Source: Hyphomicrobiaceae bacterium (GTDB lineage: Bacteria > Pseudomonadota > Alphaproteobacteria > Rhizobiales > Hyphomicrobiaceae). From it: DNA of 64,000 bases. The notes beneath the pieces are model-generated. The model had not been told where the DNA came from, searched no databases, and saw only the letters and a program-made list of their open reading frames with translations. Made by a program: the position numbers and the translations under genes. Positions 1-64,000 of the stretch are shown here, piece after piece; the stretch's first letter is position 1, and each line of letters starts with the position of its first letter. The stretch spans positions 496,001 through 560,000 of the forward strand of contig JALHOW010000001.1 in assembly GCA_022842785.1 (NCBI GenBank), read 5' to 3'.

Positions 1-474
1 GAAAGCTCTCACCCAGTCGAGACCGAAGGGCAGAAACACGCCGGCCACCATGCCCATGACGATGGGCATGGGTACGGCATCCATCACGCGACGCACGACG
101 CCCGTCAGGCCGAGCACCAGCATGAGCAGACCGGTGATCAGGAAGGCGCCGACGACCTCATTGAAACTGGCGTGCGCGAGCGCAGGGCCGACCAGTACGG
201 TGCCTGGAATGGTCCAGAAGAAAACGAGCGGCTGGCGATAGGCGGCGCAGAAGGCAATCGAGAGAAAGCCATTGATGAAGAATGCGCCAAAGAGCCAGGA
301 TGCGGCCTGGGCCTCGCTCAGGCCTGCGCGCGCGGTGACGGCGAGAATGACCGCCACCGGCCCCGATATCGAAAAGGCGAAGGCCACGAGGGCATTGACC
401 GCATTCTCGGCCGAAAGATCGCGCGCGAAGTCGGCGGGGCCCGCAATCGGACGGGTGATCGGCTCGAGTGACAT
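1..474 (-). CDS. benE: BenE-family benzoate/H+ symporter (partial, C-terminus off window)
   Basis: This open frame is not in the ORF track because its stop lies beyond base 1. Reverse translation from the ATG at 472-474 gives 158 residues beginning MSLEPITRPIAGPADFARDL, followed by several hydrophobic segments (for example VNALVAFAFSISGPVAVILAV and LVFFWTIPGTVLVGPALAHA). The TIPGT segment and the run PMPIVMGMVAGVFLPFGLDWV fit the BenE inner-membrane family, which imports benzoate with protons. Only about the first 40% of a typical 390-400 residue protein is present. It is divergent from the FMN-dependent dehydrogenase at 669. Family assignment is by recognition of motifs; the substrate is inferred. 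Confidence 0.75.
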   Translation of the reverse strand, partial: MSLEPITRPIAGPADFARDLSAENAVNALVAFAFSISGPVAVILAVTARAGLSEAQAASWLFGAFFINGFLSIAFCAAYRQPLVFFWTIPGTVLVGPALAHASFNEVVGAFLITGLLMLVLGLTGVVRRVMDAVPMPIVMGMVAGVFLPFGLDWVRAF

Positions 475-668
475 GAATTTCCTCGGGGCGTCCTGCCGGT
501 TGTCCTGGTCAGAGCCGGCATTTCTTATGGGACCGCTCGGCAATGCTGGCATGCAAGTGGCTGATTTCCGCTTGATCCAACCGCCGCGTGGCTTCAGTTT
601 CCTCCGTCGGGAAACGCACAAACTGCAATCCAAGCGCGAAACGCTGTCCACGAGGGAAGGGCCCGCCC

Positions 669-1865
669 ATGAATGCCGCACGTCCCGGCTCGGTTCACAA
701 CTATGACGAACTGCGGCGCCTGGCCAAGCGTCGTCTGCCGAAGATCGCCTATGATTTCATCGAGGGCGGCGCCGACGGCGAGGAAGGGCTGGACCGGAAT
801 TTCGAGGGCTTCGCGCGCTACAGTCTCGTGCCGCGCTATCTCGTCGACGTTACGAAGCGCGATCTTTCGACCGAGCTCTTCGGCCGTCGCTATTCGAGCC
901 CCGTCGGCATCGCACCGACCGGCATTGCCGCGCTCTTCCGTCCGGGCGCGGACATGATGCTCGCGCGCGCCGCACGTGATGCGAACGTGCCCTTCATCAT
1001 GTCGGGAACGGGCACCGGCTCGATCGAGGACCTTGGTCGCGAGGCGCCCGACCACGGCTGGTATCAGCTCTATGCCGCCAAGGACAAAACCATCTCCGAG
1101 GACATGATCCGTCGCTCGAAGGATGCCGGCCTCAAGACGCTCGTCTTCACGGTCGATGTGCCCGTGCATTCGAACCGCTTGCGCAACAAGCGCAATGGCA
1201 TGTCGCGACCGCTGAACATGCCGCTGAAGACGAAGCTCGAAGCGCTCATGCATCCCGGCTGGATGTTCGACTACTACCGCAATGGCGGCCAGCCCATGTT
1301 TCCGAACTGGGCACCCTATGCGGGCCCCGGCGCGCAGAACGATGCCGACAAGGTCGCAGCCTTCGTCTCCTCGCAGACGACGCCACCCATGACCTGGGAC
1401 GACGTGAAGCGCTTTCGTGATCTCTGGCCGGGCAATTTCGTGCTCAAGGGCATCATGCATCCGCGCGACGCGGAGATTGCGCGCGACGCCGGCGTTGACG
1501 GCATCATGGTGTCGAACCACGGCGCGCGGCAGCTCAATTCCGCGCCCTCGCCCATCGAGGTGTTCCCCGCGATCCGCGACGCCGTCGGCGACAAGATGAC
1601 GTTGATGTTGGACAGCGGCGTACGCGGAGGTTCGGATGCCGTGACGGCGCTCTGCCTCGGCGCGAAGTACGTCTTCGTCGGCCGTATGACGCTCTACGCG
1701 GTTGCCGCCGGTGGCGAGAGGCTCGCGTCACGCGCGCTCGACATCATGCGCAATGAGGTCGATCTCACCATGGGCCAGATGGGGGCGCCGAACATCGCGG
1801 CCCTCGGGCCCGATTTTCTCATGTGGGACGATCCGGAAGACTTGAAGCGCAATCGCCGGCCCTGA
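669..1865 (+). CDS. FMN-dependent alpha-hydroxyacid dehydrogenase (LldD / mandelate dehydrogenase family)
   Basis: A 398-residue enzyme of the family that oxidises L-2-hydroxyacids to 2-oxoacids on an FMN-bearing TIM barrel. Visible landmarks are YDFIEGGADGEE near the N-terminus, the FMN loop GIAPTG, WYQLY, TVDVPV, the catalytic-His segment SNHGARQLN (usually SNHGGRQLD) and the phosphate-binding run DSGVRGGSD. The track start at 588 lacks support; I chose ATG 669, preceded by GAGGGAAGG. The PTG in the FMN loop and the LMHPGWMFDY segment resemble (S)-mandelate dehydrogenase more than glycolate oxidase, and the neighbouring gene encodes a benzoate transporter, so mandelate is a plausible substrate. 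L-lactate remains possible. Confidence 0.88.
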   Translation: MNAARPGSVHNYDELRRLAKRRLPKIAYDFIEGGADGEEGLDRNFEGFARYSLVPRYLVDVTKRDLSTELFGRRYSSPVGIAPTGIAALFRPGADMMLARAARDANVPFIMSGTGTGSIEDLGREAPDHGWYQLYAAKDKTISEDMIRRSKDAGLKTLVFTVDVPVHSNRLRNKRNGMSRPLNMPLKTKLEALMHPGWMFDYYRNGGQPMFPNWAPYAGPGAQNDADKVAAFVSSQTTPPMTWDDVKRFRDLWPGNFVLKGIMHPRDAEIARDAGVDGIMVSNHGARQLNSAPSPIEVFPAIRDAVGDKMTLMLDSGVRGGSDAVTALCLGAKYVFVGRMTLYAVAAGGERLASRALDIMRNEVDLTMGQMGAPNIAALGPDFLMWDDPEDLKRNRRP

Positions 1866-1872
1866 GCGCTTC

Positions 1873-2568
1873 TCAAGCGCCGTCGACTTTGTACTTCTTG
1901 AACTCGGCGACGAGGGCCTGCAAGGCGTTCGCGATATCGAGCCCCGTCTCGACGAGCGTCTTGAGGCTCGCGCGTTCCTGCACGAGTTTGTTGAGCCGGT
2001 CCTGCTGCTCGCCGAAGCCGAAGTACACGGGTTCGGGCGCAACGATCTCGCCATCCTCGACGGCACACATCACGTCGAAGGCATTCTGCGAGGCAAGCAC
2101 CAGCATCGACGCAACGTCGTTCATGAGCTGGTGATAGATGCGCGCGAGGTCTGGGGCGATGCGCGGCCCGTGCACGCCGAACTTCAACGGCGACGCTGCC
2201 GCCGCACCTTCTCCCGCAAAGAGGCGCGGATTGCGGTTCAGGCGCTTGAAGACCTCCTGAAGGCCGAGACAGCACGACTCGAGATCCCGCAGCACGAACC
2301 CAACTTTCCGCCGACCGCGTGTGCTTTCGGGCGCGCGCTCCTGTCCGACCCAGTTCACGGCGGCAATGGAGGCGATTGCGGCCAGTGCCGAGAGCGCGGG
2401 AAGCACGACCGCAAGCGGATCGGGTGCGATGCGCGTGTCGGCCTCGCTGTCGCCATCCCTGGGCTTTGCGGTCGGCGATGGTCGTGGCGGTCTTCCCAAG
2501 ACAGGTTCCTCGTGCGGCGGCCTGAGATCAGGCCTGCAAGCGTGTAGTGCAGGAATGCGGCAAAGCAC
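1873..2568 (-). CDS. Hypothetical protein with one membrane segment
   Basis: I do not recognise this family. The frame encodes up to 231 residues: a proline-rich N-terminus, one hydrophobic segment (LAVVLPALSALAAIASIAAVNWV) and a C-terminal region of about 130 residues predicted mainly helical, with charged heptad-like stretches near the end (KLVQERASLKTLVETGLDIANAL). The start is uncertain: a TTG in frame about 30 residues downstream, at VLGRPPRP, follows a GAGGA sequence and may be the real start. The gene converges on the FMN dehydrogenase with only 7 bases between the stops. Confidence 0.55.
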   Translation of the reverse strand: MLCRIPALHACRPDLRPPHEEPVLGRPPRPSPTAKPRDGDSEADTRIAPDPLAVVLPALSALAAIASIAAVNWVGQERAPESTRGRRKVGFVLRDLESCCLGLQEVFKRLNRNPRLFAGEGAAAASPLKFGVHGPRIAPDLARIYHQLMNDVASMLVLASQNAFDVMCAVEDGEIVAPEPVYFGFGEQQDRLNKLVQERASLKTLVETGLDIANALQALVAEFKKYKVDGA

Positions 2569-2670
2569 AGTGCGGCGCGCAGATGCAACGCGGGGCAGCT
2601 TTGCGCGGCATCAAGGCGAAACAACCACCGTGCGGGCAGAGCTTGGCCGTCAAGGCAAGGAGCCCGCACC

Positions 2671-3243
2671 ATGGCGCGAATCGTGATCATTGTCGGCCAT
2701 TCCCGCTGGGGCACCTACTGCGGAGCGCTGGCGGAGGCTTACATGCGGGGCGCCGAGAGCGCCGGGCATGAGGTCTTGTTATTCAATACGGCAACCCTGG
2801 CCTTCGATCCGGTGCTGCGGGGCGCCTATCACACGCTGCAGCCGCTGGAACCCGACCTTGCGGCCGCGCACGCTGCCATCCACGCCGCAGACCACCTGGT
2901 TTTGATCTTTCCGCTATGGCTCGGCACGCTGCCCGCGATTCTCAAGGGCTTCCTCGAGCGCGTCATCCAGCCGGACATTTTCGAGCCGGGCCAGACGGGC
3001 AAGTTCGTAACGCCGTGGAAAGGCAAGTCGGCGCGCGTCGTCATCACCATGGGCATGCCGGCATTCGTCTATCGCTGGTACTTCGGCGCGCATGCGCTCA
3101 AGATGCTCAAGCGCAATATTCTCGGCTTCCTCGGTGTGGCGCCCATCCGCAGCACGCTCCTCGGCTCAATCACGACGGTGAAGCCGGAGCGCCGGACGCG
3201 CTGGCTCGCGGACATGGAAGCGCTCGGCCGCGCGGGTCAATAG
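2671..3243 (+). CDS. Flavodoxin-fold NAD(P)H-dependent oxidoreductase
   Basis: A 190-residue protein of the quinone reductase family (MdaB/KefF/NQO-like, flavodoxin_2 fold) that transfers hydride from NAD(P)H through FMN or FAD to quinones or similar acceptors in the cytoplasm. The N-terminal strand and phosphate loop (ARIVIIVGHSRWGTYC), the segment ADHLVLIFPLWLGTLPAILKGFLER and the later GMPAFVYRWYFG are family signatures. The length is normal. The gene stands alone, three bases from the convergent extensin-like gene, so the context does not identify the acceptor. Confidence 0.8.
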   Translation: MARIVIIVGHSRWGTYCGALAEAYMRGAESAGHEVLLFNTATLAFDPVLRGAYHTLQPLEPDLAAAHAAIHAADHLVLIFPLWLGTLPAILKGFLERVIQPDIFEPGQTGKFVTPWKGKSARVVITMGMPAFVYRWYFGAHALKMLKRNILGFLGVAPIRSTLLGSITTVKPERRTRWLADMEALGRAGQ

Positions 3244-3246
3244 CGG

Positions 3247-4572
3247 CTACTCGCAGAAGCTCTTGTAGCGACGCTTGGCCATGTCGAGGTGGAAGTGGTC
3301 GCGATGCGCCTCGTTGGCCTCGGGGCCGAGCACGGTGCCGAACGTGCCGCATGCGGCTTCGTGGATTTCGCGCAGGAACTGCCCCTTGGGACCAGGGTTC
3401 TTCGCCGCTGCGGCCAGTGATCCCGATACCGACCGCAAGCCTGCGGGCGTCTTTTGCGCGACGAGAGCAGCCTCTTTCGCGGCTTCCCTGGCTTCCTCGC
3501 GGGCCTGTTTCCACTCGGCGCGCTTGAGGCGCCGTTGCTCGCGCGGTGAGAGTTTTTCGGAGGCCTCCTGCGCTGCATCTTCCTTCGCGTCGTTCTTCGG
3601 GGCTGATTGGGGATCAGACTTCGCTGCGGTCTTGGTGTCGGCTTTGGGCTCTGCCTTGGGCTCGGATTTTCCCTCGCTCTTGGTGTCGCCCTTGGTCTTG
3701 CCAGCGGCCTTGTCGGCAGCAGCCTTCGCAGCGGCTTCCTTGGCGGCCTTGGCGGCCGCTTCTGCGGCAGCGGCCGCGGCTCGGCGCGCAGCTTCTGCAG
3801 CTTTCTCGGCGGCAATCTGGGCAACGATGTCGCGCGCGGTCGGCCCCCAGTCGCGTTTGAGATCGGCGACCTGGCCGTCCTCGGTGATGAAGTCGCGGAT
3901 GTCGAGCGCATTGGCGAGCGCGTGCTCGCTCAAGCGCGTCGATGTGCGCGCGTAGGCGTTCCTGCAGGAATAGTCGCTGATGTTGCTGATCTTGGTGACA
4001 GGCTTTCCGAGCAATCGCCGCGCGGCCGGCTGAACGTCCTTGTCCATCCACTGGACGAGTGCGACGACAAGGTCGCAAGTCATGGTTGCGGGTGGAGAGA
4101 TGCTGACCTTCACCCCTTTGCCGATGCTGATGAGCTTTACCGGCGCTGCGGAGCCGCATCCGCCGTCCCGCACGGGATCGGCTTCCTCGACTTCGGCTTC
4201 GATGTCCTTGAGGACCGTGGCGCAGCGTGCGCGCTCGGTGTTGGTTTCCTCCTCGGTCCAGCTCTTGAGGATTTCCGGCGTTCCGGGCAGCAGTTTGGGC
4301 CAGCGTCCACCCTTGCCGCGCTCGGGTGCCGCATCGGGGATAACGCGCAGCGGATTGCGTTCGGGAATCTGCAGGGCGGTTTCGCGGACCGGATTCCGCT
4401 CGGGGAGGGGCAACTCGGCTTCGCGCACAGGATTGCGCTCCGGGAGGGGCAGCCCGGTCTCGCGCAGGGGATTGCGCTCGGGCAGCCGCTCGTCGGCTGC
4501 GACGCTGTAGCCGAGAAAGAGCAGGACGATCAGCGCCACGGCCATCCGGCCGCCGGACGTCAGCACGCGCAT
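3247..4572 (-). CDS. Extensin-like protein with split C-terminal catalytic domain
   Basis: Envelope protein of the extensin-like C-terminal family (M15-peptidase-like fold, probably peptidoglycan-related). From ATG 4572 it has a signal peptide (MRVLTSGGRMAVALIVLLFLG), four 13-residue repeats around PERNP[LV]RE, then a conserved region with CATVL, CG, TCDLV, YSCRNAY and the SEHALANALDI motif (His and Asp metal ligands). About 165 residues that are Ala/Lys/Glu-rich, low complexity and probably coiled coil follow. The domain ends with AACGTFGTVLGPEANEAHRDHFHLDMA, supplying the last His pair. The insert splits the domain between its two metal-binding motifs. The track start is a GTG at 4638; ATG 4596 is another candidate. 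Family is clear; substrate is unknown. Confidence 0.85.
   Translation of the reverse strand: MRVLTSGGRMAVALIVLLFLGYSVAADERLPERNPLRETGLPLPERNPVREAELPLPERNPVRETALQIPERNPLRVIPDAAPERGKGGRWPKLLPGTPEILKSWTEEETNTERARCATVLKDIEAEVEEADPVRDGGCGSAAPVKLISIGKGVKVSISPPATMTCDLVVALVQWMDKDVQPAARRLLGKPVTKISNISDYSCRNAYARTSTRLSEHALANALDIRDFITEDGQVADLKRDWGPTARDIVAQIAAEKAAEAARRAAAAAAEAAAKAAKEAAAKAAADKAAGKTKGDTKSEGKSEPKAEPKADTKTAAKSDPQSAPKNDAKEDAAQEASEKLSPREQRRLKRAEWKQAREEAREAAKEAALVAQKTPAGLRSVSGSLAAAAKNPGPKGQFLREIHEAACGTFGTVLGPEANEAHRDHFHLDMAKRRYKSFCE
4345..4485 (-). repeat. Four tandem 39-bp coding repeats (PERNPxRE) in the extensin-like gene
   Basis: Inside the extensin-like gene the residues read LPERNPLRE, LPERNPVRE, LPERNPVRE and IPERNPLRV with a 13-residue period. 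On DNA this is a degenerate 39-bp tandem repeat directly after the signal peptide. Arginine/proline-rich linkers of this kind often span the peptidoglycan or vary in copy number between strains; that role is inference. Confidence 0.8.
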
Positions 4573-4759
4573 TCGGTCGCAGCGCTCCAGTGACATGGCT
4601 CCATAAAACACCTGACGCCAGGGATGGGTTTCCACCACAGCACGAGAATCATTTGTGGTCTGCCCTTACATCATGATGAGCCTATCCGGCCATCCAATGG
4701 CGAAGGAGCTGTCCGTTCGCTAAGGTGCTGGTCCAAGGATGAGGTAGAGGGAAAGCTAA

Positions 4760-5860
4760 ATGAGCGGTTCAGCCGCGGCGGCAGAAGTGTCGGACGGTCT
4801 CAGGTGCGAACGGCAGGGCGCGCTGAGGATCGTGACGCTCGATCGTCCCGACAAGCGCAATGCGCTGACCATTGCGGCACGCGCACGCCTCGCGGCCGAA
4901 CTGCCGACATATGCGCGCGATCCCATAACCTATGCGGTCGTCATCCGCTCGGCCGTGGACGGGGTGTTCTGCGCCGGCGGTGATGTCATCGAGATGGCTG
5001 CACTCGCGGACAAGGATATGGAGGCCGCCGAGAAGGCGCTCGGCGACGAGATCATGCTCGTCTGGCTCGCGGAGTGCTTCACCAAGCCGACTGTGTCGCT
5101 GATCGATGGTCCGGTCATGGGCGGCGGCAACGGCATCAGCCGCTATGGCACGCACCGCATTGCCGGCGAGCGCTATCGATTCGCCATGCCCGAGACGGGG
5201 CTCGGCTTCATTCCCAACAACGGCCTTGCCCATACCTTCGCACGCCTGCCGAAGGACATCGGCATGTATCTCGCGCTGACGGGTGAAGCACTCGGCCCGG
5301 CGGATGCGTATCGCCTCGGCCTCGTCACGCACTGCATTCCGGCTAGGGAATACGACGCGATCACGGCAGCGCTGGCCGACGCCGATCCCGTCGATGAACT
5401 CGTCGACGCGCGCCATCAGGATCCGGGGTCAGCGCCGATCCTGGAGCGAGGTGAGATCATCACGCGCACGTTCAACGCCAGCACGGTCGCGGAGATCATC
5501 GCCCGCCTCGAGCGCGAGCGCGGCCCCGATGCTGCCTGGGTGGAGGCGACACGCGCGCGCCTCCTCGAGCGCTCGCCGACGGCGCTGGCGGTGACGCACA
5601 GATTTGTCCGCGAGGCGTCGTCGATGCAACTCAATGAAGTGCTCGAGATGGAGCACGCGCTGGTCTGCCGGATGATGGAGCTTCCCGACATTCATGCGGG
5701 CGTGCGCGCTCGGCTTATCGCGCGGGGAGAGCAGCCGCGCTGGCGCCCTTCACGGATCGAGGAAGTGAGTACGGCGATGCTGGATGCCATCTTCACCGGT
5801 CCTGAAGCTCATCACGTGAAGCTGTCGGAGCGACAGAAGATGCAGGATATGCTTGCTTGA
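4760..5860 (+). CDS. Enoyl-CoA hydratase/isomerase family protein, 3-hydroxyisobutyryl-CoA hydrolase type
   Basis: A 366-residue crotonase-fold protein. Its length and motifs match 3-hydroxyisobutyryl-CoA hydrolase, which releases 3-hydroxyisobutyrate in valine breakdown: LDRPDKRNALT, VFCAGGDVIEM, the oxyanion-hole run GPVMGGGNGISRYGTHR and the PETGLGFIPNNG segment. The family usually has GGGVGLS and PETAIGxFPDVG; the Glu is present, but the Asp eight residues later is Asn here, so activity may differ. The C-terminus contains the HIBYL-CoA-hydrolase-specific helical tail. ATG 4760 is supported by GAGGGAAAG upstream. It stands alone between oppositely oriented genes, with no other valine-pathway gene adjacent. 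Confidence 0.82.
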   Translation: MSGSAAAAEVSDGLRCERQGALRIVTLDRPDKRNALTIAARARLAAELPTYARDPITYAVVIRSAVDGVFCAGGDVIEMAALADKDMEAAEKALGDEIMLVWLAECFTKPTVSLIDGPVMGGGNGISRYGTHRIAGERYRFAMPETGLGFIPNNGLAHTFARLPKDIGMYLALTGEALGPADAYRLGLVTHCIPAREYDAITAALADADPVDELVDARHQDPGSAPILERGEIITRTFNASTVAEIIARLERERGPDAAWVEATRARLLERSPTALAVTHRFVREASSMQLNEVLEMEHALVCRMMELPDIHAGVRARLIARGEQPRWRPSRIEEVSTAMLDAIFTGPEAHHVKLSERQKMQDMLA

Positions 5861-5910
5861 TCCGCAAGCATCTACGGGTATCGTCTTGTATTCGCGTGTA
5901 TCAAAAAGAG

Positions 5911-5926
5911 AAACAATCAATTGTTT
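5911..5926. promoter_or_regulatory. Perfect inverted repeat AAACAA-TCAA-TTGTTT upstream of ldtR (candidate operator)
   Basis: The AT-rich gap between 5861 and 6030 carries AAACAATCAATTGTTT, two perfect 6-base arms around TCAA, about 105 bases before the ldtR start. MarR-family dimers bind short palindromes of this kind and commonly autoregulate. Binding by LdtR is inference; the inverted repeat is seen directly. Confidence 0.4.
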
Positions 5927-6030
5927 GTTTAGTATGTCTATTAGCGCAAGATTTAATTTGCTCATGTAGCTTGCCGGTTAATTCGGATCCCTATCGGTTG
6001 GGACGCACCCACTGAGCCGGAGGCTGTGTA

Positions 6031-6540
6031 ATGAGTGCAGTACTGGAGAAAGTCCGTCCGCGGGATGCCGCGCCGGGCGAAGAATTCCGGGGTGAGTACT
6101 TGCAGGCCCTGCGCCTGATAGAGCGACTCCACCGTCTGCTGTTGGACGTGATCAAGGACGAGTTCGACCGCGATGGCGGCGCCGAGCTCAACAGCGTGCA
6201 GGCGCTGCTGCTCTACAACATCGGCGAGAGCGAACTGACGGCGGGCGAGCTCAAGACGCGCGGCTACTATCTCGGCTCGAACGTCTCATACAACCTGAAG
6301 AAGCTCGTCGACATGGGCTATCTTCACTACAAGCGCTCCGAAGTGGATCGCCGCTCGGTGAAGGTGAGCCTGACGCCCAAGGGCATGGAAGCCTGCGACG
6401 TGGTGGACAAGCTCTACCACCGCCAGCTCGGCTCGCTCGAGGTCGTCGGCGAGGTCAACCAGGGCGATGTACAGGGGCTCAATCGCTCCCTGATGCGTCT
6501 CGAGCGCTTCTGGTCTGATCAGATCCGCTACCGGCTCTAG
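6031..6540 (+). CDS. ldtR: LdtR, MarR-family winged-helix regulator
   Basis: A 169-residue winged-helix protein closely matching LdtR, the MarR-type regulator of L,D-transpeptidase genes described in Liberibacter and Sinorhizobium. The recognition region is highly characteristic: NSVQALLLYNIG, LTAGELKTRGYYLGSNVSYNLKKL and the wing SEVDRRSVKVSLTPKG. The ATG follows GGAGG at good spacing. The gene is monocistronic: it has its own upstream AT-rich region with a palindrome and a strong terminator just after the stop. LdtR controls cell-wall remodelling and osmotic tolerance in relatives; the target in this strain is not visible in the window. Confidence 0.9.
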   Translation: MSAVLEKVRPRDAAPGEEFRGEYLQALRLIERLHRLLLDVIKDEFDRDGGAELNSVQALLLYNIGESELTAGELKTRGYYLGSNVSYNLKKLVDMGYLHYKRSEVDRRSVKVSLTPKGMEACDVVDKLYHRQLGSLEVVGEVNQGDVQGLNRSLMRLERFWSDQIRYRL

Positions 6541-6564
6541 TCGCCGCGGATATTCGGAATTTCA

Positions 6565-6603
6565 GGCGGGGGCCGCTGGCAGCGGCTCCCGCCTTTATTT
6601 TTG
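6565..6603 (+). terminator. Rho-independent terminator of ldtR
   Basis: GGCGGGGGCCGCT-GGC-AGCGGCTCCCGCC forms a long GC stem followed by TTTATTTTT, 25 bases after the ldtR stop. It also separates ldtR from the convergent pstB. Confidence 0.85.
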
Positions 6604-6606
6604 CGC

Positions 6607-7425
6607 TCAGCCGAAGCGGCCGGTGATGTAGTCGCGCGTGCGCTCTTCGCGCGGATTTGTGAAGATCGCTTCCGTCTCGCCTTCCTCGACCAGAACGCCG
6701 AGATGGAAAAAGGCCGTGCGCTGGGAAACGCGCGCCGCCTGCTGCATCGAGTGCGTCACGATGATGATGCAGAAATTCGAGCGCAGCTCGTCGATCAGCT
6801 CCTCGATCCTTGCCGTCGCGATCGGGTCGAGCGCGGAGCATGGCTCGTCCATGAGAATGATGTCGGGGCTCACCGCGATGGCGCGCGCGATGCACAGGCG
6901 CTGCTGCTGGCCGCCCGAGAGGCTGGTGCCTGAGTCGGCCAAGCGATCCTTCACCTCTTTGAACAGGCCGGCCTTCTCGAGGCTCGTCGTGACGATCTCG
7001 TCGAGATCCGTCTTGTTCCTGGCGAGGCCGTGAATGCGCGGGCCGTAGGCGACATTCTCGAAGATCGACTTCGGGAAGGGGTTCGGCTTCTGGAAGACCA
7101 TGCCGACGCGGGCGCGAAGCTGCACGACGTCGAGCGACGGGTCATAGATGTCCTTGCTGTCGATCTCGATCTTGCCCGTTACGCGGCAGATCGGGATCGT
7201 GTCGTTCATGCGGTTGATGCAGCGCAGGAACGTGGACTTGCCGCAGCCGGAAGGTCCGATGAAGGCCATGACCGCCTGATCGGGAATGTCGACCGACACG
7301 TTCTGGATGGCGTGCTTGTCGCCGTAGTGCACGTTCACATTCCGCGCCACGACCTTTGTCGCGGACGCAAGTTGGGGCGGCACGTAGGGCTTTGCTGTGG
7401 GGATGCCTTGGGTGGTCATATCCAT
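6607..7425 (-). CDS. pstB: Phosphate ABC transporter ATP-binding protein PstB
   Basis: A 272-residue cytoplasmic ATPase of the high-affinity phosphate importer. It has Walker [10 protein letters not shown], the ABC signature LSGGQQQR and Walker [14 protein letters not shown], and the PstB-specific N-terminal segment [19 protein letters not shown]. Length is typical. It is the last gene of pstS-pstC-pstA-pstB, 29 bases after pstA. The start is either of two close ATGs (MDMTTQ). No phoU follows; the next gene is the convergent ldtR. Confidence 0.97.
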
Positions 7426-7454
7426 GATGATGTACTCTCTCAGAGCCGTTTCGG

Positions 7455-9194
7455 CTACCAGCGGCGCTCGAAGCGTTTGCGCAGCCAGATGGCCGTGCCG
7501 TTCATGACGAAAAGGAAGACGAGGAGGACGACGATCGCGCCCGCCGTCTTGGCCTGGAAGGCCAGCTCGGGCAGGTCGGACCAGAGATAGATCTGCACCG
7601 GCAACACGGTTGCGGCGTCCGTAATTCCGCCCGGCACATCCACGATGAAGGCGACCATGCCGATCATGAGCAGCGGCGCCGTCTCACCGAGCGCGTGCGC
7701 CATGCCGATGATCGTGCCGGTCATGATGCCCGGCATGGCGAGCGGCAGCACGTGATGGAAGACGGCTTGCTGATGCGAGGCGCCGACGCCGAGTGCCGCT
7801 TCCTTGATCGAGGGGGGCACGGCCTTCAGTGCGGCCCGCGAGGCGATGATGATCGTCGGCAGCACGAGCAGCGCGAGCACCAGGCCGCCGACGAGCGGCG
7901 CTGATCTCGGCAACCCGAAGAAGTTCAGGAACATGGCAAGGCCGAGTAGCCCGAACACGATCGAGGGCACGGCAGCCAGGTTGTTGATGTTCACCTCGAT
8001 GAGATCGGTAAAGCGGTTCTTCGGGGCGAACTCTTCGAGATAGATCGCGGCCGCGACGCCGATCGGCAAGCAGAGGATGAGCGTCACGATGAGCGTCAGC
8101 GCTGTGCCGACAATGGCCCCGCGGATACCCGCGAGCTCAGGCTCTCGGCTGTCGCCCGATGTGAAGAACCGCCAGTTAAAGCTGCGCTCCACCTGCGCGT
8201 TGGCCTTGAAGCGCTCGAGGAGGGCGACTTCGAGATCGGTGATTTTGCGCGAGCTTTCGGGCGTCGTGTACGTGAGGATGCGCCAGTTGCCAGCCTGTGA
8301 CTCGTTGGTCGACGAGAGCGGCAACAGGACGTCGCCTTCGATGCGATCCGCAGCAAGCTGGCTGATCTTGACGAGGCCGCCGTTGATACCGACGAGCAGC
8401 GAGGGCAGGCGGCTGTCGAGCGTCTCGGCGGCCGTGCGGTCATTGGCGCGCGCGGCGAGTTCGGTGGCTTCCTTGCGTAATTCGGCGGCGCGTTCGGCGG
8501 CATTGGGGGCTGTGCTGCGTGAGGTGCGCTCGGCGTCGGCCAGTAGCGCGTTCGCCCGCTCGGCCATGACGAGCTTCACCGAAACGAGATTTTCGGAGAA
8601 GTCATTGCCGGGCGCTGTAATCGTAATCGATCCGCTCGTATCGCTCGGTGTGGCGACGCCGCGGCTCGGCCGCACGACGATCGGCGTACCGGCACCTTTG
8701 AAATAGAGATCGGCATCATCGGAGAGCAGCAGCGGCGCCTTGATCGTCGTGCCGATCAAGGCCGGATTGGCGACGATACGCTCACGAATGTCGTCGGCGG
8801 CGCCCGTGCTGATAAGGCGGATGAGTGTCCGCTCAGGGCCGCGTCCCTGCACGCCGGGGATCGCCGTCCTGAGAGTATCGCGCATCACCGGCAGATAGTC
8901 GGCGGTACGGATCGCTACCGGATCATTCTTCTGCTCGGGCGCCACGAGGTCGTTCGGAATAGCGACGTCGAGCTGCAGCGAATGCGTCGTGAATGCCGGA
9001 AAGGCCTTCGTACCGACGTCGACCAGCAGCACGGTAAGAAACACCGCCGCCGTGAGGATTGCGAGCAGGCCATAGGCCTTGAAGCGGGCCTCGGCGCGAT
9101 AGCGCCGGCGTATGGCGGCCTGAGCTTCGGGCGATGTGATGTCGACGCGTCGCCGGATGGGCGGTGTTGCCGTACCTGCAGTGAGATCAGTCAT
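7455..9194 (-). CDS. pstA: Phosphate ABC transporter permease PstA (long form)
   Basis: Inner-membrane permease of the phosphate importer, 579 residues compared with about 300 in E. coli. An N-terminal membrane segment ([21 protein letters not shown]) precedes a soluble region of about 300 residues, the DUF3333-type extension typical of alphaproteobacterial PstA. The C-terminal third is the BPD-type permease domain with several membrane helices and an EAA loop ([29 protein letters not shown]). The ATG overlaps the pstC stop by 8 bases, indicating translational coupling. Confidence 0.95.
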
Positions 9195-10578
9195 ATTGCT
9201 CTCGGTATCTGCGCACGATCTGCTGCGCGATGATGTTGAGCACGAGCGTCACGAAGAAGAGCACGAAGCCGAGCGCGAAAGCGGCGAGCGTCTTGGCGCT
9301 GTCGAACTCCTGATCGCCGACGAGGATGGTCTTGATCTGGACGGTGATGGTCGTGACCGCCTCGAGTGGATTGAACGTCAGGTTCGCGGCGAGGCCGGCG
9401 GCCATGACGACGATCATGGTCTCGCCAATGGCACGGCTGATCGCGAGCATGAAAGCGGAGACGATGCCCGGAAGGGCGGCTGGCAGGATGACCTTCTTGA
9501 TGGTCTCGGACTTCGTCGCACCAAGCGCATAGGCGCCATCGCGCAGCGACTGCGGTACGGCGTTGATGACGTCATCCGAAAGCGAGGAGATAAACGGAAT
9601 GATCATCATGCCCATGACGAGACCGGCGGCGAGCGCGGACTCCGAAGCGACATCGAGACCGAAGCTCTCACCCCAGCCGCGAATGTACGGCGCGACCGTC
9701 AGCGCGGCGAAGAAGCCGAGCACCACCGTCGGCACGCCCGCCAGGATTTCCAGAACAGGTTTTGCCCAGGCGCGGAAGCGCGGTGTCGCGTACTCCGAGA
9801 GATAGATCGCGGAGAAAAGTCCGAGCGGTCCAGCAACGAGGATCGCGATGAACGTGATCAGCAGCGTGCCCGTGAGCAGCGGGATGAAGCCGAAGGCGGT
9901 CTTGATATCGCCCTGGTCCGCGCGGAGCGCCGCCTGCGGGTTCCACTCCGTGCCGAACAAGAATTCCGAAACGCTTGGCCGTCCCTTGAGCGAGGGATCG
10001 AAGAAGAAGCGGTACGTCTCCCACACGACCGAGAACACGATGCCGATCGTGGTCAGGATGGCTACGAGCGCGCAGAGGATCAGTACGGCGATGACAAAGC
10101 GCTCGAAGTAATTGCGCGCGCGGAACGTAGAGCTGATCCGGCTGAGCACAAGAAAGAGCGCGAGAAGGCCGAGTGCCGTACCGATGCCGAGAACGGCAAG
10201 CCGGCCCGTCGTGAAGATGCCGGCATAGCTGGCTGCGGCATCGCGCAGGGCGGCGGATGGATCACCCTGATGACGGCCGTCGAGAAGGTTGCTCACATCG
10301 CGCAGGACGACGCCGCGCTGAAGGGGATCGTTTGCGATTTCTGGCGGGAAGAAGTTGAAGACACTCGATGTCGCGAGCTGCTTCACGAGCGGCGTGCCGA
10401 TCGCGAACACGAGGATCATGGGTACGATCAGTGCCACCGCGGCGAGGAGGCCGTGGTAGGTCGGCAGCGAATGTAGTGCGCCGCCTGGGCCTGCGCGCAG
10501 TGACTGCGCGCGCTTGGCTGCAATGAAATAGCCGGCCACGACCAGACAGGCGAGCGTGAGGAAGTAGATGGCCGTCAT
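9187..10578 (-). CDS. pstC: Phosphate ABC transporter permease PstC (long form)
   Basis: Second permease of the phosphate importer, 463 residues. It begins with a membrane helix (MTAIYFLTLACLVVAGYFIAA), has an inserted region between early helices as in other alphaproteobacterial PstC, and ends with the canonical permease domain (IYLSEYATPRFRAWAKPVLEILAGVPTVV as two adjacent motifs; EAA-type loop SLRDGAYALGATKSETIKKVILPAALPGI). The track start is a GTG two codons earlier; I prefer ATG 10578, which follows AGGAC. It pairs with PstA and overlaps it by 8 bases. Confidence 0.95.
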   Translation of the reverse strand: MTAIYFLTLACLVVAGYFIAAKRAQSLRAGPGGALHSLPTYHGLLAAVALIVPMILVFAIGTPLVKQLATSSVFNFFPPEIANDPLQRGVVLRDVSNLLDGRHQGDPSAALRDAAASYAGIFTTGRLAVLGIGTALGLLALFLVLSRISSTFRARNYFERFVIAVLILCALVAILTTIGIVFSVVWETYRFFFDPSLKGRPSVSEFLFGTEWNPQAALRADQGDIKTAFGFIPLLTGTLLITFIAILVAGPLGLFSAIYLSEYATPRFRAWAKPVLEILAGVPTVVLGFFAALTVAPYIRGWGESFGLDVASESALAAGLVMGMMIIPFISSLSDDVINAVPQSLRDGAYALGATKSETIKKVILPAALPGIVSAFMLAISRAIGETMIVVMAAGLAANLTFNPLEAVTTITVQIKTILVGDQEFDSAKTLAAFALGFVLFFVTLVLNIIAQQIVRRYREQYD

Positions 10579-10617
10579 GGTCACAGTCCTGCGGGCTTAG
10601 GCGGCGATGATCTGATG

Positions 10618-10653
10618 GGGAATGGCCCGGGTTGAGGCTTCCCGGGCCATCCC
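10618..10653 (-). terminator. Intercistronic hairpin between pstS and pstC
   Basis: After the pstS stop the transcript can form GGGATGGCCCGGG-AAGCCTCAA-CCCGGGCCATTCCC with one bulged base. No T-run follows on the minus strand, so it probably attenuates or protects the upstream message rather than fully terminating. Such a hairpin would give more PstS than permease, as is usual for binding-protein operons (inference). Confidence 0.6.
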
Positions 10654-10671
10654 AAATTTTGCGAGAGCCGC

Positions 10672-11727
10672 CTACTTCACGTCGCTGGCGGTCAGCGCCT
10701 TCATGGCCGTGGCGTTAGCCGAGATCGTCTTCGCCTCTGCAGGCGGCAGCGAGATCAGGCCTTTGAGCGCGAGGTAGCCGTCCTTCGACATGGCCTTCGA
10801 CGAAACGTACTCGCCGACGAACTTGTCAAGGCCGGGGATCACACCGACGTGCTGCTTCTTCACATAGATGAAGAGAGGGCGGGCACCCGCGTACTTGCCG
10901 GCAGCGATCGCGTCATACTCCGGCGCGACACCGTTGAGCGGTACGCCGCGCAGCTTCGCAGCGTTCTCCTCGAGGAAGGAGTAGCCGAAGATACCGAACG
11001 CATTGCGGTTCGCTTCGAGCTTCTGCACGATGACGTTGTCGTTCTCGCCGGCCTCGACGTAGGCGCCATCCTTGCGGATGGACTTCCATGCGCCGTCAAA
11101 TGCCTTGCGGTCGGACTTCTTGAGGGCGGCGAGCGCGGGGATCTTCTCAGCGCCGGGTTCCATGATGAGCTCATGGAAGGCGTCGCGCGTGCCTGACGTC
11201 GGCGGCGGACCCAGAACCTCGATCTTCACGTTCGGCAGCGAAGGATCGATGTCGGACCAGTTCTTGTACGGGTTGGCGACGAGCTTGCCGTCCTTGTCGG
11301 GCACCTGCTCGGCGAGGGCGAGGAAGGCCTGCTCGAGCGTGAGCTTGAGCGCCGGGCCGGCTTTCGACTGCGCAATGGTGAGACCGTCAATGCCGACCTT
11401 GACCTCGACCACGTCGGTGACGCCGTTCTTCGTGCAATCGTCGAACTCGCTCTTGCGCATGGCCCGCGACGCATTGGTGATGTCGGGATGACCGACGCCG
11501 ACGCCCGCGCAGAAGAGCTTGAAGCCACCACCGGTGCCGGTCGACTCGACGACCGGTGTCTTGATGCCGCCCGTCTTGCCGATCTGCTCGGCGACGGCCG
11601 TCGTGAAGGGATAGACCGTCGAGGAACCGACGACCCGGATCTGGTCGCGTGCCGATGCTGCATCGGCGAACCCGACGATACCCACAGCAGCCATCGCCGC
11701 CGCGGTCGTGAAGAACTTGGTGCTCAT
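10672..11727 (-). CDS. pstS: Periplasmic phosphate-binding protein PstS
   Basis: A 351-residue substrate-binding protein. A signal peptide (MSTKFFTTAAAMAAVGIVGFADAASA) is followed by RVVGSSTVYPFTTAVAE, the phosphate-binding start of PstS. Further landmarks are ESTGTGGGFKLFCAGVG, ITNASRAM and GPPPTSGTRDAFHEL. ATG 11727 with GGGAG upstream is preferred over the GTG-type extension in the track. It leads the pst operon; upstream lies a candidate Pho box. Together with PstCAB it forms the complete high-affinity phosphate importer. Confidence 0.96.
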   Translation of the reverse strand: MSTKFFTTAAAMAAVGIVGFADAASARDQIRVVGSSTVYPFTTAVAEQIGKTGGIKTPVVESTGTGGGFKLFCAGVGVGHPDITNASRAMRKSEFDDCTKNGVTDVVEVKVGIDGLTIAQSKAGPALKLTLEQAFLALAEQVPDKDGKLVANPYKNWSDIDPSLPNVKIEVLGPPPTSGTRDAFHELIMEPGAEKIPALAALKKSDRKAFDGAWKSIRKDGAYVEAGENDNVIVQKLEANRNAFGIFGYSFLEENAAKLRGVPLNGVAPEYDAIAAGKYAGARPLFIYVKKQHVGVIPGLDKFVGEYVSSKAMSKDGYLALKGLISLPPAEAKTISANATAMKALTASDVK

Positions 11728-11820
11728 TGCAATCTCCCAGAGCATCTGAGGGAGGCGCGAATTTCCCGCTCAGCGCCTCGCTGGGCCCCTTGGCCCTGGG
11801 CAGACTTCTAGCCGACAGCC

Positions 11821-11838
11821 ATAATCGTTTCATGACAG
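11821..11838 (-). promoter_or_regulatory. Candidate Pho box upstream of pstS
   Basis: On the minus strand the sequence CTGTCATGAAACGATTAT has a perfect first CTGTCAT unit and a weak second unit (4 of 7) at the expected 11-base spacing; a further CTGTC lies 20 bases beyond. It is about 95-110 bases upstream of the pstS start. PhoB control of pst is well established in this class; binding here is inferred. Confidence 0.45.
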
Positions 11839-12000
11839 TTTATCGCATTGATATTTAATGCTATTATTCGAGATGATCTGGACGCAGTCAAAGTCCTCGC
11901 GAGGGCGCGTTCACGCCAGTGCGCGTGTGCCCATGACATTGGCTTCGCCAAGCAGTATGGATGCGCGGAACAGCCCATCGGGGCATGACGGACAATACCT

Positions 12001-12363
12001 ATGGCAACTCAAGCAGATGGCGGCGGATTGGCGGGTGCGGATGCGGTGCTCGTGCGCCTCGCAGAGACTATCAGGGCGCGGCGCTCGGCGGCGGCCGATG
12101 CGTCCTACACGCGCCAGCTCCTCGACGGCGGCCTGCCGCGCTGCGCGAAGAAGTTTGGCGAGGAAGCTGTGGAGGTCATCATTGCCGGCCTTCGCGAAGA
12201 CGATGCGGCGCTCAAGGGCGAAGCTGCCGATCTGCTGTACCACCTGCTGGTGCTGCTCGAAGTGCGCGACATCGCGATCGAGGACGTGCTCGCGGCGCTC
12301 GAAAAGCGCATGGGACTTTCGGGCCTCGACGAGAAATCGAGCCGGGGTCGCAAGGAGAGCTGA
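12001..12363 (+). CDS. hisE: Phosphoribosyl-ATP pyrophosphatase HisE
   Basis: A 120-residue all-helical MazG-like enzyme for the second step of histidine synthesis, hydrolysing PR-ATP to PR-AMP and pyrophosphate. Motifs are SYTRQLLDGGLPRCAKKFGEEAVEVIIA and the metal-binding DLLYHLLVLL; the EExxE-type acidic cluster is visible. It lies three bases upstream of coaA, a pairing common in alphaproteobacteria. Other his genes are absent from the window. The Shine-Dalgarno sequence before ATG 12001 is weak. Confidence 0.94.
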   Translation: MATQADGGGLAGADAVLVRLAETIRARRSAAADASYTRQLLDGGLPRCAKKFGEEAVEVIIAGLREDDAALKGEAADLLYHLLVLLEVRDIAIEDVLAALEKRMGLSGLDEKSSRGRKES

Positions 12364-12366
12364 ACT

Positions 12367-13347
12367 ATGCGCGATGTCCTGCAGCAGGAAGATTATGCGG
12401 CGCGGTCCGGCGTGCTCTACTCGCCGTATCGCTCGATCAGCCGCGAGGATTGGGCGCGGCTGCGCGCCGATACGCCGATGACACTGGTGCCGCGTGATCT
12501 CGCGACGCTGTCCGGTCTCATCGAAGAACTCTCCATCGAGGAAGTCGAGCAGATTTATCTGCCGCTTTCGCGCCTGCTCAATCTGCACGTCGCGGCATCG
12601 CAGGAGCTTTACGCCGTCACATCGAAGTTTCTGGGACGGCAAGGACGGCGCGTGCCCTTCATCATCGGTGTGGCCGGCTCCGTTGCTGTCGGCAAAAGCA
12701 CGACGGCGCGCGTTCTGCGGGCGCTGCTCGCGCGCTGGCCCGATCATCCCCGCGTCGATCTCGTGACGACTGACGGCTTTCTGTGGCCGAACCACGAGCT
12801 CGAAGCGCGCGGCATCATGCACCGCAAGGGTTTTCCGGAGAGCTTCGATCTCGCGCGGCTGTTGAACTTCCTCGGCGATGTCAAATCCGGACGCGAGAAG
12901 GTTGCCGCTCCCGTCTATTCGCACTTTCACTACGACATCATTCCGGGCCAGCAGATCGTCGTCGATCGCCCCGATATCCTGATCGTCGAAGGTCTCAATG
13001 TGCTGCAGCCCGCACGTCTGCCGAAGGACGGCGCAGCGATCCCGTTCGTGTCGGATTTCTTCGATTTTTCGATCTACATCGACGCAGATCCGCAAGTCAT
13101 CGAAGACTGGTACGTGAAGCGCTTCATGCGCCTCAGAACCACGGCCTTCCGCGATCCGGCTGCGTACTTCCACCGCTATGCGCAGCTCACCGACGAGCAG
13201 GCACTCGCCAAGGCGCTCGAGATCTGGGGCGGGATCAACCGGATCAATCTCGACGAGAACATCCTGCCGACGCGTCAGCGCGCGCGCTGCATTCTGCGCA
13301 AGGGCGCGGACCACACTGTCGACGGCGTGCTGCTCCGCCGGATCTGA
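12367..13347 (+). CDS. coaA: Type I pantothenate kinase CoaA
   Basis: A 326-residue kinase that phosphorylates pantothenate in the first committed step of coenzyme A synthesis. It has the P-loop [15 protein letters not shown], the TTDGFLWPN strand with the catalytic-acid region, [19 protein letters not shown] and the C-terminal [14 protein letters not shown]. Length matches the family. It is co-transcribed with hisE and its stop directly abuts the stop of the convergent basic-protein gene. Confidence 0.96.
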
Positions 13348-13908
13348 TCAGTCCTTGCGTGGCTTCGTCGTGCGGCGCTGAGCCAGGGCAAACCACGCAT
13401 TCCACGCTTCCGCGCTCTGGCGCACGGCGGTCGTTGCAAGCGGCATGTCCAGTGCGGCCTTGGCCATGCGGGCCTGCATGGCGAGGCCCGTTGCCGTCAT
13501 CCGCCATCCAAGCGTCATCCACGGTTGCGCGAGACCGAGGAAGTCGAATGCGGCAACCGGCCTGCCGGTATGTACGTTCGCGGGCGCGGCCGGCGGCTCG
13601 GTCTTGGGGTGGTAGCTCGCCTGCGCAGACGGCTTTGCGGCGTGCGAGGCCTTCTCGACAGGGCCGACTTTCTTCTCGGCGCGCGCGAGTAGCGGCGCCG
13701 CGGACTGGGCACGGGCGGCTGTCTTGCGTGGCGATGGTGTCGCGTCGACCTTGCGGGAGGAGGCAGCGGCCTTTGCAGCCCGACCGGAACTGCTCGCGGC
13801 GGTTTTGGCCTGCTTCCCGGCCCGCTTATTGCTTTTGCGGTCCCGGCTTGCTCCGGCTTTCACTTTGGGAGCCTTCGGACCCGTCGACTTTGATTTCCGG
13901 CCAGTCAT
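13348..13908 (-). CDS. Lys/Ala-rich basic protein with a phasin-like C-terminal helix region
   Basis: From ATG 13908 (MTGRKSKSTGPKAPKVKAG) this encodes 186 residues. The first 110 are Lys/Ala/Ser/Pro-rich with SPRKTAA- and KxxK-type runs, like bacterial histone-H1-like tails. The last 65 residues (FDFLGLAQPWMTLGWRMTATGLAMQ and AEAWNAWFALAQ) look like an amphipathic helical segment resembling phasins that coat polyhydroxyalkanoate granules. A role linking DNA and granules, as for PhaM/PhaF-type proteins, is only inference. The longer track start at 14037 has no support. Confidence 0.6.
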   Translation of the reverse strand: MTGRKSKSTGPKAPKVKAGASRDRKSNKRAGKQAKTAASSSGRAAKAAASSRKVDATPSPRKTAARAQSAAPLLARAEKKVGPVEKASHAAKPSAQASYHPKTEPPAAPANVHTGRPVAAFDFLGLAQPWMTLGWRMTATGLAMQARMAKAALDMPLATTAVRQSAEAWNAWFALAQRRTTKPRKD

Positions 13909-14059
13909 GTGCGTACCCCACAATTGAGACTGATGACTATGGCGCAACTCATTCGCTGCGCCCCATGTGGCGGCATTATGATGCGACGCACAAAGATATA
14001 TCACGCGCAGCAGCGTGATGGCCACTTCTTGTTGCAACGCGGGAGGAGCTGGCGCGGTT

Positions 14060-15052
14060 TCAGAGACCGCGAGCGGCGGCGAGCGCGGCGAGCGACGTCT
14101 CCGGGCGCGCGCCGATGTGGCTGATGATCTCGCCGGCGGCGAGACTGCCGAGATGGCCGCAGGCTTCGAGCGGCTTGCCGCTCGTATATCCGTACAGGAA
14201 GCCCGCGGCGTAGAGGTCGCCGGCCCCTGTCGTGTCGATGACCTGTCGGATGGGCGCTGCGGGCACGCTCACGGCCTTGTCGCCCTTGAAGATGACCGAT
14301 CCCTTGGCGCTCCGCGTGAGTACGGCGACCTTGGCATCGGACTTGGCCTGGCGCGCGGCCTCCTCGAAGCTGGCGGCGCCGTAAAGGGCCGTAATCTCGG
14401 TTTCGTTGGCGAACAAAATATCGACGCGGTGGCGGATGAGTTCCAGGAACTCAATGCGATGGCGCTCGACGCAGAATCCATCGGAAAGCGTCAGCGCAAC
14501 TTCGCGTCCGGCCTTCTCGGCCATGTCCGCCGCATGGCGGAAGGCTGCCTGGGCATCGGGGCGGTCGAAGAGATAGCCCTCGAGATAGAGGATGCGCGAG
14601 GCGGCGATGAGCTCGGGATCGACGTCGCGCGGGCTGAGCTCCGGGCTGACGCCGAGGAACGTGTTCATGGTGCGCTGGCCGTCCGGCGTAACGAGGATCA
14701 GCGAGCGCGCCGTTGGCGCGCCGCCCGTCGAGGCCGGTGTATCGAAGGCAACGCCGGCGGCGCGAATGTCGTGACGGAAGATGTTGCCGAAATCGTCCTC
14801 GGTGACCTTGCCGATAAAGGCCGATTTGCCTCCGAGCGAGGCAATGCCGACCATGGTGTTGGCGGCCGAGCCACCGGAGATTTCCACGGCCGGGCCCATC
14901 TCCTGATAGAGATGCGAGACGCGATCCGCATCGACCAGCATCATGTGGCCCTTGGCCAGATTGTGCTTGATGAGGAAGTCGTTCTTGCAGCGGCCAATGA
15001 TGTCGACGATGGCATTGCCGATGCCCACGACGTCATGTTCGATCTTGGCCAT
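14060..15052 (-). CDS. PfkB-family carbohydrate/nucleoside kinase (adenosine kinase-like)
   Basis: A 330-residue ribokinase-fold kinase. The N-terminus DVVGIGNAIVDII, the substrate-lid motif SGGSAANTMVGIASLGG, the catalytic anion hole and base DTTGAGDLYAAGF and the following GY-rich helix are PfkB signatures. Alphaproteobacterial members of this length are annotated as adenosine kinase. The gene is monocistronic, followed by the basic-protein gene on the same strand and preceded by two large palindromes. The precise substrate is inferred from family resemblance only. Confidence 0.87.
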   Translation of the reverse strand: MAKIEHDVVGIGNAIVDIIGRCKNDFLIKHNLAKGHMMLVDADRVSHLYQEMGPAVEISGGSAANTMVGIASLGGKSAFIGKVTEDDFGNIFRHDIRAAGVAFDTPASTGGAPTARSLILVTPDGQRTMNTFLGVSPELSPRDVDPELIAASRILYLEGYLFDRPDAQAAFRHAADMAEKAGREVALTLSDGFCVERHRIEFLELIRHRVDILFANETEITALYGAASFEEAARQAKSDAKVAVLTRSAKGSVIFKGDKAVSVPAAPIRQVIDTTGAGDLYAAGFLYGYTSGKPLEACGHLGSLAAGEIISHIGARPETSLAALAAARGL

Positions 15053-15117
15053 GGAAGGGTCCCCCGCGTTCTCTGTGTGGCCGCACTATCATGGCCGGGG
15101 TTGTTGGAGCAAGCCGG

Positions 15118-15192
15118 CTAGTGTCCCGATCGCGAAGTTCGTCACCATCTGCGGCGGCTCTCGAGCGAACTTCGCGATCGAAAGGGCACTAG
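15118..15192. repeat. Palindromic element 1 (CTAGTG...CACTAG, 15-bp inner arms)
   Basis: A 75-bp inverted repeat: CTAGTG at the left end and CACTAG at the right end, with perfect inner arms CGATCGCGAAGTTCG (15127-15141) and CGAACTTCGCGATCG (15166-15180) around a 24-base loop. It lies in the gap between the PfkB kinase and holA, 13 bases from a second element with the same ends. No coding sequence is seen in it. Confidence 0.85.
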
Positions 15193-15205
15193 CAAATCTA
15201 TGTTT

Positions 15206-15283
15206 CTAGTGCGGTTCAGATTCCGAAGTCCGCCTCCCAGGCCTGCCGCGAAGTGGTGGCGGACTTCGGCATCACCGCACTAG
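15206..15283. repeat. Palindromic element 2 (CTAGTGCGGT...ACCGCACTAG)
   Basis: A 78-bp inverted repeat with outer arms CTAGTGCGGT (15206-15215) and ACCGCACTAG (15274-15283), and inner arms CCGAAGTCCGCC and GGCGGACTTCGG. It has the same CTAGTG/CACTAG ends as element 1 but different inner arms. The shared termini and tandem placement suggest two members of one small palindromic repeat family. Confidence 0.85.
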
Positions 15284-15324
15284 GCCATCCTCTCCCATCA
15301 AAACAGCCAAGGTTCTCAATGCGC

Positions 15325-16371
15325 TTATGCTCGCGGCGCTGAGATGTCGCGGGAGGTAGCCAAGCGGGCAAGCTCCATGAGCAGGCGCTCGGCATGGGCG
15401 TCCTCGAGACTCGATGCCGTGCGGGCGGCGAGGGCGCTGGCGCGGATGCGAGCGACGGCGGCCGCGAGCTTCGACGCGGTCCAGCGCCGGCACTGCGCTT
15501 CTACGGCCGCGCGGCGCTTGAAGTGCAGGGGGGGACGGATCTGGCGCATGGCCTCGTCCATGCTGCGTCCGCCCTCGATGGCGCCGCGAATGCGATGCAG
15601 GCGGGCGAAGTGCCACTGCACGGCCGCGATCACCGATTGCGCACCCTCGCCAGAAGAGAGCAGGCGCTGGCAGCCTTCGATCGCACGTGTGCTGTCCCCG
15701 GCGGCGGCCGCATCGATGACGCGCTCCATGGCGAGTTCCGAAGCATCACCGACAATGGCCTCGATGTCCTCGGCCTGGATGGTGCCGCGCCCGGCGGCGT
15801 AGAGCGCGAGCTTCTCGACTTCGCCGCGCGACAGCCCGCGGTCGGCGCCAAGGCGTGCGATCAGCATTTCGCGCGCGTCGGGCGTGAGAGACAGGCGGTG
15901 CGCGCCGAGTACCTCATTGACCATCACATCGAGCGACTGGGCATCATCGCCGAAGCAGGGAATGGCGGCGGCGTGAGGCGCTTTCTCGAAAGCCGCGCGC
16001 GCGGCGTCGTCGGCGCGCAGGTTGCCGCCTTCGACGATCAGCACGCCAGCCAGCGGGGGCCCGTCCAGAATGCCACGCAGAAGCGCACCCGTGACGCGCC
16101 GGCTCATGTTCGTGCGCACGATCTTGCGCCCGCCGAACATGGGAAGCGTCAGCAGCTCGACAGAGAGTCGCTCGCCGTCATCTTCGAGCTCGGGATCATC
16201 GATGCGCACGATCTCGCCGGGCGGTGTATCGCGTGCGGCAAGCGATTGCGCGAGCCGCACGGCACGTTCGCTGACGAGGCCCGTATCGCTGCCGTAGATG
16301 AGGAACGCGGTGAGCCCGGGATCGGGCCGCGTCAGGACGGCATTGGCTTGCTGAGCTTTGACGGCGACCAT
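15325..16371 (-). CDS. holA: DNA polymerase III subunit delta HolA
   Basis: A 348-residue clamp-loader subunit that opens the beta sliding clamp. The family N-terminus is seen in LIYGSDTGLVSERAVRLAQSL; later landmarks are LPMFGGRKIVRTNM, LIVEGGNLRADDAARAAFEK, the EVEKLALYA segment and the C-terminal helical collar with AQSVIAAVQWHFARLHRIRG. I chose ATG 16371 (MVAVKAQQANAVLTRPDP) over the longer track frame. It is the third gene of leuS-lptE-holA, a conserved alphaproteobacterial order. Confidence 0.93.
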   Translation of the reverse strand: MVAVKAQQANAVLTRPDPGLTAFLIYGSDTGLVSERAVRLAQSLAARDTPPGEIVRIDDPELEDDGERLSVELLTLPMFGGRKIVRTNMSRRVTGALLRGILDGPPLAGVLIVEGGNLRADDAARAAFEKAPHAAAIPCFGDDAQSLDVMVNEVLGAHRLSLTPDAREMLIARLGADRGLSRGEVEKLALYAAGRGTIQAEDIEAIVGDASELAMERVIDAAAAGDSTRAIEGCQRLLSSGEGAQSVIAAVQWHFARLHRIRGAIEGGRSMDEAMRQIRPPLHFKRRAAVEAQCRRWTASKLAAAVARIRASALAARTASSLEDAHAERLLMELARLATSRDISAPRA

Positions 16372-16485
16372 CTTTGCTTGCCATGGGCTGCTGGAAAGAG
16401 GTTCGCGACCGTTATCGGCGTGCCACGCCCACGGCGTCAATACATCAAGGTCGCGTTGGGAAGTGCGCGTGAGACGCGCGGCAGC

Positions 16486-17049
16486 TCAGGCCGGTGCGCG
16501 CGAGAGATAGGCGCTGAGACGCACCTTCAGCTCGTCGGCGATCGTCTTGGCGACCCGCGTTTCAGCATCCTCGCGAGCGCGGACGTTCGAGTAGATCGAC
16601 TGATAGCGCTCGAAAGCGGCGCGGGCGTGCGAGCTACCTTGCAGAACGATGGACTTCTGCTTGAGGTGAATGAGCTGATAGGCAACTTCGACGTTGTAGA
16701 CCTGACTGTAGGCCTCGCCCTTGTTGGTCACGAGCGTCGAGTTGATGCCCTCGCGGAGTACGATCTCCAGGCGATAGGCGGGCTTGGCTGCTTCGCCGCC
16801 GCCGGTATTGTTGAAGATCAGCTCATTGCGGATGCGCTGGCCGACCCGGCTCGGGATCGGCGCAATATCGACCTTGGCAAGCACATCCTGGAGGTGCTCA
16901 CCGCTGGCCGTCGGACCATAGAGCGGCTGGAAGTCGCCCGGACCGCAGGCGGCCAGGATTGGAGCGGCGGCAAACGTCACCGCGAGCCCGCGCAGAAGTG
17001 CGCGTCTCGATGGAGCGTTTTGCGGCTTCTTCCCCCTAGGCGACGACAT
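16486..17049 (-). CDS. lptE: LPS-assembly lipoprotein LptE
   Basis: A 187-residue lipoprotein that acts with LptD to insert lipopolysaccharide into the outer membrane. The N-terminus carries twin arginines, a hydrophobic stretch ([20 protein letters not shown]) and a lipobox LAAC followed by [10 protein letters not shown], the LptE signature. Its ATG lies within the end of leuS, overlapping by 14 bases, so translation is coupled. holA follows after 114 bases. Confidence 0.92.
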
Positions 17050-19666
17050 TCACGATCCTCTGTGGGACCACAATCACCTTCTTCACAGGCCGTCCCTCGA
17101 TAGCCCGTATGACAGCCTCAAGCTTGAGTGCTGCCGCCTCGATTTCTTCCTTCGCGGCCGATCGGGCCACGGTCAGTTCATCACGGCGTTTGCCGTTCAC
17201 CTGTACGGCAATGGTTACATGATCGTCAACGAGCAAGGACCCTTCCGGCTGAGGCCACGGCTGTTCCGCCAGAAGGGTGTTGTAACCGAGCCGCGCCCAG
17301 CATTCTTCAGACAAATGCGGCATCATCGGGCCGATCATCTGAACAAGGTGCTCCAGCGCCTCGCGAAGTGCCCAGTCGATACCGGCTTCGGACTTGCCGG
17401 CGGCAGCTGAGAGCTCATTTGACAGTTCGTAGAGTTGCGCAACGGCCACATTGAAACGCAGGTTCTCGATGTTGCGGCCGACGGCATCCAGCGTCTTGTG
17501 AGTCGCGCGCCGGAGCGTCAGCGCTGCGGGACCGAAATCAGCGGGGCGCGGGGCACCCTTGGGCGCGGCCTTCGACTCGATGTCGCCCATGAGGCGCCAG
17601 ATGCGCTGGATGAACCGCCCGGCGCCCGCGACGCCGGCCTCTGTCCAGATGACGTCGCGCTCGGGCGGGCTGTCGGAGAGCATGAACCAGCGCGCGCAGT
17701 CGGCGCCCCAGTGCTGGATGATGTCATCGGGGTCGACGAGGTTCTTCCTCGACTTCGACATCTTCTCGATGGAGCCGATCACCGCCGGCTTGCCGGTTGC
17801 GATCTCGGTCGCGCGGCGCGCTTCGCCCTCACCGTCGAACTGTACTTCGGTCGGCAGCAGCCATTGGCCGTCGGCGGACCGGTAGGTCTCGTGCACGACC
17901 ATGCCCTGCGTGAAGAGGGCTGCGAACGGCTCCTTGAGCTTGGGATCGAGGTTGCCGGTAACGCCCATGGCGCGCGTGAAGAAGCGCGAATACAGCAGAT
18001 GCAGAATCGCGTGCTCGATGCCGCCGATATATTGGTCGACGGGGAGCCAGTAGTCGGCCGCGGCCTGGTCGACGGGTGTCTCGGCATCGGGTGCCGTGAA
18101 GCGCACGAAGTACCACGAGCTGTCGACGAACGTATCCATGGTGTCCGTCTCGCGGACGGCCTTGGACCCGCACTTCGGACAATCGACATGGCGCCACGTC
18201 GGGTGGCGGTCGAGCGGATTGCCGGGCTCGCTGAACGACGCATCCTCCGGGAGCTTCACCGGGAGCTGGTCGAAGGGTACGGGTACCTCGCCGCAGCTTT
18301 GGCAGTGAATGATCGGGATCGGGCAGCCCCAGTAGCGCTGGCGCGAGATACCCCAGTCGCGCAGGCGATAGTTGATCTTGCGCTTGGCGATCGGTCGGCC
18401 GGCCAGCGCGGACTTCTCCAGGCGATCCGCAATGGCGTTGAAGGCTGCTTTGACGTCGAGCCCGTCGAGGAACTGCGAATTGATCATCACGCCGTCATCG
18501 ACATAGGCCGTGCCGGCCTCGATCTCGGCGATTGCGCGGGCGCGCGCCTTGGCGTCCGGCGGTGCGACGACGGGGACGACCGGCAGGCCATAGGCGCGGG
18601 CGAACTCGATATCGCGCTGGTCGTGCGCCGGGCAACCGAAGATGGCGCCCGTGCCGTAGTCCATGAGAATGAAGTTCGCGACGTAGACGGGCAGCTTCCA
18701 GTTCGGATCGAGCGGGTGTGTCGCGACGATCCCGGTGTCGATGCCCTTCTTCTCCGCGCTCTCGATGGTGGCGACGGACGTGCCCATGCGCCGGCATTCT
18801 TCGCTGAAGGCGGCAACAGCGGGGTTCGTCTCGGCAGCGGCCAGCGCCAGCGGATGATCGGGCGCAATGGCGAGGAAGGACGCGCCGAAGAGCGTGTCGG
18901 GCCGCGTCGTGAAGACTTCCAGCTCGGTCTTTCCGGCTGGCGCCGTACCTGCTTCCAGCGCCCAGCGGATGAGCAGGCCCTCGGAGCGGCCGATCCAGTT
19001 TTCCTGCATGAGCCGGACTTTCTCCGGCCACTTGTCGAGCGTCTTCAGCGCATCGATCAGATCATCGGCGAACTCGGTGATCTTGAACGCCCACTGCTGC
19101 CGCTCGCGCTGCTCGACGAGTGCGCCCGAGCGCCAGCCGCGACCGTCGATGACCTGCTCGTTGGCCAGCACGGTCTGGTCCACGGGGTCCCAATTCACCT
19201 TGCTCGAGCGCCGGTAGGCGAGGCCCTTCCCGTACATATCGAGGAACAGGCGCTGCTGATGGCGGTAGTAGCTCGGATTGCAGGTCGCGAACTCTCTGGC
19301 CCAGTCGAGCGCCAAGCCCATGGACTTGAGCTGGGCCTTCATGGCGTCGATGTTGGCGTAGGTCCACTTGGCTGGGTGAGTCTGCCGCTCCATGGCCGCG
19401 TTCTCGGCCGGCATGCCGAAGGCGTCCCAGCCCATGGGATGGAGCACGTTGAACCCCCGCGCGCGCTTATAGCGGGCGAGCACGTCGCCCATGGTATAGT
19501 TGCGCACATGCCCCATATGGATGCGCCCAGACGGGTACGGGAACATCTCGAGCACATAGCACTTAGGCTTGGCCGGGTCCGTGGCCGTAAGGAAGGACTT
19601 GCGCTGCTCCCAGACACTTTGCCAGTGCTGCTCGCGATCGGGCGCGTTATAGCGTTCGGCGGCCAT
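17036..19666 (-). CDS. leuS: Leucyl-tRNA synthetase
   Basis: An 876-residue class I synthetase that charges tRNA-Leu. The HIGH motif is [11 protein letters not shown] near residue 46, the KMSKS loop reads KMSKSRKN, and the zinc-binding (CQSCG, CPKCG) and editing domains are present ([24 protein letters not shown]). The C-terminal anticodon-binding and leucine-specific domains end in [15 protein letters not shown]. Length is normal. It leads leuS-lptE-holA and is divergent from yggS. The 785-residue opposite-strand ORF is a shadow. Confidence 0.98.
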
Positions 19667-19788
19667 GGGGCGACCTCGGTACGTGTTGCGTGCTGTGGGC
19701 GATTAAGCTCGGGGCGTAATGAGCCCAAAGGACAGTTCGGGTCAAGGGACTGGACGGTCAAGCGATTGGGCAGGTCAAGGCGGAGACA

Positions 19789-20487
19789 ATGACGGAGACG
19801 GCAGAATCACGGCTCGAGGCGGTCCGGGCTCGGATCGAGAAGACCGCGCGGGAGGTGGGGCGCGATCCAGCCTCCGTGCGACTGATCGTGGTCTCCAAGA
19901 CCTTCGGCGAGGCTGACATCAAACCCGTGATCGCCGCCGGGCAGCGGCTCTTCGGCGAGAATCGCGTTCAGGAAGCCCAGGGCAAGTGGCCCGCGCTCAA
20001 GAATGCGCCTCCGGATCTGGAGCTGCACCTGATCGGTCCCCTGCAGACCAACAAGGTCCGCGATGCCGTGGCGCTCTTCGACGTGCTCCACACGCTCGAC
20101 CGGCCCAAGCTCGCTCATGCGCTCAAGGCTGAGATGGCGGCACGCGGCAAAACGCTGCGCCTCCTCGTGCAGGTCAACACGGGCGAGGAAGAGCAGAAGG
20201 CGGGTGTGATCCCGGCCGATCTTCCAGCTTTCCTGACGCTCGTGCAGGACGAGCTGAAAATGGAGGTCGAGGGCCTGATGTGCATTCCGCCCGTGGATGA
20301 AGAGCCGGCGGTGCACTTCGCCTTCCTCTCCAAGCTCGCGCGTGAGCACGGGTTGCCTGAGCTCAGCATGGGCATGAGTGGCGACTTCGAGGCGGCGGTG
20401 GAACTCGGCGCAACTTACGTGCGTGTCGGGAGTGCGATCTTTGGCAGTCGCCCACCATTGACTGAAAAGCCCCAAGATCCCGGTTGA
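19789..20487 (+). CDS. yggS: YggS-family pyridoxal phosphate homeostasis protein
   Basis: A 232-residue PLP-binding TIM-barrel protein (YggS/PROSC/YBL036C) that buffers free pyridoxal phosphate. The PLP-lysine segment LIVVSKTFGEADI, FGENRVQEAQGKW, HLIGPLQTNK, VQVNTGEEEQKAG, LSMGMSGDFEAAVELGATYVRVGSAIFG are family landmarks. It is divergent from leuS with about 120 bases between. The downstream carboxynorspermidine synthase gene is 105 bases away on the same strand. Confidence 0.93.
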   Translation: MTETAESRLEAVRARIEKTAREVGRDPASVRLIVVSKTFGEADIKPVIAAGQRLFGENRVQEAQGKWPALKNAPPDLELHLIGPLQTNKVRDAVALFDVLHTLDRPKLAHALKAEMAARGKTLRLLVQVNTGEEEQKAGVIPADLPAFLTLVQDELKMEVEGLMCIPPVDEEPAVHFAFLSKLAREHGLPELSMGMSGDFEAAVELGATYVRVGSAIFGSRPPLTEKPQDPG

Positions 20488-20592
20488 ATAACACAGTCAA
20501 CTGCAATATCGACCGCGCTCATGGGAAGGGGAGGGGAACATCTCGCTTTCCCGACATCGCGCGACATCCCCCAGCATTCGAGGAGACGCCCC

Positions 20593-21807
20593 GTGGATAC
20601 CGTTCTGATCATTGGTGCCGGCGCTGCTGGTTCCGTCGTCGCGCAGAAGTGCGCGATGAACCGCGACGTGTTCAAGACGATCCACCTCGCGTCGCGCCGC
20701 ATCGAGAGCTGCAAGGCTGTCGCCAAGCGCTGCAAGACACCCATCGAAGTGCATCAAGTCGATGCCGACGACGTCAAGGCGACGGTCAAGCTGCTCAAGA
20801 AGATCAAGCCGCACCTCGTCATCAACATGGCGCTGCCGTACCAGGACCTGCCGATCATGGACGCATGCCTGGAGACGGGCGTGCACTACATGGACACGGC
20901 CAACTACGAGCCGCGCGACGAGGCCAAGTTCACCTACAAGTGGCAGTGGCCGTACCATTCCAAGTACAAGGCCGCCGGCATCATGGCCGTGCTCGGCTGC
21001 GGTTTTGATCCCGGCCAGTCGAACATCTACTGCGCCTATGCGCAGGAATTCCTGTTCGACGAGATCAACCAGATCGACATCGTCGACTGCAACGACGGCA
21101 GCCACGGCAAGGCGTTTGCGACCAACTTCAATCCGGAGATCAATCTCCGCGAGGTGACGCAGCGCGGCAAGTATTGGAAGAACGGCAAGTGGATCGACAT
21201 CGATCCGCTGTCGATCTCGACCATGATCGATTACCCTGAAGTGGGTGAGCGCAAGAGCTACCTGATCTATCACGAGGAGGAAGAGAGCCTCGTGAAGCAC
21301 ATCAAGGGGCTCGAGCAGATCCGTTTCTGGATGACGTTCTCGGACAACTATATCAAGCACCTCGAGGTGCTGCAGAACGTCGGCATGACGCGTATCGACC
21401 CCGTCATGTACAAGGGCAATCCTGTCATTCCCATGGAGTTCCTGAAGGAGCTTCTGCCGCCGCCGTCCTCGCTCGGCGAGAACTACACGGGCAAGACGTC
21501 GATCGGCGTGATCTTTGTCGGCAAGAAGAACGGCAAGGACAAGCGGGCGATGATCTACAACGTGTGCGACCACGCCAAGTCGTACAAGGAGACGGGTGCA
21601 CAGGCCGTTTCCTACACCACCGGCGTGCCGCCCGTCGTCGGTGCCATGATGATGTTCCAGGGCCACTGGAAGGGGAAAGGCGTGTTCAACGTCGAGCAGC
21701 TTCCCTCGAAACCCTTCATGGACGAGATCGGCAAGCAGGGCCTGCCCTGGCACCTGATCGACGTGAAGAAGAGCGATCAGAAAGAGCTCTTCAAGGTCAA
21801 GACCTGA
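20593..21807 (+). CDS. Carboxynorspermidine synthase (saccharopine dehydrogenase family)
   Basis: A 404-residue oxidoreductase of the Lys1-like family that reductively condenses aspartate semialdehyde with a diamine to carboxy(nor)spermidine, in the alternative polyamine pathway. Evidence: the Rossmann start VDTVLIIGAGAAGSVVAQKC, NMALPYQDLPIMDACLETGVHYMDTANYEP, LGCGFDPGQSNIYCAYAQ and ETGAQAVSYTTGVPPVVGAMM. The start is GTG 20593, preceded by GAGGAG; the longer track start is unsupported. The partner carboxynorspermidine decarboxylase (NspC) is not adjacent and not in the window. Confidence 0.9.
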   Translation: MDTVLIIGAGAAGSVVAQKCAMNRDVFKTIHLASRRIESCKAVAKRCKTPIEVHQVDADDVKATVKLLKKIKPHLVINMALPYQDLPIMDACLETGVHYMDTANYEPRDEAKFTYKWQWPYHSKYKAAGIMAVLGCGFDPGQSNIYCAYAQEFLFDEINQIDIVDCNDGSHGKAFATNFNPEINLREVTQRGKYWKNGKWIDIDPLSISTMIDYPEVGERKSYLIYHEEEESLVKHIKGLEQIRFWMTFSDNYIKHLEVLQNVGMTRIDPVMYKGNPVIPMEFLKELLPPPSSLGENYTGKTSIGVIFVGKKNGKDKRAMIYNVCDHAKSYKETGAQAVSYTTGVPPVVGAMMMFQGHWKGKGVFNVEQLPSKPFMDEIGKQGLPWHLIDVKKSDQKELFKVKT

Positions 21808-21846
21808 ACTAGAGATAGAGGGTGCCGCGGGAGACCGAGGCGCCCT

Positions 21847-22272
21847 TCAGCTTTTCGCCTCGAACACTTTGAAAATCCCGCTCGCCGTGACGAGCAGCTT
21901 GCCATCTGCGATCGCCTCGCCGTCGACGAAGGCGAGCGTGCGCGTCATCCGGCGCATGATCGCCCGGCCCTCGATCCACGGTCCCGGTCGCGTGCTGGCG
22001 AGAAAGCGACAGTCGAAGCCGATCGTCGCGGTGGGAGACTTGGCTGAGGCCGCGGCGAAGTGGCCCATGATGGTGTCGAGGAAGCCGATAACGGCGCCGC
22101 CATGCAGAACGTTGTTCGGGTTCTGGTGCCGCACGTCGCTCTGAAAGCCGTATTCGTATCCGCCATCCGGAAGACGGCGCAGATAGTACGGCCCGTTCGT
22201 GGCCAGGAAGCCCTCATTGGGCAGCATCAGCTTGAAGCCAGGTGGAACGCCGGGCGGCAAAGTTTCTGACAT
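21847..22272 (-). CDS. PaaI-type hotdog-fold thioesterase
   Basis: A 141-residue protein of the PaaI/acyl-CoA thioesterase family, which hydrolyses short or aromatic acyl-CoA. The hotdog helix carries NPNNVLHGGAVIGFLDTIMG with the HGG motif, and the downstream strands contain TIGFDCRFLASTRPG. It converges on the carboxynorspermidine synthase gene. Substrate is not determined by sequence. Confidence 0.8.
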   Translation of the reverse strand: MSETLPPGVPPGFKLMLPNEGFLATNGPYYLRRLPDGGYEYGFQSDVRHQNPNNVLHGGAVIGFLDTIMGHFAAASAKSPTATIGFDCRFLASTRPGPWIEGRAIMRRMTRTLAFVDGEAIADGKLLVTASGIFKVFEAKS

Positions 22273-22518
22273 GCGTGCTGTTTCTCGATCACGAACAGTT
22301 CAAACATCGCGAGATGATTCGCACCATGTCGGCGATACGGAGGGCTGTCCACCGCCTTAGCGCGTCATTTGCGAGCGTTTCCGGCGATGGATGTCCACAG
22401 CGGCGAGCGTCACATCATCACAATCCAGAGCTTTTCCCTCGTCGTGCAGTGCAGCGTCCCGTTGTCGTGACGAACGAGCACTCCTAACTTCCGGAGCACA
22501 GGGGAGAGGAGCACGCAC

Positions 22519-22947
22519 ATGACGAACATCTTCGGGAAACGAGCCTTCGACAAAGGTATCGGGTCCGCCTTGACGATCGCGGGCACGCTCGGCCTGTTTG
22601 CTGTCGGCGCAAGTCCGGCGTCGGCGCAATCTATCGCCGGCTCGTGGGCCGGCGCTGGTACGATCATCTATCCTTCAGGTGAGAGAGAGCGCGCCCGCTG
22701 CCGCGCCACATTCCGCAACTCCGGCGGTGGTGGCGTCTCCATGCACGCCGTTTGCGCAACGGCGTCGGTCCGCGTCACGCAGAACGCGGCGCTCTCGCAA
22801 CTCACGAGCAGCACCTACTCGGGTGAGTTCACCAACACCGAGTATGGCATCCAAGGCGCGATCCGCATCAAGTTGCACAGCAGCAGCAAGATGAGCGCGT
22901 CACTCACCGGCGGCGGCGCCAGCGCGCAGTTCAGCCTTAATCGTTAA
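22519..22947 (+). CDS. Secreted hypothetical protein
   Basis: A 142-residue protein with a signal peptide (GIGSALTIAGTLGLFAVGASPASAQS; cleavage after ASA) and a mature domain of about 105 residues rich in Ser, Gly and Thr with alternating beta-like character (SIAGSWAGAGTIIYPSGERERARCRATF). Two cysteines may form a disulfide. The ATG follows GGGGAGAGGAG. I do not recognise the family. It lies upstream of rcdA with 87 bases between (156 to the start I chose). Confidence 0.65.
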   Translation: MTNIFGKRAFDKGIGSALTIAGTLGLFAVGASPASAQSIAGSWAGAGTIIYPSGERERARCRATFRNSGGGGVSMHAVCATASVRVTQNAALSQLTSSTYSGEFTNTEYGIQGAIRIKLHSSSKMSASLTGGGASAQFSLNR

Positions 22948-23103
22948 GCGCTTATCCACAGGTGCCGCGATGTGCCGCGCATGGGACACACAATAGCGCC
23001 AATTAACGGAGAGCTTTGTTAACCAGCAGCTGCGATGTTCACAGCGAACAAGGTTGCTGATAGGTTGAGAGCCGTGTCGAGTTCTGTCGTGTTGGTGGGT
23101 CCC

Positions 23104-23646
23104 ATGGTGCGTAGCGTTGCTTCGAATGTAGGCGACGGTGAAACAGTCTCGTTCGCCGAGCATTTCACCGCTTCCGAGCAGTTCGATCAGATTTTCAAGG
23201 ACGGTATGGCGCTCGTCGAGCGCACGGCCGCTTATCTCGATGGTGCCGGCCGGCAAGAAGCCAAGGCGCTCACAGCTTCACTCAACGTCGTTTATGCAAC
23301 CGAGAGCATGCGTCTGACGACGCGGCTCCTGGAGCTGGCGTCGTGGCTGCTCATGCGCCGCGCGCTCAAGCTTGGCGAGATCACGCCCGAGGAAGCGCAC
23401 GTCAAGCGTCGCCGCATCCGTCTCGGTGTGGCCCGTCCGCAGCATGTGAAGGACTACGGCGGCCTTCCGCGCGCCATCCGCGCGCTGATCGAGGAGAGCT
23501 TCGCGCTCCAGGATCGCGTCGTGAGGATCGATCGGGCTCTCGAAGCCTCGCGCGCCTCACGTTTCGAGACACAGGAAAATCCCGTGAGCCGCCAGATCGC
23601 CAGCATCGAGGCGGCCTTCGGCACCGGTTCGGCGCGCCCGCACTGA
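23104..23646 (+). CDS. RcdA/DUF1465-family cell-cycle adaptor
   Basis: The conserved part (SFAEHFTASEQFDQIF, RTAAYLDGAGRQEAKAL, YATESMRLTTRLLELASWLLMRRAL) matches DUF1465, the family of Caulobacter RcdA, an adaptor that helps deliver CtrA and other substrates to ClpXP. The frame is open from ATG 23035 (203 residues); ATG 23104 (180 residues) gives a length closer to known members, so I chose it, but neither has a convincing Shine-Dalgarno sequence. A strong terminator follows. Its presence and the CtrA box at 42.69 kb are consistent with a CtrA-controlled cell cycle. Confidence 0.82.
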   Translation: MVRSVASNVGDGETVSFAEHFTASEQFDQIFKDGMALVERTAAYLDGAGRQEAKALTASLNVVYATESMRLTTRLLELASWLLMRRALKLGEITPEEAHVKRRRIRLGVARPQHVKDYGGLPRAIRALIEESFALQDRVVRIDRALEASRASRFETQENPVSRQIASIEAAFGTGSARPH

Positions 23647-23687
23647 TTGGCGTCTTGCCGACGCAGCGGTTTCGCGTTCAGTTATCA

Positions 23688-23722
23688 GCCGGCGACGTGC
23701 GGGGCACGTCGCCGGCATTTTT
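23688..23722 (+). terminator. Rho-independent terminator after rcdA
   Basis: GCCGGCGACGTGC-GGG-GCACGTCGCCGGC is a perfect 13-bp stem followed by ATTTTTGTG. It ends 30 bases before the GTG start of the next gene, so that gene must use a promoter within or after the hairpin, or depends on read-through. Confidence 0.9.
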
Positions 23723-23751
23723 GTGTTCATCAACGCGTGAGGACTTATGCC

Positions 23752-24702
23752 GTGACCGCGATCCGCTATCTTTCGACGGCCGATGTCACGTCGCTCATCG
23801 AGTCCGCCGCAGTTCTTGCCACGTTGGCCGAGGGCTTCAAGGCACTCAGCGCGGGTGACGTTCAGGCGCCACCGCGGCCGAAAGTCGATGTGCCGCATAA
23901 AGGATTTGGGCTCGCCATGCTGGCCTGGATGCCCGGCCGGCATATCGCGGTCAAGACCGTGAACGTCTTCGAAGGCAACCACGCTCATCACCTGCCGAGC
24001 CACATGGGCCTCATCAGCCTGTTTGATCGTGAGACCGGCGCGCCGCTCGCCGTCATGGACGCGACGGTCATAACCGGGATCCGCACTGCGGGCGGCGCCG
24101 TCCTCTCGATCGATCCACTCGCGCGTCAGGATGCCAAGGTGGCAACCGTCATCGGTGGCGGCGTCCAGGCAAGGGAGCACGTGCGCCTGCTCGCGACGCT
24201 GCTCAACATCACGGAAATCCGCGTTTACGCGCGCCAGCAAGATGTGGCGAAGTCCATTGCCGAGCTGAGCCCGCTAGCAAGGACGACTGATGATCTCGAA
24301 GCCTCGGTGCGCGAGTCCGATATCGTGTGCCTCACCACATCCTCAGCCACGCCGGTCATTGAGGACGGGTGGATCAAGCCCGGCACGCACGTCACATCCG
24401 TCGGCTTCGCCCCGCCCGGAAGCGAAGTGCCGGCCGCACTGATCGACCGTGCTCGTATTGCCGTCGAGACGCGCAATGCGTTCAGCCCGGCGCCGGTCGG
24501 CTGCGCCGAGCTTGCCGGGCGGGATCCTTCGCACGCCGTCGAACTCGGTGAAGTGCTCGCGGGCAAGAAGCCTGGACGTACAAGCGACGCTGAAGTGACG
24601 CTCTACAAATCCATGGGCAATGCCATGGAGGACATGGTCGTCGCCAATCTCGTTTACGAGACGGCGCTGTCGCTCGGCGTCGGTGTCGAGCTGGAGCGAT
24701 AG
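23752..24702 (+). CDS. Ornithine cyclodeaminase / mu-crystallin family protein
   Basis: A 316-residue NAD(P)-dependent protein of the OCD/mu-crystallin family; members include ornithine cyclodeaminase, ketimine reductase and alanine dehydrogenase. Landmarks: the N-terminal STADVTSLIE, FAVKTVN-type segment HIAVKTVNVF, TGIRTAGGAV, the dinucleotide-binding VIGGGVQAREHVRLL and SVGFAPPGSEVP, and the C-terminal LYKSMGNAMEDM. I chose GTG 23752, preceded by GAGGA, over the track start. The exact reaction cannot be told from sequence. Directly after the stop comes a three-hairpin repeat. Confidence 0.85.
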   Translation: MTAIRYLSTADVTSLIESAAVLATLAEGFKALSAGDVQAPPRPKVDVPHKGFGLAMLAWMPGRHIAVKTVNVFEGNHAHHLPSHMGLISLFDRETGAPLAVMDATVITGIRTAGGAVLSIDPLARQDAKVATVIGGGVQAREHVRLLATLLNITEIRVYARQQDVAKSIAELSPLARTTDDLEASVRESDIVCLTTSSATPVIEDGWIKPGTHVTSVGFAPPGSEVPAALIDRARIAVETRNAFSPAPVGCAELAGRDPSHAVELGEVLAGKKPGRTSDAEVTLYKSMGNAMEDMVVANLVYETALSLGVGVELER

Positions 24703-24786
24703 CCTCGCGACTTCGTCGCGACGGGGCTTTTGCCCCTGGCCCCAACCGGGGAGACCCCGGACCCCCTTCTTTTTATGACTTGGCGC
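24703..24786 (+). repeat. Three-hairpin repeat, copy A1
   Basis: Immediately after the stop codon: stem 1 TCGCGAC-TTC-GTCGCGA (24705-24721), stem 2 GGGGC-TTTT-GCCCC (24723-24736), stem 3 CCGGGG-AGA-CCCCGG (24746-24760), then the tail ACCCCCTTCTTTTTATGACTTGG. The same order of stems and tail occurs at 24855-24942 (inverted) and 52893-52983. Stem sequences differ among copies but remain paired. Confidence 0.8.
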
Positions 24787-24808
24787 GCCGCGAGCGCACT
24801 ACTTCCCC

Positions 24809-24838
24809 CTCTCCCCGTAAGCACGGGGAGAGGGGACA
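24809..24838. repeat. CCCCTCTCCCCGT...ACGGGGAGAGGGG hairpin
   Basis: CCCCTCTCCCCGT-AAGC-ACGGGGAGAGGGG is a perfect 13-bp stem lying between copies A1 and A2 of the three-hairpin repeat. Closely similar hairpins follow copy B at 53001-53029 and 53089-53116. Palindromes of this CCCTCTCCCCG type are widespread between genes in Hyphomicrobiales genomes as I recall them. Confidence 0.75.
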
Positions 24839-24854
24839 GCTGCGCACTTGCCGC

Positions 24855-24942
24855 GAACTCCAAGTTCATAAATGACGTGGGTTCGGGGGTGTCCCCCGAT
24901 TGGGGTGTGGGGCCAAGGCCCCACTCGTGGCGAAGCCGCGAG
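24855..24942 (-). repeat. Three-hairpin repeat, copy A2 (inverted)
   Basis: Read on the minus strand: stem 1 CTCGCGGC-TTC-GCCACGAG (one mismatch), stem 2 TGGGGCC-TT-GGCCCCA, stem 3 TCGGGGG-ACA-CCCCCGA, then the tail ACCCACGTCATTTATGAACTTGG. It faces copy A1, so the whole locus is a large imperfect palindrome in a gene-free gap of 328 bases. Confidence 0.8.
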
Positions 24943-24970
24943 AGCACAAAGTACGGACATCAGCGCAGAA

Positions 24971-25004
24971 CGAAAACAAAACGGACCCGGATTGCTCCGG
25001 GCCC
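24971..25004 (-). terminator. Rho-independent terminator of the class III transaminase gene
   Basis: On the minus strand GGGCCCGG-AGCAAT-CCGGGTCC (one G-T pair) is followed by GTTTTGTTTTCG, 27 bases after the stop of the transaminase gene. Confidence 0.8.
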
Positions 25005-25030
25005 GCTGCTATTGAAACGCGACCGCGTGC

Positions 25031-26359
25031 TTACGCAACAGCCTTGATAACGGCCCTGAGCTTGTCGGTGATCTCGCCGATCTGGCTTTCGGTGACGATC
25101 AGCGGCGGCGAGGGTGCAATCGTGTCACCCGAGACGCGTACGTACAGGTCGTGATCGGCGTACATGCGCTCGATGGCATCGTAGCCGCGCGCGGCGGGCT
25201 TGCCGGGGATCGGTTCGAGGTCAATGGCCGCGAGCAGGCCGACCGAGCGGATGTCGACGACATTCGGCAGCCCCTTCAGGCTGTGCATGGCGTCGGCAAA
25301 CACGGGCTCGAGCGCCTTGGCGCGCTCGAACAGGCCTTCATCACGGTAGAGCTTGAGCGTCGCGAGCGCGGCGGCGACGGCGAGCGGATGCCCTGAGTAC
25401 GTATAGCCGTGGAACAGCTCGGGAAGGTGCTCGGCGCCTGTCATGTGCGTCTCATACACACCCTTGCGCACGATCACGCCCGACATCGGCACGGCACCGT
25501 TGGTCACGCCCTTCGCGAACGTGATCATGTCCGGCACGACGCCGTAGCGATCGGAGGCGAAGTTGTGCCCGAGGCGGCCGAAGCCGGTAATGACCTCGTC
25601 GAGGATGAGCAGGATGCCGTGCTGCTCCGTGATCTGGCGCAGCTTCTCGAGATAGCCTTTGGGCGGCGGCAGACAGCCCGTCGAGCCGGCGACCGGCTCG
25701 ACGATGACCGCGGCAATCGTCGAAGCGTCATGCAGCCCGATCATGCGGTTCAGTTCGTCGAGCGTCTCCGTGCCCCACTCCGGCTCGCCCTTGGTGTAGG
25801 CCTGCTTCGCGCGGTTGTACGTCGTCGGAAGATGATCGACGCCGGCGAGCATGTTGCCGAACATCTTGCGGTTGGCGACCATGCCACCGACCGAGATGCC
25901 GCCGAAGCCGACGCCGTGATAGCCGCGTTCGCGGCCGATGAAACGGGTGCGGCTACCTTCGCCACGCGAGCGGTGATAGGCGAGCGCGACCTTGAGGGCG
26001 GTGTCGACGGCTTCGCTGCCCGAGTTGGCATAGAGCACGTAGTCGAGGTCGCCCGGAGCCATCAGCGTGAGCTGCGAGGAGAGCTGGAACTGCTGGGGAT
26101 GGCCGTACTGGAAGGGCGGCGCGTAGTCGAGGGTGCCGGCGGCGTCCTGGATGGCCTTCGTGATCGGCGCACGGCCATGGCCGGCGTTGACGCAGAAGAG
26201 ACCTGCGGAAGCATCGATGACCTTACGGCCGTCGGGCGTAATGAAGTGCATGTCCTTGGCGCCGGAGAAGAGGCGCGGCTTCTTCTTGAACGCCCGATTA
26301 GGCGTAAAGGGCATCCAATAGGGCTCGAGCTCATTGGGCTTCATGTCGAGCGGGGCCAT
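25031..26359 (-). CDS. Class III omega-amino acid--pyruvate-type aminotransferase
   Basis: A 442-residue PLP enzyme of aminotransferase class III. Landmarks: the N-terminal PYWMPFTPNRAFKKKPRLF typical of beta-alanine/omega-amino acid:pyruvate transaminases, YANSGSEAVDTALK, RERGYHGVGFGGISVGG, LLILDEVITGFGRLG (cofactor-ring Asp) and ITFAKGVTNGAVPMSGV with the PLP lysine. It would move an amino group from a terminal amine to pyruvate. ATG 26359 follows GGAGGACCCC. It is divergent from serB. Confidence 0.9.
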   Translation of the reverse strand: MAPLDMKPNELEPYWMPFTPNRAFKKKPRLFSGAKDMHFITPDGRKVIDASAGLFCVNAGHGRAPITKAIQDAAGTLDYAPPFQYGHPQQFQLSSQLTLMAPGDLDYVLYANSGSEAVDTALKVALAYHRSRGEGSRTRFIGRERGYHGVGFGGISVGGMVANRKMFGNMLAGVDHLPTTYNRAKQAYTKGEPEWGTETLDELNRMIGLHDASTIAAVIVEPVAGSTGCLPPPKGYLEKLRQITEQHGILLILDEVITGFGRLGHNFASDRYGVVPDMITFAKGVTNGAVPMSGVIVRKGVYETHMTGAEHLPELFHGYTYSGHPLAVAAALATLKLYRDEGLFERAKALEPVFADAMHSLKGLPNVVDIRSVGLLAAIDLEPIPGKPAARGYDAIERMYADHDLYVRVSGDTIAPSPPLIVTESQIGEITDKLRAVIKAVA

Positions 26360-26552
26360 AGGGGTCCTCCTGGCTGGAACGGCTCACGATCGTGGAATGA
26401 TTGGTTCCGTCAGACGATATCAGCGAGCATTGATATTTCAAAGACGCGTCGTGCTTGCGGGGGCATAGGTCCCCTGCAATAAGGGACGCCGCTTCCGGCT
26501 TCGCTGCGACGCAACAACGCAATCGGCCACAAGTCACCGAGAATCTGCTGCC

Positions 26553-27458
26553 ATGAGCGCCTTCGTACTCGTGCTGATCTCACCGCCCGGCGGTTCGGCC
26601 GTGCCGCTCGATGCGGCATTGCAGACCGCAAAGAATGAGATCGGGAGCGCAACGCCGAATTGGCTTGCGCCGGGAGAGGCTTGCGAGCTGCAGTTCGAAG
26701 CGGGCGACGCGGCCGCAGCGCGTGCCGCGCGCGATCGGATTGCGGAGCGCATAGGAAGTGCGCCGGTCGACGTGTGCGTGCTGCCGGCAGAAGGGCGGCG
26801 CAAAGGGCTGCTCATTGCCGACATGGACTCGACGATCATTCAGCAGGAATGCATCGACGAGATGGCCGATATGCTGGGGCTGAAGGCGCGCATTGCGGCC
26901 ATTACCGAGCGTGCCATGCGCGGCGAGCTGCCCTTCGAGGCAGCACTGCGCGAGCGGCTCGGTCTTCTGGCGGGGCTGGACGTCAGCGCCTTGCAGCGGG
27001 TGTTCGACGAGCGGATCGTGGTCATGCCGGGCGCGCGCACGCTGGTCGCGACCATGCGTGCGAATGGCGCTTTCACGGCGCTCGTCTCGGGGGGCTTCAG
27101 CTTTTTCACGTCACGCGTGGCAGCTGCCGTCGGTTTTGACGTCAACCGCGCGAACGAACTCGATATCGTCGATGAAAAGCTCACGGGCGGCGTGGTAGGC
27201 CCCATTCTCGGCCGCGAGGCCAAACTCGATGCCCTCATCTACTACCGCGACGCGCGCGGCCTCGCCGCCGTGGCGACGTTGGCCGTGGGCGACGGCGCGA
27301 ATGATCTGGCTATGATTGGAGCCGCCGGCCTCGGTGTCGCGTATCGCGCCAAGCCGGTTGTCGCGGCGGAAGCAGATGTCGGCATCACGCACGGCGACCT
27401 GACCGCCCTGCTGTTCCTTCAGGGATACCGCAAGGCCGATTTCGTCGCCGTGAGCTGA
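26553..27458 (+). CDS. serB: Phosphoserine phosphatase SerB
   Basis: A 301-residue HAD-superfamily phosphatase completing serine synthesis by dephosphorylating phosphoserine. The first 85 residues form an ACT-like region; the catalytic half has ADMDSTIIQQECIDE (nucleophile Asp), FTALVSGGFSFFTSRVA and GDGANDLAMIGAAG. Length matches the long SerB of proteobacteria. Convergent with the secreted protein gene at 27471. Confidence 0.96.
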   Translation: MSAFVLVLISPPGGSAVPLDAALQTAKNEIGSATPNWLAPGEACELQFEAGDAAAARAARDRIAERIGSAPVDVCVLPAEGRRKGLLIADMDSTIIQQECIDEMADMLGLKARIAAITERAMRGELPFEAALRERLGLLAGLDVSALQRVFDERIVVMPGARTLVATMRANGAFTALVSGGFSFFTSRVAAAVGFDVNRANELDIVDEKLTGGVVGPILGREAKLDALIYYRDARGLAAVATLAVGDGANDLAMIGAAGLGVAYRAKPVVAAEADVGITHGDLTALLFLQGYRKADFVAVS

Positions 27459-27470
27459 GGCGCAGGCGGC

Positions 27471-28013
27471 TCAGTCGAAGCAGGTGCTCGGCTCGGCGCC
27501 CTTGAGAATGATTTGAAGGTTGACCAGCCCGCTCGGGAGCGCCAGCGCCTGTTTACCCTCGGTGCAGGCGTTCAGCACCGTCGGGGCCTCGATGATCAGC
27601 CGGAGATAGTGGGCTTTGGGCTCGCTGGGTTTTGTCGGCAGCGCCTCGGCCCGGAACTTCCCGACGACCTTGTCGCCGCACTTCATGGTGCAGTTGAACG
27701 CAAGGCCTTCGCCCGTGCACGGCGCCGATACGTCATTCTGGATCGGGCCATTCTGATTCTTCAGCAGAATACCGATGCGCAGCCGTGTCTCCGGGAGCGG
27801 CTTGCTCTCGACCTTGTATTGGAGTGGCTGGACATCGACGCGGCTCACGTGGGCCGCCGCCGGGTCCTTCTCAACGCCCGTTTCGTCCGAAAGTGCGTAT
27901 TTGAAGCAGGTGCCGGGGGACGGCGCGGCCTGCTTCGGCACGTCATCGGCGGCGCCGACGACGCTGGTCATCAACAAAAAGGCAAGCGGGTACAGGGCGA
28001 GGCGGCGTGGCAT
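27471..28013 (-). CDS. Secreted hypothetical protein (cysteine-containing)
   Basis: From ATG 28013 it encodes 180 residues with a signal peptide (RLALYPLAFLLMTSVVGA). The mature part has six cysteines (for example GTCFKYAL, CTGEGLAFNCTMKCGDK and a C-terminal STCFD), which suggests disulfide bonds in the periplasm. The GTG-type start in the track two codons before MPRR is less likely. I do not recognise the family, and the neighbours do not indicate a function. Confidence 0.65.
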   Translation of the reverse strand: MPRRLALYPLAFLLMTSVVGAADDVPKQAAPSPGTCFKYALSDETGVEKDPAAAHVSRVDVQPLQYKVESKPLPETRLRIGILLKNQNGPIQNDVSAPCTGEGLAFNCTMKCGDKVVGKFRAEALPTKPSEPKAHYLRLIIEAPTVLNACTEGKQALALPSGLVNLQIILKGAEPSTCFD

Positions 28014-28146
28014 CACGGTTCCGGGAGTCACCTTTGAGCGATCGTGACATCACAGTGCAATCTCGCAGCACTTGCGATCAAGCTTCATCACAAAGAAAAG
28101 CGGACAAAATCGCGTGGGATCGTGATATGTTTCAGGCGAACGCGGA

Positions 28147-28728
28147 GTGCGGGCAGAATGTCGTCGCCGCGTGCACGGAAACATTACGCAGCAGACGTTC
28201 TCCATCGTCACGACAGAAACGCGCGTGCGCCATCGCCTCCAAGAGATTCTGGTCGCTTATTTTCTCGCAAGCTTTGCCGCGAGTTTCGCCATTGCATTAC
28301 GGTTCGTGGGTGAGGACCTGCTGCGAGATCTGTTTCTTGGGCATTGGCAAAGAGCCGCTGCGTTTCCCTTTTCGCTTTTTTGGATTGGGGGGATTGCCGG
28401 ATTGTTCATCTGCCTTTTTGCCTTTTTACCCGCAGTGTCAGTGATCGGTCTGACTGAGATCGCGCGGATTCGTTCGGCCTTGTTCTACGGTGTGGCTGGC
28501 GGATGCATTAGTCTTCCGTCCACTTGCCTCTGGGGCCGATGGTCTTTCCCGTCGATGGACGGTTCATCTGTGCCAGATGCGCGGTCGATCACGCAGTGCG
28601 TGAGCGCTGGTTTGGGTTCCAGGCATTCTATCGTGTTCGTGGCGGCCGGAGTGATCGGCGGTCTCGTCTATTGGCGCCTTGCAGGAAAGAACGCCGACGA
28701 CTGGCGCGGGCGCGACGTCACCGCTTGA
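28147..28728 (+). CDS. Hypothetical membrane protein with about four helices
   Basis: Up to 193 residues, mostly hydrophobic: LVAYFLASFAASFAIALRF, FSLFWIGGIAGLFICLFAFLP, ALFYGVAGGCISLPST and SIVFVAAGVIGGLVYWRLAGK. The start is uncertain; the track uses GTG 28147, and other in-frame GTGs lie at 28171 and 28225. The last 11 bases overlap the stop region of the convergent small membrane gene at 28718. The upstream region is AT-richer than its surroundings. Family unknown. Confidence 0.55.
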   Translation: MRAECRRRVHGNITQQTFSIVTTETRVRHRLQEILVAYFLASFAASFAIALRFVGEDLLRDLFLGHWQRAAAFPFSLFWIGGIAGLFICLFAFLPAVSVIGLTEIARIRSALFYGVAGGCISLPSTCLWGRWSFPSMDGSSVPDARSITQCVSAGLGSRHSIVFVAAGVIGGLVYWRLAGKNADDWRGRDVTA

Positions 28729-28927
28729 CCCGGCGCTTGCGCAACGCCAACCACAGTCCCGTGAGCAGGCCGATCAAGCCGCCGACCGGGCCGATACCGA
28801 AGAAGGCGACCATGGCGCGCTCGCCCTCGAAATCAGAGAGGCCGAGGGTGCTGCCGATGATGAGCGTGCCGAATGCGGCGACGAGCCAGCCCACGATCCC
28901 GATCAGGAACGCCAGAACTATTCTCAT
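28718..28927 (-). CDS. Small membrane protein, two helices
   Basis: The track frame starts at 29092, but ATG 28927 gives a compact 69-residue protein: MRIVLAFLIGIVGWLVAAFGTLIIG, a short linker, FFGIGPVGGLIGLLTGLWLAL and a basic end RKRRVKR. Two membrane segments with a positively charged cytoplasmic tail are clear. It lies just downstream of the YbjN gene on the same strand and overlaps the end of the convergent membrane gene. Family unknown. Confidence 0.6.
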   Translation of the reverse strand: MRIVLAFLIGIVGWLVAAFGTLIIGSTLGLSDFEGERAMVAFFGIGPVGGLIGLLTGLWLALRKRRVKR

Positions 28928-28956
28928 AGGCGTCCCCGGGGGATGGAGGGGTATCG

Positions 28957-29454
28957 TCAGGCCTGGCCTTCGGTCTCGAACATGGTCGAGGCGAGGGCTT
29001 CGCGGCTGTCCTTGCCTGCCCAGACGACGAACTGGAAGGCTTGGTAGTAGCGTTCGCAGGCCTCGAGCGCCGCGCGCAGCAGCGCTTCGCATTGGCTCTG
29101 GGTGGCGACGGCGCCGTTGAGCATGAGGCCCTGGCGGAACATGATGAGGCCTTCGCGCGTCCAGATATCGAAATGGCCGAGCCAGAGCTGTTCGTTGATC
29201 TGCGCGACGAGGCGGTAAACCTCGGACAGGCGATTATCGGGCACCTTGAAGTCGAAGGCGCAGGCGATATGCAACGATTCAAGATCCTCGCGCCAGTTGA
29301 GCGAGAGCTGATAGTCCGTCCAGTTTCCCGCAACGACGAGTGTCAGCTCGTCCTCATGCGTGCGGTCGCAGGCCCAATCGTGTGCGCCGGCGACCTGTTC
29401 GATCAGGTCGACCGGGTTTCTGGCACGCGTGAAGCCCGTCTCTGCCATGGCCAT
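28957..29454 (-). CDS. YbjN domain-containing protein
   Basis: A 165-residue protein of the YbjN fold (type III secretion chaperone-like). Landmarks: the N-terminal helix NPVDLIEQVAGAHDWACDR, LTLVVAGNWTDYQLSLNWREDLESLHIACAF, LVAQINEQLWLGHFDIW and a helical C-terminus. Members are linked to stress tolerance or protein quality control, but their molecular action is unclear. Start is either of two ATGs six bases apart. Confidence 0.75.
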   Translation of the reverse strand: MAMAETGFTRARNPVDLIEQVAGAHDWACDRTHEDELTLVVAGNWTDYQLSLNWREDLESLHIACAFDFKVPDNRLSEVYRLVAQINEQLWLGHFDIWTREGLIMFRQGLMLNGAVATQSQCEALLRAALEACERYYQAFQFVVWAGKDSREALASTMFETEGQA

Positions 29455-29721
29455 GCAAGTTCCTCGTTTGGCGCGTCGCCATCCCCCTGAGCGCGACGGA
29501 GCGCACGGCGAACCGTGTGCAGGACGGAGCTAATCGAAGCCGCCCCAAGCCCGCAAGCTGCCGTCCGCCTTCTCCACGATCAAAGTAAACGAGGGTGGCA
29601 AAATGAAGGGAAGGAGGCCGTTTGCGCACGGAGATCGTGGACAAGCTGTGAGTCCAGCCAGAAAGCAGGGGAATGTGGCCCCGCAGGACTGGCTCAGGCC
29701 GCGCAAGCGATTCCGAGCACC

Positions 29722-29991
29722 TTACTCGCCGTTGACCGCTGGTGCGCCGAGGCGAGCTTCTAGTGCGGCAATACGCGCCGCCAGGGCATCATTCTCCTCG
29801 CGCGCCTTCTGCGCCATGGCCTTCACGGCCTCGAATTCCTCGCGAGAGACAAGATCCATCTCGCGGACGATCCGCTCGCCCTGGGCCTTGAACAGGTTCG
29901 TTGCTTCGCGCTGCACGCCCTGTGCGGCGCCGGCTGCGTCCGTCATCAGCTTGGCCAGCTCGTCGAGCAGCCGGTTGTTGGTCTGCGTCAT
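29722..29991 (-). CDS. UbiK-family accessory factor (BMFP domain)
   Basis: An 89-residue coiled-coil protein of the BMFP/UbiK (YqiC) family, which assists ubiquinone biosynthesis and interacts with membranes. It reads MTQTNNRLLDELAKLMTDAA, then amphipathic helix, then MDLVSREEFEAVKAMAQKAREENDALAARIAALEARLG, the typical C-terminal coiled coil. ATG 29991 follows GGAGGAATT. The track frame begins earlier at a non-ATG start. Confidence 0.85.
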   Translation of the reverse strand: MTQTNNRLLDELAKLMTDAAGAAQGVQREATNLFKAQGERIVREMDLVSREEFEAVKAMAQKAREENDALAARIAALEARLGAPAVNGE

Positions 29992-30153
29992 GACAATTCC
30001 TCCGCACGTCATTGGCGGCTATTTGTTGCCCTGCTAGCACGCCCAGAGCCGGTCCGGTGGGCTTTTTTGGAGCGCGATTGTCGGAATGGAGCGCTGCCGG
30101 CCGTCTTCAAGGCACCTGTCCCTCACGGTCGGCATTAAACAGGAGAGCACCTG

Positions 30154-30585
30154 ATGAAAGTCATGGTCATCGTCAAGGCGAGCAAGGCATCCGAGGCTGG
30201 CGAGATGCCGGGCGAGCAGATTCTCACCGATATGGGCAATTACAACGAAGCGCTGGTCAAAGCGGGCATCATGCTCGCTGGCGAGGGCCTCCACCCGACG
30301 AGTAAGGGCAAGCGTGTGCGCTTTTCAGGCAAGGAACGCATGGTCATCGACGGCCCGTTCGCCGAGACCAAGGAGCAGATTGCCGGGTATTGGCTCTGGA
30401 AGGTCAAGGACATGGCCGAGGCTGTTGCGTGGTTGAAGAAGTGCCCGAACCCCCATTACGAGGAATGCGAGGTCGAAATCCGCCCCGTCTTCGAGATGGA
30501 CGACTTCGGCGAGGCCTTCACGCCCGAGCTGCGCGCCCAGGAAGAGCGCCTCATGGCCGAAGCCAAAAAGAATGCCGGCGGCTGA
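30154..30585 (+). CDS. YciI/DGPF-domain protein
   Basis: A 143-residue protein of the YCII-related family with the defining DGPFAETKEQIAGYWLW motif near residue 67 and an N-terminal MKVMVIVKA strand, a ferredoxin-like fold. Many members are encoded beside ECF sigma factors, but none is here. The ATG follows AGGAGAG. The biochemical role is unknown. Confidence 0.85.
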   Translation: MKVMVIVKASKASEAGEMPGEQILTDMGNYNEALVKAGIMLAGEGLHPTSKGKRVRFSGKERMVIDGPFAETKEQIAGYWLWKVKDMAEAVAWLKKCPNPHYEECEVEIRPVFEMDDFGEAFTPELRAQEERLMAEAKKNAGG

Positions 30586-30612
30586 TACGGACGCGCTGAC
30601 GCCGCCGCGCAG

Positions 30613-31236
30613 TCATTGGATTGAGCGGCGGCGCGCCAGCCTGCGGTCGAGCAGGACCATCAATTGGCCGGCGCCGATAAAGCCGACGGCGATCACCACT
30701 GCGGTGACGAGCACTTGCGGCCATCCGTTCGCCGCCACGTCGATGAAGGGATACGCGTAGATCCCCTCGAAATGGCCTCGGATGAGCGCGTAGATGAGAT
30801 ACACGAGCGGATAGAGCGACCAGTCCAGCGGATCACGCCACGCGAGCCGTCCCTTGGGTGCGTAGACGAGCCAGAAGATCAGCGCGAGCACGGGCGTCGC
30901 CTTGTGGAGCAGGAAATCTGCCGCGGCCGACGCGCCTGCGAGCGGGCGGGCGTCCTGGAGAAGCAAGGCAAAGACGACGCCGACGAGGACGATGGCGGAT
31001 ACCGATCCCGCGAGCACCTGCGGTGGCAGCACTCTGATGCCGCGCAGGGCTATGTTGGCGAACACGATGGCGAGCAGGCCGTTCGTCAGGATCGTGAAGA
31101 AGCGAACGAGAATCCAAACTGCCGTGAGCACCGAGTTGCCCTGACTGAGCAGATTGCTCAATTCGAGGCCGATGCCGGTGACGGCTGCAATGCAGATGAT
31201 GGCGGCGAACAGTCGTGCGGGCACGCGAGACCTCAT
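30613..31236 (-). CDS. Pr6Pr family membrane protein
   Basis: A 207-residue integral membrane protein with six predicted helices. The motif FFTILTNGLLAIVFANIAL, LLHKATPVLALIFWLVYAPKGRLAW and the loop PLVYLIYALIRGHFEGIYAYPFIDV fit the Pr6Pr (FAR-17a/AIG1-like) family. Function unknown. ATG 31236. It is divergent from lgt. Confidence 0.8.
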   Translation of the reverse strand: MRSRVPARLFAAIICIAAVTGIGLELSNLLSQGNSVLTAVWILVRFFTILTNGLLAIVFANIALRGIRVLPPQVLAGSVSAIVLVGVVFALLLQDARPLAGASAAADFLLHKATPVLALIFWLVYAPKGRLAWRDPLDWSLYPLVYLIYALIRGHFEGIYAYPFIDVAANGWPQVLVTAVVIAVGFIGAGQLMVLLDRRLARRRSIQ

Positions 31237-31418
31237 GTGTGGCGATCTCAGATTGGGGATGCCGATAGTGCATCGCGGGGCCTGCGGTCAAATAGGCCGG
31301 CCGCCGCACGGGGCGGGGCGTCGCACCGCAGCGGTATCACGTGCGCTTGCCTTGACAGCACCATTTGCCTTGCCGAATGGTCCGGGCAACCGTTGTTCAG
31401 GAGCTGTCCGGCCGTCCC

Positions 31419-32252
31419 ATGAGCCCTTTCGCCAGCCTGCTCGCCATCCCCTTTCCGGCAATCGACCCCATCGCTCTGCAGATCGGTCCAATCGCCGTCC
31501 GCTGGTACGGTCTCGCCTATGTTGCGGGTCTGTTGCTCGGCTGGTTCTATCTGAAGCGTCTCGTCGCAACGCCGCAACTCTGGCGGAACGACAAGCCGCC
31601 CTTCTCGCCGGCACTCGCCGATGACCTCTTCATCTGGGTCGCGGTCGGTGTGATTGTCGGCGGGCGGCTCGGCCATGTGTTGCTCTATCAGCCCGGCCAC
31701 TATCTCTCCAATCCGATCGAGATCCTCTACGTCTGGCAGGGCGGCATGGCCTTTCACGGCGGCATGCTCGGGACCATCCTCGCCATGTGGCTGTTCGCGC
31801 GGCGGCAAGGCGTTCCGGCGTTGAGCGTGATGGATGCGGTTTCGGCCGCTGTGCCGATCGGTCTTTTCTTCGGCCGCGTCGCGAACTTCATCAACTCCGA
31901 GGTCGTCGGCACCGAGACGAACGTGCCCTGGGGTATCATCTTTCCCGGCTGGGGTGACGCAGCGCGCCATCCCGTCCAGCTCTACGAAGCCCTGCTCGAA
32001 GGCCTCGTACTTTTCCTGATCCTGCGCTACCTCGTTTATCGCCATCGCGCACTCGCGACGCCGGGCTTGATCGGCGCGGCGTTCCTCGCGGGCTATGGCG
32101 GTTTCAGGATCATCTGCGAGTTCTTCAAGTACGACGAATACCGCACGATCGTCTCGGAGGGCTGGTTGACGACGGGCATGATCTACTCGATCCCCATGGC
32201 TCTCTTTGGCACGGCCGCCTACATCGTACTCAGGCGACCGAAGACCGTCTGA
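31419..32252 (+). CDS. lgt: Prolipoprotein diacylglyceryl transferase Lgt
   Basis: A 277-residue inner-membrane enzyme that moves diacylglycerol from phosphatidylglycerol to the lipobox cysteine of prolipoproteins. Landmarks: IGPIAVRWYGLAYVAGLLLGW, VGGRLGHVLLYQPGHYLSNP, WQGGMAFHGGMLG (catalytic His), GLFFGRVANFINSEVVG (signature with Arg and Asn) and HPVQLYEALLEG. I chose ATG 31419; ATG 31377 is an alternative. A CTTGACA box lies at 31351, with no good -10. midA follows with a TGATG overlap. Confidence 0.95.
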   Translation: MSPFASLLAIPFPAIDPIALQIGPIAVRWYGLAYVAGLLLGWFYLKRLVATPQLWRNDKPPFSPALADDLFIWVAVGVIVGGRLGHVLLYQPGHYLSNPIEILYVWQGGMAFHGGMLGTILAMWLFARRQGVPALSVMDAVSAAVPIGLFFGRVANFINSEVVGTETNVPWGIIFPGWGDAARHPVQLYEALLEGLVLFLILRYLVYRHRALATPGLIGAAFLAGYGGFRIICEFFKYDEYRTIVSEGWLTTGMIYSIPMALFGTAAYIVLRRPKTV

Positions 32253-33331
32253 TGGACCGCCATCCCACACCGCTCGCCGAGATCCTTGCCGCGCGGATCG
32301 CGCGCGGGGGCCCGATCTCCGTCCGCTCGTACATGGACGCCTGCCTCAATGATCCCGAGCACGGCTATTACCGCACACGCCGGGCGATCGGTGCGAAGGA
32401 GGATTTCGTTACGGCGCCCGAGATCAGCCAGATCTTCGGGGAGCTGATCGGGCTCTGGGCGGCGGTCGTCTGGCAGCAAATGGGTGCGCCTGAGAACGTG
32501 CGCCTCATTGAGCTCGGTCCTGGGCGCGGCACGCTCATGGCCGACGCTCTGCGCGCGGCGCAGAAGGTGCCGGCTTTTGCACGCGCGATCGAGGTCGTGC
32601 TTGTCGAGCCCAATGGCGCATTGCAAGCCATTCAGCGCGAGGCTCTCGCCGGGCAGGCCACGCCCATGCGCTGGGCCTCGGAATTTTCTGAGGTGGCAGC
32701 AGGCGGTGCGACGATCCTCATTGCCAACGAGATTCTCGATGTCCTCCCCATCACACAGCTTCAGCGCAGCGAGGACGGATGGGTGGAGCGCGGCGTTGGC
32801 ATAAGCGATAACGGCGAGCTGACCTTCGGTACGACCGCGGACGCCGTCCCACTCCCGCAACTCGCGAGCACGGCACAGCCCGGTGAGATCATCGAGCAGC
32901 GGAATACGGCTAACCTCGCCGATGATCTGCGGCGGCTTGCCGACGCCGGCCCGTTCGCTGCGCTCTTCATCGACTATGGCTACGAGGGGCCTGCGGTCGG
33001 CGACACACTGCAGGCCGTGCGCGCACAACGCTATGAGGATCCGCTCGCTTCGCCGGGTATTGCGGACCTCACAGCCCATGTCGACTTCACGGCATTCGGC
33101 GCTGACGTGCGTGCACGCGGAATGGCCGTCGACGGGCCGGTGCCGCAGGCGGTCCTCCTCGGCGCGCTCGGCATTGTCGAGCGTACGTCGCGACTGATGT
33201 CCTCCAATCCTGATGCTGCGCCGGCCCTCGAGGCCGCAACGGCACGCCTCACGGCTCCGACCGGCATGGGTACGCTCTTCAAGGCCATGGGTCTGCGCTC
33301 GAGCCATCTTCCGCCACTGCCGGGATTCTGA
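32252..33331 (+). CDS. MidA-family SAM-dependent protein arginine methyltransferase
   Basis: A 359-residue methyltransferase of the MidA/NDUFAF7 family; the mitochondrial member methylates an arginine in complex I. Landmarks: the N-terminal PISVRSYMDACLNDPEHGYY, FVTAPEISQIFGELIGLW, the SAM site LIELGPGRGTLMADALR, ANEILDVLPI and FIDYGYEGPAVGDTLQAV. The ATG overlaps the lgt stop by one base. The lgt-midA order is common in alphaproteobacteria, where a pgeF (laccase-domain) gene often comes next; here a hydrolase follows. Confidence 0.9.
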   Translation: MDRHPTPLAEILAARIARGGPISVRSYMDACLNDPEHGYYRTRRAIGAKEDFVTAPEISQIFGELIGLWAAVVWQQMGAPENVRLIELGPGRGTLMADALRAAQKVPAFARAIEVVLVEPNGALQAIQREALAGQATPMRWASEFSEVAAGGATILIANEILDVLPITQLQRSEDGWVERGVGISDNGELTFGTTADAVPLPQLASTAQPGEIIEQRNTANLADDLRRLADAGPFAALFIDYGYEGPAVGDTLQAVRAQRYEDPLASPGIADLTAHVDFTAFGADVRARGMAVDGPVPQAVLLGALGIVERTSRLMSSNPDAAPALEAATARLTAPTGMGTLFKAMGLRSSHLPPLPGF

Positions 33332-33334
33332 AAC

Positions 33335-34279
33335 ATGATCCGGACTTTCGGGACATTGGTGCTTGGTTCGGCAATGATCCTGTCGCTGATCGCGGATGCC
33401 GGAGCCTGGACGGAGCGCGACGTCAACCGATCCGGTCTCTACGGCACGCTTACGCTGCCGGAGACGCCCAATCCCGTGCGCGCCGCGCTCATTCTTTCTG
33501 GGTCCGGCCCCACTGATCGCAACGGCAATAATCCTGCCGGCTCGAACGACAGTCTGAAACTGCTCGCGCACGGCCTCGCTGCCGAGGGCATCGCCTCGCT
33601 GCGCGTCGACAAGCGTGGCATTGCTGCCAGCGCCGAGGCTGCTACCCGCGAGGATGATTTGCGGATCGAGACTTATGTGTCGGACGCCGTCGCGTGGCTC
33701 GATTTTCTGCGTGGAGAGCTGGCCCAATCGCGCCTCTTCGTGATCGGCCACAGTGAAGGTGCGCTGATCGCAACGCTGGCGGCGCGGCGGACCGATGTCG
33801 CCGGACTGATCCTGGTAGCGGGTGCGGGTGAGAGCGCCGATCGCATCATCGCCCGGCAACTGGCGGCTGGCGGTGTTCCGGAGGGGCTTCAGGCCGCATC
33901 CTGGCGCATTGCCGAAAGACTTCGCGCCGGGCAGCTCGTGACGGACGTGCCGGCGGATCTCCTCTCGCTCTACAGGCCGAGCGTGCAGAACTATCTCATG
34001 TCGTGGTTGTCGCTCGATCCCGTGGCCGAACTCGCCAAGGCGCGCGGCGCAGTCCTCATCGTGCAAGGGACGACGGACCTGCAGATCCTGCCGGAAGATG
34101 CACGGCGTCTGGCCTCGGCGCGGCCCGATGCGAAGCTCGTCCTCATCGACGGCATGAACCATGTGCTGAAGGAAGCGCCGCTCGATCGCCGTGCCAACTT
34201 GAACACGTACATCAAATCGGATTTGCCGCTGGCACCGGAACTGCTGCCAGCCATCACCGAATTCATCCGCGGCTTGTGA
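33335..34279 (+). CDS. Exported alpha/beta hydrolase
   Basis: A 314-residue secreted alpha/beta hydrolase. The signal peptide is FGTLVLGSAMILSLIADAGA. The core has ALILSGSGPTDRNGNNP (oxyanion region), LRVDKRGIAAS, the nucleophile elbow GHSEG and a later catalytic Asp/His region (IVQGTTDLQILPEDA and DGMNHVLKEA). It starts three bases after midA, so it is probably in the lgt-midA operon. Substrate unknown; the S-D-H triad appears complete, so it is probably active. Confidence 0.82.
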   Translation: MIRTFGTLVLGSAMILSLIADAGAWTERDVNRSGLYGTLTLPETPNPVRAALILSGSGPTDRNGNNPAGSNDSLKLLAHGLAAEGIASLRVDKRGIAASAEAATREDDLRIETYVSDAVAWLDFLRGELAQSRLFVIGHSEGALIATLAARRTDVAGLILVAGAGESADRIIARQLAAGGVPEGLQAASWRIAERLRAGQLVTDVPADLLSLYRPSVQNYLMSWLSLDPVAELAKARGAVLIVQGTTDLQILPEDARRLASARPDAKLVLIDGMNHVLKEAPLDRRANLNTYIKSDLPLAPELLPAITEFIRGL

Positions 34280-34281
34280 TC

Positions 34282-34866
34282 TCAACCCGGCGCGGGGCCG
34301 CTCGCGCAGCGCGCCCGTGCGAGCTGCGCAGTCGTGCGCTCTTCGAATGCCTGCCCGTGCAACGGGGCCCGCACGACGATGAGGCCGCGGTTTTCCGGCG
34401 CCTGGATGCGCGAGGGGTCGAAATTCGGCGCCGTGCCGATGCCGAACAGATTGAGCAACGTCGCCTTCGTCGGCTCGATCACGAGCGTCACCTCGGGCTG
34501 GCGCAGCCCTGCAGCGGCCACGGCATAGAAGTTGTCGCCGTGCGGCGTGTAGATCGCGAGGCTCCAGCCGGGATCAGGGAGCGTTGCCGTCACTGTCACG
34601 AGGCCCTCGGCCAGATCGAAGGGGCACACGGCAAGCTGATGCGCCGGATCATTGAAGGGGAGCAACTCGTTTCCCGGTGTGATCGTCGGGATGATGCGCA
34701 TGGTGTTGAGAGGAAGGTCCGCGCTCACGCGCTCGAAGGCCGTGGCTGCGCCGAGGTAGGGAATGGCCAGCGTCGAGGCAATGTGCACGATGCCGCCCGC
34801 AACGAGGGCGACGAGCAGTATGTGCAGGCTCACACGCGGTAACAGGCGAATGCGGCCTTTCAGCAT
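34282..34866 (-). CDS. DUF1254-type membrane-anchored protein
   Basis: A 194-residue protein with an N-terminal membrane segment (LHILLVALVAGGIVHIASTLAIPYL) and a conserved part including PGNELLPFNDPAHQLAVCPFDLAEG and GWSLAIYTPHGDNFYAV. It corresponds to the short DUF1254 protein that is usually encoded beside a DUF1214 partner in alphaproteobacteria. Its ATG overlaps the stop of that partner by 7 bases (ATGCTGA). Molecular function unknown; the coupling implies a shared role, probably in the envelope. Confidence 0.72.
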   Translation of the reverse strand: MLKGRIRLLPRVSLHILLVALVAGGIVHIASTLAIPYLGAATAFERVSADLPLNTMRIIPTITPGNELLPFNDPAHQLAVCPFDLAEGLVTVTATLPDPGWSLAIYTPHGDNFYAVAAAGLRQPEVTLVIEPTKATLLNLFGIGTAPNFDPSRIQAPENRGLIVVRAPLHGQAFEERTTAQLARARCASGPAPG

Positions 34867-35435
34867 GCGAGCCTCCGTACAGCAGGAAGCTGGACCTGGG
34901 TGTCGTCGCCCGCTGTACCGCCGGCCGTCGCATCGTGCGGGTCTTCGGCCTGAAGCACGAGCGTGAGGCGGCCGGCGCCGCCGGTCGGCAGCCAGTTACC
35001 CGGACGCGCCGATCGCGCGAGGTGGACGGCGACGCGGCCTGATGGCGTGCGCAGTGCCGTGTCCGAGCTGAAGGAATGCCGTCCCGCATCGTTGCGGATG
35101 AGCTTGCCGCTCGCATCGAAGACCGCGACGCTCCACCAGCCGCGCGATGGCTCGGCCCCCTCGAGCACGTACTCGCACGAGGAATGCAGTGGGCGGCCCT
35201 CGCTGTCGGCCGTGGCGTGATAGCGCGCGATCAGAGACGTGGAGACCGGCAACAGGGCATGGCGCACGAAGTGCGCGCGCGTATACGGGTCCGCATCGAG
35301 GCGCCCGGCGGCTGTCCAATGCGTCCAGGGGCCGTGCACTTCCGTCGTCAGGGCCGAGCCGCGCTCCACCATCATCCAGGTGGCACTGAGGCCACCGCCG
35401 ACCGCGATCAGGACGAAGAGCAGTATGTTCAGCAT
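34860..35435 (-). CDS. DUF1214-type membrane-anchored protein
   Basis: From ATG 35435 (MLNILLFVLIAVGGGLSATWMMVERG) it encodes 191 residues: one N-terminal membrane anchor, then a periplasmic part with GPWTHWTAAGRLDADPYTRAHFVRHALLP, CEYVLEGAEPSRGWWSVAVFD and RNDAGRHSFSSDTALRTPSGRVAVHLA, matching DUF1214. The track frame extends far upstream without support. It is translationally coupled to the DUF1254 gene and lies next to the PBP gene on the same strand. Confidence 0.75.
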   Translation of the reverse strand: MLNILLFVLIAVGGGLSATWMMVERGSALTTEVHGPWTHWTAAGRLDADPYTRAHFVRHALLPVSTSLIARYHATADSEGRPLHSSCEYVLEGAEPSRGWWSVAVFDASGKLIRNDAGRHSFSSDTALRTPSGRVAVHLARSARPGNWLPTGGAGRLTLVLQAEDPHDATAGGTAGDDTQVQLPAVRRLAC

Positions 35436-35466
35436 GGGCGTGGGCTCATGATGTCCACTGGCGGGC

Positions 35467-37746
35467 TCATCGCTGGCGCTCGGCCGGCGGGCGCACAGCG
35501 CTTGCCGGCTCGAAGTAGCGATCGGTGCTCGAAGGTTCGGCGCGGCGGCCGGCAGGCGGCGGCGACTTCGTGCCGGGCGCGGGGGGCGCAGCCGGCCGGC
35601 CGGAGCCGACGCCGTCAGGCCGCTCGGTGGCGAGACGCATTTCCTCGCCGAGCTGGCGCAGTGTCTGGCGCGTGCGGTCGGACATGATGCTGCTCGGGAT
35701 CGCCCGTTCAGCGCTTGCGGCGCCGCCCTGCGGCTCGAGCTGACGCAGCGCCGCAATGCGCCTGCGCTCTTCGACCTGGGCCGGATGGGTATCCAGGCCG
35801 TCGATCGTCGGGACGTCGGGACTGCTCGTCGCGATCGCCATGAAGCTGTGCCAGGCCATGGCCGGCAGATTGCCGCCCGTGACGTCGCGCATGGGGCGGA
35901 AATCATCATTGCCGATCCAGACACCGGTCACGTACTGGCCCGTGAAGCCCAGGAACCATGCATCACGGTAGCCCGAGCTGGTCCCCGTCTTACCGGCCGA
36001 ATGCGTATTGTCGAGGAGCGCTCGCCGGCCCGTACCCTCGGTGACGACCGCGTGCATCATGCGGTTCATGTTCTCGACGACGCGCGGCTCGAGGACCTGT
36101 TCCGCCGGCGGCGCGTCCTTCTCGCGGGAATAGATGACGTCGCCGCGCGAGTTCGTGATTTCGAGGATGGCGTACGGCTTCACCGCCTTGCCGTGATTGG
36201 CGAAGTGCGCATAGGCGGCCGTATGCTCGAGCGGGGTGATGCCCTGATCGCCGAGCGCCATGGAGCATGTCTTGCGGATGCCCTGCACGCCGAGGCGTCG
36301 CGTGATCTCGATGACGCTGTCGCGCTCGTAGCGGAAGGAAAGATCAACCGCGGTTGTATTGAGCGAGCGGGCGAATGCGCTGGTCATGGTGATGCGGGCG
36401 CCGCTGCCCGAGCCGCCGTCGTAGTTCTTCGGTGCCCAGTTGCCGCAGCTCGGCGAGGCATCGCGCACGATCGAGGTGGCGGTCAGTCCCTGCTCCACCG
36501 CATTGGCATAGACGTAGAGCTTGAACGACGAACCGGGCTGCCGCCGTGCAGCACTCGCGCGGTTGAACTGGCTTTCGCCATAGTCGACACCGCCGACGAG
36601 CGCGCGCACCGCGCCATCCGGCTCCATGGCAACCAGCGCGCCCGAACTGGCGTTCTTTGCGCGTCCGTGCTGGCGAATGGTGGATACGAGCGCCTGGTCC
36701 GCGGCCTGCTGGAGACCGACATCGAGAGTCGTGCGCGCCGTCAGCACGAAATGGCCGCGCCCTTCGGCAACGCGCTGGATCTCCTCGAAGGCCCAGTCCA
36801 GGTACCAGTCGGGGCTGTAGGTCGATCGCGTCTCGATTGGCCGGGCGGGATTGAGCCGTGCGCCGTGCACTTGGCCCGCGGTCATGAAGCCGGCATCGAC
36901 GAGGTTCGTCAGCACGACATTGGCGCGGGCGCGCGAGGCCGGGAGGTCGAGGTGCGGGGCGAACTTGGTCGGCGCCTTGAAGAGGCCGACCAGCATGGCC
37001 GCCTCGGCGAGCGTGATCTCCCGTGCCGACTTGCCGAAATAGAAGTGGGATGCGGCTTCGACACCAAATGCACCGCCGCCCATGTAGGCGCGGTCGAAGT
37101 AGAGCTTCAGGATATCGCGCTTCGAGAATCGCGCTTCGAGCCAGAAGGCGAGGAACAGCTCCTTGAGCTTGCGCTCGAAGGAGCGCTCGAAGGAGAGGAA
37201 CAGGTTCTTCGCGAGCTGCTGCGTGAGTGTCGAGCCGCCCTGCACGGTTTCGCCTGCGCGCACGTTCTCCACGAAGGCGCGCGCGGTGCCGAGGAAGTCG
37301 ATGCCGATGTGCTCGAAGAAGCGCCGGTCCTCGGTGGCGAGCGTCGCCTTGATGAGGTAGTCGGGGATCTCCTCGAGCGGCACGGCGTCATTATGCAGGA
37401 TGCCGCGCTGGCCGATCTCGCGCCCCTCGCGGTCGAGGAACTTCACGCTGTAGCGGCCGGTCGAGAAGATCTTGGCCTCGTCCATCTCCTCGAAGGCCGG
37501 GATGGCCAGCGCATACATGAGCACGAGACCGCCGCAGAGAAGCGTGAAGCCTTCCGACATCAACTCGTTGGCGACCTTGCGCCAGCCGTAGAGGCGAAAG
37601 CGGGCAAAAAAGCTCGAGGCGGCGTTCCAGCGGTCCTGGAAGGATTCCCAGGTATTCGAGAGGCTCGAATCGATCCAGCTGTCGAGCCGCAGCCAGTCGA
37701 TGCTGCTGCGGCTCCCCTTCCGATTCCGTGTGAGCCAATCGATCAA
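35467..37746 (-). CDS. Class A penicillin-binding protein (PBP1A-type, bifunctional)
   Basis: A 759-residue bitopic peptidoglycan synthase. A cytoplasmic segment precedes one membrane helix (about residues 66-84). The GT51 transglycosylase has the catalytic Glu in ATEDRRFFEH (about 139) and GGSTLTQQLAKN. The transpeptidase has RRQPGSSFK (active Ser about 406), RSLNTT and KTGTSSGYRDAW. The last 90 residues are Pro/Arg-rich with no domain. The only upstream start is TTG 37746, seven bases after GGGAG. Not clearly the housekeeping PBP1A; other class A enzymes are probably encoded elsewhere. Confidence 0.92.
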   Translation of the reverse strand: MIDWLTRNRKGSRSSIDWLRLDSWIDSSLSNTWESFQDRWNAASSFFARFRLYGWRKVANELMSEGFTLLCGGLVLMYALAIPAFEEMDEAKIFSTGRYSVKFLDREGREIGQRGILHNDAVPLEEIPDYLIKATLATEDRRFFEHIGIDFLGTARAFVENVRAGETVQGGSTLTQQLAKNLFLSFERSFERKLKELFLAFWLEARFSKRDILKLYFDRAYMGGGAFGVEAASHFYFGKSAREITLAEAAMLVGLFKAPTKFAPHLDLPASRARANVVLTNLVDAGFMTAGQVHGARLNPARPIETRSTYSPDWYLDWAFEEIQRVAEGRGHFVLTARTTLDVGLQQAADQALVSTIRQHGRAKNASSGALVAMEPDGAVRALVGGVDYGESQFNRASAARRQPGSSFKLYVYANAVEQGLTATSIVRDASPSCGNWAPKNYDGGSGSGARITMTSAFARSLNTTAVDLSFRYERDSVIEITRRLGVQGIRKTCSMALGDQGITPLEHTAAYAHFANHGKAVKPYAILEITNSRGDVIYSREKDAPPAEQVLEPRVVENMNRMMHAVVTEGTGRRALLDNTHSAGKTGTSSGYRDAWFLGFTGQYVTGVWIGNDDFRPMRDVTGGNLPAMAWHSFMAIATSSPDVPTIDGLDTHPAQVEERRRIAALRQLEPQGGAASAERAIPSSIMSDRTRQTLRQLGEEMRLATERPDGVGSGRPAAPPAPGTKSPPPAGRRAEPSSTDRYFEPASAVRPPAERQR

Positions 37747-37898
37747 ACGCTAACTCCCAAGGATATCTAGCCTATTTGGGTCGGGGACGCGGCTTGCCGA
37801 TGCGGATCATTGTACGCCATTCTGGCGTTGATATGCTGAATCGATCCACACCGGCAAATGTGATAATTGGACAATAGTCATACATCAGGAGCTTGCGC

Positions 37899-38411
37899 GT
37901 GCCGTCGAAAGATCCGCTGCCCTTCTGGCGAACCAAGTCGCTCGACGACATGTCGTCCAGCGAGTGGGAGCAGTTGTGCGACGGCTGTGGCCGGTGCTGC
38001 CTCGTCAAGCTCGAGGACGAGGACACGGGCGACATCTATCTGACGCGCCTTGCCTGCGGCCTTCTCGATCTCAAAACGTGCCGCTGCCGTGACTACGCCG
38101 CTCGGCATGAGAAGATGCCGGATTGCATTTCGATCACGCCCGAGAAGGTGCGCACCCTCGGCTGGCTGCCCCCGACGTGCGGTTATCGGCGCGTCGAGGA
38201 GGGGAAGGACCTCCTGTGGTGGCATCCGCTGATTTCCGGCACGCCGGATACGGTGCATGAAGCAGGCATCTCCGTGCGCAAGCTCGCGCGCACCGAGGTC
38301 GGCATCAAGCCCGGCTGGATCCCGCACTACATCATCGACGATTTTGTTGATGATGGGGTCGAGGCTCCGCCGGCCCCCGCCCGTAAGAAGCGCGCCGGCA
38401 GCAAGCGCTAG
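37899..38411 (+). CDS. YcgN-family (UPF0260) cysteine cluster protein
   Basis: A 170-residue cytoplasmic protein of the YkgJ/YcgN family with the metal-binding pattern [39 protein letters not shown] and [17 protein letters not shown]. The cysteines probably bind zinc or an iron-sulfur cluster. GTG 37899 follows AGGAG at good spacing; a TTG two codons earlier is possible. Divergent from the PBP gene, with an AT-rich gap of about 150 bases. The tail ends in a Lys/Arg-rich segment. Confidence 0.87.
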
Positions 38412-38416
38412 ACCCG

Positions 38417-39103
38417 CTAGAAGCGCAGTACCCTGAGCCAGCGCATGACGTCGAGCAGGCTGACGGCGGCGGCGGCGACATAGGTGAAAGCCGCTGCCCG
38501 CAGGAGCTGGCGGGCCGAGTTCATGTCGCGGTCCGAGATGTAGTTGCCGGACTTGAGGAGCGGCAGCGCCCGCCGGAAGCTCGCGTCGAACTCCACGGGC
38601 AGCGTCACGGCGTGCATGAATACCGTCGATCCCAGGATGAGAATGCCGAGCGCCATCTGCATGAGCATGATGTGCGGTGATTTCGAGAGGATCATCATCA
38701 CCGGTGCGGCGATCATCACGACCGACCCGAGTTTCTGGATCTTGTCGGCTTGACGTGCCATTCGCGTGCGCGCTGTGAGGGGGCCGTATGCGGTCGCATC
38801 CTGCATGGCGTGACCGACCTCGTGGGCGGCGATGACGACTGCGGCGAGGGAACGCTTACCGAAGTGCTGCGGCAGGAGGCGCACGGCCTTGGCCTCGGGG
38901 TCGTAGTGGTCCCCCTGCTGCGTTTCTTCGACGACGACATGATGCAGGCCCATGCCGTCGAGCACATGGCGCGCGAATTCGCCGCCTGTTCCGGCCAGAT
39001 CCGCCCGCTCGCTCGAATGGCGGGCGATGACGCCCCTGATCCACATCTGCGGCAGGAAGGCGAGGCCAAAGGCGAGGGCGAGGACGATGAGTGCGAGGGT
39101 CAA
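38417..39103 (-). CDS. Membrane zinc metalloprotease (YugP family)
   Basis: A 228-residue membrane protein of the YugP/DUF2391-like zinc peptidase group. After an N-terminal helix (LALIVLALAFGLAFLPQMWI), the sequence has DHYDPEAKAVRLLP and the HExxH motif AAHEVGHAMQDA; then helices QKLGSVVMIAAPVMMIL and MQMALGILILGSTVFMHAVTLPVEFDASFRRA, typical of the family. The start is TTG 39103, preceded by GAGGAG. It converges on ycgN with 5 bases between. Confidence 0.87.
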   Translation of the reverse strand: MTLALIVLALAFGLAFLPQMWIRGVIARHSSERADLAGTGGEFARHVLDGMGLHHVVVEETQQGDHYDPEAKAVRLLPQHFGKRSLAAVVIAAHEVGHAMQDATAYGPLTARTRMARQADKIQKLGSVVMIAAPVMMILSKSPHIMLMQMALGILILGSTVFMHAVTLPVEFDASFRRALPLLKSGNYISDRDMNSARQLLRAAAFTYVAAAAVSLLDVMRWLRVLRF

Positions 39104-39158
39104 CCAGAGCTCCTCAAGATTGAGGGCAGCAGCTTAGCACAAAGGGTGGCCGGGATGC

Positions 39159-39701
39159 TCACGCCACGCGCCCGACGGCGTAGCGCGACTGGACGAAGCC
39201 CGATGGGTAGGCCGTCGTCTCGAAGTGCGTGAGGACAACGTCGTGCGGCAGCGTGCCGAAGAGCGGCCGGCCGGTCCCGATCAGGATGGGGATGCGCGTA
39301 ATGGTCATGTCCTCGATCAGGCCATCGGCCAGGAAAGACTGTATCAGCCGTCCGCCATCCACGTAGGCGCGTGACCATCCCTCGCGCCGCAGCATGTCGA
39401 GCACTTCCGTGGGGCCAAGTGCCAGGATCCGGACGCGGTCGGCGCGATCCGCCGGGACGGCTTCAGGGTCGAGCGTGCGGCTCAGGACGACGACTGGCTT
39501 GTCGTAAGGCCATTTGCCGAAAGAGAGGACTTTCTCGAATGTCCCCCGACCGATGATCAGGCCGTCCACGGAGTTCATGAAGTCCGCGTAGCCGTAGTCG
39601 TCGCCGATATCGGGCCACTGGTGCAGCCATTCGATGTCGCCGTCCGGGCGCGCGATGAAGCCATCGAGGCTGGTCGCGATGTAGACATGGCAGGTCGGCA
39701 T
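39159..39701 (-). CDS. Dihydrofolate reductase-fold (RibD C-terminal) oxidoreductase
   Basis: A 180-residue protein with a DHFR/RibD_C fold. Landmarks: the N-terminal CHVYIATSLDGFIARPDGDIEWL, SVDGLIIGRGTFEKVLSF, KPVVVLSRTL and GGRLIQSFLADGLIEDMTITRIPILIGTGRPLFG. It is a small NADPH-binding reductase of unknown substrate. Monocistronic and divergent from the D-hydroxyacid dehydrogenase gene. Confidence 0.87.
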   Translation of the reverse strand: MPTCHVYIATSLDGFIARPDGDIEWLHQWPDIGDDYGYADFMNSVDGLIIGRGTFEKVLSFGKWPYDKPVVVLSRTLDPEAVPADRADRVRILALGPTEVLDMLRREGWSRAYVDGGRLIQSFLADGLIEDMTITRIPILIGTGRPLFGTLPHDVVLTHFETTAYPSGFVQSRYAVGRVA

Positions 39702-39884
39702 GGTCTCGGGAGCGTCTCGGGCTGGCTATGTGCTGCTGCGGGTCTTCTATCACATCGCGGCGCTTGCGCTCGCCCGCTCCCTCGGGGGATGATGGCTCAT
39801 CCGTGGTGCCGGCTGGCCGAGCCGCCACACCCCTTGGCACCGCTCAATCACAGAGACAGAACGATAGAAACCGGAGGAAACCGT

Positions 39885-40838
39885 ATGGTCGCCATCGCGA
39901 TCCTCGACGACTACCAGAACGTGGCCTTGTCGTTTGCCGACTGGTCACGTCTCAAAGCAGCCCATCAGGTTACGGTCTTCAAGCACGCCTTCGAGAGCGA
40001 GGCGGCGGCGCGCCGTGAGCTGCAGGCCTTCGACGTGGTTTGCTGCATGCGCGAGCGTACGCCCTTTCCGCGCTCGCTCATCGAGGCACTTCCCAATCTC
40101 AAGCTGATCGTCACGGCCGGCATGCGCAATGCCGCCATCGATACGGAGGCAGCAGCCGCACGCGGGATCAAGGTGTGCGGTTCGGACAGCGGCGGCCACG
40201 CGACGGCCGAGCTGACCATGGGCCTCATCCTGGCGCTGGCCCGCAACCTGCACATCGAGTTCGCGAACATGCGCGAAGGGCGCTGGCAGACGACGGTCGG
40301 TCGCGATCTCAAGGGGCGCACGCTCGGTCTTGTCGGGCTCGGCCGCCTCGGTGGGCATGTCGCGCGCATGGCGCAGGCCTTCGGCATGAACGTCATTGCC
40401 TGGAGCCCGAACCTCACGGACGAGCGCGCAGCCGAGCACAATGCGCGGCGCGCGGCAAAGGATGTGCTTTTCCGCGAGGCCGATGTGATCTCCGTGCACG
40501 TGGTGCTGTCGGCGCGCAGCCGCGGCATCGTCACGGCCGAGGATTTGGCGCTCATGAAGCCGACCGCCTTCTTCGTGAATACTTCGCGCGCGCCCCTCGT
40601 CGACAATGCGGCGCTGAGTGCGGCGCTCGCTGCGGGTAAAATCGCTGGTGCCGCGCTCGACGTCTACGAGGTCGAGCCGGTGCCGGCCGCTGAGGCCCTG
40701 CGCCGTGAGCCGCGCGCCGTTCTCACGCCGCACATCGGCTATGTGACCGAGGAAACCTATCAGCTGTTTTATCCCGGCATGGTCGAGGACATCGAGGCTT
40801 GGCTCGCGGGCAAGCCCGTACGCGTCATTGCAGGCTGA
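39885..40838 (+). CDS. D-2-hydroxyacid dehydrogenase family protein
   Basis: A 317-residue NAD-dependent dehydrogenase of the D-isomer-specific 2-hydroxyacid family. It shows LIVTAGMRNAAIDT, the Rossmann site GLVGLGRLGGHVARMAQAFGM, the catalytic Arg in NTSRAPLVDN, the conserved Glu in DVYEVEP, and the catalytic His in TPHIGYVTEE. ATG 39885 follows CGGAGG. Eleven bases separate it from the cinA start. Substrate unknown; glyoxylate/hydroxypyruvate and phosphoglycerate-type members share these motifs. Confidence 0.88.
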   Translation: MVAIAILDDYQNVALSFADWSRLKAAHQVTVFKHAFESEAAARRELQAFDVVCCMRERTPFPRSLIEALPNLKLIVTAGMRNAAIDTEAAAARGIKVCGSDSGGHATAELTMGLILALARNLHIEFANMREGRWQTTVGRDLKGRTLGLVGLGRLGGHVARMAQAFGMNVIAWSPNLTDERAAEHNARRAAKDVLFREADVISVHVVLSARSRGIVTAEDLALMKPTAFFVNTSRAPLVDNAALSAALAAGKIAGAALDVYEVEPVPAAEALRREPRAVLTPHIGYVTEETYQLFYPGMVEDIEAWLAGKPVRVIAG

Positions 40839-40849
40839 GGGAGCGGCGG

Positions 40850-42121
40850 ATGATCATCGAAATTCTCTGCACGGGTGACGAGATCCTCACCGGCAAGACG
40901 ATCAACACGAACTTCAGCCATATGTCGGCGCGGCTCAACGAGCTTGGCCTGAGCGTGCGCTGGGGAACGACAGTCGGTGACGACCGCGAGACGCTCATGG
41001 AGGCCTTGCGCCTTGCCGCGTCTCGCGCCGATGCCGTGATCGTCAACGGCGGCCTGGGTCCAACGGTCGATGATCTCTCACAGGAGATCGCGGCGAAGGC
41101 CGCCGGCGTCGAGCTCGTGCTGAGCGAGGAATGGCTCGCGCGCATCGAGAGTTTTTATGCGCGACGTAACCGCGTCATGCCGCCGAACAACAGGAAGCAG
41201 GCGTTGCTTCCTGCGGGTGCCGAGCTGATCGACAATCCGATCGGCACGGCGTGCGGTTTCGCCGTGACCATCGGCAAGGCGCGCTTCTTCTTCACGCCGG
41301 GCGTTCCGCGCGAGATGCGCCGTATGCTCGACGAGCAGCTCATTCCGCGTCTTCTGGCGATGAGCGGCCTCAAGGGCGTGACGCGCCTGAAGCGCTTCCA
41401 CTCGTTCGGCATTGGTGAATCGCGTGCCGACGAAATGCTGGCTGGTATTCCGGGCCTCGAGGATGGCGGCAGCGTGAAGCTCGGCTTTCAGTCGCACTAT
41501 CCGCAACTCGAAACCAAGCTCGCAATCCGCGCCGATGACGAAGCGGCGCTTGCGGGCGCACTCGGTCCCATCGAGGCCGAGGTACGCCGTCGTCTCGGCA
41601 ACTTCATCATTGCGGAGGACGACCAGCGTCTCGAAGGTGTGATCCTCGACCGGCTGTCGGCGGGTGGTCACACACTCGCCATCGCCGAGATGGTGACGGG
41701 TGGTGGCGTTGCCGCGCGCCTGGCGCCGCAGCTGGCATCAGGGCCTGTGTTCCGACGCGGTATTGTCGGTCGCGATCTGGCGCAGGTATTCGGTGCCGTG
41801 GGTCTCGATGCAAATTTTTCGGCGGCCGGGATCACGGAGGATGCGGCGATTGCCGTTGCGCAGGGCCTGCGTCAGGTGAGCGGTGCGTCGCACGCAGTCG
41901 CGGTGCTGATGGAACTCGACGAGGGCGAGGATCGTCTCGAACTCGGCGGCAACATCCAGATCGGACTTGCCGATCCGACGGGCGCACTCGCGCGGCCGGC
42001 ACGCTTGCTCGGTGGACGCGAGTGGGTGCGCATGGGCGTGATCGAACTCGCACTTGATGCATTGCGTCGTCGCTTGCTCGGACTCGAGGTCGACGAGCGC
42101 ATCGACTTCGAGCGGAGATAA
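40850..42121 (+). CDS. cinA: CinA-family protein with altered C-terminal amidase motif
   Basis: A 423-residue two-domain protein. The N-terminal MoaB/MogA-like domain has EILCTGDEILTGKTINTN, VNGGLGPTVDDLSQE and FFTPGVPREMRRM. The C-terminal domain normally carries AESCTGG, the NMN deamidase signature; here it reads AEMVTGGGVAARL, so the conserved Ser and Cys are missing. Downstream segments (RGIVGRDLAQVFG, AVGLDANFSAAGIT) are also unusual. NMN recycling activity is therefore doubtful. ATG 40850 follows GGGAGCGG. Confidence 0.83.
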   Translation: MIIEILCTGDEILTGKTINTNFSHMSARLNELGLSVRWGTTVGDDRETLMEALRLAASRADAVIVNGGLGPTVDDLSQEIAAKAAGVELVLSEEWLARIESFYARRNRVMPPNNRKQALLPAGAELIDNPIGTACGFAVTIGKARFFFTPGVPREMRRMLDEQLIPRLLAMSGLKGVTRLKRFHSFGIGESRADEMLAGIPGLEDGGSVKLGFQSHYPQLETKLAIRADDEAALAGALGPIEAEVRRRLGNFIIAEDDQRLEGVILDRLSAGGHTLAIAEMVTGGGVAARLAPQLASGPVFRRGIVGRDLAQVFGAVGLDANFSAAGITEDAAIAVAQGLRQVSGASHAVAVLMELDEGEDRLELGGNIQIGLADPTGALARPARLLGGREWVRMGVIELALDALRRRLLGLEVDERIDFERR

Positions 42122-42249
42122 TTGCTGTTTTTAGAAACGGCCTGACGGCCGGCGCGCAGTCACATGCTCATGAAGAGGGGCTTCGCAAGTCCGTGGTGGT
42201 CTGCGCCGCGAACGCGTGCCGCGACATTCGCCGAGCTCACTGCATGGCC

Positions 42250-42393
42250 GCCGCGGGCATAGCACCACGGAAGGGTTGCGAAGCGCCTCTTCCCAGCAGC
42301 CCGCGGCAAGTGAAAGACCCCGCCGCGGGCATAGCACCACGGAAGGGTTGCGAAGCACCTCTTCCCAGCAGCCCGCGGCAAGTAAAAGACTGC
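42250..42393. repeat. Two 72-bp palindromic direct repeats
   Basis: Unit 1 (42250-42321) and unit 2 (42322-42393) begin GCCGCGGGCATAGCACCACG and differ at only a few bases. Each carries 9-bp arms GCCGCGGGC and GCCCGCGGC (42250-42258 and 42299-42307) around an inner GGAAG...CTTCC stem. They lie in a 624-base gap between cinA and the LysM gene; a third unit start (GCCGCG) follows unit 2. The other side of the gap holds only the CtrA box. I see no gene here. Confidence 0.85.
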
Positions 42394-42688
42394 GCCGCGT
42401 CGCTGATACAAGCAATATGCTGTTGTCCTACATTCAGCCAAAAGCCGCTGAAGAGCCGCCGTTCAGCCAACGGCCTCGCACAATCGCGCGCTAGGTAGAG
42501 AGTGCTCGTTCTCCGCGTCGCGTATCTCGTTTCATCACGGAGAGCCTTCTCGAAGGCATCGTAACTTGGCCATCGGCCGAGAGCGATGTTGCTCACTCTG
42601 CAGCACCAGGAGCGCGTCCCGTGCCGAAGTCTCAACATCTCCCATCCACATGCCCGGGAGTGAGCCAACGACACCGACGTCGATCTCC

Positions 42689-42704
42689 TTAACGGCCGAT
42701 TAAC
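42689..42704 (+). promoter_or_regulatory. CtrA-binding site (TTAA-N7-TTAAC)
   Basis: TTAACGGCCGATTAAC is a perfect match to the CtrA consensus TTAA-N7-TTAA[C], 42 bases upstream of the LysM/M23 gene start. An overlapping inverted repeat TTAACC-N7-GGTTAA runs to 42718. CtrA is the master cell-cycle regulator in this class; control of this gene is a strong inference from an exact site. Confidence 0.65.
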
Positions 42705-42745
42705 CAATTCACGGTTAACTGAAGGCGCGTAGAGGGGTGTACCAC

Positions 42746-44509
42746 ATGTTGCGTATTGTGCGTTTGTGTGAGCGTCTGCCAAGGTCCGCCACCACATTTC
42801 GGGGCGCGGCCGTTCTTGTGTTGGCGATGGCTGCCGGCGGTTGCAGTGCCGGTTTTGAAATGCCCTCGCTCAGCTACAACGGGGGCCCGTCATCGACGAG
42901 CAGCGTCCCCATTCCTCGCGAGCCCGTCTATCAGAACCGCGGCTCGAACTCGCTCGGTGATGAGCGCAGCTACAGCCAGCCCCAGGGACAGCCATACGGG
43001 CAGCCGTATGGACAGCCCTATGGTCAGCCATACAACGCGCCGGAAGGCACGGGCGTCGAGCGCTCCTACAGTCCTCCTTACGAGCGCGCGCCTCAGCGCC
43101 CGGAGTGGCGTCAGAGCAATCGCGGCACGCCGGTTTCACCTGAGGGCGAGCGTGGCGTGCACGTGTCGGAATTGTCCGGGGCCTATGATCGCGCGGCGCC
43201 GACGGGAGCCTCGTCTCGGTACACCCCACCGCCCGCGTCCGCGCCATATCGGAGCACGGATCCGGTTCCCGTTGCGGCTCCGGCACCGCCGCGCGCGAGC
43301 TTTGATGCGTCGCACGCCCCCGCTCCCGTCGAGGGCAATACGATCGAGGTCGCATCCGGCGATACGCTCTATGCGCTTTCCAAGAAGCACGGCGTTTCCG
43401 TCGCGGCGCTGATGAGCGCCAACAATCTGAAGAACGCGCAACTTCGCATTGGCCAGAAGCTCGTCGTGCCCTCGGCGAGCGCTCCACCGACGCGTCGCGT
43501 CGCGTCCCTGCCGTCGGCGCCGATGGCCGAGCCTGCACCGCCGCCTGCTGCTTTGCCGCCGCCCGCATTCCCGCCGCGTAGCGAGCGTCCCGAACCGCGC
43601 CTTCCGCACCATGAGGCGGGGCCGATGGTGCCGCCGCTCATAGAAACCGATCCGTCGACACCGGCTGCCACGCCGGCGCCCGCTCCAGCCGCGACGCCTG
43701 CACCGCGCAGTGCCGCGGCTGCCGATCCGTCCGGCTGGACGGGCACCTACACCGTCGCGCGCGGCGATAGCCTTTATGCCGTTGCCCGCAAGCATAATGT
43801 CGGCCTCAACGAGCTCGAGCGGGTCAACCAGATCACGGATCCGCGGCGCGTGAAGCCCGGCACCGTGCTCAAGGTGCCGCGTGCCGGCGATGCAGCACCC
43901 GTGGCGTCCGCTCCGGCGACGCCGCCGCCAGCGAAGATGGCAACTGATGGCGTCACACCGATCGTGCCGGTCATCATCAATGGCCGTCCTCGCACGGCCG
44001 CCATTGATACGGAGGCGCACACGCCGCCGGGTGGCTCGTTGACGGATGCCGCGCCGGCACCTCCTCCGCTCGCCAGGCAGGAGCCGACCGTCCGCGACGC
44101 GGCCGTACCTCCGGCGCCGAAGGCGTCACCGGCCACCGCGAAGTTCCGCTGGCCGGCGCGCGGCAAGATCATCTCGAACTTCGGACCGCAAGGCGGCGGT
44201 CAGAACGATGGCATCAATATCGCGTTGCCGCGCGGTGCTGACGTTCACGCGGCCGAGGCCGGCATCGTGACGTACGCGGGCGACGGTGTGCAGGGTTATG
44301 GCAACCTGCTCCTCATCCGCCACGATGGCGGCTGGATCACCGCCTACGCGCACAACGATTCACTGAACGTGAAGCAGGGCGAAGCCGTGCGGCGCGGGCA
44401 GGTCATCGCCAAGGCGGGAGCCACGGGCAGTGTCGACACGCCCCAGCTCCGCTTCGAGATCCGCCAGGGCGTCAAGCCGTTGGATCCCATTCAGCACCTC
44501 GAGAATTAA
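42746..44509 (+). CDS. LysM/M23 lipoprotein (degenerate peptidase, NlpD/DipM-like)
   Basis: A 587-residue envelope protein. The signal peptide ends in a lipobox (LAMAAGGCSAG). A Pro/Gln-rich region has four GQPY repeats. LysM 1 is EVASGDTLYALSKKHGVSVAAL and LysM 2 is YTVARGDSLYAVARKHNVGLNEL; long Pro/Ala linkers separate them. The C-terminal M23 domain (about the last 110 residues) has all zinc ligands replaced: usual HxGxD is NDGINIA and the usual HxH is QLRFEIR. It is therefore probably an amidase activator like EnvC/NlpD/DipM, acting in septal cell-wall splitting. ATG 42746 is chosen over the track GTG. Confidence 0.88.
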   Translation: MLRIVRLCERLPRSATTFRGAAVLVLAMAAGGCSAGFEMPSLSYNGGPSSTSSVPIPREPVYQNRGSNSLGDERSYSQPQGQPYGQPYGQPYGQPYNAPEGTGVERSYSPPYERAPQRPEWRQSNRGTPVSPEGERGVHVSELSGAYDRAAPTGASSRYTPPPASAPYRSTDPVPVAAPAPPRASFDASHAPAPVEGNTIEVASGDTLYALSKKHGVSVAALMSANNLKNAQLRIGQKLVVPSASAPPTRRVASLPSAPMAEPAPPPAALPPPAFPPRSERPEPRLPHHEAGPMVPPLIETDPSTPAATPAPAPAATPAPRSAAAADPSGWTGTYTVARGDSLYAVARKHNVGLNELERVNQITDPRRVKPGTVLKVPRAGDAAPVASAPATPPPAKMATDGVTPIVPVIINGRPRTAAIDTEAHTPPGGSLTDAAPAPPPLARQEPTVRDAAVPPAPKASPATAKFRWPARGKIISNFGPQGGGQNDGINIALPRGADVHAAEAGIVTYAGDGVQGYGNLLLIRHDGGWITAYAHNDSLNVKQGEAVRRGQVIAKAGATGSVDTPQLRFEIRQGVKPLDPIQHLEN

Positions 44510-44533
44510 TTGCGGACGGACTTGAGGTGCAGC

Positions 44534-44573
44534 CTTCGGGGCAGGACCATCGCCCGGTCCTGCCCCGAAGCAT
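44534..44573 (+). terminator. Long perfect hairpin after the LysM/M23 gene
   Basis: CTTCGGGGCAGGACC-ATCGCCC-GGTCCTGCCCCGAAG is a perfect 15-bp stem 24 bases after the stop, followed by CATTTCTGG. The short T-run makes it a plausible but weak intrinsic terminator or a transcript-protecting hairpin. Confidence 0.65.
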
Positions 44574-44745
44574 TTCTGGAGCCGCTGCTGCAACTCTGCA
44601 GCGAGACCGGCGCTGAGCGCGACCCGCGCCGCCGTATGCGCATGGTCGGCGGCTTGCACCTCAGGCGTTGATTTGCGACGTTTGCCCGACTGCATTGGCA
44701 TGCGGGCGGCTTCCCTGCGCCCGTCACGAGAGGACGCTGGGGTCA

Positions 44746-46038
44746 ATGACCGACATCGCGACCCGGGTCTACAACCACGCCTGGAAGATCGATCCGATCG
44801 TCCGTTCGGTGCTCGACACCGATTTCTACAAGCTATTGATGGCGCAGATGATCTTTCGGCGTCATCGCGACACGCGGGTGACCTTCGGCATCATCAACCG
44901 TACGGCGAGCGTGCCGCTGGCCAACCTCATCGACGAGGGGGCGCTGCGCGAACAGCTCGACCATATCCGCTCGCTCTCGCTGAGCCGTGGCGAGTCGACC
45001 TGGCTGCGCGGCAATATGTTCTACGGCAAGCGGCAGATGTTCTCGCCCGACTTCATCGAGTGGCTCGAGGACTTCCGCTTTCCGGCCTACCACCTCGAGC
45101 GGCGCGGCAACCAGTACGAGCTGACGTTCGAGGGGCCCTGGATCGAGACCACCATGTGGGAGATCCCCGCGCTCGCCGTGGTCATGGAACTGCACAGCCG
45201 CGCCGTGACCAAGGGTCTCGGGAAGTTCGAGCTGCAAGTGCTCTATGCGCGCGCCATGACGCGCGTGTGGGAGAATATCCAGAGACTGAGCACGCTGCCG
45301 AACCTGAGCATCGCCGATTTCGGCACGCGGCGGCGCCACGGATTTCTCTGGCAGGACTGGTGCGTGCAGGCGAGCACAGAAGGATTGGGCAAGGCCTTCA
45401 CCGGAACGTCGAACTGCCTCATCGCTATGCACCGCGAGGTCGAGGCGATCGGCACCAATGCGCACGAGCTGCCCATGGTCTATGCGGCGCTTGCCAGAGA
45501 CGACCGTGAGCTTGCCGAAGCGCCCTATGAAGTGCTCGCCGACTGGCAGGATGCGTATGACGGAAATCTGCGCATTGTTCTGCCGGACACGTATGGCACG
45601 CAGAACTTCTTCGATAGGGCGCCCGAATGGGTGGCGCGCTGGACCGGTGTTCGCGTGGATTCCGGCGACCCGATCGAGGGCGGCGAGATGGCAATCGCCT
45701 GGTGGAAGAAGAACGGCCAGGATCCGGCGAAGAAGCTCGCGATTTTCTCCGATGGCCTCGATGTGGATCTCATTCACAAGATTCATCGCCACTTCCACGG
45801 CCGCATTCGCATCGGCTATGGCTGGGGCACGCTGCTCACCAATGATTTCCGCGGCCTTGGCCCGAACGGTGGGCTCGATCCCTTCTCGATCGTGTGCAAG
45901 GTGATCTCGGCGAACGGCCGCCCGGCGGTGAAGATCTCGGACAACCCGACGAAGGCCGTCGGGCCGGCCGAGGAGATCGCGCGCTATCGCCGCGTATTCC
46001 GTGTCGGCACGCAGGTCGCGACGCCGGTTGTCGTCTAG
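44746..46038 (+). CDS. pncB: Nicotinate phosphoribosyltransferase PncB
   Basis: A 430-residue enzyme that makes nicotinate mononucleotide in NAD salvage. Landmarks: the N-terminal [53 protein letters not shown] (the His phosphorylated in characterised enzymes), [26 protein letters not shown] and FGWGT-type [15 protein letters not shown] 44746 is chosen; the track start lies in another context. It forms a pair with the following lyase gene (11 bases). Confidence 0.95.
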
Positions 46039-46049
46039 GCGGGCATGTC

Positions 46050-46937
46050 ATGATCGCTGGCGATCGTATTCCGTTGCTCCGCTCCTGGCTCTTCATCGGC
46101 GGGCCGAATGCCGAGGAAAGCACGGCGCGGGCGAGCGGCGCCGACGCGGTCATTCTCGAACTCGAAGATTTCACGCCACCTGACGCGCGGCCAGCCGCGC
46201 GCGCAGCAGCGCCTCGCCTGCTCGCGGCGTGGCGGGCGGCCGGTGCGGTCGCAGCCGTGCGCGTCAATCCGCTGGCTGGCGACGGCACCGCTGATCTTGC
46301 GGCGGTCATGGCGGGAGCGCCGGATATCGTCATGCTGCCCAAGGTGCGAGGGGCGGCGGATATTGTCGAGCTTGCGTCTGCGGTCACGGGTCACGAGCGT
46401 CGGCTTGGTCTGGCCGAAGGCAGCACGCTTATTGTTCCGAATATTGAAAGTGCGGCAGCGCTTTTCGAAACGCGGGCGATTGCCGGCGCCGATCCGCGCG
46501 TTGTCGCCTGTCTAATGGCCAGCGAGGACATGACCGCCGATCTCGGCGCGCCACGCACCAAAGAAGGCGGCGAGATCGCATTCGCGCGCGCCTATTTCCA
46601 TGCGGCGTGCGTCGCGGCGAGCGTCCGCTCTATCGACTATCCCTATACCTACGCCGACGACGAGGGCCTGCGCGCGAGCTGTGCCGGCGCCAAGGCGCTT
46701 GGCATCATGGCCAAGTCGCTCGTCGCACCGGAGCACGCGAAGCTCGTCAACGAGGCGTTCACGCCGACCGACGCGGAAGTGGCTCTGGCCAAGCGGATCG
46801 TTGCCGCTTTCGAGACGGCGCGGCAGGGCGGGCGGGATCGAGCCCACGTCGATGATCACCTCGTCGAGATACCGACCTGGCGCAATGCCGTGGCACTCCT
46901 CACGCGCGCGACCGCACTGAAGAAGTCGACGGCCTAG
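46050..46937 (+). CDS. HpcH/HpaI aldolase / citrate lyase beta family protein
   Basis: A 295-residue CoA ester lyase-like protein. Landmarks: RSWLFIGGPNAEESTARASGADAVILELEDFT, AVRVNPLAGDG, DIVMLPKVRGAADI, LIVPNIESAAALFETRAIA, ASEDMTADLGAPRTKEG, AYFHAACVAASV and YADDEGLRASCAGAKALGIMAKSLVAPEHAKLVNEAFTP. These match the citrate lyase beta/malyl-CoA lyase/citramalyl-CoA lyase group. Acyl-CoA substrate not determined by sequence. A second ATG six bases upstream is out of frame. Confidence 0.85.
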   Translation: MIAGDRIPLLRSWLFIGGPNAEESTARASGADAVILELEDFTPPDARPAARAAAPRLLAAWRAAGAVAAVRVNPLAGDGTADLAAVMAGAPDIVMLPKVRGAADIVELASAVTGHERRLGLAEGSTLIVPNIESAAALFETRAIAGADPRVVACLMASEDMTADLGAPRTKEGGEIAFARAYFHAACVAASVRSIDYPYTYADDEGLRASCAGAKALGIMAKSLVAPEHAKLVNEAFTPTDAEVALAKRIVAAFETARQGGRDRAHVDDHLVEIPTWRNAVALLTRATALKKSTA

Positions 46938-46946
46938 AGACGGTTG

Positions 46947-47333
46947 CTACTGGGGGAACTTCTTGAGGTAGGCGATCAGGTCTTTGCGGTCCTGCTCGTC
47001 CTTTATGCCTGCGAATGCCATCTTATTGCCGGGCATCGAGGCACGCGGATTGAGGAGGTACTCCAGCATCTTCTCGTCAGTCCACACCCAGCCTTCGGCG
47101 CCAGCCTTCTTGTTGGCGTCGGAGTAGTTGAACCCCTCGATGGTGCCCGCCTTGCGGCCGATGATGCCGTTGAGGAATGGGCCGACCTTGTTCTTCGCGT
47201 TCTCGCCGACATCGTGACACGCGCGGCAGCGCTTGAAGACCTCGGCACCGTTGTCGGCATCCTGGGCCGAGACGAGGGTCGCCCCGAGAAGGCCGGTGGC
47301 AGCGATCGCAGAAAGCAGAACGGCCCGCTTCAT
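46947..47333 (-). CDS. Class I cytochrome c
   Basis: A 128-residue periplasmic haem protein. A signal peptide (RAVLLSAIAATGLLGATLVSAQ) precedes the haem-binding CRACH, the segment NKVGPFLNGIIGRKAG typical of cytochrome c2/CycM, and the Met ligand in MPGNKMAFAG, followed by the C-terminal helix RKDLIAYLKKF. It would shuttle electrons between periplasmic enzymes and oxidases. Not obviously in an operon. Confidence 0.92.
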   Translation of the reverse strand: MKRAVLLSAIAATGLLGATLVSAQDADNGAEVFKRCRACHDVGENAKNKVGPFLNGIIGRKAGTIEGFNYSDANKKAGAEGWVWTDEKMLEYLLNPRASMPGNKMAFAGIKDEQDRKDLIAYLKKFPQ

Positions 47334-47460
47334 CTTTCACTCCTATGGCGGCCATCAGCGTGGCCTTGTGCCTCTCGAACTATTCTAGGAGTGATCTTAC
47401 ACGCGAAAGCAGGCAGCGTCGGTCCGCGCGACCAAATGCTGCACACGGAATGCCGTCGCC

Positions 47461-48489
47461 TCAGGCGCGGCCATCGGGTTGGCGCGGCACGGGCGCAGGC
47501 CTCCGCTTCGGCCGGCTTGGCTCCGCAACAGCTTCCTTCTTGGCCGATGCGCCGACCGCGAGGCATGGCTTCAGCAGCCGTTCGAGATCGAGGCGCTGGT
47601 TCCAGTAGGGTTCCGAACCGTAGATGTCGCTCAGGAACTCGATGAAGACGTTGACTTTCTCGGGCATGAAGTCACGGCACGGGTAGACGGCGTGGATGGC
47701 TACGCTGTCGGAGCCGCAGTACTGCGGCAGCAGCACCTGGAGTGCACCGCTTTCGAGTTCCGGCCCGATGTCCCAGGTAGAGCGCAGGCCGATACCGAGC
47801 CCTGCGAGCAGCGCCTCGCGCACGAATTCAAGCGAATTCGAGCGGATGTTGCCCTTGACCTTGAGATGGTGCTCGCCGTCGGGGCCGTGCAGGCGCCAGT
47901 AGTCCTGTGCGCCGGCCGAGAGGCAGTTGTGGAAGTCGAGATCCGCGAGGCTCGTGGGGGCGCCGAAGTTCTCGATGTACTTGGGCGCGGCACAGATCAC
48001 GCGCCGGTCACTGGCAAGCTTGCGCTGGACGAGCGAGCTGTCGCGCAGCTCGCCGATGCGGACGGCCAGATCGAAGCCCTCGCGGATGATGTCGACGAAG
48101 CTGTCGGTGAGATGGAAGTCGAGCTCGATCTCGGGGTATTTGGCCAGGAACTGAGGCAGGTACGGCGCAATGTGGAGACGGCTGAATGCCGTCGGTACCG
48201 TGACCTTGAGTACGCCGCGCGGCTTCGTGTTGCGACGACTGACGAAATCCTCGGCCTCGGCTATCAGGCTCAGGATGTCGACCACGCGCTTGAAATAGCC
48301 TTCGCCGGTCTCGGTGAGTGTAAGCTGGCGCGTGGTGCGCTGAAAGAGGCGGGTGCCGAGGCGCTCCTCCAGCAGGCTCACGCGCTTCGATACCACGGCC
48401 GGCGACAACCCCATCTCGCGGCCCGCCGCGGACATGTTGCCGGTGCGTGCGACGCGGGCAAAAATCTCGAGATCCGTGATGGCTGTCAC
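47461..48489 (-). CDS. LysR-family transcriptional regulator
   Basis: A 342-residue regulator. The helix-turn-helix is FARVARTGNMSAAGREMGLSPAVVSKRVSLLEERLGTRLFQRTTR, followed by the effector-binding domain with GVLKVTVPTAFSRLHIAPYLPQFLAKYPEIELDFHLTDSFVDI. The last 40 residues after the domain are Pro/Arg-rich. GTG 48489 follows GGGGAGAA. It is divergent from glcDEF, with 372 bases between, and so is the likely regulator of that operon. The effector is not determined. Confidence 0.9.
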   Translation of the reverse strand: MTAITDLEIFARVARTGNMSAAGREMGLSPAVVSKRVSLLEERLGTRLFQRTTRQLTLTETGEGYFKRVVDILSLIAEAEDFVSRRNTKPRGVLKVTVPTAFSRLHIAPYLPQFLAKYPEIELDFHLTDSFVDIIREGFDLAVRIGELRDSSLVQRKLASDRRVICAAPKYIENFGAPTSLADLDFHNCLSAGAQDYWRLHGPDGEHHLKVKGNIRSNSLEFVREALLAGLGIGLRSTWDIGPELESGALQVLLPQYCGSDSVAIHAVYPCRDFMPEKVNVFIEFLSDIYGSEPYWNQRLDLERLLKPCLAVGASAKKEAVAEPSRPKRRPAPVPRQPDGRA

Positions 48490-48528
48490 AGCGTTCTCCC
48501 CTTAAACGCACGTCCGAGCCTGATGATG

Positions 48529-48545
48529 CTCTTCCTACAGAAGAG
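48529..48545. promoter_or_regulatory. Candidate LysR operator CTCTTC-CTACA-GAAGAG
   Basis: A perfect 6-bp dyad with a 5-base spacer, containing the T-N11-A core expected of LysR sites, 40-56 bases upstream of the lysR start in the gap to glcD. Autoregulation and control of glcDEF by binding here is inference. The rest of the 372-base gap (48490-48861) has no gene and no clear promoter. Confidence 0.4.
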
Positions 48546-48861
48546 TCCATTATGCCCGGCAATGACCAAAGTGTGTCGGCCGATATAACCCGTCACGATC
48601 AGTATTGTTCCCAGGCGTTGAAAATGCGCGGGACGCACCGTTGCGCCCGATCTACAACTAGCACCGCCGCGATGGTCAGTCCCCTGTCGGTTCCGACACT
48701 TGCATGGCGGAGCCTCGTCGCGCGCAGGCCTCATTGTCCGAAGTCGACGGCACGGTGCTAAGATGTGGACTACCGAATCCCGCTGTTTGGGCGCTCGGCG
48801 CTCGACGATATGAATTCAGTCCTATCAGGTCGTCGCTGCGGATCGAAAGGTAAGGGTCCCG

Positions 48862-50316
48862 ATGTCGATGAATGTGCTGCCGCCGCCCGACCGCGCGATC
48901 GTCGCGCGCCGCGACTCGATCGCGCGGGACTTGGCACGCCTCGTTGCATCGGGTGGCGTGATCGCTGACGAGGACGGCCGGCGCGCCTTCGAGACGGACG
49001 GGCTGACGGCCTATCGCTGCATGCCGCTCGCTGTCGTGCTGCCGCGCACGACGGAGGAGGTTTCGCGCGTGCTCAAGTACGCGCACGCCAACGGCATCAC
49101 CGTCATTCCGCGAGGCGCCGGCACATCGCTTTGCGGCGGTGCGCTGCCAGCGGAGGATGCCATCGTCGTCGGTGTCTCGCGCATGAACCGCGTCCTCGAC
49201 ATCGATCTCGAGAACCGTACGGCGCGCGTCGAGACGGGCATCACCAATCTCGGCATTTCAGGCGCTGTTCAGCCGCATGGCTTCTTCTATGCGCCCGATC
49301 CGTCGAGCCAGCTTGCCTGCACGCTTGCCGGCAACATCGCGATGAACTCCGGCGGCGCGCATTGCCTCAAGTACGGCGTGACGACCAACAACGTGCTCGG
49401 CGTGAAGATGGTGCTCGTCGACGGGCGTGTCGTCGAGATCGGCGGCGCGCATCTCGATGCCTCAGGCTATGACCTGCTCGGGCTGATCGTCGGCTCGGAA
49501 GGGCAGTTCGGCATTGTCACCGAGGCGACCGTGCGCATTCTGCGTGCGGCGGAGGCGGCGCGGCCCATGCTGCTTGGCTTCGAGTCGAGCGAGATCGCAG
49601 GGCGCTGCGTCTCAGCGATCATCGCATCAGGCATCATCCCCGTCGCCATCGAGTTCATGGACAAGCCCGCTATCCACGTCTGCGAGGCGTTCGCCAAGGC
49701 GGGCTATCCGCTCGATGCGGAGGCCCTGCTCATTGTCGAGGTGGAGGGCTCGGAGGAGGAGATTTCGACGCTGCTCGGGCGCATCGTCGACATTGCCAAA
49801 CCCTTCAGGCCCATGGCCATGCGCGTGAGCCAGAGCCCCGAAGAAAGTGCCGCTATCTGGCGCGGCCGCAAGTCGGCCTTTGGCGCGCTCGGTCGCATCT
49901 CCGACTACTTCTGCATGGACGGCACTATACCGCTCGGGCGCCTGCCCGAGGTGCTTACGCGCATTGGTGAGATCTGCGCGGGGCATGGCCTCAAGGTCGC
50001 GAACATCTTCCATGCCGGAGACGGCAACCTGCATCCGCTGATCCTGTTCAATGCGAATGATCCCGAGCAGGTCCATCGCGCCGAGGAGGCGGGCGCCGAC
50101 ATTCTCAAGCTCTGCGTGGAGGTTGGCGGATGCCTCACGGGTGAGCATGGTGTCGGCGTCGAGAAGCGTGATCTCATGACGAGCCAGTTCACGTCCGGCG
50201 AGCTTGCGCTGCAGATGCGGATCAAGACCGTGTTCGATCCGCAGTGGCTGCTCAATCCGCATAAGGTCTTCCCGCTCGAGAATCGCGAGATCGAGCATCA
50301 GGCCTGGGAGCATTGA
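48862..50316 (+). CDS. glcD: Glycolate oxidase subunit GlcD
   Basis: A 484-residue FAD-linked oxidase subunit. The FAD-binding part has PLAVVLPRTTEEVSRVLKYAHANGITVIPRGAGTSLCGGA, MNRVLDIDLENRTARVETG and YAPDPSSQLACTLAGNIAMNSGG. The C-terminal half has FHAGDGNLHPLILFNANDP and GGCLTGEHGVGVEKRDLM. It oxidises glycolate (or D-lactate) to the oxoacid, passing electrons through GlcF. First gene of glcDEF; GlcE starts 1 base after. Confidence 0.95.
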   Translation: MSMNVLPPPDRAIVARRDSIARDLARLVASGGVIADEDGRRAFETDGLTAYRCMPLAVVLPRTTEEVSRVLKYAHANGITVIPRGAGTSLCGGALPAEDAIVVGVSRMNRVLDIDLENRTARVETGITNLGISGAVQPHGFFYAPDPSSQLACTLAGNIAMNSGGAHCLKYGVTTNNVLGVKMVLVDGRVVEIGGAHLDASGYDLLGLIVGSEGQFGIVTEATVRILRAAEAARPMLLGFESSEIAGRCVSAIIASGIIPVAIEFMDKPAIHVCEAFAKAGYPLDAEALLIVEVEGSEEEISTLLGRIVDIAKPFRPMAMRVSQSPEESAAIWRGRKSAFGALGRISDYFCMDGTIPLGRLPEVLTRIGEICAGHGLKVANIFHAGDGNLHPLILFNANDPEQVHRAEEAGADILKLCVEVGGCLTGEHGVGVEKRDLMTSQFTSGELALQMRIKTVFDPQWLLNPHKVFPLENREIEHQAWEH

Positions 50317-50317
50317 T

Positions 50318-51535
50318 GTGAATAACGCCCGGCCAGGCAGCGAGCGCGAGCTTCAGCGCCTGATCATGGATGCCGCGCGCGCCGAGATGCCGGTGGAGGT
50401 CATCGGGTCCGGCACCAAGCGCAGCGTGGGGCGTCCGGTCAATTCGGGCCTCGCAATCTCGACGGCATCGCTTAGCGGCGTCACGCTCTACGAGCCGACG
50501 GAACTCGTCATGGGAGCACGCGCCGGTACACCGCTTGTGGATATCGAGCAGCGTCTCGCCGACAAGGGCCAGATGCTCGCCTTCGAGCCCATCGATCTCG
50601 GCCCCGTGCTCGGGGCGCCCGCGAACAGCGGCACGATCGGCGCAGTTTTCGCGACGAACTTCTCGGGCAGTCGTCGTGTGATTGCGGGTGGCGCGCGCGA
50701 TCATCTTCTCGGCATCGAGGCGATCACGGGCGCTGGGCAGACATTCCGCGGTGGTGGCCGCGTGATGAAGAACGTCACGGGCTACGACCTCTGTCGCGCC
50801 GTCTGCGGGAGTTGGGGCACACTCGCCGTCATGACCGGCGTGACGTTCAAGGTTCTGCCGCGGCCCGAGCGCACCGGTACGCTCGTCATTCTGGGCCTCG
50901 ACGACAGGTCGGGCGTGGAGGCGCTGTGCGCGGCACTCGGTACGCCATTCGAGGTTTCCGGCGCCGTGCATCTGCAGGCACCGTTCGCTGCGCGTTTGCG
51001 TCATGCGGGTCTCGCCGCCACTCAGAATGCCATCACGGCCGTGCGCATCGAGAATTTCGCGAGTTCACTGCGCTATCGCCTCGATCGCCTCAAAGATGCG
51101 CTCCGCGCCTTCGGTGAGATCCACGAGCTCGACGATGCGAACGCGCTCGACTTCTGGGGCGAGCTGCGTCAGCTCTCGCCGTTGCAGGGCAGCACCGCAC
51201 CGCTCTGGCGCCTCTCGACGGCGCCGCGATCAGGGCCTGCGGTCGTCGCCGCCATTACGCGCTATATGGAGTGCCGCGCGTGGTACGACTGGTCGGGCGG
51301 GCTCGTCTGGGTCGAGGTGCTCGATACGGCCGATGCTGGCGCCGCCGATATCCGCCGGGTGATCGCTCATCATGGCGGTCATGCGACGCTGATCCGTGCC
51401 GCACCTGCCGTGCGCGCGTCGATCGACGTCTTCCAGCCGCTCGAACCCGACCTCGCCGCGATCACGCGCGGCATCAAGGCCGTTTTCGATCCGAAGGACA
51501 TCCTCAACCGCGGGCGTCTGCTCGCCGATCTCTAG
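50318..51535 (+). CDS. glcE: Glycolate oxidase subunit GlcE
   Basis: A 405-residue FAD-binding subunit with an N-terminal FAD_binding_4 domain (VEVIGSGTKRSVGRPV, TLYEPTELVMGARAGTPLVDIEQRLADKGQMLAFEP and SGTIGAVFATNFSGSRRV) and RGGGRVMKNVTGYDL. The C-terminal part has the family fold with RALF-type FDPKDILNRGRL. GTG 50318 follows GGGAG. It sits one base after the glcD stop and upstream of glcF. It is needed for GlcDEF activity, though it binds FAD without the main active site. Confidence 0.93.
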   Translation: MNNARPGSERELQRLIMDAARAEMPVEVIGSGTKRSVGRPVNSGLAISTASLSGVTLYEPTELVMGARAGTPLVDIEQRLADKGQMLAFEPIDLGPVLGAPANSGTIGAVFATNFSGSRRVIAGGARDHLLGIEAITGAGQTFRGGGRVMKNVTGYDLCRAVCGSWGTLAVMTGVTFKVLPRPERTGTLVILGLDDRSGVEALCAALGTPFEVSGAVHLQAPFAARLRHAGLAATQNAITAVRIENFASSLRYRLDRLKDALRAFGEIHELDDANALDFWGELRQLSPLQGSTAPLWRLSTAPRSGPAVVAAITRYMECRAWYDWSGGLVWVEVLDTADAGAADIRRVIAHHGGHATLIRAAPAVRASIDVFQPLEPDLAAITRGIKAVFDPKDILNRGRLLADL

Positions 51536-51548
51536 GTACCGCTCGACC

Positions 51549-52892
51549 ATGCAAACGAATTTCACGGCCGAGCAGCTTCAGGATCCGCGCATCGCGGAAG
51601 CCGACAGCATTCTCAAGCGCTGCGTGCACTGCGGCCTCTGCACGGCGACGTGCTCGACGTACGTGATGCTGGGGGACGAGCGCGACTCGCCGCGCGGCCG
51701 CATCTATCTCATGAAGGATATGTTCGAGCGCGATCGCGACGCGAGCCCCGAGGTTCAGTTCCACGTCGATCGCTGTCTTTCCTGCCTCTCGTGCATGACG
51801 ACCTGCCCCGGTGGCGTCGACTACATGCACCTCGTCGATCTCGCCCGCTCACATATCGAGGAGACCGGCAAGCGCACGTTGAAGGAGCGCCTCGTGCGGG
51901 GGCTGCTCGCGCGCCTGATCCCCTATCCGGAGCGCTTCCGGAAGGCACTCGCCTTTGCCCCGCTCGGTCGACCGTTTATGGGGCTCATGAAGCGCGTTGG
52001 TTTGCCGGAAGTCGCGGCCATGCTTGCGCTGGCGCCACGCGAGCGTGTGCCCGAGGCGCGCTTCGGCGGTCCTGGAACGGCGGCGACGAGCGACAAGCGC
52101 CTGAAGCGCGTGCTGCTGCTCGCGGGGTGCGCGCAGCAGGTCCTGCGCCCCGAAATCAACGATGCCACGATCCGCCTGCTCGCACGCAATGGCGTTGACG
52201 TGATCGTGCCCGCGGGCGCCGGCTGCTGCGGTGCGCTCGTCCATCATATGGGCCGCGAGGCCGAGGCTGTCGCGCAGGCCAAGCAGAATGTCGATGCGTG
52301 GTGGAAGGTCATCGAGCGCGAGCCTGTCGACGCGATCATCATCAACGCTTCAGGCTGCGGCACCACGGTGAAGGATTACGGCCATCTGCTGCGCTTCGAG
52401 CCCGACTATGCCGAGAAGGCGGCGAAGCTCGCAGGGCTGGCCGTCGATATCACCGAGTTCCTGACGCGCTTCGATCTCGGCGCGCCGCACCGCTGGTCGA
52501 GCTTGCGGGTTGCCTACCATTCCGCCTGCTCCATGCAACACGGCCAGCGCATCACCGCCGAGCCGAAGACGCTGCTGAAGAAGGCGGGCTTCACCGTGCT
52601 CGAGCCACCCGAGGGGCACATCTGCTGTGGTTCGGCCGGCGTCTACAACATTCTGCAGCCTGCGCTTGCCGACGAACTGCGTCTGCGCAAGGTCGCGAAT
52701 ATCGAAAGCGTGCGGCCGGATCTCGTGGCCGCCGGCAATCTCGGCTGCATCACCCAGATCGGGCTCGGGACACCCCTGCCCATTGTGCATACGGTCGAAT
52801 TGCTCGACTGGGCTTATGGTGGGCCTGTCCCGCGTGGACTCGAGAGCTTCAAGGGCTTCGTGTCGGATGTGCCGGGGTTCGTGGCGGCGTAG
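51549..52892 (+). CDS. glcF: Glycolate oxidase iron-sulfur subunit GlcF
   Basis: A 447-residue membrane-associated Fe-S subunit. Two ferredoxin-type [4Fe-4S] motifs are CVHCGLCTATC and CLSCLSCMTTC; two CCG domains follow with CCGALVHHMG and CCGSAGVYNI. It receives electrons from GlcD and passes them to quinone. ATG 51549. It completes glcDEF, which opposes the LysR gene. The stop codon is followed directly by copy B of the three-hairpin repeat. Confidence 0.95.
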   Translation: MQTNFTAEQLQDPRIAEADSILKRCVHCGLCTATCSTYVMLGDERDSPRGRIYLMKDMFERDRDASPEVQFHVDRCLSCLSCMTTCPGGVDYMHLVDLARSHIEETGKRTLKERLVRGLLARLIPYPERFRKALAFAPLGRPFMGLMKRVGLPEVAAMLALAPRERVPEARFGGPGTAATSDKRLKRVLLLAGCAQQVLRPEINDATIRLLARNGVDVIVPAGAGCCGALVHHMGREAEAVAQAKQNVDAWWKVIEREPVDAIIINASGCGTTVKDYGHLLRFEPDYAEKAAKLAGLAVDITEFLTRFDLGAPHRWSSLRVAYHSACSMQHGQRITAEPKTLLKKAGFTVLEPPEGHICCGSAGVYNILQPALADELRLRKVANIESVRPDLVAAGNLGCITQIGLGTPLPIVHTVELLDWAYGGPVPRGLESFKGFVSDVPGFVAA

Positions 52893-52983
52893 TGGATCGC
52901 GCCTTTGGCGCGAGCAGGGCCTCAGCCCTGCACCCGATCGGGGGACACCCCCGAACCCCCGTCTTTTATGACTTGGAGCGCGC
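52893..52983 (+). repeat. Three-hairpin repeat, copy B
   Basis: Directly after the glcF stop: stem 1 TCGCGCC-TTT-GGCGCGA (52897-52913), stem 2 GCAGGGC-CTCA-GCCCTGC (52914-52931), stem 3 TCGGGGG-ACA-CCCCCGA (52938-52954), then ACCCCCGTCTTTTATGACTTGG. The layout matches copies A1 and A2 at 24.7-24.9 kb. Confidence 0.8.
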
Positions 52984-53000
52984 GGCAAACGCAACAGATC

Positions 53001-53116
53001 CCCTCTCCCCGCTCTTCGCGGGGAGAGGGTTAGGGTGAGGGGCGGCGGCAGACACAAACGTCGCGCAAGCTCCCGCCCCTCATCCTAACCTTCTCCCCGT
53101 AAGGACGGGGAGAAGG
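53001..53116. repeat. Hairpin cluster between glcF and ilvC
   Basis: Three palindromes in series: CCCTCTCCCCGC-TCTTC-GCGGGGAGAGGG (53001-53029); GGTTAGGGTGAGGGGCGG pairing imperfectly with CCGCCCCTCATCCTAACC (53029-53090); and CCTTCTCCCCGT-AAGG-ACGGGGAGAAGG (53089-53116). The last sits just after the ilvC stop on the minus strand and may act as its terminator, but no T-run follows. Confidence 0.75.
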
Positions 53117-53121
53117 GATTC

Positions 53122-54219
<1,098 letters not shown>

Positions 54220-54327
54220 CTAAAGCCGCCCTGTTGCAAGCGAAAAGGCACCGTCCGGCGCGCGGCACTGGCCCGCATCCGGCAGTTTACCAGAAAGACG
54301 CCGATCCGTGCGCGGCTTGTTTGGCCG

Positions 54328-54690
54328 TCAGCGCTTGATGAAATAGCCGATCGCGGCGCCGATCAGGGGCCACCACAGCACCTCGATGCGCGGCACGACT
54401 TGGGCCACGGCCTGCATGACGGGCGCTACGAACGTGAGCGCCGCAAGGATGAGCGCCAGGACGATGGATACGGTCAGGGTCCCGGCGCCGGGCGTGCGCA
54501 CGCCCTTGAGCACGATCGAGCCGATGAAGCCGATCACGAACACGATGATCGCGAACAGCAGTGCCCAGACGAAGATCTCGACGTTGTGGCCGCCGAATTG
54601 CGGAATGGCCGGCAGATAGCGCTTCAGATAGGGAGCAATTGTCCAGGCGCCGCCGATCTGGAGAATGATGAGGATGATGTATCCCAGCAT
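54328..54690 (-). CDS. Hypothetical small membrane protein (four helices)
   Basis: From ATG 54690, preceded by GGGGAAAG, 120 residues: LGYIILIILQIGGAWTIAPYL, VEIFVWALLFAIIVFVIGFIGSIVL, TLTVSIVLALILAALTFVAPVM and EVLWWPLIGAAIGYFIKR. The four hydrophobic stretches are clear. I do not recognise the family. Two bases of spacing are not seen with any neighbour; it probably has its own transcript. Confidence 0.65.
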   Translation of the reverse strand: MLGYIILIILQIGGAWTIAPYLKRYLPAIPQFGGHNVEIFVWALLFAIIVFVIGFIGSIVLKGVRTPGAGTLTVSIVLALILAALTFVAPVMQAVAQVVPRIEVLWWPLIGAAIGYFIKR

Positions 54691-55373
54691 GCCGCTTTCC
54701 CCTTGATTGGGCTCGATGGCCCACACTCCCGGTGATCTGGCCTCCGATGGTCCGGGCCGCGGACCTCGCCGCTGGCGCTCAACGCTTCGGGCGACGCTAA
54801 GGTTGCCTCTCTAGCAGCCTGCTGACGATCGCGCGAGTGGGGCTGAGCGATCGCTTGTGCAGTGTGGCGCCGAAGGCGCGGAAGCCTGGCAGGGGCGGGA
54901 GGCTTCGCGGCGCAAAAACGCAGAAAGGCTGGAGCAAGCGGCTGCTCCAGCCTTTCCATGCGGATGTGTGGACTACGGAACGCGGGGCAGCAGAACGATG
55001 CTCAGTCGCTCGACTGCCTCGACGCCCAACGCCGTCCTATGACGCTTACGATGTGAACACTACGGTTCGACGGCTCTTAGAGAGTTGCTCTCGCGAGCCC
55101 AAACCACGGACGCGAGCGGGCATTCGACCGCTCGCTGGTCCCTGCAGCGTTGTCACGATGTGTCCTGAAATACGAACTCGGCTCACGGGCCAATTGGGCC
55201 ACGCAGGCGCACCATCAGGCACATCACCTAACGCCACGCTTTTCGGAGTGCGCACGTTGCAGTGCCCACCCTCGTGAATTGCGCGACGGAAGAATCACAC
55301 GCAGTACTGCATGTTCATAATCCGCGCGCGTTCGGCTTGTCACGAACAGAGTGCGTGGCCTGCCGGAGCCGCT
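54691..55373. other. Gene-free 683-base gap with stacked hairpins
   Basis: No convincing gene lies here; the ORFs in the track are arginine/proline-rich and start in different frames without Shine-Dalgarno sequences. Between 54866 and 54955 three hairpins follow each other: GCGCC-GAA-GGCGC, GAAGCCT...AGGCTTC (54881-54906) and the 12-bp stem AAAGGCTGGAGC/GCTCCAGCCTTT (54924-54955), with CTGCGTTTTTGCG after it on the minus strand. It could be a non-coding RNA or degenerate repeats; bases 55050-55370 look plain. Confidence 0.5.
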
Positions 55374-57323
55374 TCAGCGACCGCCGCGATTGAGGCGGTC
55401 GCGAAGGTTCCTCAGCGCATTTGACGCCTGAGGCGAGGGCGCGGCGGCCGGCGGCATCTGCCCATATCCCGCAGGCTCGGCGACTCGGGGACGGTGCTGA
55501 GGGTTGTCCTGCGCGGCCGGTGACGGATTGTAGCGGCGACCAGCATCCGCGGGCGCGGGCGCCGCGACGGGAGCAGGGCTGCGCGGCTGAGGCGCGCCCT
55601 CGGGCCCGTTGGTGAGGCCCATGGCATCGGCGAAGAGCGCCGTCTGGCTGGTTTCGGTCGAGGGCGATCCGCTGTTCGAGAGGCGCCACTTCTCCACGAT
55701 CTGCTCGAGGAAGCTGCTGTCGGTGCTCGCCTGCTGCCACATGGTAGTGAACATGGCCGAGGAGCTACGCGGCATGGCGTGCTTCGGGAGGTCGTCGAAC
55801 TTGATCCGGACCGGCAGCGTCACGCCGTCGCCGAAGGCAATGGCCTCGCGCTGGCCGAGCGCGGAGAGGAACTCGAGCAGTCCCGAGCCCGTATCCGAGA
55901 TGGCCGACTTCACGATCTCCTGGTCGCGGTCGTTCGACATGCGGAGCGCGAACACCGTATTGCACTGGGAGAGGATCGTCGGGTCGATTTCCGCGGGGCG
56001 CTGGGTCACGATGCAAAGCGAGGCACCGTACTTGCGGCCTTCCTTGGCGATCTTGGCAATGGCGCGCTTGCACGGCTCGAAGCCGAGCGATGGATTGGCC
56101 GGCACGTAACGGTGCGCTTCTTCGCACACGATGGTCACCGGCACTTTGCCTTCGCCCCAGAGAGCAAAATCGAAAGTCATGCGGCAGAGCACCGAGACGA
56201 CCACGTTCACGATTTCGGTCGGCAGGCCCGTCAGCTCGAGGATGGTGATCGGCTTGCCCTCGACGGGCACGCGGAAGATGCGCCCGAGGATCTGCGCCAT
56301 GCCGTCATAGACGGTGAGCGACCCGAACATGAAGGAATAGCGCGGGTCGAGCGACAGCGTCTCGATGCGCGTCTTCAGGTTGCGGTAGGGGGCGATGTCG
56401 CGCTTGTTCTCGAGCTTGCCCATGCGCTCGTCGATGAGCGAGGTGAGGTCCGAGAGGCGATAGGGGACGGGCGTGTCGACCGTGAAGCGGCCGGCATCGA
56501 GGCGTGTGCGCGCAGCCTGGCCTTCCTTGCTGCGGCCGGAATTGTAGCGGCTCTTGGCGACGGGAATGAGCTCCTGGAGGATCTCGACCTCGTGCTTGCG
56601 CTCGGAGGGATCGCCGATCAGAACCTCGACGAGCTCCTCGAAGGTGAGGAGCCAGAACGGGAGCTGCATGTTGCGGGGTGAGATGACCTCACCCCACTCG
56701 GGGAATGCCGTCGCGTACTCGTTGTGCGGATCGAGCAGCACGATATGAGCTTGCGGGTTCTTCTCCAGAATGGAGCGCAAGAGCAACGCGGTGGTGCAGG
56801 ACTTGCCGGTGCCGGTGGTGCCGAGTACGGCGAAGTGCTTACCCAGCAGGTCGTCGACGCGCACCATGGCTGGAATGGTATTGTCCTGCCGCAGAGTGCC
56901 AACGCGAACCGAGCGCTCGATATCGCCGCAGAAGGCCAGGTGAAGCTCGCTCTTCGAAGCCACACGCACGCGATCGCCGAGGCCCGGATAGACGCTCACG
57001 CCGCGATTGAAGCTCGCAGCCGCGCCATCGGGGCCACGCCTGAGTTCGCCGACAAGGCCGAGTTCGGCGATCCTGATCTCGTTCTCACCCTCGCGCTGGG
57101 CCGGCACTGGCACGCTGAGCGCGGAGACGATCGCGAGCACGATGGTCTCGGTGGTCTCGATGGCGAGCAGCGTACCCATGTCCGGGCGCGCCGATGCATC
57201 GCGTGAGCGGCCGTCGGTATCCAGGAGGACAATCGACTTCGCGCCGGTGACCGACACGATGCGACCGATCGAGCCATCCGAGGCCAGTGCGGTTTGCTCT
57301 GTGATTTGGGACATCAGGGCCAT
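55374..57323 (-). CDS. HerA-type hexameric ATPase (DUF87)
   Basis: A 649-residue P-loop ATPase of the HerA/FtsK clade. An N-terminal HAS-barrel-like part precedes Walker A GTTGTGKS (residues 168-175), LLDPHNEYA, Walker B VTIVCEEAHRY, and later sensor/arginine segments (AKIAKEGRKYGASLCIVTQRPAEID). The last 100 residues are Pro/Ala-rich. HerA partners with NurA nuclease in archaea and with SIR2 or nuclease effectors in some bacterial defence systems. No NurA, SIR2 or DUF4297 gene is nearby, so the role (DNA translocation or repair) is unresolved. ATG 57323. Confidence 0.88.
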   Translation of the reverse strand: MALMSQITEQTALASDGSIGRIVSVTGAKSIVLLDTDGRSRDASARPDMGTLLAIETTETIVLAIVSALSVPVPAQREGENEIRIAELGLVGELRRGPDGAAASFNRGVSVYPGLGDRVRVASKSELHLAFCGDIERSVRVGTLRQDNTIPAMVRVDDLLGKHFAVLGTTGTGKSCTTALLLRSILEKNPQAHIVLLDPHNEYATAFPEWGEVISPRNMQLPFWLLTFEELVEVLIGDPSERKHEVEILQELIPVAKSRYNSGRSKEGQAARTRLDAGRFTVDTPVPYRLSDLTSLIDERMGKLENKRDIAPYRNLKTRIETLSLDPRYSFMFGSLTVYDGMAQILGRIFRVPVEGKPITILELTGLPTEIVNVVVSVLCRMTFDFALWGEGKVPVTIVCEEAHRYVPANPSLGFEPCKRAIAKIAKEGRKYGASLCIVTQRPAEIDPTILSQCNTVFALRMSNDRDQEIVKSAISDTGSGLLEFLSALGQREAIAFGDGVTLPVRIKFDDLPKHAMPRSSSAMFTTMWQQASTDSSFLEQIVEKWRLSNSGSPSTETSQTALFADAMGLTNGPEGAPQPRSPAPVAAPAPADAGRRYNPSPAAQDNPQHRPRVAEPAGYGQMPPAAAPSPQASNALRNLRDRLNRGGR

Positions 57324-57393
57324 CGGATTTGCCTCGGCTGGTCTCGGCGGGTGGAGTGGTGGTCGGTTCGGTCTTGCTTCTGTCGTGTCGGCG

Positions 57394-58260
57394 TCAGTAA
57401 GGGTCGAGCATGAGCGGCCGGGTCGGCAGGTTGACCGTCACTTCGGTTCCTTGGCCCTTCGTGCTGCGGATCTGGATCGCGCCGCCATGGAGGTCCACGA
57501 GGGCCTTGGCGATCGGAAGCCCGAGGCCGGAGCCTTCGCGCCAGCGCGTGCGGCTGGCGTCGGCTTGTCCGAAAGGCGCAAGAGCAACGCGGATCTCTTC
57601 CTCGCTCATGCCGACGCCGGTATCGCGCACGGTCACGACAATGTCGCCGTTCGGCGCATTCACGGCGTTCACCTCGATGGTGCCGCCGGGTGGCGTGAAC
57701 TTGATCGCGTTACCGACCAAGTTGGTGAAGGTCTGACGCAGCTTCTGTTCTTCGCCCTGGATGATCGGCAGGTCGGGGGCGATGCTGCAATTCAGATGCA
57801 GGCCGTGATCTTTCATGGCCTTCTCGAAATTCGCGAGCGTGTCTTCCACCGCATCGGCGACCTGGACGTCGGTGGGATCGAGCATGAAGCTGCCGCTGTG
57901 CAGCTTCGAGATATCGAGGATGTTGTTGATCACCGTGAGCAGGTGCGTGGCGGCGTCCTGCACGAGGCGGGCGTACTCGACGATGTCTTCATCCGTGAGC
58001 TTGCGGTGCTCGTGTTCGGTCAGCAGCTTGGAGAAACCGAGCACGGAATTGAGCGGCGTGCGCAGCTCATGGCTCATGTTCGAAATGAACTCGGACTTGA
58101 TCTTGTTGGCGAGCTGCGCTTCGAGTTTGGCTGAGCGCTCGGCCTCACGGGTACGCTGACGCAGCACCGCCTCACTGAGGCTGATGGCGTAGCTTCCCAT
58201 CAGGGAACTGCCCTGGCCCACTCCAATTACCGCGTTCAGCATCGCGGGCGCATCCCTCAC
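57394..58260 (-). CDS. Sensor histidine kinase without a sensor domain
   Basis: A 288-residue soluble kinase. After a short N-terminal part and coiled coil (AVLRQRTREAERSAKLEAQLANKIK) it has the H box FISNMSHELRTPLNSVLGF (His about residue 64), N box TNLVGNAIKFTPPGG, G1 DTGVGMSEEE, F box APFGQAD and G2 GSGLGLPIAKALVDLHGG. No membrane helix or PAS domain is visible, and no response regulator is adjacent. The start is GTG 58260, or ATG 58242. Related to the PdhS/PleC-type kinases of this class; partner unknown. It follows herA's direction but lies upstream of it by 70 bases, so the two may be cotranscribed. Confidence 0.87.
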   Translation of the reverse strand: MRDAPAMLNAVIGVGQGSSLMGSYAISLSEAVLRQRTREAERSAKLEAQLANKIKSEFISNMSHELRTPLNSVLGFSKLLTEHEHRKLTDEDIVEYARLVQDAATHLLTVINNILDISKLHSGSFMLDPTDVQVADAVEDTLANFEKAMKDHGLHLNCSIAPDLPIIQGEEQKLRQTFTNLVGNAIKFTPPGGTIEVNAVNAPNGDIVVTVRDTGVGMSEEEIRVALAPFGQADASRTRWREGSGLGLPIAKALVDLHGGAIQIRSTKGQGTEVTVNLPTRPLMLDPY

Positions 58261-58354
58261 TGATCAATGAATGGAACAACAATAGGCCTCAGAGCATAAG
58301 CATCGGTTAATCTGCCCGGATCCGCCCCGGGGCGTGGTTCCGCGGCTCGTGCCC

Positions 58355-58369
58355 GCACACTATATGTGC
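58355..58369. promoter_or_regulatory. Inverted repeat GCACA-CTATA-TGTGC upstream of moaA
   Basis: A perfect 5-bp dyad around CTATA, about 93 bases upstream of the moaA start in the gap from the divergent kinase gene. It could be an operator or chance; no regulator is proposed. Confidence 0.25.
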
Positions 58370-58461
58370 TAAGTAATCAGGCAGATCGGGCGCCTGGCTG
58401 GTTTCAATGGCGTCCCTACAACGCATGGCTCGACCGGCATCGGGTGGGCCTAGGAGCGGCA

Positions 58462-59490
58462 ATGTCCCCTGAGCACGTGGAACGTCCAGTTGGAAGCGAG
58501 CTGATCGACCCCTTCGGGCGTCATGTCAGCTACCTCCGCGTGTCGGTGACCGACCGTTGCGACTTCCGCTGCGTCTACTGCATGTCCGAGCACATGACGT
58601 TCCTGCCCAAGCGGGACCTCCTGACGCTCGAGGAGCTTGATCGGCTCTGCTCGGCCTTCGTCGACCGGGGCGTGCGCAAGCTTCGGATCACCGGCGGCGA
58701 GCCCCTGGTGCGCAAGAACATCCTCTGGCTGTTCGAAGCGTTGTCGCGACACCTCAAGAGTGGCGCGCTCGAGGAACTGACCCTCACTACAAACGGCAGC
58801 CAGTTGCCCAAGTACGCCCAGGCGCTTGCGGACTGCGGCGTTCGCCGGATCAACGTCTCGCTCGACACGCTCGACCCGGAAACCTTCCGCCGCATCACAC
58901 GATGGGGCGATTTCGCCAATGTCATGCAGGGGCTCGAAGCGGCGGAGAAGGCGGGCCTCGCGGTCAAGATCAACGCGGTGGCCCTGAAAGGGGTCAACGA
59001 ACACGAGATCACCGAACTCGTGCGCTTCGCCCATGGCCGTGGTGCCGACCTCACGCTGATCGAGACCATGCCCCTCGGCGATATCGATGGGGACCGGACC
59101 GACCAGTACCTGCCGTTGTCGATCGTCCGCGCCCGGCTGATGGACACGCTCACCCTGCGCGACATTCCTTACCGCACGGGTGGGCCTGCGCGGTACGTGG
59201 AGGTTCAGGAGACGGGCGGACGGCTTGGGTTCATCACGCCCATGACCCACAACTTCTGCGAGAGCTGCAACCGCGTGCGTCTGACCTGCACGGGCACGCT
59301 CTATATGTGCCTCGGCCAGGAGGATGCTGCGGACCTCAGGGGTCCACTCCGGGCATCAACCGACAATGCGCTTCTGCACGCGGCCATCGACGAGGCCATT
59401 TCGCGCAAACCTAAAGGTCACGACTTCGTGATCGACCGGCGCAGCAAGAGGCCGGCCGTTCAGCGGCACATGAGTGTGACTGGGGGCTAA
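58462..59490 (+). CDS. moaA: GTP 3',8-cyclase MoaA
   Basis: A 342-residue radical-SAM enzyme that starts molybdenum cofactor synthesis by rearranging GTP. The radical-SAM cysteines are C33, C37 and C40 in [12 protein letters not shown]; then [44 protein letters not shown] and the second cluster [18 protein letters not shown]. The C-terminus ends in TGG, as is usual for active MoaA. ATG 58462 follows TAGGAG. No other moa gene is next to it; the DMT transporter genes follow. Confidence 0.96.
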
Positions 59491-59589
59491 GCCGGCCTCG
59501 TTACATAGACAAGCAGGCTGTGCCTTGCGGCACGAAAGGGGCTGCCGCGCAGGCGGCGCCGAGGAATGCGGCTGGGGGAGGCCGAAGGG

Positions 59590-60525
59590 GTGAGCGAGCC
59601 CGAGGGGCACGGACGACGTCCAGTCCTGGACGACGGCGAGGCGGCAGCAGCAGGAAATCTCAGGGCCATCGGGGCGATGTCGCTCGCCATGGCTTCGTTT
59701 GCCTGTGGCGATACGCTCATGAAGCTCGCCTCGACGAGCCTGCCGACGAGCGAACTCCTGTTCATCCGCGGCGGCCTCATCTTCATGGTCTCGCTCAGCG
59801 TCGCGTTTCTGACGGGGGCACTGCGAGAGCTGCGCCATGTCGTCGAGCGCGCCATGGCAGGCCGCATCGTCGGCGATGTCGGCAGCGGATGGCTTTTTCA
59901 GACAGCGCTCGCACGCTTGCCTTATGCCGATCTCACAGCGATCGGCCAACTCAGCCCCATGACGCTTACGGCGGCGTCGGCGATCTTCCTCGGTGAGCGC
60001 GTCGGATGGCGCCGCTGGACGGCGACGGCCGTTGGTCTTCTGGGCATCCTGATCATCGTGCGGCCCGGAGGCTCGACGTTCAGCTGGTGGGCACTGGTCG
60101 GAATTACCTCGGTGCTCTGCACGACTTTGCGCGATCTTTCCACGCGCGGCATCAACCGGCGCGTGCCCGCCATCCTGATCATGACGCTCTCGGCCGGCGC
60201 GGTCACGCTCGCGGCTCTGGTCGTGGCGCCGTTCTCGAACTGGCAGTGGCCGAGCCAGACGCTCATGCTGATGCTCTGCGGAGCGGCCGTCTTCAGCTTG
60301 TTCGGCCAGCTCGGAGTCATCGTAGGCATGCGTACGGGCGAGGTGTCGGCCGTCGTGCCTTTCCGCTATACGATCATCCTGTTCTCGATCGTTTCGAGCG
60401 TGTTCGTCTTCGGGCATCTGCCCGATGCGCTGACCTTGCTCGGGATCGCGATCGTTGTTTCGGCCGGCCTTTACACCTTCTACCGGGAGCAGAAACTACG
60501 TCGGCTTGCGGCACGACAATCCTGA
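59590..60525 (+). CDS. DMT-superfamily transporter 1 (EamA-type)
   Basis: About 311 residues with ten predicted helices in two EamA repeats. Motifs: AIGAMSLAMASFACGDTLMKLAS, LFIRGGLIFMVSLSVAFL, TAIGQLSPMTLTAASAIFLGERVGWRRWTATAVGLLG, a second repeat SLFGQLGVIVGMRTGEVSAVVPFRYTIILF, and C-terminal LGIAIVVSAGLYTFY. The track uses ATG 59566; GTG 59590, after GGGGGAGG, is my choice. First of three paralogues in a row; substrate unknown. Confidence 0.85.
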   Translation: MSEPEGHGRRPVLDDGEAAAAGNLRAIGAMSLAMASFACGDTLMKLASTSLPTSELLFIRGGLIFMVSLSVAFLTGALRELRHVVERAMAGRIVGDVGSGWLFQTALARLPYADLTAIGQLSPMTLTAASAIFLGERVGWRRWTATAVGLLGILIIVRPGGSTFSWWALVGITSVLCTTLRDLSTRGINRRVPAILIMTLSAGAVTLAALVVAPFSNWQWPSQTLMLMLCGAAVFSLFGQLGVIVGMRTGEVSAVVPFRYTIILFSIVSSVFVFGHLPDALTLLGIAIVVSAGLYTFYREQKLRRLAARQS

Positions 60526-60610
60526 TGATTGCGACAACATGAGAATCCGGACGGGCACGATCCGGAAGCACGTGAAGTCGGCCTGAGCGCCGGCGAGGGA
60601 GGTTTCCGAG

Positions 60611-61558
60611 GTGGGGAGCGGTTCATCCGAGCAGAGCATTCGTGCGCCGGCCGCAGCGCACGCGCCTGAGCACAACAACCTGTTGGCCATTGCCGCCATC
60701 ACCGGCGCCGGCTTCTTTCTCATTGCCTCCGACGCGTGCCTGAGGATTGCCTCGTCGGAGCTTCCGCTCGGGCAGGTCGTATCGGTGCGCGGGTTCGTCG
60801 GCTGCGCGGTGCTCGCCTTTGCCGCATGGACGCAGTCGGCGCTGCGCTGGCATCCCGCGCTCTTGAAGCCCGCCGTTGGTCTGCGCGTTCTCGGCGAGAT
60901 CGGTGCGGCACTCTTCTTCATTGCAGCGATCCTGCGCATGCCCTTCGCCAATGCTGCGGCGATCCTGCAGTTCATTCCCCTCGTCACAACGGTCGTGGCC
61001 GCCGGGCTCTTCGCCGAGCGGGTCGGCTGGCAACGCTGGACGGCCGGCGCCGCCGGCCTCGTCGGCGTGCTCATGGTGCTGCAGCCCGGTACGAGCGGGT
61101 TCAAGTGGTGGTCGCTGCTCGCGGTCGCGGCCATGCTCTGCATGTCTTTGCGCGATCTCGCGACGACACGCATCGACCGCAGTGTGCCGACGCTGCTCGT
61201 CGGCACGGTTTCGGCTGCCGGTGTTGGCGTCGGAGGACTTTTCCTGCTGCCCTTCGCGAGCTGGCCGTGGCCGTCAGGTGAAGCGGCGCTGCTGGTTCTC
61301 GCGAGCGGCGTATTCGTTGCCGGAGGTTTCTACTGCATGGTCCAGGCCATGCGCCTTGGCGAGATCTCGGCTGTCGCGCCCTTCCGTTATGGCACCATGC
61401 TTTGGGCCCTGCTGGTCGGCATCGTCGTCTGGGGCGAGATCCCGAACTTTCTCGCAATCGTCGGCATTCTCGTGGTGATCGTTGCCGGCTTGGCCATGTT
61501 CGCCCACGAGCGCCGTCTCATGCGGGCCCGGCTTGCAGATGTACGGAAGGCCACATGA
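60611..61558 (+). CDS. DMT-superfamily transporter 2 (EamA-type)
   Basis: A 315-residue drug/metabolite-type exporter paralogue. The same pattern is seen: GAGFFLIASDACLRIASSELPLGQ, FAEAAILQFIPLVTTV-type NAAAILQFIPLVTTVVAAGLFAERVGWQRWTAGAAGLVG, and second repeat VAGGFYCMVQAMRLGEISAVAPFRYGTMLW. GTG 60611 with GGGAGG upstream. Its stop TGA overlaps the ATG of the third transporter (ATGA), so it is translationally coupled to it. Confidence 0.87.
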   Translation: MGSGSSEQSIRAPAAAHAPEHNNLLAIAAITGAGFFLIASDACLRIASSELPLGQVVSVRGFVGCAVLAFAAWTQSALRWHPALLKPAVGLRVLGEIGAALFFIAAILRMPFANAAAILQFIPLVTTVVAAGLFAERVGWQRWTAGAAGLVGVLMVLQPGTSGFKWWSLLAVAAMLCMSLRDLATTRIDRSVPTLLVGTVSAAGVGVGGLFLLPFASWPWPSGEAALLVLASGVFVAGGFYCMVQAMRLGEISAVAPFRYGTMLWALLVGIVVWGEIPNFLAIVGILVVIVAGLAMFAHERRLMRARLADVRKAT

Positions 61559-62463
61559 GCGCGGACGATCACGCGACGTCGAACCTGCCCGCCATCGGCG
61601 CAATGCTTGTCGGTCAGGCGAGCTTCACGTTCAATGACGCGCTCATCAAGCTCGCGGCCACCGGTCTTCCCGGCGGACAGGCGATCTTCATGCGCGGCGT
61701 GATGGCGATCCTGGTTTCGCTCACAGTGTGCGTGGCGGTCGGTGCTTTCAAATTCGCGCCTCTGCGCGGCCAGGGGCGCATCCTGACACTGCGCAACATC
61801 GGTGAAGTCGGCTCGACGTTCTTATTTCTGTTCGCGCTCTTCCATATGCCGATCGCGACCGCGACCGCGATCCTGCAGTTGATGCCGCTCGCGATGACCG
61901 CCGGGGCGGCGATCTTCCTTGGCGAGCCGGTTGGCTGGCGTCGCTGGCTCGCGGCATTCGTAGGCTTTGTCGGGGTCATGATCGTCATCAGACCCGGGAG
62001 CGATGCGTTCAACGTCTTCTCCCTTCTCGCGCTGTCAGCCGTCGCCTTCTCCGTCCTCCGCGATCTCTCGACGCGCCGCATTGGCCATCAGGTTCCCGCA
62101 ATCCTGCTCGTGACCATCTCGGCAATTACGGTGACGACAGTCGCTGCAGGTTTCGCGCTCGTCGAAGACTGGGTCGTGCCCACGCCGGGCGGAGTTCTGC
62201 TCTTGCTTTGTTCGGCCGTGTTTCTGCTCGGCGGCTACTACTTCATGGTCCACGCCATGCGCTACGGCGAGGTGGCGGTCGTCTCGCCATTCCGCTACTC
62301 CGTGATCATCTGGGCCGTCCTCGCCGGCATCCTCATCTGGGGCGAATGGCCGGATGCGCCCGCACTCATTGGCACGGGTGTGGTCGTTGCGGCGGGGCTC
62401 TACACATTCATGCGCGAGCGCACGGTGAAGATGCGCGCAGCCAGGAAAGGCGCGGGAAAATGA
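61555..62463 (+). CDS. DMT-superfamily transporter 3 (EamA-type)
   Basis: A 302-residue paralogue: SFTFNDALIKLAATGLPGGQAIFMRG, ATATAILQLMPLAMTAGAAIFLGEPVGWRRWLAAFVGFVG, and VFLLGGYYFMVHAMRYGEVAVVSPFRYSVIIWAVLAG. Starts by a 4-base overlap with gene 2 and ends by a 4-base overlap with the CoA-transferase gene. All three transporters share GERVGWRRW-type and PFRY signatures and arose by tandem duplication. Direction and substrate are unknown. Confidence 0.88.
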   Translation: MSADDHATSNLPAIGAMLVGQASFTFNDALIKLAATGLPGGQAIFMRGVMAILVSLTVCVAVGAFKFAPLRGQGRILTLRNIGEVGSTFLFLFALFHMPIATATAILQLMPLAMTAGAAIFLGEPVGWRRWLAAFVGFVGVMIVIRPGSDAFNVFSLLALSAVAFSVLRDLSTRRIGHQVPAILLVTISAITVTTVAAGFALVEDWVVPTPGGVLLLLCSAVFLLGGYYFMVHAMRYGEVAVVSPFRYSVIIWAVLAGILIWGEWPDAPALIGTGVVVAAGLYTFMRERTVKMRAARKGAGK

Positions 62464-63692
62464 AGCACGATACCGAGCGCGACGGGCCGCTCGCCGGTCT
62501 CAAGGTCATCGACTGCGCGACCGTGTTCGCGGGTCCGCTGACGGCGATGGTGCTCGCCGATTTCGGCGCCGATGTCGTCAAGATCGAGCATCCCGATGGT
62601 GATGCGCTCCGCAAGATGGGCCAGGCCAAGGATGGTCACGGCCTCTGGTTCAAGGTCACCGGCCGCAACAAGCGCTGCATCGTGCTCGACCTGCATGACG
62701 ACGACGGCAAGGCGGCGTTCCTACAGCTCGTGAAGGACGCCGACGTGCTCATCGAGAATTTCCGCACGGGCACACTCGAGCGCTGGGGCCTCGGCGCAGA
62801 TGTGCTCGCCGAGTTGAACCCGCGCCTTGTCATGCTGCGCGTCACGGGCTTCGGTCAGACCGGGCCGTATCGTCATCGCGCGGGCTTTGGCACGATCGCG
62901 GAGGCCTTCTCGGGCTTTGCGCACATTACGGGTGAAGCGAGCGGCCCGCCGACGCTGCCGCCCTTCGGGCTCGCCGATGGCGTCGCGGCCTATCACGGCG
63001 CCTTCGCTGTCATGTTCGCGATCTACGAGCGTGATGTGCAGGGCAGCGGCAAAGGTCAGGTGATCGATCTCTCACTCTACGAGCCCCTCTTCTCGCTGCT
63101 CGGCGGCCAGACCTCCACTTATGATCAGCTCGGCATCGTTCAGAAGCGCTCAGGTAATCGCTCCGCGAACAACGCGCCGCGCAATGCTTACGTGACCAAG
63201 GACGGGCGCTGGGTGTCGCTCTCGGCCGCAGCACCGAGCATCACACGCCGCGTGCTCGAACTCACCGGTGGCCCCGGCACCGCGGATGATCCGCGCTTCC
63301 GCACGAACGCCGACCGAGTGCGTAACATCGAGGAGGTCGACGCGATCGTCGGCGGCTGGATCGCCAAGCATACGCTCGACGAGGTGCTCGATGCCTTCGA
63401 GAAGGCCGAGGCGGCTATCGGTCCCGTGTATGACATCGCCCAGATCTGCGAGGATCCGCAGTACGTCGCGCGCGAGAGCGTCACGACAGTTCAGGACGCC
63501 GATCTCGGGCCGCTCCGGATGCAGAACGTGTTTCCGCGGATGCTGCGCACGCCGGGCCGCATCAAGCACGCCGGGCCTCGCGTCGGAGAGCATCAGCGCG
63601 AAGTTTTGGATGAACTCGTCGAGCGCGGCTTGTCGGCCGAGGTGGCGGCGCGGCTCCGCGCGAAGGGGGCGAGCGGCGACAAACCCGGCTGA
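62460..63692 (+). CDS. CaiB/BaiF-family CoA transferase
   Basis: A 410-residue family III CoA transferase that moves CoA between acyl groups. Landmarks: PLAGLKVIDCATVFAGPLTAMVLADFGADVVKIEHP, GLWFKVTGRNKRCIVLDLH, DVLIENFRTGTLERWGLG, VTGFGQTGPYRHRAGFGTIAEAFSG, the catalytic Asp in FGLADGVAAYHGAFAVM, and QVIDLSLYEPLFSLLGG. The ATG overlaps the upstream transporter stop (ATGA). It would activate an organic acid by CoA transfer; the coupled transporters suggest that acid, or its product, crosses the membrane (inference). Confidence 0.92.
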   Translation: MKHDTERDGPLAGLKVIDCATVFAGPLTAMVLADFGADVVKIEHPDGDALRKMGQAKDGHGLWFKVTGRNKRCIVLDLHDDDGKAAFLQLVKDADVLIENFRTGTLERWGLGADVLAELNPRLVMLRVTGFGQTGPYRHRAGFGTIAEAFSGFAHITGEASGPPTLPPFGLADGVAAYHGAFAVMFAIYERDVQGSGKGQVIDLSLYEPLFSLLGGQTSTYDQLGIVQKRSGNRSANNAPRNAYVTKDGRWVSLSAAAPSITRRVLELTGGPGTADDPRFRTNADRVRNIEEVDAIVGGWIAKHTLDEVLDAFEKAEAAIGPVYDIAQICEDPQYVARESVTTVQDADLGPLRMQNVFPRMLRTPGRIKHAGPRVGEHQREVLDELVERGLSAEVAARLRAKGASGDKPG

Positions 63693-63732
63693 ATAGCGCC
63701 TCTGCAACTCATGGCGCGCCGATCGGGCGCCC

Positions 63733-63762
63733 TTGACCTTTGCGTGCGCCCCCCGATCTATT
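63733..63762 (+). promoter_or_regulatory. Candidate promoter of the ycjX-type gene
   Basis: CTTGACC (-35) at 63732-63738 and TCTATT (-10) at 63757-63762, with an 18-base spacer, fit the alphaproteobacterial CTTGAC consensus and lie about 50 bases before the TTG start. Confidence 0.4.
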
Positions 63763-63814
63763 CTCTGCGCGCGCCGCCCACACGGGCCACGCGGCAGCAG
63801 AACAAGGACGCCCT

Positions 63815-64000
63815 TTGCCCCTTTCTTCCGTTACCCAGGCGACCGGCGCGGCACTCCGCGAGGCATCGAGCTATCTCGCCGACCTCGTGACACCGACCGT
63901 GCGCCTTGGCGTGACGGGCCTCTCTCGCTCTGGAAAGACGGTCTTCATTGCTGCCCTCGTGCGCAATCTCACGCTCGGTGGTCGCCTGCCGTTCTTCTCG
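63815..64000 (+). CDS. YcjX-type P-loop ATPase (partial, N-terminus only)
   Basis: Reading from TTG 63815, preceded by AAGGA, gives 62 residues to the window edge: LPLSSVTQATGAALREASSYL, then VRLGVTGLSRSGKTVFIAALVRNL. The P-loop GLSRSGKT followed by VFIAALVRNL is characteristic of YcjX (DUF463), a stress-related dynamin/GTPase-like family, often encoded next to ycjF. It is not in the ORF track because the stop is off the window. Confidence 0.75.
   Translation, partial: MPLSSVTQATGAALREASSYLADLVTPTVRLGVTGLSRSGKTVFIAALVRNLTLGGRLPFFS

Follow-up and report, generated by a model that had tools for sequence, protein, structure and literature searches.

Several families of short palindromic repeats are known that resemble the element described here. 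RUP is a 107-bp pneumococcal MITE of IS630-Spn1 that uses TA as its target, is mostly intergenic and occurs in about 100 copies (PMC2229807). IS630 itself prefers the TA within CTAG (Tenzen and Ohtsubo 1991, as cited in PMC2170065). In REPINs or BIMEs, inverted REP hairpins are moved as single-stranded DNA by RAYT, a Y1 HUH transposase; they form inverted hairpin doublets with a conserved tetranucleotide at the hairpin feet and covariation in the stems, are mostly extragenic and can build tandem arrays (PMC3116915). Additionally, palindromic repeats tagged with GTAG or CGTC have been described in Alphaproteobacteria, including Bradyrhizobium (PMC3733652).

Here we analyse a double-hairpin element of 166 bp at 15118-15283 (minus strand) of the window, that is, the whole stretch of 64,000 nucleotides from a Hyphomicrobiaceae genome. 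This element is very probably a non-autonomous MITE of the IS630 family in which each end has grown into a long hairpin. Like RUP, it is a short non-autonomous repeat with IS630-like terminal repeats, a probable TA target and a mostly intergenic location, but RUP has a single pair of short terminal repeats whereas members of this family consist of two long hairpins set at a fixed distance. It has in common with IS630/ISY100-type insertion sequences the end GTGTCC(C/T)GAT, probably the TA inside CTAG as target and, in the matching IS, a DDE_3 transposase; in contrast to them, it has no transposase gene, and each of its ends is duplicated in inverted orientation into a hairpin. REPINs and BIMEs are similar in their inverted doublet, compensatory changes and possible tandem arrays, but their units measure 20-40 bp compared to 75-78 bp here. 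The GTAG- and CGTC-tagged repeats are likewise palindromic and alphaproteobacterial but differ in size and architecture, and the tag CTAG does not occur in PMC3733652. The IS630 MITE is therefore a known kind of element (compare RUP), while the double-hairpin build and the orientation of the copies appear to be undescribed, as our search of the open-access literature found no description of this CTAG-ended doublet family. It would be a large and apparently undescribed repeat family of the Hyphomicrobiaceae linked to a transposase subgroup.

Structure of the element

Direct reading of the sequence confirmed the two palindromes of the preliminary description, 75 and 78 bp long, 13 bp apart and with CTAGTG/CACTAG ends. 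CTAGTG-N50..80-CACTAG has two matches in the window and none in any of 100 shuffles. Hairpin unit A (unit 1, 75 bp; 15118-15192, minus strand) has perfect inner arms of 15 bp (15127-15141 pairing with 15166-15180), and its outer end at 15118 corresponds to the IS end with the transposase stop codon. Hairpin unit B (unit 2, 78 bp; 15206-15283, minus strand), delimited by palindrome search and alignment to unit A, has perfect outer arms of 10 bp (15206-15215 with 15274-15283; CTAGTGCGGT/ACCGCACTAG) and perfect inner arms of 12 bp (15223-15234 with 15258-15269; CCGAAGTCCGCC/GGCGGACTTCGG), all these arms being as previously described; an inverted-repeat search merges the arms of unit B into one 19-nt stretch at 89%. 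The terminal CTAG motifs at 15118-15121 (A side) and 15280-15283 (B side) were assigned from empty sites, and their TA is probably the duplicated target dinucleotide. The 13-bp spacer (15193-15205, minus strand) reads AAACATAGATTTG; this is the commonest B-to-A spacer, of the CAAGTCTATGATT type, in reverse. Folding of 15118-15283 is far stronger than that of shuffled sequences, both as RNA (z = -7.6) and as DNA (z = -9.1). The two palindromes had been considered a tandem with unlike interiors. The interiors do differ, yet they are related, because unit 2, when reversed, can be aligned with unit 1 as a hairpin of one and the same kind; judged by this alignment, the pair is an inverted doublet of related hairpins rather than a tandem of unrelated palindromes.

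On the minus strand, which is the direction of transcription of both neighbouring genes, the order is B-spacer-A. The upstream gene, a 371-aa ORF (15325-16440, minus strand) with no Pfam match that is presumably holA (DNA polymerase III delta), has its stop 41 bp before the B end. The downstream gene (14060-15052, minus strand) codes for a PfkB-family sugar/adenosine kinase and starts 65 bp past the A end. This intergenic location and the strong hairpins would also suit an operator or terminator specific to this locus, acting between the holA-like gene and the kinase gene. However, such a function is extremely improbable, since the element is absent from this locus in three related genomes (G002, G003 and G004) and the family is present about 20 times elsewhere; it contains no U-tract terminator, and a GC-rich hairpin followed by a T run was not found within 15118-15283. 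The preliminary description had already argued against a single operator, noting that uniqueness in the genome together with conservation at the locus would speak for one; neither was observed. The element had no match in Rfam.

Distribution of the family

In the host genome (G000), 33 units with exactly matching ends are spread over about 20 places, as anticipated from the earlier suggestion of a MITE-like dispersed palindromic family and a genome-wide search for its ends. These units are nearly everywhere paired, unit B being followed after about 13 bp by unit A in inverted orientation. Among 60 pairs scanned in loci of other genomes, the spacer measured 13 bp in 55, 12 bp in four and 14 bp in one. 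The presence of CTAG ends on each unit, and the existence of single and chimeric units, could suggest that two independent palindromes were inserted side by side, as had been proposed, but this is scarcely credible given the near-constant length of the spacer, its partly conserved sequence among doublets and the invariably inverted units. The two palindromes are evidently one putative 166-bp mobile element, with the B-spacer-A doublet as the unit of dispersal. Copies are short (166-167 bp) and have no transposase gene inside.

A covariance model of the unit was used to scan 40 genomes, including the host and 16 from other families of the order. Copies were found in at least 18 of the 40, host included, representing 14 genera of Hyphomicrobiaceae and most of the genera sampled in this family, whereas the 16 genomes from other families had no unit copies among the matches listed. 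The closest copy to that of the window among the retrieved loci is in MAG SB17 (L218; 146 of 167 positions identical over the full length), and another in Hyphomicrobium sp. CS1BSMeth3 is 80% alike; from these values, the window copy belongs to a less common subfamily. Near-identical copies in genome G006 indicate recent spread. In addition, the host has about 11 copies (L064-L074) of another subfamily, which ends in CTAAAG/CTTTAG, is likewise built as a double hairpin and has a 12-bp spacer in most host copies.

Two mixed doublets, at L200 and L269:7174-7341, combine a CTAAAG-subfamily hairpin (D) with an A hairpin from the CTAGTG subfamily. At L098, L237, L257 and L075 there are single chimeric hairpins in which an A arm faces a B arm, as would result from deletion of the interior of a doublet. 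Together, these chimeric hairpins and mixed doublets show that hairpin units apparently recombine. Copies also decay by deletion (L183, L199). At L183, a site filled in the host and in G003, most of the element is deleted in G004 and a remnant, CTAGTGTCCCGA, is left.

Insertion sites

Empty sites were found by joining the host flanks without the element and searching the same genus; in the genus of G006 this search was confounded by divergence and by other repeats. Orthologous empty sites have about 4 nt in place of the element, namely CTAG at L179, L187 and L185 and CGAG, GTAG or CTAT at several others, the lack of an exact CTAG in the latter being attributable to divergence of the relatives. 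Most insertion sites are not common to different species of the genus, and the window locus is one of the empty ones (in the three genomes named above). Other sites carry the element in at least two species, which shows that copies can persist.

CTAG is found at both ends of the element, and CTAG or near variants in the empty sites, so that duplication of TA and of CTAG can be told apart only through the CTAAAG subfamily. This subfamily reads C-TA-AAGC...GCTT-TA-G, which fits TA and not CTAG as the duplicated part. The apparent target duplication that the preliminary description proposed to look for is thus best read as an insertion at the TA of CTAG with duplication of the TA, as for IS630. 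A transposase of this type acting in trans would excise the element, which would insert at such a TA and duplicate it, leaving every copy bounded by CTAG. At L333, tandem elements have a single CTAG in common.

The target motif is scarce: the window contains 24 CTAG against 210 expected from base composition, and of the 20 outside the element seven are stop codons, ten are intergenic and three lie inside genes. Since CTAG is rare in these genomes and mostly found in TAG stops or intergenic DNA, copies would be steered to the ends of genes. In the empty site of L185, one CTAG provides the stop codons of two convergent genes; in the host, after the insertion, each gene retains its own TAG on either side of the element. 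CTAG targeting could be a simple rule behind the accumulation of bacterial mini-transposons around stop codons and at the junctions of operons. At L032, a terminator-like hairpin (GGCCCGC-CTAG-AGCGGGCC) carries the insertion in its loop. Another abundant repeat, consisting of GTCATCCCGG type palindromes, is found in G006 and its genus (flanks of L090 and L087), and some MITE copies in G006 are inserted into it.

Partner transposase

The related genome G006 has an IS630-family IS in two direct tandem copies of about 1.17 kb each with one CTAG in common (L363:158-2505), whose transposase matches DDE_3 and NF033545 (288 bits). The IS ends are CTAGTGTCCTGATTCCGAAGTTTTCC and CTAGTGTCCTGATCGATAAATTTCCC. 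The family consensus agrees with them at 20 of 23 bases for A and 18 of 23 for B, the maximum among 20,000 random 23-mers being 16, and the A and B ends correspond to the two IS ends in the same asymmetric way. For the window copy the values are 17 of 23 for A and 16 of 23 for B, to the other IS end, the latter being at the top of the random range. Furthermore, the A end of the MITE encodes the last residues of the transposase and its stop codon (TSESGH followed by stop). Plasmid IS630 elements in Rhodovastum, Komagataeibacter, Sinorhizobium and Bradyrhizobium also begin with CTAGTGTC. The matching IS630 ends and the encoded transposase terminus make it highly probable that these elements are IS630-type MITEs. 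Within G006, the ends of the local MITEs match those of the IS at just 17-18 of 23 bases, indicating that this IS is a relative and not a proven partner.

The REP-like origin also suggested in the preliminary description would have RAYT as the mobilising enzyme and CTAG in the role of GTAG. The REPIN-like traits of the family listed above agree with it, but Y1_Tnp had no match in the host, G001-G004, G006 or G011, several of them rich in copies, in a search whose control recovered that of E. coli, and both the ends of the element and its target match IS630 instead; hence we regard this origin as quite improbable. Of the transposase or RAYT gene with matching ends expected earlier, only the transposase was found, in the related genome.

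DDE_3 is present in G006 and had no match in the copy-rich genomes of the host, G002, G004 and G011. The copies in these four genomes may no longer move, or may depend on a transposase that was lost or is carried on a plasmid. For a MITE, a partner in the same genome is the rule but no strict requirement, and many MITEs persist after their transposase has gone. The missing partner in the host lowers the claim of current mobility but not that of origin.

Other candidates were rejected. Partners of the IS3/IS30/IS481 type (rve) and the IS4/IS5 type (DDE_Tnp_1) were not found in G002 and G011, both rich in copies. When 1.46 Mb of loci were searched without bias for autonomous elements bounded by CTAG, the only results were neighbouring MITE copies around ordinary genes. 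A small ORF running from an ATG in the spacer to the terminal TAG is open in 57 of 114 copies, but as the ATG is absent in 40 we did not regard it as conserved; its terminal residues reflect an origin from the C-terminal end of the transposase.

Orientation and gene context

We counted neighbouring starts and stops for 122 distinct doublets, a few of them orthologous to each other, which slightly inflates the counts; gene starts were called by a simple method based on codon usage. Within 12 nt, start codons were found on the A side in 22 cases and on the B side in none, while stops within the same distance were found 43 times on the B side and 12 times on the A side. In 51 cases the stop is provided by the TAG inside the terminal CTAG. 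Sense orientation outnumbers antisense (46 vs 22, p = 0.005). The window copy has the same orientation as the family bias, but at 65 bp from the downstream start.

The A end resembles a ribosome-binding site (GGGACACTAG then ATG) and the B end does not, with anti-SD energies of -4.4 kcal/mol (median) and about -0.1 kcal/mol, respectively. Where an element adjoins a start codon, the native SD is found beyond the element, and its median energy in the reconstructed empty site is -6.1 kcal/mol; for most insertions nearest a start codon, a reversed element would give about -0.1. Selection would mostly retain one orientation, with B next to the upstream stop and A next to the downstream start, since of the two ends only A could act as a weak ribosome-binding site. 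We infer that the bias comes from selection for a usable SD, and a preference at insertion is also compatible with these data. This one-sided association with start codons offers a testable case for elements that replace a ribosome-binding site. More tentatively, a MITE landing between the ribosome-binding site and the start codon, with a substitute ribosome-binding site on one end, could have had its double hairpin kept as an expression-setting module whose arms evolve in concert.

Covariation of the stem arms

An alignment of 55 diverse doublets shows pairing in 98.3% of cells; both sides have changed in 29 of 48 pairs, compared to 5.3 in shuffles. Terminal hairpins are dispensable for a simple MITE, which means that this covariation needs a further cause. 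One explanation is that selection retains the copies as regulatory modules, in the form of mRNA structures between cistrons that set expression ratios or translation starts, with mobility only as their origin. In its favour are the strong orientation bias, the position between ribosome-binding site and start codon, the compensatory changes and the lower divergence of the arms between orthologous copies (8%, against 19% for loops and spacer; p = 4e-6). Nevertheless, we consider it unlikely, because most sites are not common to the species of the genus, copies decay by deletion, and both bias and covariation could also arise from purifying selection at insertion combined with correction of the arms. 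For the IS630-type MITE that we favour, concerted arm change at orthologous sites would provide natural material to compare arm correction with selection. Paired changes are seen between orthologous copies, for example CCGCAG/CTGCGG vs CCGAAG/CTTCGG, and double changes are more frequent than wobble intermediates in the arms, an excess that fits arm-to-arm correction, as a possible cause, at least as well as selection at the RNA level.
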